Shown: piece by piece, positions 1 to 57,888 of the stretch
How the letters are laid out: each line of letters begins with the position of its first letter
Position numbering within the stretch: position 1 is the first letter of the stretch
Origin: Desulfovibrio oxyclinae DSM 11498
GTDB lineage: Bacteria > Desulfobacterota > Desulfovibrionia > Desulfovibrionales > Desulfovibrionaceae
Length of the DNA: 57,888 nt
Direction: 5' to 3'
Assembly (NCBI RefSeq): GCF_000375485.1
Contig: NZ_AQXE01000011.1
Span: forward strand, 77,137 to 135,024
Notes under the pieces: generated by a model
What the model was told of the DNA's origin: nothing
Databases searched by the model: none
What the model saw: only the letters and a program-made list of their open reading frames with translations
Translations under genes and position numbers: made by a program

Positions 1-895
1 CATAAACCTGCTCTCTGTCGGCACCAAAACTCTTTTTATCAACCAACACAGGGCAATACGAATAATTCCATTCAATACCTTTGCGAGGTCTGACAAGCCT
101 CAATCCGGATTGATCAGAAAAAGCCTCAACGTATCTATTAAATACATGCTTTGATTTTTCGCGTTTGCAATTAAAATCCTTCACCTGAAGCAAACCTACA
201 GCAGCTTGAAATTCATTCATCTTACCATTGCTGCCAGGAGCAACGACTGTAGTTTCATCCGCAATTCCAAAGTTCTTGAGAAAATCAATACGGCGTTTTA
301 GATTCGCATCCTGAGAAAAAATACCTCCGCCCTCAAAGGTATTGAGAACCTTCGTGGCATGAAAACTCACAATCGATAGGTCGCCTTTGTTGAATATTGA
401 TTCCCCATCAATCGTAACGCCAAAAGCTGGAGCTGCATCATAAACAACTTTAAGGCCATAGATACTTGCGATGCGTTCGATAGCCTCAACGTTACAGGGA
501 AAACCGAAAGCGTGAGTTGGCAGTATTGCCGTCGTTTGAGGAGTAATAAGGGCCTCTATGCGCTCAGGATCAAGGGTTAGGGTACCAGGGTCAATGTCAC
601 AGAATACAGGAGTACATCTATTCCAGTATATTGCATGTGTGGTAGCGGCAAAACTGAACGGGGTGGTAATCACTTCTCCCGTGATACGAAGAGCTTGCAG
701 GGCCGTCTGCAAAGCCATAGTACCATTGCAAAAAAGGTTAACATGCGAGACCTTCAGATAATCGCACAATGCTTTTTCAAATGCAGCATGGTATTTCCCC
801 ATGTTGCTCAATTGCCTACTGTCCCAGATGTCCTCAAGCAACGGAAGAAGCTCGTCCAAAGAAGGAAGTGAAGGGCGTGTTACGTGAATACTCAT
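1..895 (-). CDS. DegT/DnrJ/EryC1/StrS-family PLP aminotransferase (3' end off window)
   Basis: PLP-dependent sugar aminotransferase of the type that makes amino sugars for surface polysaccharides. I translated it by hand from ATG at 895-893, preceded by an AAGGA ribosome-binding site. It is open to the window edge (about 298 codons). Family marks are the FCNGTMAL region (about residues 55-62), the cofactor aspartate in VYDAAPAFG (Asp153, usually EDAAHAHG) and the Schiff-base lysine in SFHATKVLNTFEGGG (Lys182). It is the last gene visible of a minus-strand run with a sulfotransferase and an ABC exporter, 7 bases after the sulfotransferase stop, so probably one operon for a surface glycan. Base composition is AT-rich compared with most of the window. 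The exact sugar substrate cannot be told. Confidence 0.9.
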   Translation of the reverse strand, partial: MSIHVTRPSLPSLDELLPLLEDIWDSRQLSNMGKYHAAFEKALCDYLKVSHVNLFCNGTMALQTALQALRITGEVITTPFSFAATTHAIYWNRCTPVFCDIDPGTLTLDPERIEALITPQTTAILPTHAFGFPCNVEAIERIASIYGLKVVYDAAPAFGVTIDGESIFNKGDLSIVSFHATKVLNTFEGGGIFSQDANLKRRIDFLKNFGIADETTVVAPGSNGKMNEFQAAVGLLQVKDFNCKREKSKHVFNRYVEAFSDQSGLRLVRPRKGIEWNYSYCPVLVDKKSFGADREQVY

Positions 896-902
896 GGTGC
901 TA

Positions 903-1982
903 TCAATCCTTCTCCAAGGGCCGAGCTTTGAACTCCCCCCCTACAAAAGACAAACATTTTTCCATTACCTTTTCAAAATAATACCTAGGTAATCGCCGCG
1001 GCATGCTCCGTAACGCCTTACGATGCGAGAGCTGAGCCCCCAACAACAAACGAAGAAGCGCCTCTCGGTCAAGCTGTAAATCCTCTTCACTGCTGGCATC
1101 CTTCAATACTAATGGCTCCTGAAAAAGCACTCCATCTCGACGGCCTAAAAAACGCCGAGCGAATTCTTTATACTTTGGCTCATATGCACGATAACTACTA
1201 AGAATCTGTTCACGAGAAAAAAGCTGTATTCTTTTTTTGGACCAAGAAAAAAGGTGAGACATCTCTTGCAAACTACGATTAAGGTACTTTCCCTCATCAG
1301 GGTCAAGCAAGCCAGCCTTGACCATTCGTGTGACCTCAATCATGGCAGCTAATGTTTCGCCTTTGGGAGAAATATTACTGCTCTTGATACGTTCGTATTC
1401 AGGATGAAGCTTCTCTCCCAAACAATCAAGAAAGTCCTCTACCAAGTCCCCTTTGAGAGCAGATTTTTCAAAAGGTTTTAGAATAACATTCTCATCCCCA
1501 AAAGCTTCTGCCCACCAGTCAAGGGTAAGCATCCTTCGACCTTTCAACAGAGAGACATATTCATCCGGGGTATACAAATACGCTCCTCGTTTCAAACCCT
1601 GGACATATTGTGATTGCAAAAGAGTATCGATACGCCTTATATAACAAACAATCGTAACATCTTCACCAGCAAACAGTTCAGCTATCTGGAAAATATCACT
1701 TTGCTCTGGTAAATGTGCCAACATTTCGCAACTGATGACAACTTTCTCACAAGAACTTTTCTTCCCCTCCCTAATTAGTTTTTTCCAATTAAAAATCTGC
1801 TTTTTTAAACTAATTCTTTCAAAGTCGTTATTACAAATAAGATGGGCGTGGTTTACGCGACTGGTTATAGGGTAATATACTCCCCTGCGTTTAAAAGCAT
1901 CCCGATTAACATCAAAAAAAGTCTGTATGGAAGATGTTCCAGTTTTTCCCATACCAATATGTATATAAAACTTTTGCCTCAT
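903..1982 (-). CDS. Sulfotransferase-family protein (PAPS-type P-loop)
   Basis: Probable carbohydrate sulfotransferase, moving sulfate from PAPS to a glycan. The N-terminus reads YIHIGMGKTGTSSIQ, the 5'-phosphosulfate-binding loop of bacterial sulfotransferases (commonly HIGxxKTGTTSIQ). I chose the ATG at 1982 because GAGGGA lies 5 bases upstream and the loop then begins at residue 5; the open frame extends to 2063 but those codons look like leader sequence. Predicted length is 359 aa, normal for the family. It sits between an ABC exporter and a DegT aminotransferase on the same strand, which suggests sulfation of an exported or surface polysaccharide. The acceptor is unknown. Confidence 0.75.
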   Translation of the reverse strand: MRQKFYIHIGMGKTGTSSIQTFFDVNRDAFKRRGVYYPITSRVNHAHLICNNDFERISLKKQIFNWKKLIREGKKSSCEKVVISCEMLAHLPEQSDIFQIAELFAGEDVTIVCYIRRIDTLLQSQYVQGLKRGAYLYTPDEYVSLLKGRRMLTLDWWAEAFGDENVILKPFEKSALKGDLVEDFLDCLGEKLHPEYERIKSSNISPKGETLAAMIEVTRMVKAGLLDPDEGKYLNRSLQEMSHLFSWSKKRIQLFSREQILSSYRAYEPKYKEFARRFLGRRDGVLFQEPLVLKDASSEEDLQLDREALLRLLLGAQLSHRKALRSMPRRLPRYYFEKVMEKCLSFVGGEFKARPLEKD

Positions 1983-2059
1983 ACTATCCCTCTGAATTGA
2001 CTTACATTGATGACCACTATCATAATTAACAACAAAAGAAGAACTGCTTATAAAACAAA

Positions 2060-3844
2060 TCAAAAGCGAGCATCATATCGCATCAAAACACTTTTTGGGA
2101 TTCCTCGATCTACAATTTCACCAGACTCAACCCAAACAATTGAGTCACACCGCTCAACGGTTGAGTTGCGATGAGCAACAATTATCAGAGTCAACTCTCC
2201 TTTGAACGAATATACTGTGTCCAAAATAGCTTTCTCAACCTTGGAATCCAAAGAACTCGTTGCCTCGTCGAATATCAACACTTCGGGCTTTTTGTACAAG
2301 GCTCTGGCGATCGCCAGGCGTTGCCTTTGCCCACCAGAAAGCTTAGCGCCGTGCTCACCAATCTTTGTATCTATTCCATCGACCAGCTCAGAAAGAAAAT
2401 CCAGTGATGCCATACGGCAGCACTCAAGGACCCATCCTCTATCGATGCGTGCTTCCGGCACACCGTATGCAATGTTCTCAGCAATTGTCCCATCAAAAAC
2501 ATATGGGAACTGCGGCACATAACCTATTTCTTCGACTTGCCACGCTCTCACTTCTTCCGATGTCAATTTCTTTCCGTCCAGAACAAATTCGCCACTACTA
2601 TGTGGAAGCAATCCTGCCAGCAGGTTGATGAGTGTCGACTTCCCAGCCCCAGAAGGCCCTACAACACCCAAGGCCTGACCTTTGTCAATCACAAGGTCGA
2701 TTTGAGACAAGGCTTCCATTGAAGCACCAAGATATTTAAATTTTACACCTTTTAGCTGCACAGATTCTCTAAGATGCGGAATCTTTTTTTCCGAATTAAC
2801 TGCTTTTTCTTCAAGGTCCAAAGCGTAAAGCTCTTCCTCTACCGCCTCCAACCGCTCGATATAAGGCCAACTCATACGTATAGCCCCCATCGAATCCAAC
2901 AGTTTGTTCATACAAGGCAAAAGGCGCCAACCCGCTGCTGCCAATAGAGCTGCTGTACCAGCTACCCGAGCATACGAAGCATCCAAACTCAACAAATAAC
3001 AAATTGACAATGCGATAAGAATAAAACCAAAGGATTCAAGAAGATACATTGGAGTACTGCGCATCAACTCAACTTTTACACCAACTCCAGTCGCCCGACT
3101 CATGCACTTCCTGTATTCATCCAGTAAAGTACTCCCACACCCTGCAATTTTCGCCTCAGCAATTCCTTGTAACGATCTCGCATAAACTCTATTGCGCCAG
3201 ACCATACATTCCGACAATTTATTACTTAAATGATCGATCCGCTTCTTTGAAAATTTAAATATCGTCATCCCCACAAGACTAAGCACACCAAATGTGCCAA
3301 GAGATACAACAGGGTCTACAAAAAGTAATCCAAAAAGAATGAAGATAACGGTAAATCCGTCACAAGCGATGTTTATTACACTTCTAGCCACGAGCCCGTA
3401 ATAGCGAGCCCAAAGTCCATACAAAGCCATATCGCTTGAATTACGGTTCACATGCCATTCGTAAGGCAGGCTCAACAAAGAGGAAAGGAGTCTAGAGCCA
3501 ACAAACTTCTCTACCTCTCTCTGTAGGCGGACAGAACAGGAAGTGTTCCACAGCCGAATCCCATTATTGAATATAACAACTAAGGCAGTTAATCCTACTA
3601 TAACTATAATAAACGATTTAGGCTCAGCCAAAATTTCTTTGGAAACTAGAGCCCATAACCATGCAATTTTCTCCGATGAAACTACTTCCTTTGGCGAAGA
3701 AAGTGCAGCTCCCATTAGTGCGATTGAACTTACAAGAACAAGTTGGAGCACCGACACAACGACCGACGAAAATAACGCTACAAAAACGCGTTTTTTCAAT
3801 AACGAATCAAATCGCTTAAATATACTAAGAAAAGATACCGCCAT
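2060..3844 (-). CDS. ABC transporter, fused membrane and ATP-binding domains (MsbA/PglK-like exporter)
   Basis: 594-aa half-size exporter. The N-terminal 340 residues hold about six membrane helices, the first at residues 17-45. The C-terminal domain has Walker A GPSGAGKST, the signature LSGGQRQRLAIARAL, Walker B VLIFDEATSSLD and the H-loop VAHR. This architecture acts as a homodimer flipping lipid-linked sugars, lipid A or peptides. With an aminotransferase and a sulfotransferase downstream on the same strand, a lipid-linked glycan flippase is the best guess; a lipid or peptide exporter cannot be excluded from sequence alone. The start codon has only a weak ribosome-binding site. Confidence 0.88.
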   Translation of the reverse strand: MAVSFLSIFKRFDSLLKKRVFVALFSSVVVSVLQLVLVSSIALMGAALSSPKEVVSSEKIAWLWALVSKEILAEPKSFIIVIVGLTALVVIFNNGIRLWNTSCSVRLQREVEKFVGSRLLSSLLSLPYEWHVNRNSSDMALYGLWARYYGLVARSVINIACDGFTVIFILFGLLFVDPVVSLGTFGVLSLVGMTIFKFSKKRIDHLSNKLSECMVWRNRVYARSLQGIAEAKIAGCGSTLLDEYRKCMSRATGVGVKVELMRSTPMYLLESFGFILIALSICYLLSLDASYARVAGTAALLAAAGWRLLPCMNKLLDSMGAIRMSWPYIERLEAVEEELYALDLEEKAVNSEKKIPHLRESVQLKGVKFKYLGASMEALSQIDLVIDKGQALGVVGPSGAGKSTLINLLAGLLPHSSGEFVLDGKKLTSEEVRAWQVEEIGYVPQFPYVFDGTIAENIAYGVPEARIDRGWVLECCRMASLDFLSELVDGIDTKIGEHGAKLSGGQRQRLAIARALYKKPEVLIFDEATSSLDSKVEKAILDTVYSFKGELTLIIVAHRNSTVERCDSIVWVESGEIVDRGIPKSVLMRYDARF

Positions 3845-3894
3845 GCTGCAAATAATCCTTGGTTGGTCAGAGAATCAGTCAATCCTCAACTTCG

Positions 3895-4419
3895 TTAAAC
3901 AACTTTCCAATGAGGCCGCTTTAAAAATACATCCCGCGATTCCTCAAATTCATCATGGGCCATCGTCATTATACGTAGTTTACGATTAATCTTATCCTCT
4001 GTAACTTGACGCAGGTTCTCTAAATGCGCACTGTCAACCGCCCCCACAATAAGCACATCAATAAGCCCGGAATCACACCCCTGGGCATAATCATCCAAAA
4101 TATAGACGGCTTGCACTTCACCAAGGTCAGCCATTACTTGCTCCACCAACCTGTCGATGCCAAAGGTTTTGCGAACAATAGATGATATCTCGGGAAAAAA
4201 AGGATGCTCTTTGTTAGCCCTGAAATATGTTGATCTACCCGATGCCTCCCGAAGCAAATATCCAGCCTCGCTGAGATTGTTAAGCTCAAGCTTTATGGCA
4301 TTGGGCGAAACATTAAACTCGTTCGATAACCCTCTAAGATAGCATGAAACTTCTGGATTAAGGAACAGTTTAAGTAATATTTTGATACGTGTTTTTGAGG
4401 AGAAAAGCTGAGAAAGCAT
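3895..4419 (-). CDS. Winged-helix regulator with degenerate nucleotidyltransferase-like C-terminus
   Basis: 174-aa putative transcription regulator heading the glycan locus. Residues 1-70 form an ArsR-like winged helix (RIKILLKLF, then SNEFNVSPNAIKLELNNL, then GYLLREASGRSTYF). The second half (VYILDDYAQGCDSGLIDVLIVG) lines up with the minimal-nucleotidyltransferase pattern GSxARGxxxxxSDIDLLVVG, but the catalytic GS is replaced and only the last part of the acidic motif remains, so it is probably not catalytic. Proteins of this layout are often found at the start of polysaccharide clusters in delta-proteobacteria (from memory). It lies about 50 bases upstream of the ABC transporter on the same strand. 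Confidence 0.7.
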   Translation of the reverse strand: MLSQLFSSKTRIKILLKLFLNPEVSCYLRGLSNEFNVSPNAIKLELNNLSEAGYLLREASGRSTYFRANKEHPFFPEISSIVRKTFGIDRLVEQVMADLGEVQAVYILDDYAQGCDSGLIDVLIVGAVDSAHLENLRQVTEDKINRKLRIMTMAHDEFEESRDVFLKRPHWKVV

Positions 4420-4485
4420 TCGTTTTCTTTACAGCAAAATTGTACAAAAACAAACCCCGAACGACACCCCATTTACACATCCGTT

Positions 4486-4517
4486 AGGAGGTCATTATGT
4501 GCTTCCACCGTGCTTAA
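4486..4517 (+). other. Six-codon mini-ORF with a consensus Shine-Dalgarno
   Basis: On the plus strand TTAGGAGGTCATT is followed by an ATG at 4497 and a six-codon frame (MCFHRA, stop TAA 4515-4517). The ribosome-binding site is close to perfect and its spacing is normal. About 28 bases later comes the strong hairpin at 4545-4573. No plus-strand gene follows, so this is either a relic gene start, a short leader peptide of a small RNA, or chance. Confidence 0.3.
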
Positions 4518-4544
4518 TTATACCGCTCACACGAAGAAACGAAA

Positions 4545-4573
4545 AAGGCGGGGCACTGGCAATGCCCCGCCTT
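4545..4573 (-). terminator. Intrinsic terminator of the DJ-1/PfpI gene
   Basis: Perfect 11-bp stem AAGGCGGGGCA / TGCCCCGCCTT with a 7-base loop. It is flanked by A-rich sequence on the left and TCTTTT on the right, so it could work in both directions. It lies 50 bases beyond the stop of the minus-strand gene at 4624. Confidence 0.8.
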
Positions 4574-4623
4574 CTTTTAATGTCGAAAATTAGTACGTTA
4601 TTTCAAAATACTTATTTTTGCCC

Positions 4624-5307
4624 TTACCTCCTCATCTGCCCCACAAGCAGACGACCGACTTCCGCGCCGGAAGCCGGATTCTGCCCGGTGATGAGACGCC
4701 CGTCGGCAACGGCATGTCCGGCAAAAGGCTTGTCCGCCTTTTCGTAGATTCCGCCACAGGCGCGTAGTTCGGTTTCGGTGAGAAACGGTACGACCGAATC
4801 GAGTTCCGCAAGCCGCTCCTCTTCATCGGAAAAGCCGGTCAGCCGCTTGCCGTCGATGAGCGGCTTGCCGTCTGACAGTTTGAGATTCAGCAGGGCCACC
4901 ACGCCGTGACAAACTCCGGTGACGTAGCCGTCGTTCTCGTAAATATTCCGGCTGATGTCCTGCAAGCCTTCATTTTCGGGAAAGTCCCAGGCGGTGCCGT
5001 GCCCTCCCGCATAGTAGATAGCGGCGTAATCCTCTGCCCGGACCTCGTCAGGCCGCATGGTGGCCCCGAGGCGGTTCATAAACGCCTTGTCCTGATACCA
5101 TTGCCAGTCCGTGTCGTCGGCACCTTCGAGGCTGTGCGGGTCGATGGGCGTATACCCGCCCTGCGGGCTGACGTAATCCACGGCATACCCGGCCTCCTGA
5201 ATCTCCTTGACGAAATGCACGGCTTCGCTGAGCCAGAGGCCAGTGGCGCGTCGCAGATTCGGATACTTCGCCACGCTGGTCACTGCCACCAGTACCTTTT
5301 TGGTCAT
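4624..5307 (-). CDS. DJ-1/PfpI-family (Hsp31-like) protein
   Basis: 227-aa member of the class I glutamine-amidotransferase-like superfamily, probably a cytoplasmic glyoxalase III, deglycase or chaperone-type stress protein. The nucleophile elbow is VTGVCHGVVAL, with the expected Cys followed by His. IYYAGGHGTAWDFPEN is the preceding oxyanion/GGHG loop of Hsp31-type members. I start at the ATG at 5307 (MTKKVLVAVTS) because GAGGTG sits 5-6 bases upstream; an upstream ATG adds only four residues. It is monocistronic between two terminators. The exact enzymatic activity is not readable from sequence. Confidence 0.85.
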   Translation of the reverse strand: MTKKVLVAVTSVAKYPNLRRATGLWLSEAVHFVKEIQEAGYAVDYVSPQGGYTPIDPHSLEGADDTDWQWYQDKAFMNRLGATMRPDEVRAEDYAAIYYAGGHGTAWDFPENEGLQDISRNIYENDGYVTGVCHGVVALLNLKLSDGKPLIDGKRLTGFSDEEERLAELDSVVPFLTETELRACGGIYEKADKPFAGHAVADGRLITGQNPASGAEVGRLLVGQMRR

Positions 5308-5427
5308 ACGGCACCTCACTAGAGTTTATGCTTTGCAACGATACACCGTACGACGCTAGCACAGGAAAAGGTTTGGTGTCATGCCTGAACAAAATGCACG
5401 CGATCTGCCCTTCTTCAGCACAAAAAA

Positions 5428-5453
5428 GGGGCCGACGGAAAAACCGTCGGCCC
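5428..5453 (-). terminator. Intrinsic terminator of the betaine-binding-protein gene
   Basis: GGGCCGACGG / CCGTCGGCCC, 10-bp perfect stem with a 6-base loop. Read on the minus strand it is followed by a run of six T. It lies about 60 bases after the stop at 5512. Confidence 0.85.
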
Positions 5454-5511
5454 GATTCGGTTCGGCGCATGGTCCGCTCCGGGTCATTGTGTCCCGGGCG
5501 GAAAAGGCGAC

Positions 5512-6360
5512 CTATTCAAACCAGGAGTCGACCAGTTCCCGGTTGGCGTCAATCCACTTTGCAGCCCCTTCCTCCGGATCGTCGGCACGCTTGATGGTAC
5601 CGATGAGCTCACCGAGGGTGGCGTCGGTCATGAACCAGTTGTTCATCCACTTCAGCACTTCACCGAAGTCTTCTTCAAAGCCCTTGCGGGTGATAAAAAA
5701 GATGTCGTCTCCGTCGCCGTATACGTTCTTGGGATCCTCAAGGTACTTGAGGTCATATTCGGCAAAGGCAAAATGCGGGTTCCACAGTGTCACCACGACG
5801 GGCTTCTTCGCCTTGTAGGCCGCATCCAGCACACCCAGCATGGCCGGTTCGGAGCTTTCCACGAACTCATATTCCAGTCCGTACGCATCCACGGCTTCGC
5901 GGGTCATTTCGTTCAGGCTCGAACCGGAGTCGATGCCGATGATCTCCTTTTCGAACATCTCGGCGTTATCGGACAGTTCGGCCAGAGAGTCGATTTCCAC
6001 ATACGACGGCACAACGAGTCCGAGGCTGGCACCCTTGTACCATGCGCTCTGAATGTCGAAGTCCTTGCCGAAACGATCCACCATCGGCTTGTCGGAGTTG
6101 GGCAGCCACACTTCCAGACCGATGTCGAGAGAGCCGGATGCCACGCCGCCGTACATGACGCCGTTGCCGACCTGCGTCAGCTCGACATCATAACCGCGCT
6201 CTTCCAGAAGAATCTTCCACATGTTCGAAACAGCCACGTTCTCGGCCCAGTTGTTCACGCCGAAACGCAACGTCTTTTCCTTGGCAGCCGCCGGCTGCGA
6301 AAAGACGGACAGGACAAACGCCATGGCCACGATCGCAATGATTCCTTTCAGCCTCATCAT
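5512..6360 (-). CDS. Glycine-betaine/quaternary-amine-type substrate-binding protein (OpuAC family)
   Basis: 282-aa periplasmic solute-binding protein. The start at 6360 has AAGGAG 7 bases upstream and gives a clear signal peptide (MMRLKGIIAIVAMAFVLSVF, cleaved after QPAAA). The mature part begins TLRFGVNNWAENVAVSNMW and has the aromatic residues and WLPN segment seen in betaine and choline binders of this family. No permease or ATPase gene is adjacent, so it either serves a transporter encoded elsewhere or has become a sensor. It follows the M24 and radical SAM genes by 117 bases on the same strand. Ligands of this family include glycine betaine, proline betaine and the sulfur analogue DMSP. 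Confidence 0.85.
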   Translation of the reverse strand: MMRLKGIIAIVAMAFVLSVFSQPAAAKEKTLRFGVNNWAENVAVSNMWKILLEERGYDVELTQVGNGVMYGGVASGSLDIGLEVWLPNSDKPMVDRFGKDFDIQSAWYKGASLGLVVPSYVEIDSLAELSDNAEMFEKEIIGIDSGSSLNEMTREAVDAYGLEYEFVESSEPAMLGVLDAAYKAKKPVVVTLWNPHFAFAEYDLKYLEDPKNVYGDGDDIFFITRKGFEEDFGEVLKWMNNWFMTDATLGELIGTIKRADDPEEGAAKWIDANRELVDSWFE

Positions 6361-6476
6361 ACATCCACTCCTTTGATACTGTTGCATGTTCCGCGGTGAG
6401 TCCAACAAAAATGCCTTGACGAATTGGAAGCCCGCTGCCTTGTCGAGATTTGGACGGTCAGTTCCGCCGTCCGTCA

Positions 6477-7841
6477 TCAGATACGCTGTATGATATACAA
6501 GTATGTCGGCAACATACTAAACGTCTTGAGTTGCTTGAATTCAAAAAGCGTCCCAGGGGACGGCTTGCTGATGCAAAGGGGCGACAGATAAAGCGTCCCC
6601 TTGTCGGGCGAGGCGGTTACGGGCCCTTCGGCCAGTTCCAGGAAAGCGGGAATATGTCCGGCAGGAAGCGCATCATCGAAAACGAAATTACCGGTGCATT
6701 CAACGTTCGGATGCCTGCCGTTGAGCGACTGCATACGCTCGAAACAGCGAACCACCTCGGCGCTCACAAGCGGCTTGCCGATATAATCCAGCGTTTCCTG
6801 ATCCGCCGACTCAAGGCCGACATTGATATGGACCTTCGCACCGCATGTATCGAGCTTTTCGAAAAAAGCGTCCTGCTTGCTCATCAGGGACGCGACGCTG
6901 GCAAAAATGAAGACATTGACGCCATGCATGAAGGAGCGCCTGAGCCTCAGCCCTTTCATCGCCTCCGAGACGGCAAAGAGAATATGCTCCTCGTCGGCGT
7001 TGAGCGCGTCGTGATCGCCCAGAAAGATGGAATTGTAATTGTACAGGTCGTTTCCGTAGAACGAAGCCAGCGCTTCGACCTGCTGTCGAATCTGTGCGCG
7101 GGTATGCCCCGAGAACGGCATGTCGTTCTTCACCGAACAGAAGCGGCATTTGTAGAGGCACCCCTGCGAGATGTTCAGCGGAATGACGTCGTAATCCGCA
7201 TGCCGCGCATCGGGCGGCAGCACGGATGTCCGCCCGCCGCACACACCAAAAAGAGTTTCCGCCTTGGCCTGAAGGCGCTTGGGGGAATTCTGCGCGGCTT
7301 CATCCAGAAATCTCCGGAACCGACCCGGCAGATCGTCAGCCGCGTTGCGGATCTTTTCGATCTCGTCATGCCAACCGTTCAGAACCCGCCTCACGCCCGG
7401 TGACGCAAATGGATCGTCGCCGAGAATGGTGTTGGTTTCGTATGGCAGATTGGGGAGGTAGTACTCTCCAACCATTTTATACACTTCGCTGTACGGCTCG
7501 GGAATCCTGAACGAGACCGGGGCCGGAAACGAGGCATCTGTCAGTGTTTCCCACGAGCCCGCGTAGCCGCCGGTGGAATAGTACACCCAGTCGTTTCCGG
7601 CGGTGCGTTTAAGGTATTCCAGATCGCTCGGCCAGTCTTCTCCACGCCCTTCGGCCCTGACAATCTCGTTGTTCAGATTGAACCGAAGCAGCATGGACTC
7701 GGTCTCTACCTCCGAATATACGCCGTACATCACCGGACGCCGCTGCTTGACGTGGGTATCCTCGCCGCGCCTATGCAGCGCGATGCGGAACCCGTCGCCT
7801 TCGACGGTTTCGGTGTGGAGGGTTGCGATATCCGTATTCAT
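6477..7841 (-). CDS. Radical SAM protein of unknown substrate
   Basis: 454-aa radical SAM enzyme. The [4Fe-4S]/SAM motif CxxxCxxC is in ISQGCLYKCRFCSV (about residues 224-237), preceded by a roughly 220-residue N-terminal region I cannot assign. Later motifs such as INVGLESADQETLDYIGK are typical of the radical SAM barrel. It starts with ATG at 7841 behind AGGGGG, 11 bases after the stop of the M24 gene, so the two are very likely co-transcribed. The pairing with a DddP-like hydrolase/lyase and a betaine-type binding protein suggests work on a small quaternary-amine or sulfonium compound, but this is inference. Confidence 0.7.
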   Translation of the reverse strand: MNTDIATLHTETVEGDGFRIALHRRGEDTHVKQRRPVMYGVYSEVETESMLLRFNLNNEIVRAEGRGEDWPSDLEYLKRTAGNDWVYYSTGGYAGSWETLTDASFPAPVSFRIPEPYSEVYKMVGEYYLPNLPYETNTILGDDPFASPGVRRVLNGWHDEIEKIRNAADDLPGRFRRFLDEAAQNSPKRLQAKAETLFGVCGGRTSVLPPDARHADYDVIPLNISQGCLYKCRFCSVKNDMPFSGHTRAQIRQQVEALASFYGNDLYNYNSIFLGDHDALNADEEHILFAVSEAMKGLRLRRSFMHGVNVFIFASVASLMSKQDAFFEKLDTCGAKVHINVGLESADQETLDYIGKPLVSAEVVRCFERMQSLNGRHPNVECTGNFVFDDALPAGHIPAFLELAEGPVTASPDKGTLYLSPLCISKPSPGTLFEFKQLKTFSMLPTYLYIIQRI

Positions 7842-7852
7842 GGCCGTGCCCC

Positions 7853-9109
7853 CTACCGCAGCAGTTCCTCTTCGAAGGGATAGTGCGTCAGCAGTTTCGT
7901 GCCATGCTCGGTGACAAGCAGCTGCTCCTCGAGCTTGACGCCCTCATGCCCACCGTTCTCACCGATGTAAGACTCGACGCACAGCGTCATGTTCGGTTCG
8001 ATCACCCCGTCGTAGCCTGCGTCCGGGAAGTCGGCGCGATGATAGAGGTAGGGGTACTCGCCCGACATGCCCACGCCGTGAGCGGAAAGATAGTACCGGT
8101 TGGCGTGGTATTTTTCCGGGATGTCCCAAGCCTTGTCGGCGTATTCGCGAAAGGTCATTCCGGGCTTGATGATGCCGATGTTGTGCTGGATCTGCTCGTA
8201 CGCGATCTTGTACAGGGTGCGCTGCTCTTCGGTGGGAGCGTCGGGCCCCGCGTGGAAGGTGCGGGAAAAGTCGGAGTAGTATCCGTGGCAGCCCACCACG
8301 TCGGTGTCAAAGCCGATCAGCTCGTTTTTCCCGATCACCTTGTTGGCGGATTCCTGAAACCACGGGTTGGTACGCGCGCCGGAGCTCAGGAGCCTCGTCT
8401 CCACGTAGTCTCCGTTCAAAGCGATGATTTCCTGATGCAGGATGGACCACAGCTGGTTCTCGGTGATGCCGGGACGAATCGCACCGCGCATCTTTCCGGT
8501 GGCCTGCTCCGTGGCCTGAAGCGAGGCGATCATGCACTTGATCTCCTCGTCGGACTTGATGCAGCGGGCCATCTCCACCGGTTCCTGCGCGTCCACGACC
8601 TGCACGCCGTTCTTTGCCATCTCGATGGCCACCCCGGCGTTCATCCGTTCAATGCCCACACGCAGTTCAGGACCGACCAGTTCCTTCATGAGCGCGATCA
8701 TCTTGCGCGCCCACTCAATCTCGCGCTCCTTGATGTTCGGCCCTGCCGCTACAAAACTCGCGGTCTCCGAGGGGCGCACTTCGTCGATGGTCTCAAGGCC
8801 GTCGGCAAGGTGCAGGCAGCCGGTGAATTCGAACAGAATGCTCCTATCCTGCGTAAGCAAAAGATACCGGGAGGGAGCGTTGCGTGATGAGAAGACCTGC
8901 ATATTTCTGGCGCCGGTGGCGTAGCGGATGTTGACCGCATCGGACAGGATCATGGCGTTCACGTCGTAACGCTCCATCTGTTCGCGAACACGGCCCAGCC
9001 TGTAACGGCGAACCGCCTTCAGATCGATGCCCATGCTTTCGGGAGCAAGGTCCACCAGCTCCGGCCAGCACATGCTTTGATCGTCCGAATGCCACTCTAT
9101 GAGAGCCAT
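7853..9109 (-). CDS. M24-fold protein resembling DMSP lyase DddP
   Basis: 418-aa protein of the creatinase/prolidase (M24) fold. Start at 9109 has GAGGTGG upstream. It keeps the metal ligands: Asp in FDTDVVG (268/270), Asp280 in YYSDFSRT, His344 in SAHGVGM, Glu379 in LCVESYIG and Glu394 in VKLEEQLL. Stretches such as NIRYATGARNMQ, ETRLLSSGARTNPWFQE and the C-terminal VKLEEQLLVTEHG closely match my recollection of the Roseobacter DMSP lyase DddP, more than creatinase, prolidase or ectoine hydrolase. A betaine-type binding protein in the same cluster fits, since DMSP is a betaine analogue. The subfamily call is from memory and needs a tree; an Xaa-Pro peptidase role is the alternative. Confidence 0.65.
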   Translation of the reverse strand: MALIEWHSDDQSMCWPELVDLAPESMGIDLKAVRRYRLGRVREQMERYDVNAMILSDAVNIRYATGARNMQVFSSRNAPSRYLLLTQDRSILFEFTGCLHLADGLETIDEVRPSETASFVAAGPNIKEREIEWARKMIALMKELVGPELRVGIERMNAGVAIEMAKNGVQVVDAQEPVEMARCIKSDEEIKCMIASLQATEQATGKMRGAIRPGITENQLWSILHQEIIALNGDYVETRLLSSGARTNPWFQESANKVIGKNELIGFDTDVVGCHGYYSDFSRTFHAGPDAPTEEQRTLYKIAYEQIQHNIGIIKPGMTFREYADKAWDIPEKYHANRYYLSAHGVGMSGEYPYLYHRADFPDAGYDGVIEPNMTLCVESYIGENGGHEGVKLEEQLLVTEHGTKLLTHYPFEEELLR

Positions 9110-9207
9110 ATTCCACCTCGGGTTCTTTGGCGTTTCAAGAATCTTTGTTACCGCCCTTTCGGCGTTGTTCGGGTGCCAACCTATACGCAAATTACCCCAC
9201 CACAAAG

Positions 9208-9240
9208 CTAGAACCTATCTATTTTTTAGATAGGTTCTAG
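9208..9240. promoter_or_regulatory. Perfect 14-bp inverted repeat between the M24 gene and lysR
   Basis: CTAGAACCTATCTA (9208-9221) and its exact complement TAGATAGGTTCTAG (9227-9240) flank a 5-T loop. It lies in the divergent intergenic region, about 100 bases upstream of the M24 start and 65 upstream of lysR. Placement fits an operator for the LysR regulator; it is much more symmetrical than the usual LysR T-N11-A box, so a hairpin in RNA is also possible. Confidence 0.6.
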
Positions 9241-9304
9241 ACCGGGAACCATTCTTCAGCTATGGTGTCTCAGGCAAGCGAATTGACAACACTGGATATT
9301 ACCT

Positions 9305-10189
9305 TTGATTTCATTCAACTTTTCTCATTTGGAATGCTTTGTGGCTGCCGCTGAATCCGGCTCGTTCTCGGCGGCGGGTCGTCTGTTGGGCAAAGCGCAG
9401 TCCGGTGTCAGCACGGCCGTGGCAAACCTTGAAATCGACCTCGGTGCACAGCTTTTCGACAGAAGCCGCAAGTATCTGACGCTCACCGACGAAGGCGAGG
9501 CGCTCCTTCGCGACGCGCTCGGGGTCATACGGGGGGCGCAACGACTCAAGGACCGGGCCCTCTCTTTTTGCGCCGAGGAAGACACGCACATCCGCATCGT
9601 ACTGGACGAGGCGCTACATCCGGAATTCATCGAGCAATACCTCAGACCTTTCGAGGAGATGTTTCCATTCACGGAACTGGATATTCAGACAGGAATCTTC
9701 AATGACGTGGAGGGATATGTCGCAGCAGGCAAGGCGGATCTGGGGTTGCTGATCAGTTCCGGCATCCCCAAGCGTCTGGAGGCGTACAAGCTTTTGTCTT
9801 ACATCCCCTTTCAGGCTGCGGCCTCAAGGCACCACCCGCTCACTCAAAAGGAAGGGGTTTCCGTGGGAGACCTTGAAGACGAACGACAGATCGTCGTCAC
9901 CAGCCGCGGAGAAGACAAGGATACCGAGGTAACCCACTTCAGCCAGAAGCGCTGGCTCATAGACAGCTACGCCGCCTGCGCCTCGCTGGTGGAGCGCGGC
10001 CTCGGCTGGGCGTTCTTTCCAGCTCCGCTGCTCAAGAGCGCGCTGGCAAAACGCGACATCCTGCCCATCTCGCTTGAGCTTGAGATACGCGAACACGCTT
10101 CGCCGCTATATCTGATCCGCAACCGCAACAGGAAACTCGGCCGGGCCGGGCAATGGCTGCTTCGCAATCTGGGCGAATATCAAATCTGA
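9305..10189 (+). CDS. LysR-family transcriptional regulator
   Basis: 294-aa LysR protein. The N-terminal helix-turn-helix is HLECFVAAAESGSFSAAGRLLGKAQSGVSTAVANLE, followed by the LFDRSRKYLTLTDEG wing, then a periplasmic-binding-like effector domain from about residue 90. The TTG at 9305 puts the HTH at the usual distance from the start; no ATG is available and the ribosome-binding site (GGAT) is weak. It is divergent from the M24/radical SAM/binding-protein cluster and most likely controls it through sites in the 9110-9304 interval. The inducer is unknown. Confidence 0.88.
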   Translation: MISFNFSHLECFVAAAESGSFSAAGRLLGKAQSGVSTAVANLEIDLGAQLFDRSRKYLTLTDEGEALLRDALGVIRGAQRLKDRALSFCAEEDTHIRIVLDEALHPEFIEQYLRPFEEMFPFTELDIQTGIFNDVEGYVAAGKADLGLLISSGIPKRLEAYKLLSYIPFQAAASRHHPLTQKEGVSVGDLEDERQIVVTSRGEDKDTEVTHFSQKRWLIDSYAACASLVERGLGWAFFPAPLLKSALAKRDILPISLELEIREHASPLYLIRNRNRKLGRAGQWLLRNLGEYQI

Positions 10190-10350
10190 ACCGGGTCGCG
10201 GCCAATCGAACCTGTCAGGCTGGGCACGCAGCAACCGAGCGGCTCGGAGCACTCACGAATCCTCAACTTCTCCTTTTCAAAAAAACGCACGCCGTTTATC
10301 ATGTTTATTCAACTATGCTTGGAACGACCATGCAACCTAAAGGAGCTTTC

Positions 10351-11001
10351 ATGAAGAATACATGGTTCAAATGGCTGCTGGCGGCCTTTCTTTGCCTGAC
10401 ACTTCTGGGCTGCACAAACCTGAAGACCAACCAGCAAAAGGGCACCGCTTATGGCGCAGGCACCGGCGCCGCTGTCGGCGCCATCCTCGGGCAGGCCATC
10501 GGCAAGAGCACCCAGGCCACGCTTCTCGGAGCCGGGATCGGCACTGTCATCGGCGGACTCACCGGCAATCAGGTGGGCAAGTACATGGACCTGCATGAAC
10601 AGGAACTGCGGGATGCCGTGGCCGCTTCCGAGGCAGCAAGCGTCCAGAGGGACCGGGAAATCCTCCGGGCCACGTTCAAGGGCGAAGCGTATTTCGACTA
10701 CGATGAAAGCGAACTCAAGCCCGGGGCGTATCCCGAGTTGAAAAGAATATCCGACGTGCTCATCAAGTACCCGCACACCACGATAGAAGTGGCCGGACAC
10801 ACTGATATTCGTGGCTCGGAAGAGTACAACCAGCGACTGTCCGAAAGACGCGCTCAGGCCGTAGCTGACGAACTCATCCGAAACGGCGTTTCAGAGCAGC
10901 GCATCACCACCGTGGGGTACGGCGAGTCGCGTCCCGTTTCTTCGGATCATGCGCGCAACAGACGCGTGGAAGTCACCATCAAGCCGATTCGAAAAAGCTG
11001 A
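10351..11001 (+). CDS. OmpA-domain lipoprotein with glycine-zipper segment
   Basis: 216-aa outer-membrane lipoprotein. The start at 10351 has AAAGGAG upstream. A lipoprotein signal ends in LLGC at about residue 20. Residues 30-75 are a glycine-zipper repeat (GAGTGAAVGAILGQAIG, GAGIGTVIGGLTGNQVG), and the C-terminal 110 residues are an OmpA peptidoglycan-binding domain with the TTIEVAGHTDIRGSEEYN and LSERRAQAV motifs. It probably tethers the outer membrane to the cell wall. It is monocistronic, ending at a terminator. Confidence 0.9.
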   Translation: MKNTWFKWLLAAFLCLTLLGCTNLKTNQQKGTAYGAGTGAAVGAILGQAIGKSTQATLLGAGIGTVIGGLTGNQVGKYMDLHEQELRDAVAASEAASVQRDREILRATFKGEAYFDYDESELKPGAYPELKRISDVLIKYPHTTIEVAGHTDIRGSEEYNQRLSERRAQAVADELIRNGVSEQRITTVGYGESRPVSSDHARNRRVEVTIKPIRKS

Positions 11002-11026
11002 CCGGCCATTCCGAAACCAGCGTGAA

Positions 11027-11055
11027 GGGTGTCGCCAACAGGCGGCACCCTTTTT
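11027..11055 (+). terminator. Intrinsic terminator after the OmpA-like gene
   Basis: GGGTGTCGCC / GGCGGCACCC stem with one G-U pair, AACA loop and a T5 tail, 25 bases past the stop. Confidence 0.85.
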
Positions 11056-11244
11056 CGCTGCCGCATAATGCCAAAAGCCTAGTTTTCCTTTCCTTGCCGC
11101 AATTGGTTGCACACCAGACACAACAACCAGCTACAACCCTTTGCAAAAATCTCCCGGAACGCTATATTTGCCGAAATCTGCGGACTCGGGCGTGCTTTCA
11201 GCGCTTGAGGGATTGCGACACAGAACAGGCAAGGAGCTGCCATA

Positions 11245-13419
11245 ATGACCCAACGGATCACCACCGGCAAACTCGCGGTTGACCAACGGCTTTACGACAC
11301 GCTGTCCCCGCTGGCGGAGGAATGCGGTATCGGCGTGGAGTCCTTTTGGGCCGCACTGGAACAACTCGTGGAGGAATTCGGCGAGCGAAACAGCGACCTG
11401 CTGAATACGCGCGAAAAACTTCAGGCGTCCATTGACGAATGGCACCGGAAGCACGCCGGGAAAAGCCACGACCATCAGGCATATCGCACATTTCTTGAGG
11501 AAATAGGCTACATCGTCCCGGAAGGCGACGACTTTAGCGTCACCACGGCAAATGTGGACCCTGAAATCGCCACCATCGCCGGACCGCAACTCGTGGTGCC
11601 CGTAACCAACGCGCGCTTCGTGCTCAACGCGGCCAACTCCCGCTGGGGCAGCCTGTATGACGCCCTATACGGTTCCGACGCCATCCCCGAAACAGACGGT
11701 GCGGAAAAGGGAGCTGAATACAACCCGGTGCGCGGCGACAAGGTGATTGCCGAAGCTGCGGCATTTCTCGACATCGCGGCTCCCCTCGCACAAGGCAGCC
11801 ACGCGGATGTGGCGCGCTACTCCCTGAGTGACGGCGGCAGGGCCCTTGGCATTGAGCTGGCCGACGGCACGGAAACCGGTCTGGCCGACCCGGATCGCTA
11901 CAAAGGTTACTCCGGCGGTGAAGAGGCGTTCTCCATTCTGCTCGAAAACAATGGACTGCACGCCGAGATAGTCGTGGACAGGAACCATCCGGTGGGCGCG
12001 GGCAACCCTTCCGGCGTCAGCGATGTCATCCTCGAATCCGCCATGACCACCATTCTCGACTGCGAAGACTCCGTCGCCGTAGTGGACGGCCCGGACAAGG
12101 CGCTCGCCTATGCCAACATCATCGGTCTTGTCCGCGGCGACCTTGAAGCGCGCTTCCAGAAAGGCGGCAGGATCGTTACCCGCACACTCAATCCCGACAG
12201 GGAATACACCGCGCCCGACGGATCCTCCTTCACTCTTTCCGGAAGGAGCCTGCTGCTGGTGCGCAATGTCGGGCACCTCATGACCACCCCGGCCGTACTT
12301 CTGGACGGGCAGGAAATTCCCGAAGGCATTCTCGACGCCTTTGCAACGGGTCTCATCTTCAAGCGCGACATCACGGGCGAAGAAACCGTCGGCAACAGCG
12401 CATCGGGGAGCGCATACATCGTCAAACCCAAGATGCACGGCCCTGACGAAGTGGCATTCACCTCGCAGCTTTTCGGCCGAGTCGAAGAACTGCTGGGACT
12501 GCCGCAGACGAGCCTCAAGATGGGCATCATGGACGAGGAACGCAGGACCACGTTGAACCTCAAGGAGTGCATCCGTCAGGCCGTCGACCGGGTCATTTTC
12601 ATCAACACCGGCTTTCTGGACCGCACTGGTGACGAGATTCACACCGACATGGAAGCAGGCCCCATGGTTCCCAAGGACGCCATGAAGGCCCAGCGCTGGA
12701 TCACGGCCTACGAGGACTGGAACGTGGACATCGGCCTCGAATGCGGGCTTGCGGGCAAGGGGCAGATCGGCAAAGGCATGTGGCCCAAACCGGACAGAAT
12801 GCGCGAGATGATGGACACCAAGGCCGCCCACCCGGAGGCCGGAGCCAACTGCGCCTGGGTGCCTTCCCCCACCGCCGCCACCCTGCACGCCATGCATTAT
12901 CATGAAGTGAACGTGGCCGAACGCCAGAAACAACTGGCAGGCAAGCGCCGCGCCAGCCTTGACGATCTGCTGCAACTGCCCGTCATGACCGACCCCATCT
13001 CCGCGGACAAGGTTCAACGGGAACTGGACAACAACGCACAGGGCATCCTCGGCTACGTGGTGCGCTGGGTCGAACAGGGCGTCGGCTGCTCCAAAGTGCC
13101 CGACATCAATGATGTGGGCCTCATGGAAGACCGCGCCACGCTGCGCATCTCAAGCCAGTACGTTGCCAACTGGCTGCTGCACGGCATCTGCACCGAAAAG
13201 CAGGTCACGCAGACCCTTGAACGCATGGCAGCCGTCGTGGACAAGCAGAATCAGGACGATCCGGGCTATCGCCCCATGTCTCCGAACTTCTCCGAAAGCG
13301 TCGCCTTCCAGGCCGCCCGCGACCTCATCTTCAAGGGCCGCACACAACCGTCGGGATACACGGAACCGATTCTCCACGCACGACGCATCGAGGCGAAAGA
13401 GAAATTCGGCATTCTGTAA
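11245..13419 (+). CDS. glcB: Malate synthase G
   Basis: 724-aa malate synthase of the G type, condensing acetyl-CoA with glyoxylate to malate. The length is typical (about 720 aa, against about 530 for type A). Recognisable segments are [43 protein letters not shown], the [19 protein letters not shown] region and the late [17 protein letters not shown] segment. AAGGAG lies 10 bases before the ATG. No isocitrate lyase or glycolate oxidase gene is nearby, so glyoxylate must come from elsewhere, for example glycolate or purine breakdown. Monocistronic, with its own terminator. Confidence 0.96.
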
Positions 13420-13428
13420 TCGTAAATA

Positions 13429-13452
13429 GGCTGCCCGGAACTCCGGGCAGCC
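13429..13452 (+). terminator. Intrinsic terminator of glcB
   Basis: GGCTGCCCGGA / TCCGGGCAGCC, 11-bp stem followed by TTTATT, 10 bases after the stop. Confidence 0.9.
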
Positions 13453-13816
13453 TTTATTCCGTGTAAGGGGACATGTGCCGGAGCTGATGCTTAAGGGATT
13501 GCAGACTGATTTGAACGAGATTGTCTGAACGTACTTATGAGTTGGCCAAGTCTCTACCCTTAGCTGGCCTATGAAAGGGAACTTTACACATTTGAAGATG
13601 CAAAAAACTGCGGTGGCTAGAGTACCACAAATAACAGAATAAAACTAAGAACTAAAAGAAAAGAGCCTCAGTTGCATTCTGAGGCCCCTGTTTGACTTGA
13701 ACAATTTATTAATTTATTTTGGGTTGTTAAGTACCAACACATCAGCAACATATGTATACACCCCTGTATATAAAGGAAAAACCGTTTAGAGGAAGATCCT
13801 CTAAACGGTTGGAAAA
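13453..13816. other. Gene-free AT-richer stretch with two hairpins
   Basis: No convincing gene on either strand. There are two hairpins. One is a 7-bp stem at 13665-13685 (GCCTCAG / CTGAGGC), whose minus-strand side continues into CTCTTTTCTTTT. The other is a perfect 14-bp stem at 13780-13810. Base composition falls here compared with glcB, which marks the edge of the tRNA-Ala integration zone. Confidence 0.6.
13780..13810 (-). terminator. Terminator-like hairpin beside the first tRNA-Ala 3' fragment
   Basis: AACCGTTTAGAGGA / TCCTCTAAACGGTT, perfect 14-bp stem with a 3-base loop, followed on the minus strand by TTTTCC. It lies 6 bases downstream, in tRNA sense, of the fragment at 13817-13863, in the position of the terminator that follows the intact tRNA at 17007-17038. 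Confidence 0.6.
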
Positions 13817-13863
13817 ATTGGTGGAGCTGGACAGAATCGAACTGACGACCTCTTGAATGCCAT
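13817..13863 (-). repeat. Direct copy of the 3' part of tRNA-Ala (att-type repeat 1)
   Basis: 47 bases identical to 17044-17090, that is the CCA end, acceptor 3' strand, T-arm, variable loop and anticodon stem-loop 3' side of tRNA-Ala(GGC). The match stops in the anticodon loop, the usual crossover region for tyrosine integrases that use tRNA genes. The 5' half of a tRNA is missing or too degraded to recognise. Best read as an attachment-site scar. Confidence 0.85.
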
Positions 13864-13957
13864 GCCAACGCTGTCGCCCATACATATTGAAATCATTTGG
13901 ACTTTTTCCGGACAATCAACTTTTTTCGGGGATTTGCGGGTGGTGTTGGAGGGGTTT

Positions 13958-13977
13958 GGTTCACCGAAAGGTTCACC
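13958..13977 (+). repeat. Tandem GGTTCACC pair, left end of mini-element
   Basis: GGTTCACC at 13958-13965 and 13970-13977, spaced exactly 12 bases, 95 bases inside the left tRNA fragment. The same arrangement occurs at the other end of the element (14818-14837). Confidence 0.6.
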
Positions 13978-14015
13978 AGAAAATGACAATCACACATAGC
14001 CTTAACCTTTCTTGC

Positions 14016-14044
14016 TTGACAAAAATAACTGGCCAGTTTAACTG
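14016..14044 (+). promoter_or_regulatory. Promoter with internal palindrome for the mini-element gene
   Basis: TTGACA at 14016-14021 and, 17 bases on, TAACTG as a weak -10 at 14039. The perfect palindrome AACTGGCCAGTT (14027-14038) fills the spacer and a third AACTGG follows at once. This looks like an operator overlapping a sigma-70 promoter. Confidence 0.45.
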
Positions 14045-14068
14045 GAAGTTAGAATTTTGGAGGTAGCT

Positions 14069-14716
14069 ATGTACGCTCGACTTGAAAACGTCACCCATTG
14101 TTCTGGTGGAGTTTGGGAAGTAGCAATTGAACCCCATAGGCTTATGCACTTTGGTAGCCCTCTTGATCAAAGAGGTAGTGTTAGCATTCTGCTCATCGAA
14201 TCCCCTGTCTATGACAATGTAGGCAACAGCCTAGAATTTCCTCTCGATTCTGCTGTTGTGATGAACCTTGGCTGTACGTCGACAACTGTCTTAATCGATG
14301 CAGCAAAGGGTCAAGCTGACAACGCTGCCAACAGCTCGCCCACGTCGAAGCCCACTTCGGCTGGTGATAAGCGCTTTTTGGAAAAGCTCGGATCACAACT
14401 GAAAGACAAGAGAACAATAGGAGAAGAGATTCTCAAGGCGATAAGACGCCAAAGCGCTGGTGAACTCACTTTCAAGGAAAAATCGGGAAAGTTTGTCGAG
14501 TCTCCGGACAATTTTTGGGTCGTACGAATACAACCCAGGGTCCGAAACTTGCGAATTGTTGTGTATGGCCTCCCAGAAGATCATAAGCCGTATAAGCGAA
14601 TCAGCTTAAAGAAGGATATGTCGAGCTATTCCAGTTTTATCGTCGACAATATGGACCAAGTAGAGGAAGCTGTGGATGCAATTCTTAGCGCGAAAAAGAT
14701 GAAGGACCTTAGGTAA
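14069..14716 (+). CDS. Hypothetical protein of the tRNA-Ala mini-element
   Basis: 215 aa, start ATG at 14069 with TTGGAGG 6 bases upstream; a TTG four codons earlier is open but less likely. I do not recognise the family. The N-terminal 80 residues look like a compact beta-rich domain, residues 85-105 are a Ser/Thr/Pro/Asn-rich linker, and the C-terminal 110 residues form a second domain (NFWVVRIQPRVRNLRIVVYG, then KDMSSYSSFIVDN, then DQVEEAVDAIL). That tail loosely recalls small domains found in restriction- or phage-associated proteins, but I would not name it. Base use is AT-richer than the flanking chromosome, in keeping with transfer. Confidence 0.7.
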   Translation: MYARLENVTHCSGGVWEVAIEPHRLMHFGSPLDQRGSVSILLIESPVYDNVGNSLEFPLDSAVVMNLGCTSTTVLIDAAKGQADNAANSSPTSKPTSAGDKRFLEKLGSQLKDKRTIGEEILKAIRRQSAGELTFKEKSGKFVESPDNFWVVRIQPRVRNLRIVVYGLPEDHKPYKRISLKKDMSSYSSFIVDNMDQVEEAVDAILSAKKMKDLR

Positions 14717-14805
14717 ACGCGAGCAACCGCTTGAACAATAAACAAGCGAAAGGAGTGTCCCAACATCCTGTTCTCAAATATATTTTCCCAGATTAGCCAA
14801 CACCC

Positions 14806-14837
14806 CATTCACCCCACGGTTCACCAAACGGTTCACC
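14806..14837 (+). repeat. GGTTCACC repeats, right end of mini-element
   Basis: CATTCACC, GGTTCACC and GGTTCACC begin at 14806, 14818 and 14830, a 12-base period, 63 bases inside the right tRNA fragment. They are in the same orientation as the left-end pair. Confidence 0.6.
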
Positions 14838-14844
14838 ACCAACG

Positions 14845-14885
14845 AAAAAAGGGTGGTCGGACTCTTCGCCTAACCGCCCCTTTTT
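14845..14885 (-). terminator. Terminator-like hairpin beside the second tRNA-Ala fragment
   Basis: AAAAAAGGG ... CCCCTTTTT with further pairing inside (GGT/ACC, GG/CC) and small bulges. It lies 15 bases downstream, in tRNA sense, of the fragment at 14900-14944. Confidence 0.5.
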
Positions 14886-14899
14886 CTTAGGGAAATATG

Positions 14900-14944
14900 T
14901 GGTGGAGCTGGAGGGAATCGAACCCACGACCTCTTGAATGCCAT
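14900..14944 (-). repeat. Diverged copy of the 3' part of tRNA-Ala (att-type repeat 2)
   Basis: 45 bases matching tRNA-Ala 17046-17090 with four differences. All four lie in the T-stem and are two base-pair swaps (C-G to G-C and A-T to G-C), so pairing is kept. The fragment therefore comes from a different, functional tRNA-Ala sequence and was brought in with an element rather than drifting in place. It is cut at the same anticodon-loop position as repeat 1. Confidence 0.8.
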
Positions 14945-15130
14945 TTTTGAGGACGTTCAACTTACAGGACCATCTAAGCAAACAATAATACTGGACTTAT
15001 TTGCCGCCAAGCCTATTCGAAACACACTGTAGCATGCTGTGCAGAAAGCGCGGAATGTCGTTGATTTAGCAGGGCGTCGTGGGAAAAGCGGACACGAAAG
15101 GCCTATAATCGAAAGAAGGTTGCCCGATCT
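14945..15130. other. Gene-free stretch
   Basis: 186 bases directly right of the second tRNA fragment with no gene, hairpin or repeat that I can support. Together with 14717-14899, which holds only the GGTTCACC repeats and a hairpin, it gives over 400 bases without coding sequence. Confidence 0.5.
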
Positions 15131-15293
15131 TTAATGGGAAGTGATCTGCTCCTTTTTGACAGACTTCCACCATTGAGAGAACGCCTGTTGCGTATTGGTC
15201 AGATCGACCGCTTCGCCGATCTTCGGTGTCAAGACCCGGTATGGCTTGCCAGCCCCAGCCGCCGTGAATCGCCTGAACGGTTCATCAAAGCGA
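15131..15293 (-). pseudogene. C-terminal remnant of an MBL-fold (NAPE-PLD/UlaG-like) hydrolase
   Basis: Reading the minus strand from about 15293 to the TAA at 15133-15131 gives FDEPFRRFTAAG, then LTPKIGEAVDL, and an ending around QWWKSVKKEQITSH. This matches the pattern of the C-terminus of metallo-beta-lactamase-fold hydrolases of the NAPE-PLD type (WDEPxxRLxxA, then LTPRIGE, then WW near the end). The catalytic part with the HxHxDH motif is absent. The remnant abuts another truncated gene pointing the other way, which suggests a deletion junction near 15280-15300. Confidence 0.5.
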
Positions 15294-15714
15294 TAATCCG
15301 GAAATAACCGAAGAGTATCCGTTGATTCTCATCACCGGCAGTCGGTTCATGCCCATGTATCATTCCGAACAGCGGCAGATCGAAAAAGCACGTAAAAAAG
15401 TACCTGATCCGCTGCTCTCCATCCATCCGGATACTGCCACCGGGCTTGGCCTGGCCGAGGGTGACTGGGCCGTGATTACCTCACCTCACGGTTCCATACG
15501 TCAGCGCGTCCACATCACCGACACCATGCATCCGAAGATGGTGGACGCCCAACACTCCTGGTGGTTCCCGGAGCGCAATGAAAAGCTACCCGAACTGTTT
15601 GGGGTCTTTGAGTCGAACACGAACATGCTCTGTCCTGACGCGCCGGAATTCTGAAGCCCGGAAATCGGCAGCTGGCCTCATTCCGCGCTCATGTGTCGTG
15701 CCGAAAAGGAGTGA
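15277..15714 (+). pseudogene. C-terminal remnant of a molybdopterin oxidoreductase (DMSO-reductase family)
   Basis: The plus frame EITEEYPLILITGSRF, then MYHSEQRQ, then SIHPDTATGLGLAEGDW, then MVDAQHSWWFPE is the molybdopterin-dinucleotide-binding C-terminal domain of a large oxidoreductase. The catalytic subunit's first 500 or more residues are missing, with a stop in frame at 15274. At 15652-15654 there is an in-frame TGA where homologues, as I recall them, have Cys. The frame then continues with family-like sequence (SPEIGSWPHSALMCRAEKE) to a second TGA at 15712-15714. It is a decayed fragment inside the tRNA-Ala integration zone. Confidence 0.7.
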
Positions 15715-15792
15715 TTTGAAAAGGCAATGTAAGACTGTGTATGATTGAAGAGCAGTAGCAATGAGGCCAGCGGAATGGTTTCCAGGTTGCGT

Positions 15793-16182
15793 TTACGGAA
15801 GATAGCTTTTGACCTTCTCTGGACAAAGACTCATGGCTGCATCCAGTGCCTCTTCCGGTGTTGAATGCACGACACAGAACCAATGTCCGCCAGGGAACTC
15901 CTCCTTGGGAACTACGAAGACTGTTTCCCCTCTTCGTACTGTAATGGAATCATGAACACAGTTCGTAATGAGTTCTTTCAGATGGATCTTTGTGGCATCC
16001 ACATCAATGCATGCCACAAAGACTTTCTTCTCTTTTCCACCAGAAAGATGTTTTGTCCCTTCGCTCACAACAATCCTTTCAACATCTCCACAGGAAAGGC
16101 AAAGGTCGCATGCCACTGTCTGCGCTGCGAAAGCATGTAAAAGAATAAAAACCAAAGACAGACATACTAACTTGTTAATCAT
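15793..16182 (-). CDS. Small secreted cysteine-containing hypothetical protein
   Basis: 129 aa, unrecognised. Start ATG at 16182 (MINKLVCLSLVFILLHAFAA) gives a standard signal peptide cut near AAQTVA; GAGGA lies upstream. The mature protein is about 105 residues with four or five Cys (CDLCLSCG at its start), suggesting a disulfide-bonded or metal-binding periplasmic protein. It overlaps the stop of the upstream gene (16175-16768) by 8 bases, so the two form an operon. AT-richer than the chromosome around it. Confidence 0.65.
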   Translation of the reverse strand: MINKLVCLSLVFILLHAFAAQTVACDLCLSCGDVERIVVSEGTKHLSGGKEKKVFVACIDVDATKIHLKELITNCVHDSITVRRGETVFVVPKEEFPGGHWFCVVHSTPEEALDAAMSLCPEKVKSYLP

Positions 16183-16768
16183 TCCAATCCTCATAAATTA
16201 TCGTGTAGTCAACTTGGATATTGTCTGAACCGTGAGCCAGCAATCGAATTGTCCATGTGACAGGGGCATCCTCATCAGAAGTCAAATTGATCGTGTGCGA
16301 AGCCTGGGGAGGACAGGCAACATTTTCTTTGGACTCATCATTGACTTCGAGCCAAACGCCGGTTGTGACACCGCCCCAAATCCCCTTCAATCGGATATGG
16401 ATGTGTTTTCCTCCTTTAAACCGGTGCCACTCATGACCAGATAAAGAACCATTAATATACCGTTTTTGTTTCCGCAACGGATGCTTTTTTATCTCGCATT
16501 TACAATTCAGATGAGGACGTTCCGGCTCTTCCATGAACTCCTTGCCAGCCATGGTCCGGCACTTCTCACATGCTTTTGGCTTTGGATGCACTGTCCAATA
16601 ATAATCCTCTTTATGATCAAACTTGTTTGCCTGGTTCTTCCTCTTATACTCAGCTTCGGCCCTCTTGAACTTTGCTAAGCTCTCTTGAGTTGATACTCCG
16701 ACCATGCGTTTAGGCATTCCATAAACAAGTTGGTCATCGCCAAGGTGTTGTACCCAATCTTTCGTCAT
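16175..16768 (-). CDS. Hypothetical protein with phage-head-type Cys motif
   Basis: 197 aa with AAGGAG before the ATG. Residues 60-95 read HPKPKACEKCRTMAGKEF, then PERPHLNCKCEIKKH. The CxxC plus PHxNCxC arrangement resembles the Cys/His motif of phage minor head proteins (Mu gpF/SPP1 gp7 type) and some toxin domains, here without the rest of those proteins. The C-terminal 90 residues are a beta-rich domain I cannot name. There is no signal peptide. It forms an operon with the secreted small protein downstream and lies next to tRNA-Ala, so it is probably element cargo. Confidence 0.6.
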   Translation of the reverse strand: MTKDWVQHLGDDQLVYGMPKRMVGVSTQESLAKFKRAEAEYKRKNQANKFDHKEDYYWTVHPKPKACEKCRTMAGKEFMEEPERPHLNCKCEIKKHPLRKQKRYINGSLSGHEWHRFKGGKHIHIRLKGIWGGVTTGVWLEVNDESKENVACPPQASHTINLTSDEDAPVTWTIRLLAHGSDNIQVDYTIIYEDWND

Positions 16769-17006
16769 CTCTTTTCTCCTTTTGCCCTGTTGGCTGTTCG
16801 TTTGTTTGCGAAAAGCCTACCACGGGTTTTTGGATGAAAATCATCGAAACACGATGTCGTCGATCAAATGCATCCTCTTGTCGATGGGATGCAGGCAATG
16901 GTCGGTAAAATGCTCGTAACTTACCGAAATTTCACCTTGACAGCTTTTGGGACTCCGCTTTTGAGGTCTGATCAATTTGTATATTCTTTTGTATATTCCA
17001 CGAAAA

Positions 17007-17038
17007 AAGGCTCAGAAGGAAAACCTTCTAAGCCTTTA
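17007..17038 (-). terminator. Terminator of tRNA-Ala
   Basis: AAAGGCTCAGAAGG / CCTTCTAAGCCTTT, 14-bp stem with one C-A mismatch and a 4-base loop. The minus-strand side ends in CTTTTTTCG. It begins 8 bases after the CCA end of the tRNA. Confidence 0.8.
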
Positions 17039-17045
17039 TAATCAT

Positions 17046-17121
<76 letters not shown>

Positions 17122-17139
17122 ACTGCGTTGGGAGAAATG

Positions 17140-17168
17140 TGTTTAGCGAAACACGGTATCGCTGTCAA
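17140..17168 (-). promoter_or_regulatory. Promoter of tRNA-Ala
   Basis: On the minus strand TTGACA (17168-17163), a 17-base spacer and TAAACA (17145-17140), placing transcription start about 10 bases before the tRNA 5' end. Confidence 0.6.
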
Positions 17169-17205
17169 CACATTCGCGGGAGAAAAATGAAAATCGTTGA
17201 AAAGA

Positions 17206-18045
17206 CTACCGAAGTCGCGTGGCAAGCCAGTCCAGTACGAGTGAAGGATTGACCGGCACCTGCGTGTTCAGAGCATCCTGAGCTTCGCCAAGGGCGAGAT
17301 CCAGACGTCGCAGACCGGCAGGTCCGAGCTTTGCCGCCATTTTGGCACCAAGATCATCCTCTGCGCCGCTCATGGCATTGCGAAGATGCCGCTGCATGCC
17401 GAGCAAGATCTGAAAGGCCAGATCAGCATCCACTTTTCCCTTGGTGGATGTCCGGGAGAACCAGCCTCGGCCCGACTGCCAGAAGCCGACCATGGCCGCG
17501 CACCATTCATCGATATCCGAATCATTTGCCGCGACCTCGGGCCAAGCCAAGGTCACCACGAAACTACGGGAAACCAAGGTCTCCAGAAGCCTCTCGCGCT
17601 GCGGAGTGCACAGGACAAACACATTCCCTGGACGGGGTTCCTCAAGAGACTTGAGAAGCGCGTTGGCCGACTCGGTCATGAGCCGCTGGGCCTCGGCAAG
17701 GATGGTGACGCGATAGCCATCGCCGTGAGGCGGCTGGCCCCATATGGGACGAGCCTCACGGATGGGTTCAACCTTGATGAGATCCTCTCGCCCGTCGAAC
17801 ACCATGAGGTCCGAAAAGGCCTGATCCGATATCTGGCGGCAGGGGGCGCATCCGGCACAGGGCTTGTCCGGAGCGGTGCAGTTCAGGCGCATGGCCCACC
17901 ACTGGGCGGCGGCGAACCGTTCGTCCGCGTTGCCGCCTTCGATGACCACACTCTGAGGCGGATTGGACGCCAGGGCGCCCAGCCGAAGAATCGCGTTCTG
18001 CTGTCCCGAAAGGACGGTGAGCGGATCAGTGCGGCCGGACGCCAT
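17206..18045 (-). CDS. holB: DNA polymerase III delta' subunit
   Basis: 279-aa clamp-loader subunit. It has the zinc-binding CAGCAPC (four-Cys module with the earlier Cys in LNCTAPDKPCAGC), the LMTESANALLKSLEEP segment typical of delta' and gamma/tau, and VFVLCTPQRERLLETLVSRS. The Walker A loop is degenerate (VVIEGGNADERF), as expected for the non-ATP-binding delta'. It is 11 bases after purA and probably co-transcribed with it. Shorter than E. coli HolB (334 aa) but usual for this group. Confidence 0.85.
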   Translation of the reverse strand: MASGRTDPLTVLSGQQNAILRLGALASNPPQSVVIEGGNADERFAAAQWWAMRLNCTAPDKPCAGCAPCRQISDQAFSDLMVFDGREDLIKVEPIREARPIWGQPPHGDGYRVTILAEAQRLMTESANALLKSLEEPRPGNVFVLCTPQRERLLETLVSRSFVVTLAWPEVAANDSDIDEWCAAMVGFWQSGRGWFSRTSTKGKVDADLAFQILLGMQRHLRNAMSGAEDDLGAKMAAKLGPAGLRRLDLALGEAQDALNTQVPVNPSLVLDWLATRLR

Positions 18046-18056
18046 GGCTTGTATTC

Positions 18057-19334
<1,278 letters not shown>

Positions 19335-19435
19335 TCAACGCTCCTTGACGCGGGCCGAGGCAAAGCTGCAACCCGTAAATTGACCACAAAACGGTAATCT
19401 TGCGTAATGAATACGTGAAGATGTGTCAACTGCAG

Positions 19436-19816
19436 CTACTTGTCTCGCGGGGTAAAGCGCAGCACCTTGCCGCGGGGAGTCGAATCATCGCCGTTTTCGG
19501 CGGGATCGCCCTCTTCCGGGGCCTGCTCGCCCTTCACTCTGCCCTGAGGCGCGGTAAGCGCAGTCAAATCAATCCCGCCGTCCTGCGGTTCGGGATTTCG
19601 GGATTCGCTCCAGCGGTGATTGAAAAGCTGGTTCTTCAAGCGCACGGACTGCAGGAGGCAAAAGACGAGCACGTCATCCTCCCAGCGTTTGGTCGGCTCG
19701 AATTCACGCACACGCTCGGCGTATTTTTCCCATACGCTCATGAGAGAGGCCTCGTCATAGGCGTTGAGCTGACGCGCCATCTTGACCAGCGCTTTTTCCA
19801 GATACGATTCTGCCAT
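19436..19816 (-). CDS. Conserved-looking hypothetical protein
   Basis: 126 aa, unrecognised. The first 75 residues are helical (MAESYLEKALVKMARQLNAYDEASLMSVWEKYAERV, then WEDDVLVFCLLQSVRLKNQLFNH). The last 50 are polar and probably unstructured, rich in Pro, Glu and Gly. No signal peptide. It lies 104 bases upstream of purA on the same strand. Codon use is like the neighbours, so I take it as real; function unknown. Confidence 0.6.
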   Translation of the reverse strand: MAESYLEKALVKMARQLNAYDEASLMSVWEKYAERVREFEPTKRWEDDVLVFCLLQSVRLKNQLFNHRWSESRNPEPQDGGIDLTALTAPQGRVKGEQAPEEGDPAENGDDSTPRGKVLRFTPRDK

Positions 19817-19904
19817 GGTGGTTTCTATCTCTCCTTGATTGGCAATGCCGTGGCTTGCATAGCAGATTCCCCGCCGGCAGCCAATGACTAATGACCAAAC
19901 AGAA

Positions 19905-19933
19905 AGGCCGCCCCCGACCGTCGGAGGCGGCCT
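19905..19933 (-). terminator. Intrinsic terminator of the chemoreceptor gene
   Basis: AGGCCGCC...CCGA / TCGG...GGCGGCCT stem with one bulge, followed on the minus strand by TTTCTG, about 30 bases after the stop at 19962. Confidence 0.8.
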
Positions 19934-19961
19934 CCCCTCAGGAGGTTATGCACGTCGAGTA

Positions 19962-21683
19962 TCAAAAGCGTTCGAACTCGTCGTCATCCAGATTGATCAT
20001 GGCTCCGGAGTCGGTGCTGCCACCGCCCCCGCCATCGTTGGAATCCTTGGGCTTCTTCTTGGGAGTATTCCCGGAAGAAGGCAGCGGCTTTGCCTTGCCT
20101 GCGGACTTTGCCTGCGGCTTCTTCTTGGCTTGCTTCTTTGCGGGCTTTGCGTAACGGCTCTGCTCCTTGCTGCCGCTGGCAACCTTGAAAAAGCCTATGC
20201 TTTCCTGCAGCTGTTCGGCCTGACTCGAAAGCTCCTCGGCGGTTGAGGCAACTTCCTGAGAAGCAGAAGCATTCTGCTGCACGACCTTGTTCAGTTCCTG
20301 AATGCCGGAGTTGACCTGCTCGGCCCCTGAAGTCTGCTCATCGCTGGCAGTGGATATCTCCTGAATGAGTTCCGAGGTCCGCTGAATATCCGGCACGATC
20401 TTCGAGAGCAGGTCGCCGGCTTCCTCTGCCACGGCAACGCTTGAAGTGGAGAGTTCGCTGATTTCGGCAGCCGCCTGCCCGGAACGTTCGGCGAGCTTTC
20501 GGACTTCCGCCGCAACCACGGCGAACCCCTTGCCATGCTCACCAGCTCTGGCTGCTTCGATGGCCGCATTGAGAGCAAGCAGGTTGGTCTGTCGAGCTAT
20601 TTCCTCGACTATGAGAATTTTTTCCGCGATCTGGTTCATGGCCTCGACGGTCTTCCGGACGGCCTCGCCGCCCTTTTCGGTATCAGAGGCCGCCTTCACT
20701 GCAATGGAGTCCGTCTCCCGAGCGTTCTCGGCGTTCTGGCTGATACTGGAAGTCATCTGCTCCATGGACGAGGAAACCTGCTCCACGGCGGAAGCCTGCG
20801 TGTTCGCACCCTGTGACAGTTCCATAGATGCCGATGCGAGCTCTTCGTTGCCCGCGGTCATGTTCTCACTGGCTTCCTGAACCGAGGCCACGACATCACG
20901 AAGCTCGCTGACCATGCCACGCATTGCATCGGCCAGTTGCCCCGATTCATCACGACACCCCTTGGGGATTTCGACGGTGAGATCACCCTTTGCGAGCCTG
21001 CGGGCGGCTGCAACCGCGGACTGGAGGGGGCCGACCATGCCTCTGACGACCATGACCACGATCAAAAGGACCAACGCGATCACGACGATGGAAGGGATGA
21101 TGATCTTCAGACGCAATCCATTCATCTGCTCCTCGACATCATCCACGTAAATCCCGGAGCCTACGATCCAGCCCCATGGCTGGTAATTCTTCACGAAAGA
21201 AACCTTGGGAACAGGCTGCTTCTTGCCGGGTTTGGGCCAGACGTAATCGACAAAGCCGGAGCCTTCGCTCTTGGCAACCTCAACCATTTCCCTGAAGAAC
21301 GACTTGCCGTTTTCGTCCTTGAGACCGATAACCTGCGTCCCATCGAGATCCGGCTTGATGGGGTGCATGATCATCTTTCCGTCCATACCCTGAATCCAAA
21401 AATATTCATTCCCGGAATAGCGAAGCGAGCGTACGGAATTCATGGCTGCCTGCTTGGCTTCCTGCTCGGTTATCTCTCCGGAGGAAGCCATGTTGGCGTA
21501 CCCTTCAATGAGGGTGTAAGCCACATCCACCACACTTCTGGTTGCAATGCGCTTTTCCTGCATGAGAGCGTTGCCGGTTACAGGCAGGAAGTAACCGAGG
21601 AGCCCGGCAAGGATTATCACTGCCGTTCCGCCAAAGATAGCAAGAATCTTCGTTTGCATCTTCCAGTCGCAAAATCGTTTCAT
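19962..21683 (-). CDS. Methyl-accepting chemotaxis protein with single Cache domain
   Basis: 573-aa chemoreceptor. The start at 21683 has GGAGGGCGGA upstream; the longer open frame lacks this. TM1 lies at about residues 12-31. A periplasmic sCache_2-type domain follows (residues 40-185, with [15 protein letters not shown] and [14 protein letters not shown]), then TM2 at 195-217, HAMP, and a signalling hairpin with [34 protein letters not shown]. The tail is Lys/Ala/Pro- then Gly-rich and ends DDEFERF; EFERF fits the CheR/CheB-tethering pentapeptide pattern x-aromatic-x-x-aromatic. Ligands of this Cache type are often small organic acids; the actual one is unknown. Confidence 0.93.
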
Positions 21684-21858
21684 TCCGCCCTCCGGTAGTC
21701 GAAACACAAGATGGTCATTTACTCTGGATTCCTGATTAAACAGTACACAAACAGAGAGAAACCGCACCATTTTTTCCCAGAAAATAACGCCGCTAACAGC
21801 CCGTTGCCCGGCGGTTGGTCCTGTGATATGAGACCTCACCCCACAAACCGGAGGAGTC

Positions 21859-23133
21859 ATGAGCGATCTCAAGAAAATGTACCGGACCCTTCAGCAGGAC
21901 CCGTTTCCCGAAGAAATGACCATTGAGCTCGGAGGGCAGAAAATGGCCTTCCGCAAGCGCACGTGGGAGATCGACGGTGAGACCAAGGGCCTGCGCTATG
22001 GAGAAAACCCCGACCAGCCCGCCGCTCTTTTCGAGCCGGTCGAAGGCGAACTGGAAATCGGCGGCGTCAAGCTGCGCGGCCCCGGACAGGGCCTTGTTTG
22101 CGCCCTGACCGAGCAGCACATGCTTCAGGCAGGAAAGCATCCCGGCAAAATCAATCTGACCGATGTGGATAACGGCCTGAACATTCTTCAGTATCTTTCC
22201 GCAAAGCCCGCAGCGGTCATCCTCAAGCACAACAACCCGTGCGGCGCCGCATGGACCGATGAAGGTCTCGCCACCGCGCTGGACCGCGCCTTCAAGGCCG
22301 ACCGCATTGCGGCATTCGGCGGAGCCATCGTCGTGAACCGCAAGCTGGACAAGGCCACCGCAGAGATTGTCAACTCCGCCTACTTCGAAGTTGTCGCCGC
22401 CCCGGCCTACGATGCCGATGCTCTCGAACTGCTCAAGAGCAAAAAGAACCTGCGCATTCTTCAGATTCCGGGAATCGAAGAACTTGAAAAGCTCGCAGGC
22501 CAGCCCTTCCTCGACATCAAGTCCCTTATGGACGGCGGCATGGTGCTTCAGTTCTCGTTCTGCAACCGCATCCTCGCCAAGGAAGACTTCATTTCCGCCA
22601 GCGCAGAGAAGGACGGCAACGCCTTCACCGCTCGCACTCCGGATGCCCGCGAGGCAGATGACCTGCTCTTCGCATGGGCAGTGGAAGCCGGCGTGACCTC
22701 CAACTCCGTGCTGTTCGTCAAGGACGGCGCCACGGTGGCGGTCGGGACCGGAGAACAGGACCGTGTCGGCTGCGTCCTCCTCGCCATTGGCAAAGCGTAC
22801 ACCAAGCACTCCGACCTGCTCGCCTTCGAAAAGACCGGCAAAAGCCTTTTCGAGCTCAAACTGGCAGCCAAGGAAGACGACTCCCTTGCCGCCACCCTGA
22901 AACAGATCGAAAAACAGACTGAGGAAGAACGCGGTGGCCTCCCCGGCTCCGTAGCTGTTTCAGACGGTTTCTTCCCCTTCCGCGACGGCGTGGACCTGTG
23001 CATTGAACAGGGCGTCAGCGCCATCGCCCAACCCGGCGGCTCCATCCGCGACCACGAGATCATTCAGGCCGTCAACGAGGCCACCCCGCAGGTCGCCATG
23101 GTCTTCACCGGCCAGCGCAGCTTCAAGCACTAG
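21859..23133 (+). CDS. Stand-alone AICAR transformylase (PurH C-terminal domain only)
   Basis: 424-aa phosphoribosylaminoimidazolecarboxamide formyltransferase, the penultimate step of IMP synthesis. It has [13 protein letters not shown], the catalytic Lys-His pair in [11 protein letters not shown], and [14 protein letters not shown]. The N-terminal MGS-like IMP cyclohydrolase domain of bifunctional PurH (about 200 residues) is absent, and the gene begins cleanly with GGAGGAGTC ATG, so this is a genuine single-function form. IMP cyclohydrolase must be encoded elsewhere. Divergent from the chemoreceptor gene and ending in a strong terminator. Confidence 0.92.
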
Positions 23134-23156
23134 CAACCGCCTAGTATTACATTGAA

Positions 23157-23183
23157 AAGGCCTTTCCACACCGGAAAGGCCTT
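23157..23183 (+). terminator. Intrinsic terminator of the AICAR transformylase gene
   Basis: AAGGCCTTTCC / GGAAAGGCCTT, 11-bp stem, 5-base loop, T7 tail. It insulates the arsR-hgcAB promoter that begins 30 bases later. Confidence 0.92.
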
Positions 23184-23212
23184 TTTTTGGACACCTTGCC
23201 CCGCACCAGGAT

Positions 23213-23257
23213 TTGACATCCAACGCCGGAACACCTATCGTCAATCGACGATTAACG
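23213..23257 (+). promoter_or_regulatory. Promoter and ArsR-type operator of the arsR-hgcAB operon
   Basis: TTGACA (23213-23218), 17-base spacer and TATCGT (23236-23241). A 19-base palindrome with one mismatched pair, CGTCAATCG-A-CGATTAACG (23239-23257), covers the end of the -10 and the expected start site, the classic position for an ArsR repressor. Derepression on metal or metalloid binding is the expected mode. Confidence 0.7.
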
Positions 23258-23269
23258 ATGGATGGAATC

Positions 23270-23554
23270 ATGAAAGAACACGAAACGGAACGTCTGGCCG
23301 GATACTGCAAGGCACTGGGCCACCCCACGCGGGTGCTCATCCTTCGCAAGCTCATCGAAATCAATCGCTGCACCTGCGGCAGTATCGTGGATGAACTGCC
23401 GCTGGCCCAGTCCACCGTAAGCGCGCACTTAAAGGTCCTGCGAGAATCCGGACTGATCCACGGCGAAATCGAAGGCCCCAAGACCTGCTACTGCGTCAAC
23501 CCCGAAGCCATTTCCGATATGGGGACCCTGATGCAAGCGCTCGGAGAACGATAA
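23270..23554 (+). CDS. ArsR-family metalloregulator preceding hgcA
   Basis: 94-aa winged-helix repressor: ALGHPTRVLILRKLIEI, recognition helix LAQSTVSAHLKVLRESGLI, wing EIEGPKTCYCVN. The segment NRCTCGSIVDEL occupies the place of the ELCVCDL metal site of ArsR/SmtB proteins and holds two Cys; another pair is CYC in the wing. I start at 23270 (GGATGGA upstream); ATG 23258 is in frame but abuts the operator palindrome and lacks a ribosome-binding site. Its TAA overlaps the hgcA ATG by one base (TAATG), so translation is coupled. An ArsR gene before hgcA is, as I recall, known from mercury-methylating Desulfovibrio. Confidence 0.88.
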   Translation: MKEHETERLAGYCKALGHPTRVLILRKLIEINRCTCGSIVDELPLAQSTVSAHLKVLRESGLIHGEIEGPKTCYCVNPEAISDMGTLMQALGER

Positions 23555-24711
23555 TGAATGATCTCAAAGAACTGAACGACGTCATGTTCAATCAGCCAAT
23601 GATGGCTCCCTCGTCGCAAACGGAAGAAATCTGCTGAGGCCCTCAGCCCGACCCCGAGGCCGGGGTCTACGAACGTCCCGGATACGACATCTGCGGTTTC
23701 GTCGAAGAGTTCATGGAAACTCCCGCAGGAACCGTTCCACGCATTTCCTCGAAAATCCGTTTCAAGGACCACTTTGGAACGTTCCTTGTCCGCACGGGCT
23801 TTATACGCACCAACTACCGCGTCACGCCGGGCGTCCACGCTGTGGGCAACCCAGGCCCGGACTCTCCGGTGATTGTCACGGCCAATTACAAACTGACCTT
23901 CGACGTCGTCCGGCGCGATCTCGCCTGTACCGATGTCTGGCTGTTGGTCATTGACACACGCGGCATCAATGTCTGGTGCGCGGCGGGCAAATCCCTGTTC
24001 TCCACGGATGAGGTCATCCGCAAGATACGCTCTTCGGGCCTTGAAAAACTCGTCGGCCACCGTTCGGTCATTCTGCCCCAACTCGGAGCTCCGGGCGTAG
24101 CCGCTCATGAAGTGAGAAAGGCCACCGGCTTCAAGGTGAAATACGGCCCCGTCCGATCCTCGGACCTCAAAGCGTTCATCGAAAACGGCCTGAAGACCAC
24201 GGACGACATGCGCGCCGTATCCTTTACGCTCAAGGAGCGCGCTGAACTGATACCCATTGAAATCGTCATGGCCTGGCGTTGGATTTTGCTTGCCCTGCTC
24301 CTCTTTGTGCTGCTGGGCGGAATAGGGCCATGGGGGTATGACGTTCATGCCGCGTGGTCCCGAGGCTGGGATGCGTTTCTAACCGGCCTTGCGGGATTCC
24401 TGGGCGGCACGGCGCTGGCCCCCCTGCTCATGTCCCGGCTACCCGGACGCATGTTCTGGCTTCATGGCGCGCTTCTGGGGGCAATCGCTGCAGCGTGCAC
24501 GGCGTTCATGGTGGCTTCGGGGCCGGGACCGGTGTTGATCGGTACGGCTGCCGGTTCATTCATGATGATGAATTTCACCGGCTCAACGCCGTTCACCTCG
24601 CCCACAGGGGTTGAACATGAAATGAAACGGGGCATCCCCTTCCAGCTCGTCACCGCGCTGCTCGGACTCGCGCTCTGGATCGTCATGCCCTTTATCACGG
24701 GAGGTGCCTGA
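23554..24711 (+). CDS. hgcA: Mercury methylation corrinoid protein HgcA, apparent selenoprotein
   Basis: 385 aa if UGA at codon 28 (23635-23637) is read as selenocysteine. HgcA carries the methyl group on a corrinoid and passes it to Hg(II). The cap-helix motif N139-VWCAAGK146 with the cobalt-ligand Cys142 is present, inside the corrinoid domain (about residues 60-230), and five membrane helices follow from residue 240. The start at 23554 has GGAG 8 bases upstream and overlaps the arsR stop. Between start and UGA the frame is open. After it, GPQPDPEAGVYERPGYDICGFVEEF is the conserved HgcA N-terminus (from memory HgcA proteins have CCGP here), so the sequence gives Cys-Sec-Gly-Pro. Starting at ATG 23713 would lose this part and has no ribosome-binding site. 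A nonsense mutation or base error is the alternative. Confidence 0.88.
23635..23667 (+). promoter_or_regulatory. UGA codon and candidate bacterial SECIS in hgcA
   Basis: The UGA (23635-23637) is followed after 12 bases by a 6-bp perfect stem GACCCC / GGGGUC (23650-23655, 23662-23667) with the 6-base loop GAGGCC. The loop starts 18 bases after UGA and its first base is G. This meets the bacterial SECIS rules as I remember them: loop 16-37 bases from UGA, G among the first two loop bases, stem of at least 4 bp. Confidence 0.65.
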
Positions 24712-24986
24712 TGAAGGATTTTCGCTACCTTGAAGGAATGGCCACACTCAGTCTCGACACGCAAAAATGCGTCGGGTGCGGCATGTGCCTCGCCGTGTGT
24801 CCCCATGAGGTTTTCCGGCTGGAAGACGGCAAGGTCGTGCTGGCTGACCACGGAGCGTGCATGGAGTGCGGCGCCTGCGCACTGAACTGCCCGGTGGATG
24901 CGGTTTCCGTCACTCCCGGCGTGGGGTGTGCGTCGCTGATCATCAAGCGGTGGCTCGGCATCCGCAGCAGCGGCGGTTGCTGCTGA
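24711..24986 (+). CDS. hgcB: Mercury methylation ferredoxin HgcB
   Basis: 91-aa 2[4Fe-4S] ferredoxin thought to reduce the HgcA corrinoid and hand over Hg(II). Cluster 1 uses Cys20, 23, 26 and 30; cluster 2 uses Cys50, 53, 56 and 60 in the HgcB signature ACMECGAC. The extra conserved Cys73 (GVGCAS) and the C-terminal Cys pair (90-91) are all present. Its ATG overlaps the hgcA stop (TGATG), so the two are translationally coupled. Usual HgcB length is about 95 residues. Confidence 0.95.
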   Translation: MKDFRYLEGMATLSLDTQKCVGCGMCLAVCPHEVFRLEDGKVVLADHGACMECGACALNCPVDAVSVTPGVGCASLIIKRWLGIRSSGGCC

Positions 24987-25099
24987 TAGATAATCCCTAT
25001 GATTCGCCCAGACGGCCATGCCGACAAACGATTTGCCTTCGCACTCCGCTATCGGGGTACACTCCCGGACATTGATGAAACCAATAGGAGGGTTGACCA

Positions 25100-26377
25100 A
25101 TGTCCGAGTCCGCGTATCGCGAAATGTGGGAGAAACTGGACCTCGATCTTGCCGCGCATGACGGCCTGCTTGAAGTCCTCGGCAAATTTTACGGCGACAT
25201 ATACCTATCGCAGAAAGGCCGCCTGAACGGCGCAGAATATCTCGACTTCGTCCTTTCAGAAGTCCACGGCCTGCGCATCAAGGAGCTTCAGGATGCCAAG
25301 GCGCAGGGAAAGAAGGTCATCGGCACCTTTTGCGTATTCGTACCCGAGGAACTGAGCCTTGCGGCCGACGCGGTGCAGGTCGGCCTGTGTTCCGGCGCGG
25401 ACGCGGGCAAGGAACTGGCGGAAGAGATCGTCCCGCGCAACACCTGTGCGCTCATCAAGTCCTTCATAGGCTTCAAGCTCGCCAAGCTCTGCCCCTTTAC
25501 CGAATCCTGCGACATGATCGTGGGCGAGACCACCTGCGACGGCAAGAAAAAAGCCTACGAGACCTTCGGCGAGCACGTGGACAACATGTACGTCATGGAG
25601 GTTCCGCAGCGCAAGGAAGCCTCGGACCGCGAGCTTTGGAAATCCGAAGTGCTGCGCTTCAAGGACTCCCTCGAAGAACTGACCGGCGTCGAAATCACCG
25701 CTGAACGGCTCAAGGAAGGCATTCGCATCGTCAATGAAAAGCGGCGCGCCCTGCAGCGGCTGAACGCCCTGCGCGCGGCGGTACCCACCCCGATTTCCGG
25801 CCGCGACGTGCTTCTGGTCAACCAGATCAGCTTCTATGACGACCCTGTCCGTTTCACCGAAAACATCAACAAGCTCTGCGATGAAATTGAGGAACGCATT
25901 GCCGCATCCGAGGGCGTGGTCCCCGAGGGAACCCCGCGCGTCATGCTTTCCGGCTGTCCCATGGCCGTGCCCAACTGGAAGCTGCCCTGGCTCATCGAAA
26001 GCTCGGGCGCGGTCATCGTGGGCGAGGAATCCTGCATCGGCACCCGCAACTCTCGCGACCTGGTGGACGAATCCGGTGAAACGCTGGAGGAAATGCTCGA
26101 CAACATCGCGGACCGTTACATGAAGATCGACTGCGCCTGTTTCACCCCCAACGACGAACGCCCGCAGAATGTGGAATCCATGGCGCGCGAACTCGACGTT
26201 GACGGAGTCATTCAGTACGCGCTCATGTTCTGCCAGCCCTACACGCACGAATCCATCAAGCTGGACCGGCGCCTCTCCGAAGCGGAAATCCCGGTGCTTG
26301 GCATCGAGACCGACTACTCCATGGAAGACGCGGAACAACTCAAGACGCGCGTGGAAGCGTTTCTGGAGATGATGTAG
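25100..26377 (+). CDS. Double-cubane-cluster protein (2-hydroxyacyl-CoA dehydratase/BcrC-like family)
   Basis: 425-aa iron-sulfur protein of the HgdB/BcrC family, of the kind described as double-cubane-cluster proteins that carry an [8Fe-9S] centre and reduce small molecules at very low potential. Candidate cluster cysteines are in GTFCVFVPEEL, RNTCALIKSF, LCPFTESCDMIVGETTCDGKKK (two positions), SGCPMAVPNWKLPWLIE and GEESCIGTRN. AGGAGGG precedes the ATG. Its activator ATPase follows with no gap. It lies 113 bases after hgcB without a clear terminator, so read-through from the hgcAB promoter is possible. Physiological substrate unknown. Confidence 0.85.
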   Translation: MSESAYREMWEKLDLDLAAHDGLLEVLGKFYGDIYLSQKGRLNGAEYLDFVLSEVHGLRIKELQDAKAQGKKVIGTFCVFVPEELSLAADAVQVGLCSGADAGKELAEEIVPRNTCALIKSFIGFKLAKLCPFTESCDMIVGETTCDGKKKAYETFGEHVDNMYVMEVPQRKEASDRELWKSEVLRFKDSLEELTGVEITAERLKEGIRIVNEKRRALQRLNALRAAVPTPISGRDVLLVNQISFYDDPVRFTENINKLCDEIEERIAASEGVVPEGTPRVMLSGCPMAVPNWKLPWLIESSGAVIVGEESCIGTRNSRDLVDESGETLEEMLDNIADRYMKIDCACFTPNDERPQNVESMARELDVDGVIQYALMFCQPYTHESIKLDRRLSEAEIPVLGIETDYSMEDAEQLKTRVEAFLEMM

Positions 26378-27130
26378 ATGATCGCAGGCATCGACATCGG
26401 TTCCAGATCCATGGAACTGGTTCTGCTGGACGACGGCAACATAGTGTCGCAACGCACGCTGCCCACCACCTTCGATCCTGTGGCGCAGCTGCGAAAATTG
26501 CTGGCCGACGTCGCTCCGGAGCGATGCATGGCAACCGGATACGGAAGGGAGCTCGTGCGCGAGGCCGGGCTCCCGTGCCCGGTGGATACCGTCACCGAAA
26601 TCAAAGCTCACGCCACCGGGGCCCATGCGTTACATCCTGAGGCCGTGACGGTTCTTGACATTGGCGGACAGGATACCAAGGCCATATCCCTGAGCAAGGC
26701 CGGAAAGGTGCTCAAGTTCGAAATGAACGACCGGTGCGCCGCCGGAACCGGTAAGTTTCTGGAATACACGGCCGCGGTCTTCCAGATTCCGGTGGAGGAA
26801 TTCGGGGAGTATGCCCTCATGGGAGAGAACGCCCCGGTCATCAACAGCATGTGTACGGTCTTTGCGGAGACGGAGGCCACGTCCCTTATGGCGCGCGGCA
26901 CCCGGCCCGAGGACATCGCCCTGGGACTGCACATGTCCATTGCGCGCCGCACCGTGAACATGCTGCGCCGCGTCGGCGGCAAGCTCCCCGTGGCCTTTGT
27001 CGGCGGCGTGGCGAGAAATCCCTGTATGACATCGCTTCTGCGCCAGCTTCTGAAAGCTGACGGCCCCGACCTTCTCACCCCCGAGGCTCCGGAGATGACC
27101 GGCGCGCTCGGCGCCGCAATGTTGGCCTGA
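26378..27130 (+). CDS. Activator ATPase of the double-cubane protein (BadF/BcrA/HgdC family)
   Basis: 250-aa ASKHA-fold ATPase that injects electrons, driven by ATP hydrolysis, into its partner. The N-terminus IAGIDIGSRSMELVLLD is the phosphate-1 loop and VLDIGGQDTKAI the phosphate-2 loop. The dimer-bridging [4Fe-4S] cysteines are in NDRCAAGTGKFLE and NSMCTVFAETE. Its ATG directly follows the TAG of the double-cubane gene, giving an obligatory operon pair. Confidence 0.92.
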   Translation: MIAGIDIGSRSMELVLLDDGNIVSQRTLPTTFDPVAQLRKLLADVAPERCMATGYGRELVREAGLPCPVDTVTEIKAHATGAHALHPEAVTVLDIGGQDTKAISLSKAGKVLKFEMNDRCAAGTGKFLEYTAAVFQIPVEEFGEYALMGENAPVINSMCTVFAETEATSLMARGTRPEDIALGLHMSIARRTVNMLRRVGGKLPVAFVGGVARNPCMTSLLRQLLKADGPDLLTPEAPEMTGALGAAMLA

Positions 27131-27141
27131 TTGGCATAGAA

Positions 27142-27179
27142 GGACCGTAGCCTCGCCATGCCCGGCGGAGCTACGGTCC
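27142..27179 (+). terminator. Possible terminator after the activator gene
   Basis: GGACCGTAGC / GCTACGGTCC, 10-bp perfect stem with an 18-base loop, 11 bases past the stop. It lacks a T-run, so termination may be partial or factor-dependent. Confidence 0.45.
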
Positions 27180-27235
27180 ATCTCCTGCCGAATATCATCC
27201 ATTACCCTCGATTCAAAGAGATTATTCCTGCACAC

Positions 27236-27262
27236 AGTCCGAGAAATGCGGACTCTCTTTTT
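27236..27262 (+). terminator. Second hairpin with T-tract between activator and binding-protein genes
   Basis: AGTCCG / CGGACT with a 7-base loop followed by CTCTTTTT. Stem only 6 bp but the T-run is good. With the preceding hairpin it separates the hgcAB/double-cubane genes from the sensor pair; otherwise the 240-base gap shows nothing. Confidence 0.5.
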
Positions 27263-27372
27263 CAATCCTTCATTTTTTTTCAAACGTAAGGTATTGCTTT
27301 CCCCAAGTACCAATTACAAATGGTGGCCTCCCGACATGCCGGAAGTCTGCCTCACCCTAGGAGCCGGTTGGC

Positions 27373-28131
27373 ATGACCAGATTCATTGTGTGCATCCTGC
27401 TGACACTCATGATGGCGACCCCGGTCATGGCCGAAGGTCAGCCGGAGCTGTTGGTGGCCACCGAGGGCGCCTACCCTCCGTTCAATTACATTGACGAAGA
27501 AGGACAGCCTGCCGGGTTTGACGTGGATATCGCACGGGCCATATGCGACATTATGAACCGCGACTGCCGTATCGTCACCGCCCCGTGGGAACAGCTGCTG
27601 CCGCGACTGGCTGACGATGAATTCGACATGGTCGTGGCAAGCGTCGCCAAGACCGAGGAGCGAGACCGGATCGTGGACTTCACCATTCCGTACTACCGCT
27701 CCCGCAGCAATTTCGTCGCCCGAACAGGACGCTTTCCCGACGCCTCACGAAAGACGTTTTCCGGCAAAATCATTGTGGCTCAGCGAGGTACCGTTCAGGC
27801 CGAGTACATCCGCAAGAACTACCCCGAAAGCGAGTTGGTGACCGCTGACAGCACCAAAGCGGCCTTCAAGATGCTGGTGGACGGCAAGGCCGACGTCATG
27901 CTCAGCGACAGCCTCACCATTTACGACTTTCTCCAAACGCCCGAAGGTCGGGATTTCGACTACACCGGGGCCGCCCTGCCTGCGGACAACGTCTCCAGCC
28001 ATTCGCACATCGCCGTGAACGAAGGAGACGACAAACTTCGTAAAGAGATCAACCGCGCCATCCGACTGCTCAAGGCAGAGGGACTTTACGACAGAATCAA
28101 CAAACGCTATTTTCCTTTCAGCATCTACTAG
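27373..28131 (+). CDS. Periplasmic amino-acid-type binding protein, likely sensor partner
   Basis: 252-aa solute-binding protein family 3 (polar amino acid type). Signal peptide MTRFIVCILLTLMMATPVMAEG; mature start LLVATEGAYPPFNYIDEEGQPAGFDVDIARAI is diagnostic, and MVVASVAKTEERDRIVDFTIPYY follows. AGGAG lies 11 bases before the ATG. No transporter gene is near; instead a transmembrane hybrid kinase begins 12 bases after its stop. I infer that it detects a small ligand and signals through that kinase. Confidence 0.85.
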   Translation: MTRFIVCILLTLMMATPVMAEGQPELLVATEGAYPPFNYIDEEGQPAGFDVDIARAICDIMNRDCRIVTAPWEQLLPRLADDEFDMVVASVAKTEERDRIVDFTIPYYRSRSNFVARTGRFPDASRKTFSGKIIVAQRGTVQAEYIRKNYPESELVTADSTKAAFKMLVDGKADVMLSDSLTIYDFLQTPEGRDFDYTGAALPADNVSSHSHIAVNEGDDKLRKEINRAIRLLKAEGLYDRINKRYFPFSIY

Positions 28132-28143
28132 CCCCGCAACGGC

Positions 28144-30396
28144 ATGAGCGAACAGACACAGGATCAGACTTTCAAACGCGCACGGCACGGGCTCATGCCC
28201 ATCGCCATGCGCTATCTGTCCCTCATCTGCCTGCTGATGATCCTCACCGGTCTGCTGATCGGACACGCCCTTTTCTCCATCCACACACTCTCCGAAGACA
28301 CGCGGGACAACGTGCTCAAATCTGTTTCGGACAATCTGCGCACCGCAGTCAATCTGGAACGTTTGTCACGATTCGCCCAGATACTTTACCGCAGCGACGA
28401 TCCCGAGGAACGGCGCCGGTACATGCTCGCGGCTCATGTCCTTTCACAGGATGCCACCTTCGACGGCACGCCTTCCATGGCTTCCATAGCCCATTCGGTC
28501 GCCACAAGGATGCGCACCATCCATGCCCTGCGTGGCGAACAACACGAGCTCATGACCCATGCAGCTGATAGTTTTGAGGAATTTGAACGCATGTCGGGCG
28601 GACGCGATCGCACCCCGGCCCTCAAATTGGGCCTCAAGGCGCTGCGCACACAGGACTCCGAAGACCTCGCCATAATAGCTGAAAAGCTCATGCTTCAGAC
28701 GGAGTCAGACAGCCCCGAGCTCGATCCGAAACAGGCTACCCCGCTTCGCACCATGGTGAAGCATCTTCGAGAGAGTGCCGCTCTGGGTGGCCGCATAGAC
28801 GAGATGTGGACCGAAATATCTTCCACTCTGGACACCAATGTCGGGAAAATATCCACCCGCACGGTCAGCACGGCCTCGGACCGGTTCACGGTCATTGCTG
28901 AAAAATCAAAACAGACCTTGGCCATAGGAGCCGCGTGTTTTCTGATTATTCTCGCCGGACTCGGCATGGTCGTCCTGCTTGTACGGCGGGACATTCTGCG
29001 TCCCATCCTCAATTCTGTGACCATTCTCGATCAGGTCCAGCGAGGCGACATCCCGGAGCGTTTTCCGGGCGCCCGTCTGAGGGAACTGGATGACATAGGC
29101 TCTTCCGTGGAACGCTCCGCAAGGTTGGTCAGACAGATCGCTGAACGCACCGACGAGCTTGAGCGCACCAATGCGGCCCTGGTCCGGGAGATTTCCGAAC
29201 ACCGAAAGACCGAGGCGCAACTGCAAAAAGCCATGGCCAAAGCCGAGGCGGCCGGACGCGCCAAAAGCGATTTCCTTGCGGGCATGAGCCACGAGATTCG
29301 CACCCCCATGAACACCATCCTTGGCATGGCCGACCTGATGCTCGAAACCGATCTCACGGACCGCCAACTCAAGTACATCACCACCTTCAAGACTTCCAGC
29401 CATCTGTTGATGGGCATCCTTAACGACATCCTCGACTTTTCCAAAATCGAGTCCGGGCAGCTAGAGCTTGAAAGACATGCGTTCGAGCCGGACAGGCGGA
29501 TATGGGAACTCACGCGCGGCATCGCCCAGAAGGCCGAAGCCAAAGGCGTGGATTTCCGTTTGAACATCGCGGATGGCGTGCCCGAAGTCGTCATCGGCGA
29601 CAGTGGCAGGACCAGCCAGATACTCATCAACCTGCTCGACAACGCGGTGAAGTTCACAGAAGAAGGCTACGTTTCCCTCACGGTGGAAGCCCGCCCGGGC
29701 CGGGACGCGGACGGGGTGAATCTGTGCTTCACTATCAGCGATACGGGCATCGGCATTTCCGAGGAAAAACAGGAACTCATCTTCGGCAGGTTCACACAGG
29801 CGGACGCCTCGACAACCCGTAAATACGGCGGCTCCGGGCTGGGGCTGAGCATATCCCGCGCCCTGACGGAATTGATGGGTGGCAGCATGAGCGTGCTTTC
29901 CACCGAGGGTGAAGGAACAACCTTCCAGTTCACGGTTCCCTATGTGAAAGGCAGTCGAAAGGACATCCCCGACGAACGCCAAAAGGACCGGACCCAGAAA
30001 CTGGAAAAGGTGCTGCAACAGCGCGATCTGAGCATGCTCATTGCCGAAGACTCAGACAACAACCGCGCGCTCATTGAGCTTTTCCTGCAAAACAGCGTGA
30101 AACGGATCGACTTCGCCGAAAACGGTGCCGACGCCGTGGCCCTGTTCCGCACCGGGAAATACGACGCGGTGCTCATGGACATTCAGATGCCCGAACTTGA
30201 CGGGTACGGTGCAACACGCATGATCCGCGCACTCGAAGACGACGAGGGCCGATCGCGGACTCCCATCATCGCGCTGACAGCCAACGCCATGGATCAGGAC
30301 CGGCTGCGCTGCCTCGAAGTCGGCTGTGACCACTACCTCTCCAAGCCGGTGCGCAAAGCCGCTCTGCTGGAAGCCATCATAGACGCCCTCGACTAG
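28144..30396 (+). CDS. Hybrid sensor histidine kinase (TorS-like layout)
   Basis: 750-aa inner-membrane kinase. TM1 (about residues 19-42), a helical periplasmic domain of about 215 residues, TM2 (about 258-281), HAMP, coiled coil, then HisKA with phospho-acceptor His383 in MSHEIRTPMNTILG. HATPase has the N-box LINLLDNAVKF and G-boxes DTGIGISEE and GGSGLGLSI. A receiver follows with Asp679 in LMDIQMPELDG. There is no Hpt domain, so phosphate may go to a separate Hpt such as the one at 34543. The all-helical sensor plus an adjacent periplasmic binding protein resembles TorT/TorS. Its TAG stop shares the CTAG palindrome with the convergent dehydrogenase gene. Confidence 0.92.
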   Translation: MSEQTQDQTFKRARHGLMPIAMRYLSLICLLMILTGLLIGHALFSIHTLSEDTRDNVLKSVSDNLRTAVNLERLSRFAQILYRSDDPEERRRYMLAAHVLSQDATFDGTPSMASIAHSVATRMRTIHALRGEQHELMTHAADSFEEFERMSGGRDRTPALKLGLKALRTQDSEDLAIIAEKLMLQTESDSPELDPKQATPLRTMVKHLRESAALGGRIDEMWTEISSTLDTNVGKISTRTVSTASDRFTVIAEKSKQTLAIGAACFLIILAGLGMVVLLVRRDILRPILNSVTILDQVQRGDIPERFPGARLRELDDIGSSVERSARLVRQIAERTDELERTNAALVREISEHRKTEAQLQKAMAKAEAAGRAKSDFLAGMSHEIRTPMNTILGMADLMLETDLTDRQLKYITTFKTSSHLLMGILNDILDFSKIESGQLELERHAFEPDRRIWELTRGIAQKAEAKGVDFRLNIADGVPEVVIGDSGRTSQILINLLDNAVKFTEEGYVSLTVEARPGRDADGVNLCFTISDTGIGISEEKQELIFGRFTQADASTTRKYGGSGLGLSISRALTELMGGSMSVLSTEGEGTTFQFTVPYVKGSRKDIPDERQKDRTQKLEKVLQQRDLSMLIAEDSDNNRALIELFLQNSVKRIDFAENGADAVALFRTGKYDAVLMDIQMPELDGYGATRMIRALEDDEGRSRTPIIALTANAMDQDRLRCLEVGCDHYLSKPVRKAALLEAIIDALD

Positions 30397-31547
30397 AGCG
30401 CGTTCTCCAGAATCTTCCTGAGTTCATCGCGGGTAAGATCCACAGGATTGCCGCGCATACTGCTGGCTGCCGCAGCGGCCTCCACCATCGGCTCGATATC
30501 CTGCTTTCCCATTCCGTAGGCGGAAAGGCCCGGAATCTCCAATTCCCCGCACAGCTCGGCAACCGCGCTCACACCGTCGTCCACGGTGGCGTCGGCCGTT
30601 CGGCAAAGCAGCCAGGCGGCTCCGGCATAGGCGGCAAGCCTGTCCGAGCCTGAATCGCGCTCTCGAAGCGCCTCGATATTGGCCCTCATGACATGCGGCA
30701 GAAGCGCGGCGCACACGGCACCGTGCGGCGCTTCGAAGCGTCCACCGATCGGCGCGGCAAATCCGTGCACCGCTCCGAGTCCGGCGTTAGCCAACGCAAT
30801 GCCGGAAAGCATGGCCGCATACGCCATATCCTCCCGGGCCTCCATGTCTTCGGGATCATGCCATGCATCGGGCAACGCCGCGGCTGCCCGCGCGAGACCG
30901 TCGCGGCAGAGGGCGTCGGTCATGGGGGTCGCCTTGCGAGACACGAGCGCCTCAAGCAACTGCGTCAGCGCGTCCATTCCGGTGGAAGCCGTGACTCCGG
31001 GGGGCATTTCCACGGCCAGCTCCGGATCCACCAGCGCCACCTCGGGAATCATCATGGGCGAACGCAGGCTGACCTTCACCCCGTGTTCCCGCGAAAGCAG
31101 AACGGCGTTGGCGGTAACCTCTGCCCCGGTGCCGGACGTTGTAGGAATGGCGATGAGCGGAAGCGGCTTCCTTGTAATCGGCTCCCCCTTCCCGACCACT
31201 TCGAGATGCTCGAACATATCACCGGGGTTGGCAGCCAGCGCGGACACTGCCTTGGCAGCGTCAATAACACTGCCGCCACCGATGCCAACCAGTGCCTGTG
31301 CCCCGAACTCCCGGACCTTCTCACACAATGCGGCAACCGCATCCGTATCCGGCTCTCCCTGCGTCGGCTGAACCAATACCTGCGCGCCTGACTCCATCAA
31401 CGCATTCGTCAGGTCATCGTGCCGTTGGGGCGAGGATCCCGTCACCACACAGACACGCTTGCCAAATGAGGAGACTATGGACGGCAGTTCCGATGCGGTC
31501 CCGGCTCCGAAGAGAATTCTGCCCGGTGTTCGAAAGTTGAAATGCAT
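30393..31547 (-). CDS. Iron-containing (group III) alcohol dehydrogenase
   Basis: 384-aa NAD(P)-dependent dehydrogenase. GGGSVIDAAKAVSAL is the dinucleotide-binding GGGS motif. Likely metal-binding residues include Asp194-type DPELA, His in AVHGFAAPIGGRF and the later EAPHGAVCAALLPHVM. GGAG is 9 bases upstream of the ATG. The last third departs from the common AdhB pattern, so substrate range is not predictable; ethanol, 1,3-propanediol or lactaldehyde are usual. It runs tail to tail with the hybrid kinase gene, overlapping by 4 bases. Confidence 0.92.
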   Translation of the reverse strand: MHFNFRTPGRILFGAGTASELPSIVSSFGKRVCVVTGSSPQRHDDLTNALMESGAQVLVQPTQGEPDTDAVAALCEKVREFGAQALVGIGGGSVIDAAKAVSALAANPGDMFEHLEVVGKGEPITRKPLPLIAIPTTSGTGAEVTANAVLLSREHGVKVSLRSPMMIPEVALVDPELAVEMPPGVTASTGMDALTQLLEALVSRKATPMTDALCRDGLARAAAALPDAWHDPEDMEAREDMAYAAMLSGIALANAGLGAVHGFAAPIGGRFEAPHGAVCAALLPHVMRANIEALRERDSGSDRLAAYAGAAWLLCRTADATVDDGVSAVAELCGELEIPGLSAYGMGKQDIEPMVEAAAAASSMRGNPVDLTRDELRKILENAL

Positions 31548-31589
31548 ATTCTATACTCCACCGTATTTGCTGTTTTCATTCATTCTTAT

Positions 31590-31603
31590 TGCGTCGTGAC
31601 GCA
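31590..31603. promoter_or_regulatory. Short inverted repeat in the divergent adh/XXXCH region
   Basis: TGCGTC-GT-GACGCA, 6-bp arms with a 2-base centre, midway between the dehydrogenase start (31547) and the XXXCH gene (31690). Possible operator; no regulator can be named. Confidence 0.35.
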
Positions 31604-31689
31604 TGTGGTGTATGTTGGTCGATAACCGTGTTCATTGTGTACGCAAGCCTTAACCAATGGGCAAGCCCCCGAACGGAAAAGGAGAAATC

Positions 31690-32250
31690 ATGTCCAACAA
31701 GACCGAACGATACATGACCCGCGAAAAGTTCCCTGAACTGCTGCGCGAACTGGCCGACATCCTTGAAGGCAAAACTCCCGAAGACCTCGAATGTCCCTCG
31801 GACTTTCGCAAATTCAAGCTGAAAGCCAAGGAGTGCTACGGACGGCTGGAAGTCAAGCTGAAGGTCAACGACGACATGGAAGCCTGCACCCTTCGTGAAG
31901 AGGGTGAGGCTCCGACCGAATCAGTTCCAGCCGCATCCGACGAGGAATCCGGGAAAACGAAGAAGCCTTCTTACGAAAAGCTCAAGGAGCGTATGAAACG
32001 CAGCTTCAGGATGATCTTTCGCATGATCCACGACGACGAGATTCCCCCGCGCGCTGCGGTGGAGGAATTCCTGCGCGATTCTGCGTTGATGGTCACCTAT
32101 CCCGGCTACGGGGATGAGTACTACGAGGAATACAGCCGCGTCTGCAGCGCATTTTCCGAAGCCTTCGAGGCGCAGGACCTGGCCGCATTGCACGAGACCG
32201 TGGACCAGCTTCAGGACCTCAAGAGCCACTGCCACGCCAGATACGACTAA
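31690..32250 (+). CDS. XXXCH-domain protein of the GAK system
   Basis: 186 aa. The N-terminal 55 residues (FPELLRELADILEGKTPEDL, then GRLEVKLKV) resemble an amphi-Trp-type module. A Ser/Glu/Lys linker follows, then a helical domain ending SHCHARYD, the Cys-His that names the XXXCH proteins. In Desulfovibrio-type genomes such proteins belong to the poorly understood GAK gene set (ATP-grasp enzyme, CofD-like protein and others); none of those partners is in this window. AAAGGAG precedes the ATG and a strong bidirectional terminator follows. Confidence 0.75.
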   Translation: MSNKTERYMTREKFPELLRELADILEGKTPEDLECPSDFRKFKLKAKECYGRLEVKLKVNDDMEACTLREEGEAPTESVPAASDEESGKTKKPSYEKLKERMKRSFRMIFRMIHDDEIPPRAAVEEFLRDSALMVTYPGYGDEYYEEYSRVCSAFSEAFEAQDLAALHETVDQLQDLKSHCHARYD

Positions 32251-32253
32251 AAG

Positions 32254-32284
32254 AAAATGGGTGCCCTTTCAGGGCACCCATTTT
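32254..32284. terminator. Bidirectional terminator between the XXXCH and PilZ genes
   Basis: AAAATGGGTGCCCT / AGGGCACCCATTTT, perfect 14-bp stem with TTC loop; A4/T4 flanks serve both converging genes. Confidence 0.92.
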
Positions 32285-32337
32285 CAACCACATTCATATT
32301 ATTACATAGAGTTATAGCGTTATAAAATTAATCCACG

Positions 32338-33267
32338 TCAGCGAACGGAAGGCGGATATGAATTTCCTGTATCCCAATCCACGCAGCCGTCATCCCGCGG
32401 CGTACCGCTGCCGTTGAACGCTATTCCAATGCGGGTATAGCCATTGTCGCCACCTTCCATGCTCCTGATTTCTCCGGAGCACCAGTACGGAATGAATTCC
32501 TTTTCGCGGAAATTGAACAGAAAAATGTTCATCACCACTGGCACGCCGCTGATGCAGGTGGGCGGAAGGTTCTGATTCCGCACCGACAGCGCCATGCCGC
32601 CGTTGGAGATGTTGATCACCGTATTGGCTTCATGGCCGGAGTCGTCCTGCGCATAGGAATTCACGCCCACGTCGGGTTGCGCATCCTGAAACGGAAAATC
32701 GGAATCCCTGCTGGAAACCCAGAGCCGCACGCGGATGAACTGCTGGTCCATGACACGTTTGCGCACGTGCTCGCGCCGCTTGACGTATCCGAATGAGTGA
32801 GGCGCCTCCAGCACGAGCCTGTCGGAATCGCTTTTGCTCACGGTGGCGCTGAATGAGTTGGTCTTGCTGCCGCCGGCGGTGGCGGGGGCAAAGAGAAGCG
32901 TCGCGGCCTCCCCTTCCTGCGGCGTGCTGCCACTGCTTTCCACGATGTCGCACTGGAGCTTGCGTCGTCCGGCGCGAGTAATCACGCAGCGAACGGCCAC
33001 GTCGCGTCCCGCTGCGTCCAGCATGTCCAGCACCGCCCCCTTGCTGCTCAAACGCGAAGGGATATCTTCGACACGCCCGCCGTTCCTGCGTCTGCCCGGC
33101 CGCATCAAAAGCCACGCGAGCAGCAGCAGCGCCAGCGCGACGGCCGCCAGCGCACCGGCCAGCAACACCCGGGCCTGTGCGGGATCTTCAAGCCCGAACA
33201 TGGAAGTCAGCATCTCGGCCAGAGGGCCGTCAACGTATCGCTGGAGGTCGGCAAGTAAGGTTTCCAT
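32338..33267 (-). CDS. Membrane-anchored PilZ-domain protein
   Basis: 309 aa. One membrane helix at about residues 33-54 is followed by a basic patch (RPGRRRN). Then comes a YcgR-N-like domain and a PilZ domain with the c-di-GMP motif RREHVRKR and the later NISNGGM (N/DxSxxG). The ligand-binding arginines are all present. Its ATG overlaps the stop of the upstream MltC-like gene (TAATG), so the two are translationally coupled. This hints that c-di-GMP affects an envelope or flagellar process near cell-wall remodelling. Confidence 0.85.
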   Translation of the reverse strand: METLLADLQRYVDGPLAEMLTSMFGLEDPAQARVLLAGALAAVALALLLLAWLLMRPGRRRNGGRVEDIPSRLSSKGAVLDMLDAAGRDVAVRCVITRAGRRKLQCDIVESSGSTPQEGEAATLLFAPATAGGSKTNSFSATVSKSDSDRLVLEAPHSFGYVKRREHVRKRVMDQQFIRVRLWVSSRDSDFPFQDAQPDVGVNSYAQDDSGHEANTVINISNGGMALSVRNQNLPPTCISGVPVVMNIFLFNFREKEFIPYWCSGEIRSMEGGDNGYTRIGIAFNGSGTPRDDGCVDWDTGNSYPPSVR

Positions 33268-34457
33268 TATCTGAAATTGACGAATTCCTTTTTGGCCGCC
33301 ATCACTTTCTGGAGATAGCGGCGCGTTTCCGCGTGGGGGTGATCGTTCACCAGCCTGCGGTAGACCGTTCCGGGCTTCAAGCCGTTGATTCTGTCATACG
33401 CGTTTTCGCGGTTGCTGTCGAAAGTACGCAACACATTGCCCGCGCCGCCGTTATAACCGGCAATGACACAGTATTCCCGCGTGACGGGATCGGCAATCCG
33501 GGAAAGATAACGCGTCTGCAGCAGGTGCAGATAGCAGGTACCGTAAGTAATGTTAAGCGGCGCGCGATAGAGCTGCTGCATGGTGGGCTGTCCCTTGCTG
33601 CCATTGAGATAACGGTAAACGTCGCTCCCGGCGGTGGCGGGTACTACCTGCATCAGCCCAACGGCCATGGCGTGGCTCACGGCAAACGGGTTGAAGTCTG
33701 ACTCCACCTTCATGATGGCGTATACGAGGTTGCGGCTCACGCCGAACCGTTCGGCATTCGCCCGAACCAACTCCCTGTACTTGCGCGCCCGGACCTTGAG
33801 GTGGTCGGAGACCATTTTGAATTCCACATAACGGACCTGCTTGCCGTCCGCACTCCGGGTCCTGAGGGCTGTATCCAGAAGATGGTCCGCATACCGTCCC
33901 GCGCGCCATTCCCAGCGGATGGGTTTGCCGTCGTGGTCCAGTACTTCGTTGTAAAGAAAAGGAACTCCGCCGAGCCGCACCTCTCCCGCGTCGTACAAAT
34001 CCACGGACCTCGGGTCATCCGGAGTCAGCAGTGTGGTCACCACGGCCTGCCGCAGACTCTCTCGGGGCGATTCGGAATCGACGGTCTCTACCCGTACGAA
34101 CCCGGCGTCGAAATCCACGATGGCTCTGGATTTGAACGCCTGCGTGTATTTGACATAGACCTTGGGCTGCGGTTCGCGGACATCCTCACCCCACTCGCCG
34201 GACACCGCTTTTCTGAACGCTTCGAGCAATTCCCCGAAACGCTTCACGTCCCCGACAAGCGCCGTAGGATTCACGGCGTAGGAGACGGCCTTGGATCGCG
34301 CAAAACCTTCCGCCGCGGCAGCCACATTGCCCGATGCCGCCGCCGTGGCCAATCGGATGGCGTCACCACGGGAACAGGAGGTGCACAGCAGCGCGAGCAG
34401 AACCACCAAACAACACGCTCCGGTGCCAAACCTTTGTAAAGGTAAATTCTTTGTCAT
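33267..34457 (-). CDS. MltC-like membrane-bound lytic murein transglycosylase
   Basis: 396-aa lipoprotein enzyme that cleaves peptidoglycan glycan strands. The signal ends at a lipobox in LLCTSC (about residue 28). An N-terminal DUF3393-type domain spans about residues 40-220 and the SLT domain follows, with catalytic Glu in YAIMKVESDFNP, then VSHAMAVGLMQVVPATAG and YNGGAGNVLRTF. Domain order and length match MltC. First gene of a coupled pair with the PilZ protein. The ribosome-binding site is weak. Confidence 0.9.
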   Translation of the reverse strand: MTKNLPLQRFGTGACCLVVLLALLCTSCSRGDAIRLATAAASGNVAAAAEGFARSKAVSYAVNPTALVGDVKRFGELLEAFRKAVSGEWGEDVREPQPKVYVKYTQAFKSRAIVDFDAGFVRVETVDSESPRESLRQAVVTTLLTPDDPRSVDLYDAGEVRLGGVPFLYNEVLDHDGKPIRWEWRAGRYADHLLDTALRTRSADGKQVRYVEFKMVSDHLKVRARKYRELVRANAERFGVSRNLVYAIMKVESDFNPFAVSHAMAVGLMQVVPATAGSDVYRYLNGSKGQPTMQQLYRAPLNITYGTCYLHLLQTRYLSRIADPVTREYCVIAGYNGGAGNVLRTFDSNRENAYDRINGLKPGTVYRRLVNDHPHAETRRYLQKVMAAKKEFVNFR

Positions 34458-34542
34458 TTTTCACCAAAAGGAAATAATATCTCGTTTTTCTTTTTTATTC
34501 CTAACAGGCTACGCCTCGAAAAATACGATAAAAGGTCCCCGA

Positions 34543-34845
34543 ATGAAAGTCACGGAACAGGTCAGCGAAGAATTGCGTCCTCTCATAGACCGTTTCATGC
34601 ACAATTCGCGCACTGATCTTGATGAATTGCGCCGGGCCATGAGCGAGGGAGACCTCGAAACCGTGGAACGGCTGGGCCACAATGCCAAAGGTGCCGGATA
34701 CGGATACGGTTTCGATGGCCTCGGGGAAATCGGCAAGCGGATCGAGCAGGCGGCCAAGGATCGACGACTTGAAGAAATTTCAACAGAAATTGAGAAGCTT
34801 GACGAATACCTGAACGAGGTGACGATCTCGTTCGTGCCGGAATAA
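34543..34845 (+). CDS. Stand-alone Hpt (histidine phosphotransfer) protein
   Basis: 100-aa four-helix phosphotransfer protein. Active histidine is in VERLGHNAKGAGYGYGFDGL (HxxKG pattern). The start at 34543 has AAAAGG upstream. It could relay phosphate from hybrid kinases without their own Hpt, such as the one at 28144-30396, to a response regulator encoded elsewhere. Monocistronic with a strong terminator directly after the stop. Confidence 0.85.
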   Translation: MKVTEQVSEELRPLIDRFMHNSRTDLDELRRAMSEGDLETVERLGHNAKGAGYGYGFDGLGEIGKRIEQAAKDRRLEEISTEIEKLDEYLNEVTISFVPE

Positions 34846-34846
34846 C

Positions 34847-34872
34847 AAAAGCGGGTGCATGCACCCGCTTTT
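34847..34872 (+). terminator. Intrinsic terminator of the Hpt gene
   Basis: AAAAGCGGGTGC / GCACCCGCTTTT, 12-bp stem, T-rich tail, starting right after the stop. Confidence 0.9.
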
Positions 34873-35033
34873 TGTTCCCGGTCTGCCGTGGGCGTCGGGG
34901 CCGGAACTCTTGGATATACGTTCCTTTCGATGCTGTTAGTTCCCGACCGCATCCGGCCTCACCTGCTTTCCAGGACGTTTCCTATTAAAAAAGCAACATG
35001 CGGGCCAAAAAGTCAGAGACAGAAAAAGCATCA
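34873..35033 (+). other. Gene-free interval between two terminators (small-RNA candidate)
   Basis: 161 bases with no open frame of note, preceded by the Hpt terminator and followed by another strong plus-strand terminator. The second terminator has no gene to serve on the plus strand, so a short transcript from this interval is possible. I see no clear promoter. Confidence 0.3.
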
Positions 35034-35062
35034 ACCTCGTCAACCATTTAGGTTGACGAGGT
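35034..35062 (+). terminator. Orphan intrinsic terminator
   Basis: ACCTCGTCAACC / GGTTGACGAGGT, perfect 12-bp stem, ATTTA loop, CTTTTTG tail on the plus strand. The nearest plus-strand gene (Hpt) already has its own terminator. Confidence 0.85.
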
Positions 35063-35151
35063 CTTTTTGACTGTTGAACCATATGATGCCGGAGTCGGTT
35101 TTCCGACGCTTGCGGAAAGCCTCATGCACCGAAAGCTCCCTCGGAAAAGCG

Positions 35152-35529
35152 CTACACCAGCGCGGTGCACTTCACTTCCACTTCTCCCCCAAGAGGCAGC
35201 CCGGCAACCTGCACGGCGGCGCGAGCGGGCTTGTGCTCGGAGAAGTAGCGCGCATAAATTTCATTGAATTCCTTGAAGCGGCCCATGTCGGTCAGAAAAA
35301 TCTCCACCACGGTCACCTTGTCCAGCCCGGAACCGGCGGCGTCCAGGATGGCCTGCAGGTTATCCATGGCCTGCACGGCCTGGGCCTCAAAGCCTTCCGC
35401 CAGCTTGCCTTTGCCCGGGATGAGCCCAAGCTGACCACTGACAAAGAGCAGGTTACCGGCCTTGGTGGCCTGAGAATACGGTCCCACTGCGGCGGGAGCA
35501 TTATCGGTATGAACGGTTTCGATGGTCAT
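35152..35529 (-). CDS. RidA-family reactive imine/enamine deaminase
   Basis: 125-aa RidA (YjgF/YER057c/UK114) protein that hydrolyses 2-aminoacrylate and related enamines. Typical features are the start DNAPAAVGPYSQATKAGNLLFVSGQLG, the mid-region VQAMDNLQAILDAAGSGLDKVV-like segment and the ending LPLGGEVEVKCTALV with the catalytic-site Arg in KPARAAVQV. Length is normal. It is 23 bases downstream of the membrane-protein gene on the same strand, so probably co-transcribed. Confidence 0.95.
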   Translation of the reverse strand: MTIETVHTDNAPAAVGPYSQATKAGNLLFVSGQLGLIPGKGKLAEGFEAQAVQAMDNLQAILDAAGSGLDKVTVVEIFLTDMGRFKEFNEIYARYFSEHKPARAAVQVAGLPLGGEVEVKCTALV

Positions 35530-35552
35530 GGTTGATCTCCTTTATGCATGTA

Positions 35553-36527
35553 TTATGCAGGGTTTCCCCACAGATATTTGTCACAAAAACGGCTTGAGAG
35601 GCGTCGCGTCACCTGCACCAGCAGTGCGGTGAGCAACAGCGCGAAGGCGAACCGGGCCCAGAGCGCGCCGGAAATATGCGCTCCCATCAGCAGGATCAGG
35701 AACGTATCCTCGATGAGGGCGTGGGCGATGCCCATGAGCGTGAGCGAGTAAAAGACATCCTCCTTGGGCAGCGCGCCGCTCTTGGCCTCGCGGATGATCA
35801 GGCCCGAGCCGTAGGTGATGCCCAGCGTCAGGCCGATGACCGTGATGGCCGAGGCCTTGGAGCCGATGCCGATGAGCCGCAAAAGAGGCCGCAGCAACTT
35901 GTTGAGCAACTCCACTACGCCAATGGCGTTCAGCAGGCGCATCATGGTCATGAGCGCGGTGATGATCAGGAAAATGTAGCCGAGGTTCTTGAGTTCGCCC
36001 AGCGCCCACATGGCGAGCCCCGGCTCGGGCCCGGCCTTGGGTTCAAGCATCATGACGGCGGGCTGCGAAAGCAGGTCGCCCGAGGAATAGATGCCATGTA
36101 GAATCATCCCCAGCACAAGCGCCCCGGCGATGCGCACCGCGCCCTGAAAAATGAACTTGGGGCCGGACTTCTTCGCAATGGCCGCCTCAAGCGGAACGGC
36201 GTGAGCCACCAGCATCATGACTCCCAACACCGTGGCCTGCGCCTGCGTCAGGTTCAGGTCCGACCACAGGGACATGATGACGATGAGCCCGGTATAGATA
36301 TTGTTCACCAGCGCGAATGCCCAGACCAGCCCGGCTTCCGCAGGCAGCCCCACCAGCGCCATGAGCGGTTTGAGCGGCAACGCCACGTAGCGGATCAGGT
36401 CAAACGTCTGCAGCAGCTTGACCCCGATGATGATGGGCACCATGACCTTGTAGAGGTCGATGGCGGTCATCACGGAGTCCTTGAGTATATTGCGAAAGAA
36501 TTCCAAAACCTTGGATGCGATTCCCAT
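35553..36527 (-). CDS. Nucleoside-recognition (Gate) domain membrane protein
   Basis: 324-aa polytopic inner-membrane protein. The start at 36527 (MGIASKVLEFF) has GAGGT upstream. Two related halves each contain a Gate-type segment (MVPIIIGVKLLQTF, and GLTLGITYGSGLIIREA), as in SpmA/SpmB-like and nucleoside-transporter-related proteins. About eight membrane helices. The transported solute, if any, is unknown. Forms a likely operon with the RidA gene. Confidence 0.75.
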   Translation of the reverse strand: MGIASKVLEFFRNILKDSVMTAIDLYKVMVPIIIGVKLLQTFDLIRYVALPLKPLMALVGLPAEAGLVWAFALVNNIYTGLIVIMSLWSDLNLTQAQATVLGVMMLVAHAVPLEAAIAKKSGPKFIFQGAVRIAGALVLGMILHGIYSSGDLLSQPAVMMLEPKAGPEPGLAMWALGELKNLGYIFLIITALMTMMRLLNAIGVVELLNKLLRPLLRLIGIGSKASAITVIGLTLGITYGSGLIIREAKSGALPKEDVFYSLTLMGIAHALIEDTFLILLMGAHISGALWARFAFALLLTALLVQVTRRLSSRFCDKYLWGNPA

Positions 36528-36599
36528 GAGTACCTCGTTGTTGCGCGGCAAACTCTAGGAAATATCGCCCCAAAAGGGAAGTCGCGGCGCAAAAGAAAA

Positions 36600-36629
36600 C
36601 GAGGCGCACCGGTGTTCCGGTACGCCTCG
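36600..36629 (-). terminator. Intrinsic terminator of the 36657-39240 gene set
   Basis: CGAGGCGCACCGG / CCGGTACGCCTCG, one mismatch, TGTT loop; minus-strand side runs into TTTTCTTTTG. Confidence 0.85.
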
Positions 36630-36656
36630 ATAAAGTCGGTGTTGCCCCCGAGGTTC

Positions 36657-37007
36657 CTAACCGCGCTTGTGGTAGAGTCCCCTGTTGCCCTGAGGAATCC
36701 CCGCGCCCATGCTGTAGCCCTTGAACTGCTTGCCGGTGTTGCGGACCTTGCCGAGATCGGCCTGAAGTGAACTCTTCAGCTTGCGGCCCTCGGCCATGAT
36801 GGCGTCGAGCTGTTCGTGCAGTTCCCGCAGCTGGTCGGCGCAGCTGTTGCGCGTGCTGTCATCCAGCACGTCAAAGGCTCTTTGCATCAGTTTCTGCCGT
36901 TGCCCGGCAAGATCGGAAGCGCTGTCCACATCCCCCTTCTTCAGGAAATCAAGTTCCTGATTACCGAGATTGCGGGCCTCTTCCAGAAGACGGCGAGGAT
37001 CGGTCAT
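36657..37007 (-). CDS. Small helical protein, FlgN/FliT-like flagellar chaperone candidate
   Basis: 116 aa. The start at 37007 (MTDPRRLLEEARNL) has AAGGGG upstream. It is mostly coiled-coil helix (RLLEEARNLGNQELDFLKKGD, then QRQKLMQRAFDVLDD, then LRELHEQLDAIMAEGRKLKSSL) and ends in a glycine-rich tail, GLYHKRG. That combination resembles flagellar export chaperones such as FlgN, but the match is by pattern only. It starts 2 bases after the stop of the upstream hypothetical gene. Confidence 0.55.
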   Translation of the reverse strand: MTDPRRLLEEARNLGNQELDFLKKGDVDSASDLAGQRQKLMQRAFDVLDDSTRNSCADQLRELHEQLDAIMAEGRKLKSSLQADLGKVRNTGKQFKGYSMGAGIPQGNRGLYHKRG

Positions 37008-37009
37008 GG

Positions 37010-37612
37010 TTACCCCTTGGTCCTGCGGATGTCCTCGCGCAGGTTTGCGATGACCTTCTTCCACTTCTCCACTGCGGGCAGGAAGTCGTATTCGAGAAGG
37101 TCGGCGAGGAGGATCCAGTCCTCGTTTTCGAGCACATCGCTCATCTCGGTGAACAGCTCGCTCATGAGCTCGGATGCGCCGTTGTACTCGGGGTTTTCCT
37201 TGAGGGAGTATTCGTCACGAAGCATGGAGACCATGTTCAGGAAATGACGTGTCACGTCCAGCAGGTCCTGATAACTCTCCAGAGCCTCGGCATCGTCGGC
37301 ACGGCGGAAGAGGTCGGAAACACCCTCCGCGCCCTTGGCCATGATATTCACGACCTTGTACAGCTCGCGGGTGATCTCCACGGCCATGGTGTCGAACGGA
37401 ACGGTCTTGATCTCGATGGACTGCACTTCGGACAGCTCGATGTCTTCCGACTGGTTCGGATAGATTTCGCTGAACGGCTCTTCGTTCAGGTACACGTCGG
37501 TGACGACGCGGTCATCGAGTCTGCCTTCTTCAACCACTTTGGTGAATACCTGTTCCAGGTTGTCCATGTTGTGATTGCCGAGATCGTATTTCTGTCCGTC
37601 GATAACGAGCAT
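37010..37612 (-). CDS. Hypothetical protein, flagellum- or glycosylation-linked by context
   Basis: 200 aa, not recognised. The first 70 residues suggest a small beta-rich domain (MLVIDGQKYDLGNHNMDNLEQ, then DDRVVTDVYLNEEPFSE). The rest is a helical bundle (VEITRELYKVVNIMAKGAEG, then LLDVTRHFLNMVSMLRDEY). GAGGAGG precedes the ATG. It sits between a family 9 glycosyltransferase and the FlgN-like gene, on the same strand and closely spaced, so the three likely act together. Confidence 0.6.
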   Translation of the reverse strand: MLVIDGQKYDLGNHNMDNLEQVFTKVVEEGRLDDRVVTDVYLNEEPFSEIYPNQSEDIELSEVQSIEIKTVPFDTMAVEITRELYKVVNIMAKGAEGVSDLFRRADDAEALESYQDLLDVTRHFLNMVSMLRDEYSLKENPEYNGASELMSELFTEMSDVLENEDWILLADLLEYDFLPAVEKWKKVIANLREDIRRTKG

Positions 37613-37698
37613 GATGTCTTCCTCCTCAATAATTGGGGGCTGAAATTTTTACCGGGGCACCGGCGTTACGGAGTCATATTCAAGTTCGGTGCCAAAGA

Positions 37699-39240
37699 TC
37701 ATATGCATTGCGAGAAAGCCTGAAGCAGCGCGTGATAACGGGCTATGAGACGCGAAAGCGCGGCGAGGTCCCCACCGTATTGATGGGACTCGAAATTCCA
37801 CAGTTCGCCGACCACACCGAGCCTCGCATCCGATTGCAATACATGGTGAAAGCGTTCCCACCCTGCAAGAAACTTCGATTTGAGCGCCTGCCTCGGGTCA
37901 TGGGCCAGCAGCTCGGCCTGACGGGCCAGCAGAAAGAGCAGGTTGGTTCCGCTGGCAATGGAACGCAAAAGGCTTTCCCGGTCACTTTCCTCCAGCCTCG
38001 CACACCGGTCCCGAGCCCCGTCAAGGGGATCTCCGTCAAGAAACCGACGATACAGTTCGCGCTGAATGCATATCCATCTGGACCGAAAGGCATCCTCGTG
38101 TCCGGACAGCGATTCCAGCCGCATGAAGCCGTCCTCATCGAACAGGGTGCGCCATGCGCGGGCCCCGGGATACTTTCCCCCTTCCCTGCCCATGGCGGCC
38201 AGCAACGCAGACTCGGCAGCTTGCACGCTCACTGCGTTCCGGCACTCGCCGTCCTTGTGGCAGACCTCGCCGAAGCGGCACGGATGGCACTCCATGTCCG
38301 GCTCAAGGCATACCGAGCCCGCGCGGTACGGGCCTGTATCCCACGGCTGCGCGGTGGCGAGAAAGATCGAGGCCACGGGGGTACCCATGCCGGCGGCAAG
38401 GTGCATGGTCCCCGTGTCGTTGCTCACGATGCCGTCACACCGGGAAAGCACTGCGGCCAATACGGGAAGGGACGTCTTGCCTTGAAGGGAAATACCCGGA
38501 AATGCCCCGCCTTCGAGGATGCGCTTTCCCAGTTCCGCTTCACCGCCGGTGCCGAGGATGACGGGCACCAGCTGGTGCCCCTCCCAGAGTTTCTTGCCGA
38601 GTTCCCGGAACCGCGCGACAGGCCAGCGACGACGATCCTCGCTGGCGCCGGGCTGGAAGGCCACGAATCCGGTCATGCCGTCCGCACGGGCCTGCGCCAA
38701 CAGTTCGTCCGCCTCGCTCAAGGCCGAAGGGTCGAGATCCGCCAGTTTCAGGTCGCGGCCCGAATCCGTCAGACCGGCGGTGCGGCGGAACAGGTCGCAC
38801 ATGTTGAACGGGCTTGCACCGCGATTCCCCCCCGCCACCTGAAGAAATTCCGCCCAAGGGGACGAGTCGGCATTGAACCCCTGCGCGTCGATGCCAAAGC
38901 CCTGAACGGGTGCCCCGCCGGACAACCTGCGCGCCAATAGCCGCGACGAGACCGACGGCGTGAGATTGACCACGAGGTCCGGCGCGAATTCACGAGCCTT
39001 GGCCGCGAGCTTTTCTGAAATATCCACGGCCTCGCGCCAGTTGGCGTCCAGCGCGGCAAGGATTCTGGCCCCGGAAAAGGAAAATACGTCGTCCACATCC
39101 CGCAGCAGTCCGGCGGCGGAAGCGAAATTCTCCACGCAAACAAGACCTACGCTGGCGCCCTGAGCACGGAACCCGCTGATGACCGGCTGCGTCTGCAGCA
39201 GGTCCCCGAAACGGGTGAGATTGATGATGAGTACGTTCAC
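37699..39240 (-). CDS. Glycosyltransferase family 9 (heptosyltransferase-like) with C-terminal extension
   Basis: 513 aa, GTG start at 39240 with AAGGGAG upstream. The first 350 residues are GT9: VLIINLTRFGDLLQTQPVI, LVVNLTPSVSSRLLARRL, FQPGASEDRRRWPVARF and the donor-binding SNDTGTMHLAAGMGTPV. ADP-heptose is the usual donor. An extra domain of about 160 residues after the GT9 core is helical and unrecognised. Adjacent FlgN-like and hypothetical genes raise the chance that it glycosylates flagellin rather than LPS. Confidence 0.82.
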   Translation of the reverse strand: MNVLIINLTRFGDLLQTQPVISGFRAQGASVGLVCVENFASAAGLLRDVDDVFSFSGARILAALDANWREAVDISEKLAAKAREFAPDLVVNLTPSVSSRLLARRLSGGAPVQGFGIDAQGFNADSSPWAEFLQVAGGNRGASPFNMCDLFRRTAGLTDSGRDLKLADLDPSALSEADELLAQARADGMTGFVAFQPGASEDRRRWPVARFRELGKKLWEGHQLVPVILGTGGEAELGKRILEGGAFPGISLQGKTSLPVLAAVLSRCDGIVSNDTGTMHLAAGMGTPVASIFLATAQPWDTGPYRAGSVCLEPDMECHPCRFGEVCHKDGECRNAVSVQAAESALLAAMGREGGKYPGARAWRTLFDEDGFMRLESLSGHEDAFRSRWICIQRELYRRFLDGDPLDGARDRCARLEESDRESLLRSIASGTNLLFLLARQAELLAHDPRQALKSKFLAGWERFHHVLQSDARLGVVGELWNFESHQYGGDLAALSRLIARYHALLQAFSQCI

Positions 39241-39312
39241 GGTGCTGACTCCCTTTGCATCCCGTCGGAATGACGACGGTTCCGGAGAGTCATTGCACGA
39301 ACGGGGCCAAGT

Positions 39313-40353
39313 CTACAACGAGGAACCTGCCTGAACAAGCCGCACGAGCTTTTCGGCTGCCCGGATGGCATCCTTGAGCGTGGACCGCTCATCGCCCGAA
39401 AGAGCGCCCGGATCAATGCGCGAGTGAGGCTGTGTTCCGGCTTCTTCCAGTTCAAGCCCGAGGGTGATGCGTTTGCGCTGAAGGTATTCCCAGCCGGCCA
39501 GCAGGGCCATGCCGTGGCGCGAGGAAACATGCCCGTCCGCCTGAAGCGCGCGCAGCCGGTCGCAGGTGTTGCTCTCGGGCATCCCGTGCTTGAGGGAGAG
39601 GATTCGGGCGGCATTGGTGATGTGGGCCTGAACCGAGTGCTTGAGATCCAGCGTTCCCGCATGGGGGCCGCTTTTTTCAGTAATCAACGACCCGAACATG
39701 GTGATCGGCAGTCGATAATCCGTCAGCTCGTCGGCAAGCCGCGCCACCACCATGGGCCTTGTGCGCACAAACTCCCTGAGACGCCCGAGCAGCGCCAGCG
39801 CCTCGCCGCCGGGACCGAAAACCGGCAGGAAGTCGAGGATCAGACCGGATTGCCACGGCCCCTTTTCCGCCGGATTGGCAAGCCACCCGGAGAGCCTGTC
39901 CAACCACTCGTCGGGCGTGCCGCGCCACTGCGGATTGCTGACCATGACCTCACCGGGACACAGCGGAATGCCCGCCCCGTCAAGGGCCACCACGATATCC
40001 TGACAGGCTTCTTCCAGCTCGTCCTGATCCGGATTGCCGCGCACGATGAGTCCGTTGTCCTGATCCGAGCCGGGCACATGTTCATCGCGGCCGCCGGAGC
40101 CGAACTCCAAAAACGTGCACTCCTCCAGCCATGGATATTCGCGCACGTGCGCGCGAAGCACCGCAAGAACCACGGACCGGTTGAACGCGGTGAGCCTGCG
40201 GCTGACGGTTTCCGCCGTGACGGATTCGGTGAGCCATTCGCCCACGAGATCGCGGCGCACGGCGCGCAAACCCTTGAGCCGCCCGGTGGAAGCCATCTCG
40301 TAAAGCTCCCCCGGCGGGAAAAAAGACTGATTTTCCGATTGCAAACCGTTCAC
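39313..40353 (-). CDS. DUF294-type (GlnD-like) putative nucleotidyltransferase
   Basis: 346 aa. I use the GTG at 40353 because GGAGG lies 5 bases upstream. It has the nucleotidyltransferase motif FGSGGRDEHVPGSDQDNGL (GSxGRxE and DxD) and a C-terminal substrate-binding domain (HSVQAHITNAARILSLKHG). Relatives often carry CBS domains before this core and are encoded beside acetate-type sodium symporters; CBS domains are missing here. It is divergent from exactly such a symporter (40576-42442), so regulation of that transporter by nucleotidylation is a fair hypothesis. Confidence 0.8.
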   Translation of the reverse strand: MNGLQSENQSFFPPGELYEMASTGRLKGLRAVRRDLVGEWLTESVTAETVSRRLTAFNRSVVLAVLRAHVREYPWLEECTFLEFGSGGRDEHVPGSDQDNGLIVRGNPDQDELEEACQDIVVALDGAGIPLCPGEVMVSNPQWRGTPDEWLDRLSGWLANPAEKGPWQSGLILDFLPVFGPGGEALALLGRLREFVRTRPMVVARLADELTDYRLPITMFGSLITEKSGPHAGTLDLKHSVQAHITNAARILSLKHGMPESNTCDRLRALQADGHVSSRHGMALLAGWEYLQRKRITLGLELEEAGTQPHSRIDPGALSGDERSTLKDAIRAAEKLVRLVQAGSSL

Positions 40354-40422
40354 GGAACCTCCGATACCGTCCGCGGCAGTCCGTCCGTCGCTCCATCGGA
40401 TATCCCCGGAGCGAAAAAGCTT

Positions 40423-40503
40423 CCGTTCACCTGCGCATATTTCCCGTTCACCGGGAGCGATCCGGTGCCTTCCCGTTTTACCGGGGGATTCGTGCCGTTC
40501 ACC
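40423..40503 (+). promoter_or_regulatory. Iterated CCGTTCACC boxes upstream of the symporter operon
   Basis: CCGTTCACC starts at 40423, 40444 and 40495, with a variant CCGTTTTACC at 40473. Spacings are 21, 29 and 22 bases, near whole helical turns. Two of the boxes extend to CCCGTT..ACCGGG. It looks like a cluster of binding sites for one regulator in the divergent region between the nucleotidyltransferase and symporter genes. Confidence 0.5.
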
Positions 40504-40575
40504 ACATAAGCGATGCCCTGCCCCTTTCCATACCGTAAAAAGCAGATATCGCGAAACCCGAACAAGGGGGAAAAA

Positions 40576-40869
40576 ATGACTCCAACTCAGGAAAGCACCA
40601 GGAAAGCCGAAAATCGCATCCACGCAATTCGCAGGCGTCAGCTCTCGCTGGCGCTGGGCGTAGGCATTCCCTACTTCACGGCCATCATCTGCATGTTCCT
40701 CGCGGTCTATCTCATAGGCGCGCAGGTGGCGTCGGTGAAGCTGCTCGGGTTCCCGCTGCACTACTGGCTCGTGGCCGTTGCGGTCTATCCCGTAACATGG
40801 GGCCTCTTCATCTGGTACGTGGGCAAGGCCAACCGGATGGAAGACGAAATCGAAGAGGAGGTCATGTAG
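40576..40869 (+). CDS. Sodium:solute symporter small subunit (DUF4212)
   Basis: 97-aa membrane protein with two helices (about residues 26-48 and 61-82), start at 40576 behind AAGGGGG. Features such as RLALGVGIPY-like LALGVGIPYFTAIICMF and FPLHYWLVAVAVYPVTWGLFIWYV fit the small subunit that accompanies VC_2705-type acetate symporters. The large subunit begins one base after its stop. Confidence 0.85.
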   Translation: MTPTQESTRKAENRIHAIRRRQLSLALGVGIPYFTAIICMFLAVYLIGAQVASVKLLGFPLHYWLVAVAVYPVTWGLFIWYVGKANRMEDEIEEEVM

Positions 40870-40870
40870 T

Positions 40871-42442
40871 ATGCAGCCCGGATACGAAACCCCGATCACC
40901 GCATTGGTCCTCATCGGGCTGATGCTGGCTTTCACCGTGGTCACCACATGGATGTTCCGCATCCAGAAGACCTCGGCCGACTATTACCTCGCCGGAAGAA
41001 AGGTCAACAGCTTCATCAACGCCTCGGCCATTTCCAGCGACTATCTTTCAGCTGCATCGTTCCTCGGCGTGTCCGGCGTAGCCTTCCTGTACGGCTTCGA
41101 CGGCATCATCTACGCGCTCGGGTTCTTCACGGGCTACATCGCCCTGCTGCTCTTTCTTGCCAGCCCGCTTCGCAAGTTCGGGCGCTACACCGTCCCGGAC
41201 TTCGTCTCCGAACGGTTCCATTCCAAGACCGCGCGCATCCTCGGCGTCATCGGCGTCCTGTTCGTCTCGCTGTTCTACATGGCTCCGCAGATGCTCGGCG
41301 CGGGAAAAGTCATGGGCCTGCTGCTGGGCATGGAATACCGCACGGCCATCGTTGCCATCACCATCATCATCACCCTGTACGTGGCCGTCGGCGGCATGAA
41401 GGGGACCACGGTGAACCAGCTCGTGCAGTTCTGGATTCTCTTCATCGCCATGTTCCTGCTTGCCTTCATTCCGTTCGTTATCAAGGGCTATACGTACACC
41501 GATGTGGTGGAGTTCATCGGCACCTTCAAGAATACGGTGGAATCCGGCAATGAATTCAACGGCGCGGCCTACACCGCCCCCGCCTACTGGCTGACCAACC
41601 TCAAGGACACCATGAGCCTCTTGCTCGCGCTCATGTTCGGCACCGCTGGCCTGCCGCACATCCTCGTGCGTTTCTATACCGCACCCGACGGCAAGGCCGC
41701 CCGCCGCACCGTCATCTACGTGCTGCTGCTCATCGGCGCCTTTTATATTCTCAGCCCGTACGTGGGTCACGTGGTCCGCTTTGCCTACCTTCAGGGCACC
41801 GAACTCGGCGTGAGCCCGCATCTCATGGACTGGCTGGCCGAAAACGGCAAGAACCTCGCGGTTCCGGTGGCCGGATCATACTTCGGTGGACAAATCCTGC
41901 TCGGCATCGTGGTTGCCGGGGCCTTTGCCGCAGTGCTCTCCACGGTGGCAGGCCTGATCATCGCCTGCGCCGGAGCCATCGGCCACGACCTCGTCGTCAA
42001 CGTCTTCAACCCGAACATGCCCGAACGCACCCGCGTGAACATTGCCCGCATCGCATCGCTCGGCATCGGCCTGCTCGGCATCCCGCTGGGTTTCCTCGTC
42101 GAGAACATGCAGATCGCGGTTCTCGTGGGACTGGCCTTCGCCATTGCGGCCTCGACCTTCTTCCCGGTGCTGGTCATGGGCGTATGGTGGCCCAAGATGA
42201 CGCGCGGCGGCGCCATCGCCGGGCTCCTTACCGGTATCGTCGGTTCCTTCGCCATGATCCTCGGCAAGGGAATGCTCCCGACGGTCCTGCAGTTCAAGAA
42301 CCCCGGCGGATTCGTCATGCTGCTGACCTTCGCAGCCATCTACATTGTCTCCAAGGTAGAGGTTTCCTCAAAGGGTGAAGCGGCACTGCCCCACGACATC
42401 GAGGAAGTCATGACCATCCTTCACGGACCTGAAAAGGCATAA
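40871..42442 (+). CDS. Sodium:solute symporter large subunit (acetate-type, VC_2705 subfamily)
   Basis: 523 aa, about 13 membrane helices, SSS family related to ActP. Diagnostic stretches are TSADYYLAGRKVNSFINASAI, SAASFLGVSGVAFLYG, MAPQMLGAGKVMG, TAGLPHILVRFYTAPDGKAAR and GLAFAIAASTFFPVLVMGVWWPKMT. Likely takes up acetate or another short monocarboxylate with Na+. Pairs with the DUF4212 subunit just upstream. Confidence 0.9.
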   Translation: MQPGYETPITALVLIGLMLAFTVVTTWMFRIQKTSADYYLAGRKVNSFINASAISSDYLSAASFLGVSGVAFLYGFDGIIYALGFFTGYIALLLFLASPLRKFGRYTVPDFVSERFHSKTARILGVIGVLFVSLFYMAPQMLGAGKVMGLLLGMEYRTAIVAITIIITLYVAVGGMKGTTVNQLVQFWILFIAMFLLAFIPFVIKGYTYTDVVEFIGTFKNTVESGNEFNGAAYTAPAYWLTNLKDTMSLLLALMFGTAGLPHILVRFYTAPDGKAARRTVIYVLLLIGAFYILSPYVGHVVRFAYLQGTELGVSPHLMDWLAENGKNLAVPVAGSYFGGQILLGIVVAGAFAAVLSTVAGLIIACAGAIGHDLVVNVFNPNMPERTRVNIARIASLGIGLLGIPLGFLVENMQIAVLVGLAFAIAASTFFPVLVMGVWWPKMTRGGAIAGLLTGIVGSFAMILGKGMLPTVLQFKNPGGFVMLLTFAAIYIVSKVEVSSKGEAALPHDIEEVMTILHGPEKA

Positions 42443-42461
42443 CCGCCCGCCAAACAACAAA

Positions 42462-42493
42462 CAGCGCCCTCGGCATCCGTGCCGGGGGCGCTG
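42462..42493 (+). terminator. Intrinsic terminator of the symporter operon
   Basis: CAGCGCCC.CGGCA / TGCCG.GGGCGCTG, about 13 bp, followed by ATTTC. Confidence 0.8.
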
Positions 42494-42511
42494 ATTTCAA
42501 TCGACACATCA

Positions 42512-42525
42512 CGTTCCTTGGAACG
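42512..42525. promoter_or_regulatory. Short palindrome upstream of the LysE gene
   Basis: CGTTCC-TT-GGAACG about 100 bases before the LysE-family start. Possible operator; weak evidence. Confidence 0.3.
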
Positions 42526-42621
42526 AACGCACTCAGCTTTCACAGTTTCAAGCGGCTCTTTTGACACTTCCGGGGTCCTGCCGTATCTTCCCGCCACGCA
42601 ACAATCCGAAGGACACCCGTC

Positions 42622-43263
42622 ATGTTATTCGAATACACGCTCGTTCACTGGGCCACTTTCTTCACCGCCGCCCTGCTCCTGAACATCTCGCCGGGGCCGG
42701 ACATGGCCTTCATACTGGGCCAGACCGCACGCGGCGGGGCCCGCACAGGCTTCTCCGCCATGTTCGGCATCTGGAGCGGAGCCTTCATGCACGTGCTCTG
42801 CGCCGCGCTGGGCCTGTCCGCCATCATTGCGGCCTCGGCCACGGCATTTGCCGCGGTCAAATGGGCCGGGGCAGCCTATCTCGTCTGGCTGGGCATCCAG
42901 TCACTGCGTTCCAGAGGCGGTTCCTGCGCCGCCGAGGCCGAGGAAGGCCCCATCTGCCTGAAGAGCGTGTACCGGCAGGGAGTTTTCGTGTCCCTGCTGA
43001 ACCCCAAAGTTGCCGTCTTCTTTCTGGCTTTTCTGCCGCAATTCGTGGAGCCCTCAGCAGGCCCGGCCGGGCCGCAGCTGTTTCTGCATGGCCTACTGAT
43101 AATCGCCGTAGCCGGACTCGTGGAGCCACCGCTGATCCTGCTCGGCGGCAGGCTGACCGAAAAGCTCAAAAGCAGCCCGACCGTGAGCCGCTGGATGGAT
43201 CGCAGCCTCGGCGCGCTTTTCATCGGGCTTGGCATCAAGCTGGCCCTGAGCGACCGGACCTGA
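42622..43263 (+). CDS. LysE/RhtB-family exporter
   Basis: 213-aa inner-membrane exporter with about six helices. The early NISPGPDMAFILGQTARGGARTG is the family signature, followed by VKWAGAAYLVWLGIQSLRS and LNPKVAVFFLAFLPQFV. Exports amino acids such as homoserine, threonine or lysine, or related metabolites; substrate cannot be set. GAAGGAC precedes the ATG. Single gene. Confidence 0.9.
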   Translation: MLFEYTLVHWATFFTAALLLNISPGPDMAFILGQTARGGARTGFSAMFGIWSGAFMHVLCAALGLSAIIAASATAFAAVKWAGAAYLVWLGIQSLRSRGGSCAAEAEEGPICLKSVYRQGVFVSLLNPKVAVFFLAFLPQFVEPSAGPAGPQLFLHGLLIIAVAGLVEPPLILLGGRLTEKLKSSPTVSRWMDRSLGALFIGLGIKLALSDRT

Positions 43264-43304
43264 CACGATTTTCCAGCCCGGGCACGGCGGGGGGACGCCC
43301 CCGC

Positions 43305-43327
43305 TTGACACCCCGCGCCCCAATACA
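43305..43327 (+). promoter_or_regulatory. Candidate sigma-70 promoter for the Sm-like gene
   Basis: TTGACA (43305-43310) then a 17-base spacer and TACATACTTAAT around 43325-43335, directly after a GC hairpin (43287-43304). The -35 is perfect, the -10 weak. Confidence 0.4.
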
Positions 43328-43367
43328 TACTTAATGGGCCGACCAAGAAACACTCAAGGAGAGTTCA

Positions 43368-43712
43368 ATGGCTTACGAAATCAAACTCGCCAAGCTCGTG
43401 ACCGGCGAGACCGTTATCGGCAAGAACGAAGAGGGAAAGATCAAGGAACCCGCAATCATCCAGACCGTTCCCGGTCAGCAGGGCGTGCAGATCATGCTGG
43501 TGCCCTACGGCTACCCGTTCGAGTCCGAGATGGGCGGCGAGATCTCCGCGGAGCACATCATCTATACCTATGAGAAGTGCCCGCAGGAACTGGAAAACAA
43601 ATACGTGGAAGCCGCGTCCAACCTGACCATGGCTTCCGCTTCCGCGCTCAACGACCTCGACAACATGGGTGGCGGCGGTTCCGGAGCCGGCGGCTCCGGC
43701 CTCATCCTGTAG
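43368..43712 (+). CDS. Small conserved protein with possible Sm/LSm-like fold
   Basis: 114 aa behind AAGGAGA. The first 75 residues (IKLAKLVTGETVIGKNEEGKI, then KEPAIIQTVPG, then IMLVPYGYPF, then ISAEHIIYTYEKCPQELENKY) follow the strand pattern of a family of Sm-like proteins I know mainly from T4-type marine phages (KLxxGExxIGxV, then VPWxPF, then YEPSKELENxY). The tail is Ala/Ser then Gly-rich (MGGGGSGAGGSG) and disordered. An RNA- or ring-forming role is possible. Single gene; the hold on function is weak. Confidence 0.6.
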   Translation: MAYEIKLAKLVTGETVIGKNEEGKIKEPAIIQTVPGQQGVQIMLVPYGYPFESEMGGEISAEHIIYTYEKCPQELENKYVEAASNLTMASASALNDLDNMGGGGSGAGGSGLIL

Positions 43713-43790
43713 CAGCCCCGACACATCGAAGACCATCACAGGGGGCGGTTTCCACGAGAAACCGCCTCCGTTTTTTCAAGGGAACAATCA

Positions 43791-46328
43791 ATGAAGGAAC
43801 TTCTGCCCGTCCTGCCCCGCCCGACGCGCTACCTCGGCTCCGAGTGGGGCGTGGCCGTCAAAGACCCCGAAAAGGTGCGCGTGCGCATCGCCGTCGGCTT
43901 CCCCGATCTTTACGAAGTGGGCATGTCCTACCTCGGTCAGCGCATCCTGATGGAGCAGGTCAACGCGCATGAGCAGTTCCACGCCGAACGCGTCTACTCC
44001 CCCTGCGAGGAGGCCGCCGCCATCATCACCGAGCACGGCGCGCCGCTGGCCACCCTTGAGACCGACACCCCGCTGAAGGACATGGACGTGGTCTCCTTCA
44101 GCCTGACCCACGAGCTGTGCTACACCAACGTGCTCTGGATGCTCGATCTGGCCGGCATTCCCCGCCGCACCGAGGATCGCGACGAGTCGCATCCGCTGGT
44201 GATCGCCGGGGGCGGGGCGTGTTTCAATGCCGAACCGCTGGCTCCGTTCATGGACGTCATGATGATCGGCGATGGCGAAAAAGCCATCGTCACCCTCATG
44301 GAAGTGCTGGACCGAGCCAAGGCCGAGAGCATGTCCCGCAACGACCTGCTCATGGAGTTGACCCGGCATCCCGGTTTCTACATTCCTTCCTTTTTCGAGG
44401 ATCAGGGCCCCGGCGAACCGCTCAAGCCGCTGGTGGAAGGATACGAGACCGTGGAAAAGGCCGTGGTGGAAAACCTCGACGAGATTCCGTTCCCCACGCA
44501 ACAGCCCGTGCCCTTCGGTCAGGCCGTGCACGACCGGCTTACCGTTGAGATCGCAAGAGGCTGCACACGCGGCTGCCGGTTCTGCCAGGCCGGGATGATC
44601 TACCGCCCGGTGCGCGAACGCAGCCTGGACGAACTCAACCGCCTCATCTTCGAAGGACTTGAAAAAACGGGCTTCGAAGAGACGAGTTTCCTTTCGCTCT
44701 CCACCGGGGACTTTTCCGCGCTGGACTCACTGTTCAGCCGTTCTTTCGACCGCTGCGCCGCCGAGCAGATTTCCATTTCCATGCCCTCCCTGCGCGTGGG
44801 GTCGCTCTCCGAACCGATCATGGAGCGCATCTCCACCATCCGTCGCACCGGCGCGACCATCGCCCCCGAGGCGGGCAGCCAGCGTCTTCGCGATGCAATC
44901 AACAAGGGCGTGGGCGAAGAAGGATTGATTGCGCACGTGCGTCATCTCTTCGAGCACGGCTGGCAGTCGGTGAAGCTCTATTTCATGATCGGCCTGCCCA
45001 CCGAGACCGACGAAGACCTCGACGCCATCCTCGACCTTTGCCTCAAGGTGCGTGACGCCGCGGGCAAGCACATCAAACGGCTTCAGGTCACGGCGGCCAT
45101 CTCACCCTTCGTGCCCAAGCCGCAGACGCCGTTCCAGTGGGAACCGCAGATTCCGCTGGACGAGATCGAACGGCGCATCAACCGCCTGCGAGACCTTTTC
45201 CGCCCCCACAAGCGGGTGAAGCTCAAGTTCCACATCCCGCGCATGACCTTTCTTGAAGGCATTTTCTCAAGAGGAGACCGCCGCCTCGCTGACGTGCTGG
45301 ACAAAGCCACGGACGCCGGAGCGCTCTTTTCCAGCTGGAAGGACAAGCTCGATCTCCAACCGTATCTGGACGCCATGGACGAGCTGGGGCTGGACCCGCT
45401 GGAATACACCGGCGCTCGCGATCCGGAAAAAGCCCTGCCGTGGGACCATCTCAACGCAGGTCTCACCAAGCGGTTCCTGCTCAAGGAACGTGAACGCGCG
45501 CTCGGCGGCAAAGTCACTGAAGACTGCCGTTACGCCCCGTGCCGCAACTGCGGCGTTTGCAACCACGACAACCGCAAGAGCATTCTGGACGTTCAGGCGC
45601 CCGAGATGGAAATCCGGCCCCGGACCATCAACGAATCGCGAGATCAGGACGCGGAGCAGCCACCGTATACCGTCGAAAAGCCGGACCTCACGGTCAAGGG
45701 CGGCCACTACCGCCTCTGGTTCACCAAGACCGGGCCCGCCGCGTACCTGAGCCAGCTTGAACTGCAAAGCGTGTTCGAACGCGCCATGCGCCGGGCAAAC
45801 CTGCCCCTTTCCTTCTCGGCGGGATTCCACCCCATGCCGCGCATTTCCTTCGGCAAGGCGCTGCCCGTCAGCGTGCACAGCCGATGCGAATGGCTGAACC
45901 TGTTCCTGCGCGAGGACTGGGACCCCACCCGCCTGATTCGCGAACTCGCCCCGCAGATGCCCGAGGGACTCGACATGCTCAAGGCCGACAGGCTCGGCAT
46001 GGGCAAAAAGCAGCCGCAACAGGTGGAAGAGGTCTTCGAAATCGCGTTCAACGAACGGGCCGAAGAACTGGCAGAGCAGTGGCGCGCCTACGCCGCGTCG
46101 GAAAGCCTGTTCATGGAAAAGCTCACCAAGCGCGGCAACGTGAAGCGCGTTGACCTTCGGGCCATGCTGGTGGAGATGGAAGAGATCGAAAACGGGGTGC
46201 GGGTCACCTTCGACTGGCGCGACGCCTACATGAGTCCGCTGCGGCTGGCGCAGGAAGTGATGCCGGGCGTGAAGGAAACGGAATTCACCATGACCAAGAC
46301 CGCCCAGCGGTTCGACGCCCGCGGATAA
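43791..46328 (+). CDS. B12-binding radical SAM protein fused to a DUF2344 domain
   Basis: 845 aa, TIGR03960-type. It starts LLPVLPRPTRYLGSEWG with the FPDLYEVGMSYLGQRIL stretch (B12-binding-like), then radical SAM with CxxxCxxC in IARGCTRGCRFCQAG (about residues 258-272) and PEAGSQRLRDAINKG. A Cys-rich link (CRYAPCRNCGVCNHDN, about 580-595) follows, then a C-terminal DUF2344 domain (LWFTKTGPAAYLSQLELQSVFERAMRR). In other bacteria the two parts are separate neighbouring genes; fusion is common. The reaction is not known to me. AAGGGA precedes the ATG. Confidence 0.9.
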   Translation: MKELLPVLPRPTRYLGSEWGVAVKDPEKVRVRIAVGFPDLYEVGMSYLGQRILMEQVNAHEQFHAERVYSPCEEAAAIITEHGAPLATLETDTPLKDMDVVSFSLTHELCYTNVLWMLDLAGIPRRTEDRDESHPLVIAGGGACFNAEPLAPFMDVMMIGDGEKAIVTLMEVLDRAKAESMSRNDLLMELTRHPGFYIPSFFEDQGPGEPLKPLVEGYETVEKAVVENLDEIPFPTQQPVPFGQAVHDRLTVEIARGCTRGCRFCQAGMIYRPVRERSLDELNRLIFEGLEKTGFEETSFLSLSTGDFSALDSLFSRSFDRCAAEQISISMPSLRVGSLSEPIMERISTIRRTGATIAPEAGSQRLRDAINKGVGEEGLIAHVRHLFEHGWQSVKLYFMIGLPTETDEDLDAILDLCLKVRDAAGKHIKRLQVTAAISPFVPKPQTPFQWEPQIPLDEIERRINRLRDLFRPHKRVKLKFHIPRMTFLEGIFSRGDRRLADVLDKATDAGALFSSWKDKLDLQPYLDAMDELGLDPLEYTGARDPEKALPWDHLNAGLTKRFLLKERERALGGKVTEDCRYAPCRNCGVCNHDNRKSILDVQAPEMEIRPRTINESRDQDAEQPPYTVEKPDLTVKGGHYRLWFTKTGPAAYLSQLELQSVFERAMRRANLPLSFSAGFHPMPRISFGKALPVSVHSRCEWLNLFLREDWDPTRLIRELAPQMPEGLDMLKADRLGMGKKQPQQVEEVFEIAFNERAEELAEQWRAYAASESLFMEKLTKRGNVKRVDLRAMLVEMEEIENGVRVTFDWRDAYMSPLRLAQEVMPGVKETEFTMTKTAQRFDARG

Positions 46329-46330
46329 TA

Positions 46331-46750
46331 CTACTCCACGGTCACGGGCTGGCGCTGGTATTCCTCCGGCGTCTGCCCGGGCCGTTCTATCTTGATCACC
46401 ACATCGGTCTCGCCGCCCCGCAGGGCGCGAAAGATGAAATGCCTCGCCCCGAAATCACCGAGCATGGCGGTTTCGGGGTCTTCGTCGTAAACTTTGATCA
46501 GATCAAGCACTTTCGGATCGAAAACAGTTCCGCTGAACACGTACCCGCCGTCCCCGGGATCGCGCACCACGAGCCTCAGGGTTTCTCCCGGCTCAAGCGT
46601 CACTCTGGCCGATTTGTCGCCGTACCCCAGCTGCTCGACCACGTCGCCGGGACCGCCGAGGCCGAACATGCCGCAACCATTGCAAAAGAGCATTGCGAGC
46701 ACCAAAAGCGTCAAAAAGCGGACCCGAAAAAGAAAAGAAGCATTCTGCAT
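46331..46750 (-). CDS. Small lipoprotein, possibly chagasin-like
   Basis: 139 aa from ATG 46750 (MQNASFLFRVRFLTLLVLAML), chosen because it starts a lipoprotein signal ending in the lipobox FCNGC; in-frame ATGs upstream (46783, 46891) lack better ribosome-binding sites. The mature 110 residues are beta-rich. LEPGETLRLVV, DPGDGGYVF, then DFGARHFIFRALRGGETDVVIKI recalls the I42 chagasin inhibitor fold, but the RPW motif is not intact (ERPGQ). It converges on the radical SAM gene with a 2-base gap. Confidence 0.6.
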   Translation of the reverse strand: MQNASFLFRVRFLTLLVLAMLFCNGCGMFGLGGPGDVVEQLGYGDKSARVTLEPGETLRLVVRDPGDGGYVFSGTVFDPKVLDLIKVYDEDPETAMLGDFGARHFIFRALRGGETDVVIKIERPGQTPEEYQRQPVTVE

Positions 46751-46953
46751 GTGTCGAACCGTCACGAATTTGTTGTTAAACATCCACTTAAAGTGTATGT
46801 AGGAAGGCGCTTTCGCAAAGGGCCGCATTGAAAAGCGGAGACTTCCCGGGGGAATTTCCCGCCGTGGGCCGAATGCGGAGGCATCCCTCATGGGTGGAGG
46901 GTATTTTGTTCGCCGACGTCGGCGATTGTCAACCGCAACACGGAGGTTCTTTC

Positions 46954-48561
46954 ATGAAACGTTTCCACAGCGGGATCAGGTATCTGGTCCTGTTGGCTCT
47001 CGTCTTCGCCGCGCTCGTCGTTTCCGGCTGCGCCGACTCGAAGAAAGAAGAGACCAAATCCGAAGCCGAAAAGGCCGAGACCCAGCAGCAGGCTGAGACC
47101 ACCACATCGCTGACCGTCGCCATGGACGCCATCCCGGTTTCTCTGGACCCGCACGTGCAGCTTTCCGGCGGCATGCTCCAGTACTCCCACCTGGTCTTCG
47201 ACCCGCTGGTGCGCTGGACTCAGGACATGGAAATCGAACCGCGTCTGGCCGAGAGCTGGGAGCAGATCGATCCGACCACCCTGCGCTTCAAGCTGCGCAA
47301 GGGCGTCAAGTTCCATTCCGGCAACGAATTTACTGCTGAAGACGTGGTCTACACCCTCGAACGCCTCAAGAAGTCCGATGACTTCAAGGGCCTGTTCGAG
47401 CCGTTCGAAAAGGCCGTGGCCGTGGACTCCCACACCGTGGACCTGATCACCAAGAAGCCCTACGGCCTGACTCTGGCCATGTCCACCTACATCTTCCCGC
47501 TGGACAAGAAGTTCTACGAAGGCAAGGACGAGATCGTTAAGTCCGGTCCCTCCTTCGCCAACGAAAACGAGTCCGGCACCGGCCCCTACGTGGTGACCAA
47601 GTACGTTCCGGGCGAACAGCTCGTGCTCAACGAGTATGACGGCTACTGGACCGAACGCGGCAACGTCGAGGAACTGGTCGTCAAGGCCATCCCCAACGCT
47701 CCGGCACGCGTGGCCGCCCTGTTGTCCAAGGACGTGGACTTCATCATGCCCGTCCCGCCGACCGACATGAAGCGCATTGAAGAAACCGAAGGTCTCAAGC
47801 TGACCACCCTGCCCGGTTCGCGCATCATCACCCTGCAGCTCAATCAGGAGCGTCGCCCCGAGTTCCAGAACCAGAAGGTTCGTCAGGCCATCGTGTACGC
47901 CATCGACAACGTTGGCATCGTCAAGAAGATCATGAAGGGCTTCGGTACCCCCGCCGCCCAGCAGGGTCCGAAGGGCTACGCAGGCTACCTCGAAGAACTT
48001 CAGCCGCGCTACGACCTGGAAAAAGCCAAGCAGCTCATGAAGGACGCCGGTTACGAGAACGGCTTCGAGTGCACCATGATCGCTCCGAACAACCGTTACG
48101 TGAACGACGCCAAGATCGCGGAAGCCGTGGTTTCCATGCTTTCCAAGATCGGCATCAAGGTGAACCTGAAGACCATGCCCAAGGCCCAGTACTGGGATCA
48201 GTTCGACGCCCGCTCCGCCGACATCCAGATGATCGGCTGGCACTCCGACACCGAGGACTCCGCGAACTTCTCCGAATTCCTGGTCATGTGCCCCAGCAAG
48301 GAAACCGGCTACGGACAGTACAACTCCGGCGAGTACTGCAACCCCAAGGTTGACGAACTCGTCATCGCCTCCCAGTCCGAGACCGACATGGCCAAGCGCG
48401 CAGAAATGCTGCAGGAAGTCGAGCGTCTGCTCTTTGAAGACGCAGCGTTCGTTCCCCTGCACTGGCAGAACCTCGCCTGGGCATCCAAGGACAACATGAA
48501 CACCGAAGTCATCGTCAACACCATGAACTTCCCGTACTTCGGCGACCTCGTGGTCGAATAA
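46954..48561 (+). CDS. Peptide ABC transporter substrate-binding lipoprotein (DppA/OppA type)
   Basis: 535-aa family 5 extracytoplasmic binding protein. Start at 46954 behind CGGAGG; lipobox LVVSGC at about residue 25, then an acidic/Gln linker. Family segments are SLDPHVQLSGGMLQYSHLVFDPLVRW, TLRFKLRKGVKFHSGNEFTAEDVVYTLER, and NQKVRQAIVYAIDN. First gene of a five-gene operon with two permeases and two ATPases. Binds peptides or another family ligand such as nickel or opines; unspecified. Confidence 0.93.
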   Translation: MKRFHSGIRYLVLLALVFAALVVSGCADSKKEETKSEAEKAETQQQAETTTSLTVAMDAIPVSLDPHVQLSGGMLQYSHLVFDPLVRWTQDMEIEPRLAESWEQIDPTTLRFKLRKGVKFHSGNEFTAEDVVYTLERLKKSDDFKGLFEPFEKAVAVDSHTVDLITKKPYGLTLAMSTYIFPLDKKFYEGKDEIVKSGPSFANENESGTGPYVVTKYVPGEQLVLNEYDGYWTERGNVEELVVKAIPNAPARVAALLSKDVDFIMPVPPTDMKRIEETEGLKLTTLPGSRIITLQLNQERRPEFQNQKVRQAIVYAIDNVGIVKKIMKGFGTPAAQQGPKGYAGYLEELQPRYDLEKAKQLMKDAGYENGFECTMIAPNNRYVNDAKIAEAVVSMLSKIGIKVNLKTMPKAQYWDQFDARSADIQMIGWHSDTEDSANFSEFLVMCPSKETGYGQYNSGEYCNPKVDELVIASQSETDMAKRAEMLQEVERLLFEDAAFVPLHWQNLAWASKDNMNTEVIVNTMNFPYFGDLVVE

Positions 48562-48589
48562 GGGAAGCACCCAGAAGACGCCATCAAAA

Positions 48590-48618
48590 GGGGAACCTCT
48601 GCTCGGAGGTTCCCCTTT
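48590..48618 (+). terminator. Hairpin between the binding-protein and permease genes
   Basis: GGGGAACCTC / GAGGTTCCCC, 10-bp stem, TTTC tail. A leaky terminator or mRNA-stabilising hairpin here would let the binding protein be made in excess over the membrane parts, as is common. Confidence 0.6.
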
Positions 48619-48647
48619 CACAACAAAACATACTGGATTAGACGCAC

Positions 48648-49625
48648 ATGTTCGCCTTTATCGTAAAGCGTGTCGCGCAAGCCCTTTTGGTCATGATGAT
48701 CATCGGCTTCATCGGCTTCGCTATCAAACACAACTTCGGCGACCCCGTCCGCGACCTCGTGGGACAGCGGGTCACCCCCGAAGAGCGGGCGGAGATTCGA
48801 GAGCGCCTAGGACTGAACGATCCCTTCTTCGTACAGTACGGCCGCTTTCTGAAAAACGCCGTTCAGGGGGATCTGGGCCGGAGCTTCTTCTTCAAGAAGC
48901 CCGCCATGGACATCATCATGCAGAAGGCTCCGGCCACTCTGGAGCTCGTATTCGCCAGCGCCTGCATCATAGTATTTCTCTCCGTTCCGCTGGGGATATT
49001 CTGCGCAATACGACCACGACACTGGTTTTCGAGATTCACGATGGGGGGGTCCATCGTCGGGGTTTCGATGCCGGTCTTTCTGACGGCCATCCTTCTCATC
49101 TATGTATTCTCAGTCGAACTCGGCTGGCTGCCGTCATATGGTCGCGGTGAAACCGTCACCCTTTTCGGATGGTGGAAGAGCGGTCTCCTTACTGCCGACG
49201 GGCTTGAACATCTCATCATGCCGTCCATCGCGCTTTCCTCCATCATGCTCCCGCTGTTCATCAGGCTCATACGTTCGGAAATGATGGAGGTACTGGAGTC
49301 CGAATACGTCAAATACGCGTGGGCCAAGGGCATCAAGCCCAGCCGCGTCTGGATCGTGCACGCCTTCAAGAACACCCTGCTGCCGGTCATCACCGTGGGC
49401 GGCGTCCAGCTCGGCATCATGGTGGCATTCACCATCCTCACCGAGACCGTGTTCAACTGGCAGGGCATGGGAGCCATGTTCATCGAATCCGTGGAACGCG
49501 CCGACACCTCGCTCATGGTCGCGTACCTCGTCTTCGTCGGCTTCATCTTCGTTTTGGTAAACACCTTGGTTGATATCATCTACGGACTGATCAACCCCAT
49601 GGTCAGGGTTACGGGGCGGAAATAA
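48648..49625 (+). CDS. Peptide ABC transporter permease (DppB type)
   Basis: 325-aa inner-membrane permease with about six helices; N-terminal helix FIVKRVAQALLVMMIIGFIGF is typical of DppB, as is the EYVKYAWAKGIKPSRVWIVHAFKNTLLPVIT EAA loop. Overlaps the next permease start by one base. Confidence 0.93.
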   Translation: MFAFIVKRVAQALLVMMIIGFIGFAIKHNFGDPVRDLVGQRVTPEERAEIRERLGLNDPFFVQYGRFLKNAVQGDLGRSFFFKKPAMDIIMQKAPATLELVFASACIIVFLSVPLGIFCAIRPRHWFSRFTMGGSIVGVSMPVFLTAILLIYVFSVELGWLPSYGRGETVTLFGWWKSGLLTADGLEHLIMPSIALSSIMLPLFIRLIRSEMMEVLESEYVKYAWAKGIKPSRVWIVHAFKNTLLPVITVGGVQLGIMVAFTILTETVFNWQGMGAMFIESVERADTSLMVAYLVFVGFIFVLVNTLVDIIYGLINPMVRVTGRK

Positions 49626-50542
49626 TGAGATCCAAATGGCAACGCTTCAAGGAATCCTACTTCCTCTACAGTTTCCTCCGGGACCCCATCGCCTACATCA
49701 GCTTCGGCATTCTCCTGGTCCTGGTGGTATCGGCCTTCGGCGCACCCATTATCGCGCCGCACGACCCGTACAATCCGACCACCATCGACATCATGGACGC
49801 GGAGATGCCTCCGGCATGGTATGACGGCGGCAGCACCGAGTTCCTGCTCGGCACCGACGCGCAGGGACGCGACATGCTCTCCACCATGCTCTACGGCATG
49901 CGCGTGTCCATCATCATCGGGCTCGGCGCCGTGGCCCTTCAGGCGGTCATCGGTATCGTGGTGGGTCTGCTCTCCGGCTACGTGCGCAAACTGGACAACA
50001 TCCTCATGCGCATCGCAGACGTGCAGCTCTCGTTCTCGACGTACATGGTGGCAATATTCATCGGGGCCATCTTCCAGACGGTCTTCGGCGTGGGCAACTA
50101 CGCCAAGGTCGCCATTCCGCTGCTGATCATCATCATCGGCCTTGCCGAGTGGCCCCAGTACGCCCGGACCATCCGCGCCAACGTACTTGCCGAACGCAAG
50201 AAGGAATACGTCGAAGCCGCGCGCATCATCGGGCTGTCCAAAAAACGCATCATGTGGCGTCACATTCTGCCAAACACCCTTTCGCCCATTCTGGTCATCT
50301 CCACCGTACAGGTGGCGAACGCCATCATGAGCGAGGCCGCCCTCTCGTTCCTCGGGCTGGGCATGCCGGTCACGCGCCCCTCTCTCGGTTCACTCATCAC
50401 CGCGGGCTTCGAGTACATCTTCTCGGGAGCATGGTGGATCACCATCTTCCCCGGCATCATCCTCGTGGCGCTGATTCTGGTCATCAACCTTCTGGGCGAC
50501 TGGCTCAGGGATTACCTGAACCCCAAACTGTACAAGGGGTAG
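49625..50542 (+). CDS. Peptide ABC transporter permease (DppC type)
   Basis: 305-aa second permease. N-terminal helix at about residues 27-46 precedes HDPYNPTTIDIMD; GTDAQGRDMLSTMLYGMRVS and the EAA loop (RIIGLSKKRIMWRHILPNTLSPI) are characteristic. ATG overlaps the DppB-type stop (TAATG). Confidence 0.93.
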   Translation: MRSKWQRFKESYFLYSFLRDPIAYISFGILLVLVVSAFGAPIIAPHDPYNPTTIDIMDAEMPPAWYDGGSTEFLLGTDAQGRDMLSTMLYGMRVSIIIGLGAVALQAVIGIVVGLLSGYVRKLDNILMRIADVQLSFSTYMVAIFIGAIFQTVFGVGNYAKVAIPLLIIIIGLAEWPQYARTIRANVLAERKKEYVEAARIIGLSKKRIMWRHILPNTLSPILVISTVQVANAIMSEAALSFLGLGMPVTRPSLGSLITAGFEYIFSGAWWITIFPGIILVALILVINLLGDWLRDYLNPKLYKG

Positions 50543-50545
50543 ACA

Positions 50546-51517
50546 GTGGAACATCTGCTAGACATAAAAAACCTCAGTGTGGAGTTTGCCCTGCGAAGCG
50601 GCAACGTCCGCGCGGTGAGGGACGTAAGCCTCTCGCTGGGCAAAGGCGAACGCCTCGGCCTGGTGGGCGAGTCCGGCGCGGGAAAATCCGTGCTCGGTTT
50701 CTCCATAATCAACCTCATCTCCAAGCCGGGCTTCATCTCCGGCGGCGAAGTCATCTTCCAGGGCGATGACATCTCCAAGTATCCCTACGAGAAGATGCGC
50801 CGCATCCGGGGCAACAGGATCTCCATGATCTTCCAGGACCCCATGATGACCCTCAACCCCGTGCTGACCGTGGGCACCCAGATGAAGGAAACCCTTCGCG
50901 CCCACATGAACATATCGGACAAGGAAGCCACGGCGATCTGTATCGACAAGCTCAAGAAGGTTTACATTCCTTCTCCCGAAAAGCGTCTCGAACAGTATCC
51001 CCATGAGTTCTCCGGCGGTATGCGCCAACGCATCGTGGTCGCCATCTCCTTGCTGACCAACCCGAACCTGATCATCGCGGACGAACCCACCACGGCGCTC
51101 GACGTGACCATTCAGGCCGAGATCATGGATCTGCTGCTGGAACTGTGCGAAACCGAAAACATGGGCCTGATGCTCATCACCCACGACCTCGCGGTGGTCT
51201 CCGAAGTAACCCAGCGCATCGCGGTGCTTTACGCCGGACGCGTGGTCGAGGTCGGCCCCACGAGACGAATCATCGAAAATCCGCAGCATCCCTATACGCA
51301 GGGGCTCATCAAGGCCCTGCCGCAGAGCGCGCACGGCAATCGCCTGAACCAGATTCCGGGCATGATGCCCTCACTTCAGGACATGCCCGAAGGCTGCCCC
51401 TTCTGTCCACGCTGCGAGCACCGCAAGGACCACTGCGCCACCCAGACACCGCCCCTGCGTCCGACCGAGGCAGGCGGTTTCGTGGCCTGCTTCATGGAGG
51501 AGGCCTGCAATGAGTAA
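50546..51517 (+). CDS. Peptide ABC transporter ATP-binding protein (DppD type)
   Basis: 323-aa ATPase, GTG start with AGGGG upstream. Walker A GESGAGKS, signature FSGGMRQRIVVAISL, Walker B LIIADEPTTALD, and the C-terminal oligopeptide-transporter tail with Cys residues (GCPFCPRCEHRKDHC) that binds an iron-sulfur cluster in relatives. Overlaps the next gene by 8 bases. Confidence 0.94.
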   Translation: MEHLLDIKNLSVEFALRSGNVRAVRDVSLSLGKGERLGLVGESGAGKSVLGFSIINLISKPGFISGGEVIFQGDDISKYPYEKMRRIRGNRISMIFQDPMMTLNPVLTVGTQMKETLRAHMNISDKEATAICIDKLKKVYIPSPEKRLEQYPHEFSGGMRQRIVVAISLLTNPNLIIADEPTTALDVTIQAEIMDLLLELCETENMGLMLITHDLAVVSEVTQRIAVLYAGRVVEVGPTRRIIENPQHPYTQGLIKALPQSAHGNRLNQIPGMMPSLQDMPEGCPFCPRCEHRKDHCATQTPPLRPTEAGGFVACFMEEACNE

Positions 51518-52517
51518 GCTCCTCGAAGTCAAAAACGTCGACAGGCACTTCGACATATCCGGCTCCATCGTGGACCAGCTGTCCTTCAAAGGCGGCAAAA
51601 TCACGCGGGAGAAAACCCTCGTCAAGGCCGTGAACAACGTCAGCCTCGACATCCGCAGGGGCGAAACCCTCTCGGTTGTCGGGGAGTCCGGCTGCGGCAA
51701 GTCCACGCTGGCACGGACGGTCATGGGCCTTTATCAGCCCAACGCCGGAGAGATCCATTACGACGGGACGCGCATCGACACCCTCACGGGCCGTCGCCGC
51801 CGCCCCTACCGTACGCGCATGCAGATGGTGTTTCAGGACCCATACGCGTCCCTGAACCCGCGCATGACCGTCAAACAGATCCTCGAAGAACCGGTCAGGT
51901 TCCACAACCCGAACCTGAACCGCAAGGAAGTGCGCGACATCATCCTGACCACCATGGATCAGGTGGGCGTCAACACAGCGTGGATCGACAACTTCGCCCA
52001 CGAATTCTCCGGCGGCCAGCGCCAGCGCATCAGCCTCGCGCGCGCCCTCGTGCTCGACCCGGAATTCGTGGCAGCGGACGAACCCATCGCCGCGCTCGAC
52101 GTATCCATTCAGGCGCAGATCCTGAACTTGATGATGGACGCGCAGGAACAGCGCGGCCTGACATACCTGTTTATCAGTCACGACCTGTCGGTGGTCGAGC
52201 ACATCTCCACTCGCGTGGCCGTGATGTACCTCGGCTGCCTGTGCGAACTGGCCGACGTAAAGGAACTCTTCGGCAATCCGCAGCATCCGTACTCCCGCGC
52301 CCTGCTCTCGGCCATTCCGAGACTCGGCGGTCAGGCGGGCGGACACATCCGCCTCTCAGGCGACGTGCCCACGCCCATCAACCTGCCCAGCGGCTGCGTC
52401 TTCCACGGACGCTGCCCGCACGCGGACGAACGCTGCCGCACCGAGGTTCCCGAACTGCTCACGCTCGAATCCGGAACCAGCGTCGCCTGTCATGGCATTG
52501 AGGAAGGCCGGGTGTAA
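51510..52517 (+). CDS. Peptide ABC transporter ATP-binding protein (DppF type)
   Basis: 335-aa partner ATPase: Walker A GESGCGKST, signature FSGGQRQRISLARAL, Walker B FVAADEPIAALD, C-terminal SGCVFHGRCPHADERC. Normal DppF carries DEPVSALD, so the Ile is a small variation. GGAGGAGG before the ATG. Last gene of the operon. Confidence 0.94.
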   Translation: MSKLLEVKNVDRHFDISGSIVDQLSFKGGKITREKTLVKAVNNVSLDIRRGETLSVVGESGCGKSTLARTVMGLYQPNAGEIHYDGTRIDTLTGRRRRPYRTRMQMVFQDPYASLNPRMTVKQILEEPVRFHNPNLNRKEVRDIILTTMDQVGVNTAWIDNFAHEFSGGQRQRISLARALVLDPEFVAADEPIAALDVSIQAQILNLMMDAQEQRGLTYLFISHDLSVVEHISTRVAVMYLGCLCELADVKELFGNPQHPYSRALLSAIPRLGGQAGGHIRLSGDVPTPINLPSGCVFHGRCPHADERCRTEVPELLTLESGTSVACHGIEEGRV

Positions 52518-52541
52518 CCCCCCTCCGCCCCAATAAAGATG

Positions 52542-52566
52542 AAGGCCGCCTCCAAGGGCGGCCTTT
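52542..52566 (+). terminator. Intrinsic terminator of the peptide-transporter operon
   Basis: AAGGCCGCC / GGCGGCCTT with a T6 tail. It also faces the converging ruvB gene, whose stop is at 52618. Confidence 0.9.
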
Positions 52567-52617
52567 TTTACGTCTGAAGAACCACGCGGCCAGCGGGCCG
52601 GATGAATGAGAATGCAA

Positions 52618-53610
52618 TCAGATCAGCGTCAGCTGATCATCCCCATCCTCAAGGCGCATCCGGAGATGTTTGTAGGCCTTGGGCGTGGCAACCCGGCCGC
52701 GCGGGGTGCGTTTGAGAAACCCGCATTGGATGAGAAACGGCTCGTAAATGTCCTCGATGGTGCGCACCTCTTCGGCGCAGGCGGCGGCAAGGGTCTTCAC
52801 GCCCACCGGGCCGCCGCCGAAATGTTCGATCATCAGCGTCAGGATGCGACGGTCCATGTGATCCAGGCCGTAGGGGTCCACATCGAGCCGATCCAACGCC
52901 ATTTCCGCCAGTTCACGGTCGATGTTGCCGTCGCCGTGCACCGAAGCGAAGTCCTTAACACGGCGAAGCAGCCTGTTGGCGATGCGCGGCGTACCGCGGG
53001 AGCGTTTCCCGATGGTCAGCGCACCCTCGTCGGAAACTTTCACGTCGATAATGGTCGAAGCGCGCTTGACGATGGCGGCCAGCTCCTCCGGCGAATAGAA
53101 GTCGATACGGAAAATGCAACCGAAGCGATCGCGAAGCGGTGAAGTCAGCAGGCCGATGCGAGTGGTGGCACCCACAAGGGTGAACGGCTCAAGGTCGAGC
53201 TTCACGGTGCGTGCGCCGGGACCGGAACCGATCACGAGGTCGATCTGGAAATCCTCCATGGCCGGGTACAGCACTTCCTCGACCGTGGCGGGCATACGGT
53301 GAATCTCATCAATGAAAAGAATGTCGCCGCGTTCAAGGTTGGTCAGGATGGCGGCGAGGTCGCCAGAACGCTCCATGACCGGGCCGGAGGTGGAAACCAT
53401 GTTCACGCCAAGCTCCGAGGAGATGATCCGCGCCAGCGTGGTCTTGCCGAGGCCGGGGTTGCCGTAGAACAGCGTATGGTCCATGGCGGTTCCGGCGTTC
53501 TGTGCGGCCTTGATGAAGACTTCCAGATTCCCGCGCAGGTCGTTCTGGCCGATGAAGTCTCCGAGTTTGCGTGGACGAATGGTGTCGTCCGGCATGGTGC
53601 ACTTGCTCAT
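52618..53610 (-). CDS. ruvB: Holliday junction branch-migration ATPase RuvB
   Basis: 330-aa AAA+ motor. [20 protein letters not shown] opens the protein, Walker A is [11 protein letters not shown], Walker [10 protein letters not shown], sensor 1 GATTRIGLL, and the C-terminal winged helix has [13 protein letters not shown]. Start overlaps the ruvA stop by 4 bases. Works with RuvA and RuvC in recombination repair. Confidence 0.98.
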
Positions 53611-54233
53611 GAACGGTCCTTGGCGATCTGTTTGAGCGTGGCCCGGATGGCGCTGGCCGCGTCGAGGTCGGGCTCGTCTTCAAAGACGGCCTTGAGCATG
53701 GGCCTGACTTCCTCCTCGGAATACCCGAGATTCTTCAGGGCTGTCAGCGCGTCGAAATATTGCCCCTGAGGGCCTGCGGGCGCGGCGTCGCGGGTCGGGA
53801 TGGTCGTGCCTTTGCCGCTGGAGGCAAGCTTGTCCACCTTGTCCTTGAGGAACCACAGGATCTGCTTGGCAGACTTGGGGCCGATGCCGGGCACCGTGGC
53901 CATGGTGTCCACGTCCTCGCGAAAGGCTATCTCGCGCAGGTGATCGGCGTCGAATTTCGAAAGAATCGCCAGCGCCTTCTTGGGACCAAGCTTGTCGATG
54001 GAAATAAGCGTGCGGAACAACCGCAGATCATCGGCTGAGCCAAAGCCATAGAGGTCGATGGCCTTTTCCGCGACGGCGGTATGGATATGCAACTGCACCT
54101 CCCCGCCCTTCTGCGGCAGACGGGAGAGAACCGTTGTCGGCGCCAGAATCTCGTAGCCAACACCACCGGGCGTCAAAAGTACCAGCGACGTGTCGTCGAA
54201 TCCGAGCAGTCGTCCTTCAAGATATGCAATCAT
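53607..54233 (-). CDS. ruvA: Holliday junction DNA-binding protein RuvA
   Basis: 208 aa: OB domain ([21 protein letters not shown]), two HhH motifs ([29 protein letters not shown]) and the C-terminal RuvB-binding three-helix domain ([15 protein letters not shown]). GGAGAAATC precedes the ATG. Directly upstream of ruvB. Confidence 0.97.
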
Positions 54234-54333
54234 GATTTCTCCGGCGGCGCGGTCTTTTCCGCCCGCTGACGAGGCACTTTATACCATTAGGGCCAGACAT
54301 TCAAAGGAAAGGGACGAGACAGGTCGGCAATGA

Positions 54334-54362
54334 AAATGGCCGCCCGGAGCGAGCGGCCATTT
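54334..54362 (-). terminator. Terminator between ruvC and ruvA
   Basis: AAATGGCCGC / GCGGCCATTT, 10-bp stem; minus-strand tail TTTTCATT. Suggests that rlmE-yebC-ruvC and ruvA-ruvB are partly separate transcripts. Confidence 0.75.
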
Positions 54363-54375
54363 CGAAATCGTTCGG

Positions 54376-54885
54376 TCAGCTGCCGGTGAGCCTGCGCATC
54401 CGCCGCTCATTCAGATGGCAGATGGCAATGGCCAGCGCATCCGAGGCATCCTCGGCCCAGTCCGGCTTTTTCACGCCAAGCGTCTGGGCCACCATGAAGG
54501 CGACCTGATCCTTGGGTGCGTTGCCTACACCCACAAGGTTTTTCTTTACCTTGGACGGCTCGTATTCCGCCACGGACAGACCGGCCACGGCACATGCGGC
54601 CATGGCGGCTCCCCGAGCCTGCCCCAGCTTGAGGGCGGAGGTAGCGCTCTTGGAGACGAATACGCTCTCTATGGCGGCCTCAACCGGACAGTGGCTGCCG
54701 ATGAGTTCCGCAATCCGGGAATGAATCACCCCCAGCCGCGTGGACATCTGCTTCTTGACCGGTGTCCGAATGGTTCCGGTTTCCACAAGGCTGACCTGAC
54801 CGGACAGCTCCCGGATGATGCCGTAGCCCGTCACCCGCGAGCCGGGGTCGAGACCGATGACCACGAGGCCGCAGGCGTCATCCAT
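54376..54885 (-). CDS. ruvC: Holliday junction resolvase RuvC
   Basis: 169-aa RNase H-fold nuclease. Catalytic acidic residues: Asp in VIGLDPGSRVTGYG, Glu in AAIESVFVSK, and the two Asp of WAEDASDALAIAICH near the end. Starts 3 bases after the yebC stop on the same strand. Confidence 0.96.
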   Translation of the reverse strand: MDDACGLVVIGLDPGSRVTGYGIIRELSGQVSLVETGTIRTPVKKQMSTRLGVIHSRIAELIGSHCPVEAAIESVFVSKSATSALKLGQARGAAMAACAVAGLSVAEYEPSKVKKNLVGVGNAPKDQVAFMVAQTLGVKKPDWAEDASDALAIAICHLNERRMRRLTGS

Positions 54886-54888
54886 GCG

Positions 54889-55635
54889 TTATTCCATGCC
54901 TTCCATCAGGTCGTCGGGGAAGTCGGCGTTGACGTAGATGTTCTGCACGTCGTCGTTGTCTTCGATGAAATCCATGAGCTTGACGACTTTCTGTCCGGTT
55001 TCCTTGTCCACGGGGACGAGGTTCTCGGGCACCTGCTGCATCTCGGAGGATTCGTAGGTCATGCCCGCTTCGTCAAAAGCCTGCTGCACGGCAACATATT
55101 CGGAGGGAGCGCAATGCACGGAAAGCATTTCGCCCTCGTCGATAATATCTTCGGCACCGGCTTCGAGGCCCACTTCCATGAGGTCGTCCTCGGAGTAGGA
55201 TTCCTTCTTGAAAGTGATGACGCCTTTCTTGTTGAACATCCAGGCCACGGAACCGGCCTCGCCCATGTTGCCGCCGTGCTTGGTCAACAGGTGGCGGATT
55301 TCAGCGACGGTACGGTTCTTGTTGTCGGTGGCAGCCTCGATGAGCATGGCAACGCCGCCGGGAGCGTACCCTTCGTAGACGACCTCGTTGATGTCGCCGC
55401 CGGCGATCTCGCCCGTGCCCTTCTTGATGGCGTTTTCAATGCGGTCCTTGGGCAGGTTGACCTGCTTGGCCTTCTGGATGGCCAGCCGCAATGCGGAGTT
55501 GTCCTCGGGGTTGCCACCGCCTGCCTTGGCGGCGAGGATGATATCCTTGGCCGCTTTAGTAAAAAATTTCGCCTTCTTGGCGTCCTGACGGCCCTTGCGG
55601 TGCTGAATATTGGCCCATTTACTGTGTCCAGCCAT
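54889..55635 (-). CDS. yebC: YebC/PmpR-family protein
   Basis: 248 aa, MAGHSKWANIQHRKGRQDAKK is the family start and GGNPEDNSALRLAIQKAK follows. Members act as DNA-binding regulators or, as shown more recently, help ribosomes through proline stretches. AGGAGG precedes the ATG. Located just upstream of ruvC as in many proteobacteria. Confidence 0.97.
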   Translation of the reverse strand: MAGHSKWANIQHRKGRQDAKKAKFFTKAAKDIILAAKAGGGNPEDNSALRLAIQKAKQVNLPKDRIENAIKKGTGEIAGGDINEVVYEGYAPGGVAMLIEAATDNKNRTVAEIRHLLTKHGGNMGEAGSVAWMFNKKGVITFKKESYSEDDLMEVGLEAGAEDIIDEGEMLSVHCAPSEYVAVQQAFDEAGMTYESSEMQQVPENLVPVDKETGQKVVKLMDFIEDNDDVQNIYVNADFPDDLMEGME

Positions 55636-55682
55636 GTATTTCCTCCTGAGAATCGTGTCCTGAATGTTGTAGCGCGGGCATA

Positions 55683-56282
55683 TTACCCGGCATCGCCCTT
55701 GAAGCCAAGTCCGACGATGAAGACTTCCTTGCTTTCCGCGCGGCTGCTCTTGGGCTTGAAGGTCTTGACCTTGCTGAAGCTCGGACGGATACCGTCAATG
55801 TATCCCTTGGTATCGGGGCCCTCGAAGTTCTTGACCACGAAATGGCCGCCCTTCTTGAGATGCTTCAGAGCGATTTCAAACGCTTTTTCGCACAGTTCCA
55901 GACTGTTTGCCTGATCCGCGAACTTGACGCCGGTGGTTTTGGGTGCCATGTCGCTTATGACGAGGTCGAATGGGAGAAGCGGCTCCATGGCGGCCAGCAG
56001 TTCCGGCGAGTCGGAAAAAACGTCCTCCTGCAGAAAGGTGACGTTTTCCGGAAAAGGGGTATCCGTGGACTGGATGTCCACGCCGAGTACGCGACCGCCC
56101 TTGGCGACCTTCTTGGCGGCCCAGAGCGTCCACGAGCCGGGAGCCGCGCCGAGGTCGATGACCGTCTTCGCGCCCTTGAATATCTGAAACCGCTTGTCGA
56201 TTTCCTGCAGTTTGTAGACGGACCGGGCTGGATAGTTGTCCTGCTTGGCCCGCTTGAAATAGTGGTCCTTGTATTGTTTCAC
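55683..56282 (-). CDS. rlmE: 23S rRNA (uridine-2'-O) methyltransferase RlmE
   Basis: 199 aa from GTG 56282, chosen because GGAGG lies 8 bases upstream; an in-frame ATG at 56297 adds five residues but has none. FtsJ fold with SAM motif [19 protein letters not shown]. The catalytic K-D-K-E set is Lys in [10 protein letters not shown], Asp in VISDMAPK, Lys in FVVKNFEGP and Glu in [10 protein letters not shown]. Methylates U2552 in the ribosomal A loop. Head of the rlmE-yebC-ruv gene run. Confidence 0.94.
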
Positions 56283-56349
56283 GGCATATGCCTCCATCTG
56301 CGGCGTGGAGCTTCTTTAGCCGAATCCGCCGCACAAGCCAAGTTTTCCA

Positions 56350-57858
56350 ATGAGCAACCGTCCCGAGCGCCTGCGCATCATCAACGAACTGGGCCGAAAA
56401 CAGACCATGCCCGCCGAGAAGGACCACTTCGAAGTCTTTGGCTCCGGCGTGGAGACCGTGTTTCTCGGCCTCGGCCCGGAACCGGAACGGCTGCCTGAGC
56501 TGTTTCCCGAATATCGGGCTCCGCTCTACATCGAATGTCCGGACTTCGAACAGCAGGTCGCGGACTTCGCATCACGGGTTCCGGGCTCATTCTGGCGCAT
56601 CGAACCCGAAATGTTCACTTCGGACTTCGCCGGACAGGTGCGCGTCGTCCGCTACCGGCCCAACCTCAAGGCGTTCCCCTCGTTCTGGGGTCCGCTTGCG
56701 GGACGGCTGGCCGCAACGGGCTCCAGAGCGCGCAGCGCCAAGCGCCGGGTCTGGCTCCCCTACCAGACCGAAGACCTGCTGGGCAAGGAACTGTCCCGCG
56801 CTTTTCAGGTCGGGGACATAGCCGTCTCCGTCCCGGACGCCGAGGCTTTGGAGCGTTCGCCCGGCACCGAACTGCCAAAAATGCTTGAACAGGAGAAGCC
56901 CGAGCTGTTTCTCTCGGTCAACTTCAAGGGGCTGGATCCGTTCGGACTGGGCTTCAACCTGCTGCGCGAAGCAGGCGTGCGGGTGGCGGTCTGGATGGTG
57001 GACAATCCATTCAACCTGCTGCCATTGATGAAATCGCCGTTCTGGAAGGAAGCAGACCTGTTCGTGACGGACGCCAGTTTCATCCCGGTGCTTGAATCGC
57101 AGGGCGCGAAGAGTGTGCACCATCTTCCGCTGGCAGCCAGCCCCGAGACCTTCCGGGAGGGCGGCCAGCTACCGAAACACGCAAGGGACATATCCGAACA
57201 CCCGATCTTTGTCGGCCGCTCCGAATTTCCTAAAAAGGATGCCTTCTACGCAGGGCTTTCCCTTCCCGAAGAAGCCATGCAGGAGGCCGAGTCCATGCTG
57301 CTTCGCGGCGAGCGCCCGGACTGGTTCTGGTGGCGGAAACGGCTTGGCATCCATGCGCTCTGGCCCGACAACGCAGTCCGCAAGCCGTCGCTTGGCGCCG
57401 AGGAATCCGGCAGACGCTGGCGCAGCATGTGCCTGCGAGCCGTGGATAATCTGACCGTATTCGGTGACGACGGCTGGAAGGACGAGGGGCTCTCCGACGT
57501 GCGGCCGGTTCTGGACTATTACGCACACCTGCCCGCCGTGTACCGCGCTGCCCCCTTCACGCTGAACATGACCAGCCCCCTGCTCCCGGCCGGGCTGACC
57601 CAGCGGCACTTCGACGTTTGGTGCGCGGGCGGCTTTCTGCTTACGGACGAAACAGCGGGACTGGACATCTTTCCGCACGACCTCGTCCGGGCGATCAGCT
57701 TCAGGACACCGAACGACATCTCCGGGCTCATGGACGAGTTCTCCGCGAACAAGGGATTCCGGCGCGAGATGCGCGCCGCCTGGGAGTCGCTTATACTGCT
57801 GGAACACACCTACGAGAACCGCGTCACCACTCTTTTGAAAAAGCTTGAACTGGACTGA
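56350..57858 (+). CDS. CgeB-type glycosyltransferase (DUF3880 plus glycosyltransferase domain)
   Basis: 502 aa. The central part (LFLSVNFKGLDPFGLGFNLL, then VAVWMVDNPFN, then DLFVTDASFIPVL, then HHLPLAASPETF) is the DUF3880 domain of CgeB-like spore or flagellar-glycan transferases. The end (LNMTSPLLPAGLTQRHFDVWCAGGFLLTDE, then LVRAISFRTPNDI) is the family 1-like nucleotide-sugar part. The GFLLTDE..D and family Glu residues are present. Start has a weak ribosome-binding site. Divergent from rlmE. Probably adds sugars to flagellin or a surface polymer. Confidence 0.85.
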   Translation: MSNRPERLRIINELGRKQTMPAEKDHFEVFGSGVETVFLGLGPEPERLPELFPEYRAPLYIECPDFEQQVADFASRVPGSFWRIEPEMFTSDFAGQVRVVRYRPNLKAFPSFWGPLAGRLAATGSRARSAKRRVWLPYQTEDLLGKELSRAFQVGDIAVSVPDAEALERSPGTELPKMLEQEKPELFLSVNFKGLDPFGLGFNLLREAGVRVAVWMVDNPFNLLPLMKSPFWKEADLFVTDASFIPVLESQGAKSVHHLPLAASPETFREGGQLPKHARDISEHPIFVGRSEFPKKDAFYAGLSLPEEAMQEAESMLLRGERPDWFWWRKRLGIHALWPDNAVRKPSLGAEESGRRWRSMCLRAVDNLTVFGDDGWKDEGLSDVRPVLDYYAHLPAVYRAAPFTLNMTSPLLPAGLTQRHFDVWCAGGFLLTDETAGLDIFPHDLVRAISFRTPNDISGLMDEFSANKGFRREMRAAWESLILLEHTYENRVTTLLKKLELD

Positions 57859-57888
57859 CGAACGTTTTTCCAGCCGGATCGGACACAT

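Follow-up and report, generated by a model that had tools for sequence, protein, structure and literature searches.

An in-frame UGA beside a cysteine codon in hgcA of Desulfovibrio oxyclinae is probably a selenocysteine codon shared with many related bacteria

HgcAB makes the neurotoxin methylmercury, and one question about it is how Hg(II) gets to the corrinoid. The hgcA gene of Desulfovibrio oxyclinae raises the further question of how an in-frame UGA close to its start is read. In the window, by which we mean the whole stretch of 57,888 nucleotides that was analysed, the frame 23554-24711 (+) translates to MNDLKELNDVMFNQPMMAPSSQTEEIC*GPQPDPEAGVYERPGY..., and its sole internal stop is the TGA at 23635-23637 (+), which is codon 28. 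The initial annotation had placed this codon directly after a Cys codon, and translation bears this out. The surroundings, if read through, are TEEIC-U-GPQPDPEAGVYERPGY, and the proposed selenocysteine would belong to a motif Cys27-Sec28-Gly-Pro in a protein of 385 residues. The read-through protein is HgcA (NCBIfam NF040863, 400.2 bits against a cut-off of 275); its alignment to the family model starts at residue 61, which is model position 1 and past the UGA, and the motif therefore lies outside the model. The cap-helix motif N(V/I)WCA(A/G)GK is present with its Cys as NVWCAAGK, and this Cys142 (23977..23979, +) is the equivalent of Cys93 in HgcA of Pseudodesulfovibrio mercurii ND132 as numbered in PMC7305189. 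The start of hgcA is coupled to the preceding arsR gene, as had been proposed: its ATG overlaps the arsR stop in TAATG, and GGAG stands upstream of it. This arsR gene (23258..23554, +, start possibly at 23270) encodes an ArsR/SmtB-type regulator (NCBIfam NF033788, 65.8 bits, cut-off 55), and hgcB (24711..24986, +), encoding a dicluster ferredoxin (NF040864, 122 bits, cut-off 99), adjoins hgcA at 24711. Judging from comparative sequence data, codon 28 is very probably decoded as selenocysteine.

Homologues were collected from 199 genomes of the family (44 matched), 36 genomes of the genus (22 matched), the best 80 of 505 relatives in the GTDB contig collection, and 395 genomes of the phylum, of which 295 matched, many of them at the corrinoid domain only and with weak E-values. 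The loci used include 30 + 14 regions from the family and 30 + 80 regions from strong matches in the phylum, with short fragments and weak matches excluded. Two of the resulting 244 loci (L157 and L158) have no anchor; removing 12 with an identical 200-residue core from the 242 anchored ones left 230 distinct loci. The site was called in a segment that lies 98-122 residues N-terminal to the cap-helix Cys. Here, 112 loci have a TGA, three of which (L260, L272, and L284) were dropped because they lack a fitting context and hairpin, so that 109 UGA loci stand beside 98 Cys loci. The rest comprise 11 loci with neither UGA nor Cys, 5 without an open N-terminal frame, and 4 that are unreadable. The context is CU in 99 of the 109 UGA loci and CC in 75 of the 98 Cys loci. 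In the single column 114 residues before the cap-helix Cys, 63 of the 230 loci have UGA, 54 have Cys, and none has TAA or TAG; in 33 loci a TGA stands 110 residues before this Cys. The swap of UGA and Cys at a CC motif, which the initial annotation had proposed from the CCGP motif of HgcA proteins, is thus found in other genomes at exactly the same position, and the CC pair itself is borne out: it is present in 113 of the 120 best database matches to the HgcA of the window, the other seven being five proteins that start past the site, one with a single Cys, and one that is too short. The reading of the UGA as selenocysteine is strongly supported by an in-frame UGA that stands beside a Cys and aligns with a Cys of the homologues.

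Within the genus, the site reads TGA in every one of the 20 genomes whose match is near full-length. In one further genome (G211) hgcA is split on two contigs, with the TGA in the N-terminal piece, and in another (G207) only the C-terminal piece was found. The nearest named HgcA among the best 80 of 505 relatives is that of Salidesulfovibrio brasiliensis JCM 12178, which shares 64% identity and has ICUDP at the site. A swap of Sec and Cys has also occurred within one genus in the absence of an adjacent Cys, GUGP in L025 versus GCGM in L064. On an HgcA tree of 229 rows built with a quick method, the label for a proximal Sec requires at least 19 changes, compared to 76 when shuffled, and at least 7 changes are forced by starred branches. 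In general, the predicted Sec site of HgcA turns out to be widespread in related bacteria. The frame and a PGY stretch just past the UGA are kept in the homologues. In the codons just past the UGA, nonsynonymous changes are no commoner than in the core in six of eight species pairs (for example 5/24 past the UGA versus 90/260 in the core between L009 and L068) and commoner in two, and conservation ahead of the UGA is poor in seven of the eight. By these codon changes, the frame past the UGA behaves as coding sequence and the tail before it varies freely. Conservation of the pair in the alignment A4 (at least 90% at both residues in 86 proteins) was rejected as evidence because the 85 added rows had been picked from 204 loci preselected for Sec or Cys at these positions.

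A selenocysteine codon in bacteria should be followed by a SECIS element, and the initial annotation had proposed one. A SECIS-like hairpin is indeed present at 23650..23667 (+) and can be drawn in two ways, either with the stem GACCCC/GGGGTC of 6 bp and the loop GAGGCC, 18 nt past the UGA, or as GACCCCG-AGGC-CGGGGTC with 7 bp, the loop AGGC 19 nt past the UGA, and an energy of -12.8 kcal/mol. The latter fits the bacterial SECIS model given in section 5 of PMC13188914 (loop of 3-9 nt, stem of 4-16 bp, a G within the first two loop bases, a distance of 16-37 nt from the UGA, and an energy of -7.5 or lower). The local fold is no better than that of shuffled sequences: the 56-nt fold gives z = -0.37, 68 of 200 shuffles are equally or more stable, and the centroid of the local fold differs from the proposed hairpin. 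Hairpin energy in the window was therefore dropped as evidence, and the case was made from covariation and from the contrast with Cys loci. A hairpin of -7.5 kcal/mol or lower with its loop 17-23 nt past the codon is found in 78 of 109 UGA loci versus 3 of 98 Cys loci, the latter number rising to 12 with the wider range of 16-37 nt; 31 of the 109 UGA loci miss the -7.5 threshold and 8 of these also miss -5. Covariation was assessed in 60 UGA sequences that have no gaps and share one spacing, with 49 Cys sequences as the control. The six pairs of the hairpin are formed in 84.2% of cells in the UGA set, 34 cells are changed on both sides (shuffled mean 7.5), and the covariation score is 0.311 (shuffled 0.118), with none of 500 shuffles as high in the last two measures. 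All six slid registers of the hairpin score lower on every measure. Two of the five covariation measures are unexceptional, namely the pairs with a double change (39 of 500 shuffles as high) and the pair types (64 of 500). In the Cys sequences, the pairs are formed in 37.1% of cells and there is no excess; the kinship of the sequences inflates such counts, and the Cys loci control for it, being the same gene from largely the same phylum. Thus it is the homologues, with 63 UGA, 54 Cys, neither TAA nor TAG, and a covarying hairpin, and not folding energy, that rule out a chance UGA.

The genes for selenocysteine insertion, whose presence the initial annotation had made a test of its proposal, were found with one exception. 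The genome, a draft of 3.32 Mb in 32 contigs, encodes a tRNA-Sec (selC; 81 bits against a gathering threshold of 47) as well as SelA and SelB above their cut-offs. It also has two genes for the alpha subunit of formate dehydrogenase, both interrupted by a single in-frame TGA that falls in ARIUHS. In contrast, selD, which is required to make selenophosphate, was not found in the 32 contigs, neither by a family search with a positive control nor with the SelD protein of the nearest relative, a search that had no control of its own. The other 35 of the 36 genomes of the genus have selD above the cut-off, each match with one internal TGA. The gene adjoins ykgJ and rfaE in four relatives examined, and here ykgJ and rfaE stand together without it; a contig end as the cause of the missing selD is excluded at this place only. 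In the nearest relative selD has other neighbours, one of which was searched here and gave only a 31%-identical match. The absence of selD is tentatively read as missing sequence because the formate dehydrogenase genes suggest a working selenocysteine pathway.

The predicted selenocysteine site is missing from some database records. In the window, an in-frame ATG downstream of the UGA would give a form of 332 residues (23713..24711, +), the same extent as the 98%-identical database protein P0001 with 332 residues. The cluster of 98%-identical proteins (4 sequences) and an 85%-identical protein all begin past the site, which is what a gene caller would produce if stopped by a UGA. The annotated HgcA starts past the site in all five named UGA-bearing species that were checked (S. 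brasiliensis, P. cashew, P. indicus, P. sediminis, and strain zrk46). With P. indicus HgcA as the query, 83 of the 110 matches not in the list obtained with the HgcA of the window start past the site and 27 have CC. The reference protein shows the same pattern. HgcA of P. mercurii (P0153) is an orthologue with 338 residues that begins with MDGFARTAAG and has its cap Cys at position 93, and the Sec position of its relatives lies 22 residues upstream of the annotated start. From its genus we infer that ND132 hgcA itself contains the UGA. RefSeq may hold corrected HgcA forms, since PMC13188914 cites an accession for the CU form.

What would the extended protein look like, and what could the pair do? 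The predicted model of the 385-residue HgcA, made from an alignment of 86 rows, has a mean pLDDT of 92. Per block of ten residues, the pLDDT is 51-62 for residues 1-30 and 89-90 for residues 31-50, so that the Cys-Sec pair, in this model, stands close to the free tip of an arm that is itself anchored, where an extended segment of confident placement begins. Long helices at residues 264-382 are putative C-terminal membrane helices. Residues 89-210 resemble the corrinoid-binding domain of the CFeSP gamma subunit (2YCL, 2H9A); the likeness is limited to this domain, and the Cys-Sec arm and the membrane helices are outside the match. The best match in a library of solved structures is the 2020 computational model of HgcAB (9A0B, 329 residues), which starts past the Cys-Sec part; this model left out the first nine annotated residues, as described in PMC7305189.

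According to the mechanism that we propose, codon 28 would be read as selenocysteine by SelB and tRNA(Sec), steered by the hairpin 13-30 nt downstream, and the product would be a selenoprotein of 385 residues whose N-terminus carries a Cys-Sec pair in front of the corrinoid domain. The thiolate-selenolate pair could serve as a soft-metal ligand for Hg(II) or a related soft metal, and might keep the bound metal in place to be methylated by the corrinoid or exchanged with Cys73 and the C-terminal Cys residues of HgcB. Cys73 and the C-terminal Cys pair are important for methylation in ND132 (PMC7305189), and in the HgcB of the window position 73 (codon 24927-24929) is Cys and not Sec, and the protein ends in CysCys. 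In other lineages Cys would do the same job, and Sec would speed ligand exchange or tighten binding. We regard the explanation as a whole, a Sec-decoded hgcA with an N-terminal Cys-Sec arm, as likely. The role of the pair as a metal ligand, which draws on known soft-metal chemistry, might equally prove right or wrong. The pair, as Cys-Sec or Cys-Cys, is a concrete candidate ligand for Hg(II) that is absent from the annotated HgcA of the five UGA-bearing species checked and from the 2020 HgcAB model. The arm may be non-essential because HgcA of ND132 as annotated lacks it and recombinant ND132 HgcA methylated mercury in lysates (PMC11588087).

The annotated starts could also be taken at face value. 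The UGA would then be a true stop ending a leader peptide of 27 codons that couples hgcA to arsR, and translation would restart at the ATG at 23713 to give the 332-residue HgcA. The database proteins of near-identical and related species do start downstream of the UGA, and P. mercurii HgcA is annotated with 338 residues from the equivalent region, the form used in PMC11588087 and PMC7305189. However, it is hard to imagine why a stop codon should be interchangeable with Cys in an aligned column and never be TAA or TAG, why the frame and the PGY stretch should be retained just past it, and why the hairpin should covary in UGA loci but not in Cys loci. A true stop is therefore very improbable. 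Somewhat less improbable, yet still not what we expect, are two products, with selenium deciding between them: the cell would make the full-length selenoprotein if it has selenium and, if not, start translation downstream to give a shorter HgcA; in-frame start codons are present downstream of the UGA, and the activity of recombinant ND132 HgcA in lysate (PMC11588087) would agree with a functional short form. That the TGA is a sequencing error or a sign of a decayed gene can be practically dismissed. The assembly is a single draft in 32 contigs in which selD is missing, but the TGA is shared by 20 of 20 genomes of the genus in which the match is near full-length, and the 98%- and 85%-identical proteins, which come from other sources, also start past the site.

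Decoding as selenocysteine, which we prefer to these readings, leaves the function of the pair to be weighed. It could be a redox or selenium-sensing element that protects or reactivates the corrinoid, or it could serve another metalloid, and not be a mercury ligand at all. An ArsR regulator gene precedes hgcA here, and an ArsR match is present in 77 of 244 loci, a count in which duplicates are included and many loci are short. On the other hand, the site in the window has no CxxC, and the adjacent CU and CC pairs as well as the single forms GUG and GCG fit metal binding as well. We consider such a role unlikely, though less so than two products.

Selenocysteine seems to occur at other places of the HgcAB system as well. 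Six of seven loci of genus g9 (L037 and L055-L059, not L054) have no proximal Sec and instead carry an upstream CUPPKxP or CUPPRxP, and the hairpin that goes with it has -9.2 to -11.2 kcal/mol in every case. Two further loci have this upstream site and no Sec at the usual one, GCUPPKAPPG in L135 and SCUPPKAPPG in L145, and L060 reads ACUEAQ. In genus g43, two of three loci (L061 and L066, not L062) combine CUGP with an extra upstream in-frame TGA (RFTU) that is followed by a SECIS-like hairpin; these two are candidates for a double-Sec HgcA. In addition, five of the 230 loci (L116, L120, L123, L124, and L147) encode an HgcB with an in-frame UGA at the position of Cys73 (GVGU), with a hairpin loop GGUC or GGUA 17 nt downstream at -5.5 to -6.2 kcal/mol. 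A further in-frame UGA in the HgcB of L120 (SCUDSG) is not followed by a fitting hairpin. The HgcA proteins of these five loci have no proximal Sec, and none of the 93 readable HgcB genes at UGA-HgcA loci has Sec, HgcB being unreadable in 16 more. Mutual exclusion of Sec-HgcA and Sec-HgcB is a lead only and may reflect a single event, because the five Sec-HgcB loci form one clade. Taken together, it could be possible, and we put it forward tentatively and with somewhat more doubt than trust, that HgcA in the phylum generally has an N-terminal Cys/Sec arm, which has been omitted from the reference protein. The selenol would sit at varying places (CUGP, CUPPKxP, RFTU in two loci) and never together with Sec at HgcB Cys73 in the loci seen, as if one selenol per HgcAB sufficed for the metal. 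If the arm is general, the part that naturally captures the metal would be absent from biochemistry and models that used the P. mercurii HgcA of 338 residues. A selenium requirement of bacteria with a UGA-bearing HgcA also becomes testable.

The initial annotation was mistaken in knowing of no described HgcA selenoprotein. The table of prokaryotic selenoproteins in a 2026 review (PMC13188914) contains HgcA (NF040863) with the motif CU and the accession WP_250697417.1 as well as HgcB (NF040864) with the motif GVGU. Its reference for both proteins is Haft & Gwadz 2023, with PLoS Genet 2008 as a further one for HgcA, although none of four terms searched for occurs in the main text of the latter. 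A 2024 PNAS paper (PMC11588087) states that some hgcA and hgcB homologues may be selenoproteins. The HgcA in the table of the review belongs to the same family and has the same Cys-Sec pair as the protein described here, and its CU motif points to the same site. The listed HgcB likewise has Sec in place of a functional Cys of this system but concerns the other subunit, for which the window encodes Cys. Searched by title and the beginning of the abstract, no further paper on selenocysteine or an N-terminal vicinal Cys in HgcA was found. A selenoprotein HgcA is therefore not new as a kind, having already been predicted in print. The additions made here are the breadth of the survey, the covariation, the Sec sites further upstream, and the annotated proteins that start past the site, some of which Haft & Gwadz 2023 may contain.

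Two genes follow directly 3' of hgcAB, at 25100-27130 of the window; the product of one is a double-cubane-cluster reductase (NF040772, 489 bits), that of the other an acyl-CoA dehydratase activase. Such a pair constitutes an ATP-driven low-potential electron source. Reductase and activase are also present in S. brasiliensis (L068), and the reductase is found in the locus of no other genome among the 244 loci. A link of hgcAB to the reductase as a general feature was rejected, being limited to these two genomes (4 locus copies in 244, many loci being short downstream). The hgcB gene itself ends at 24978-24989 with TGC TGC TGA TAG, a tandem stop right after the C-terminal CysCys.
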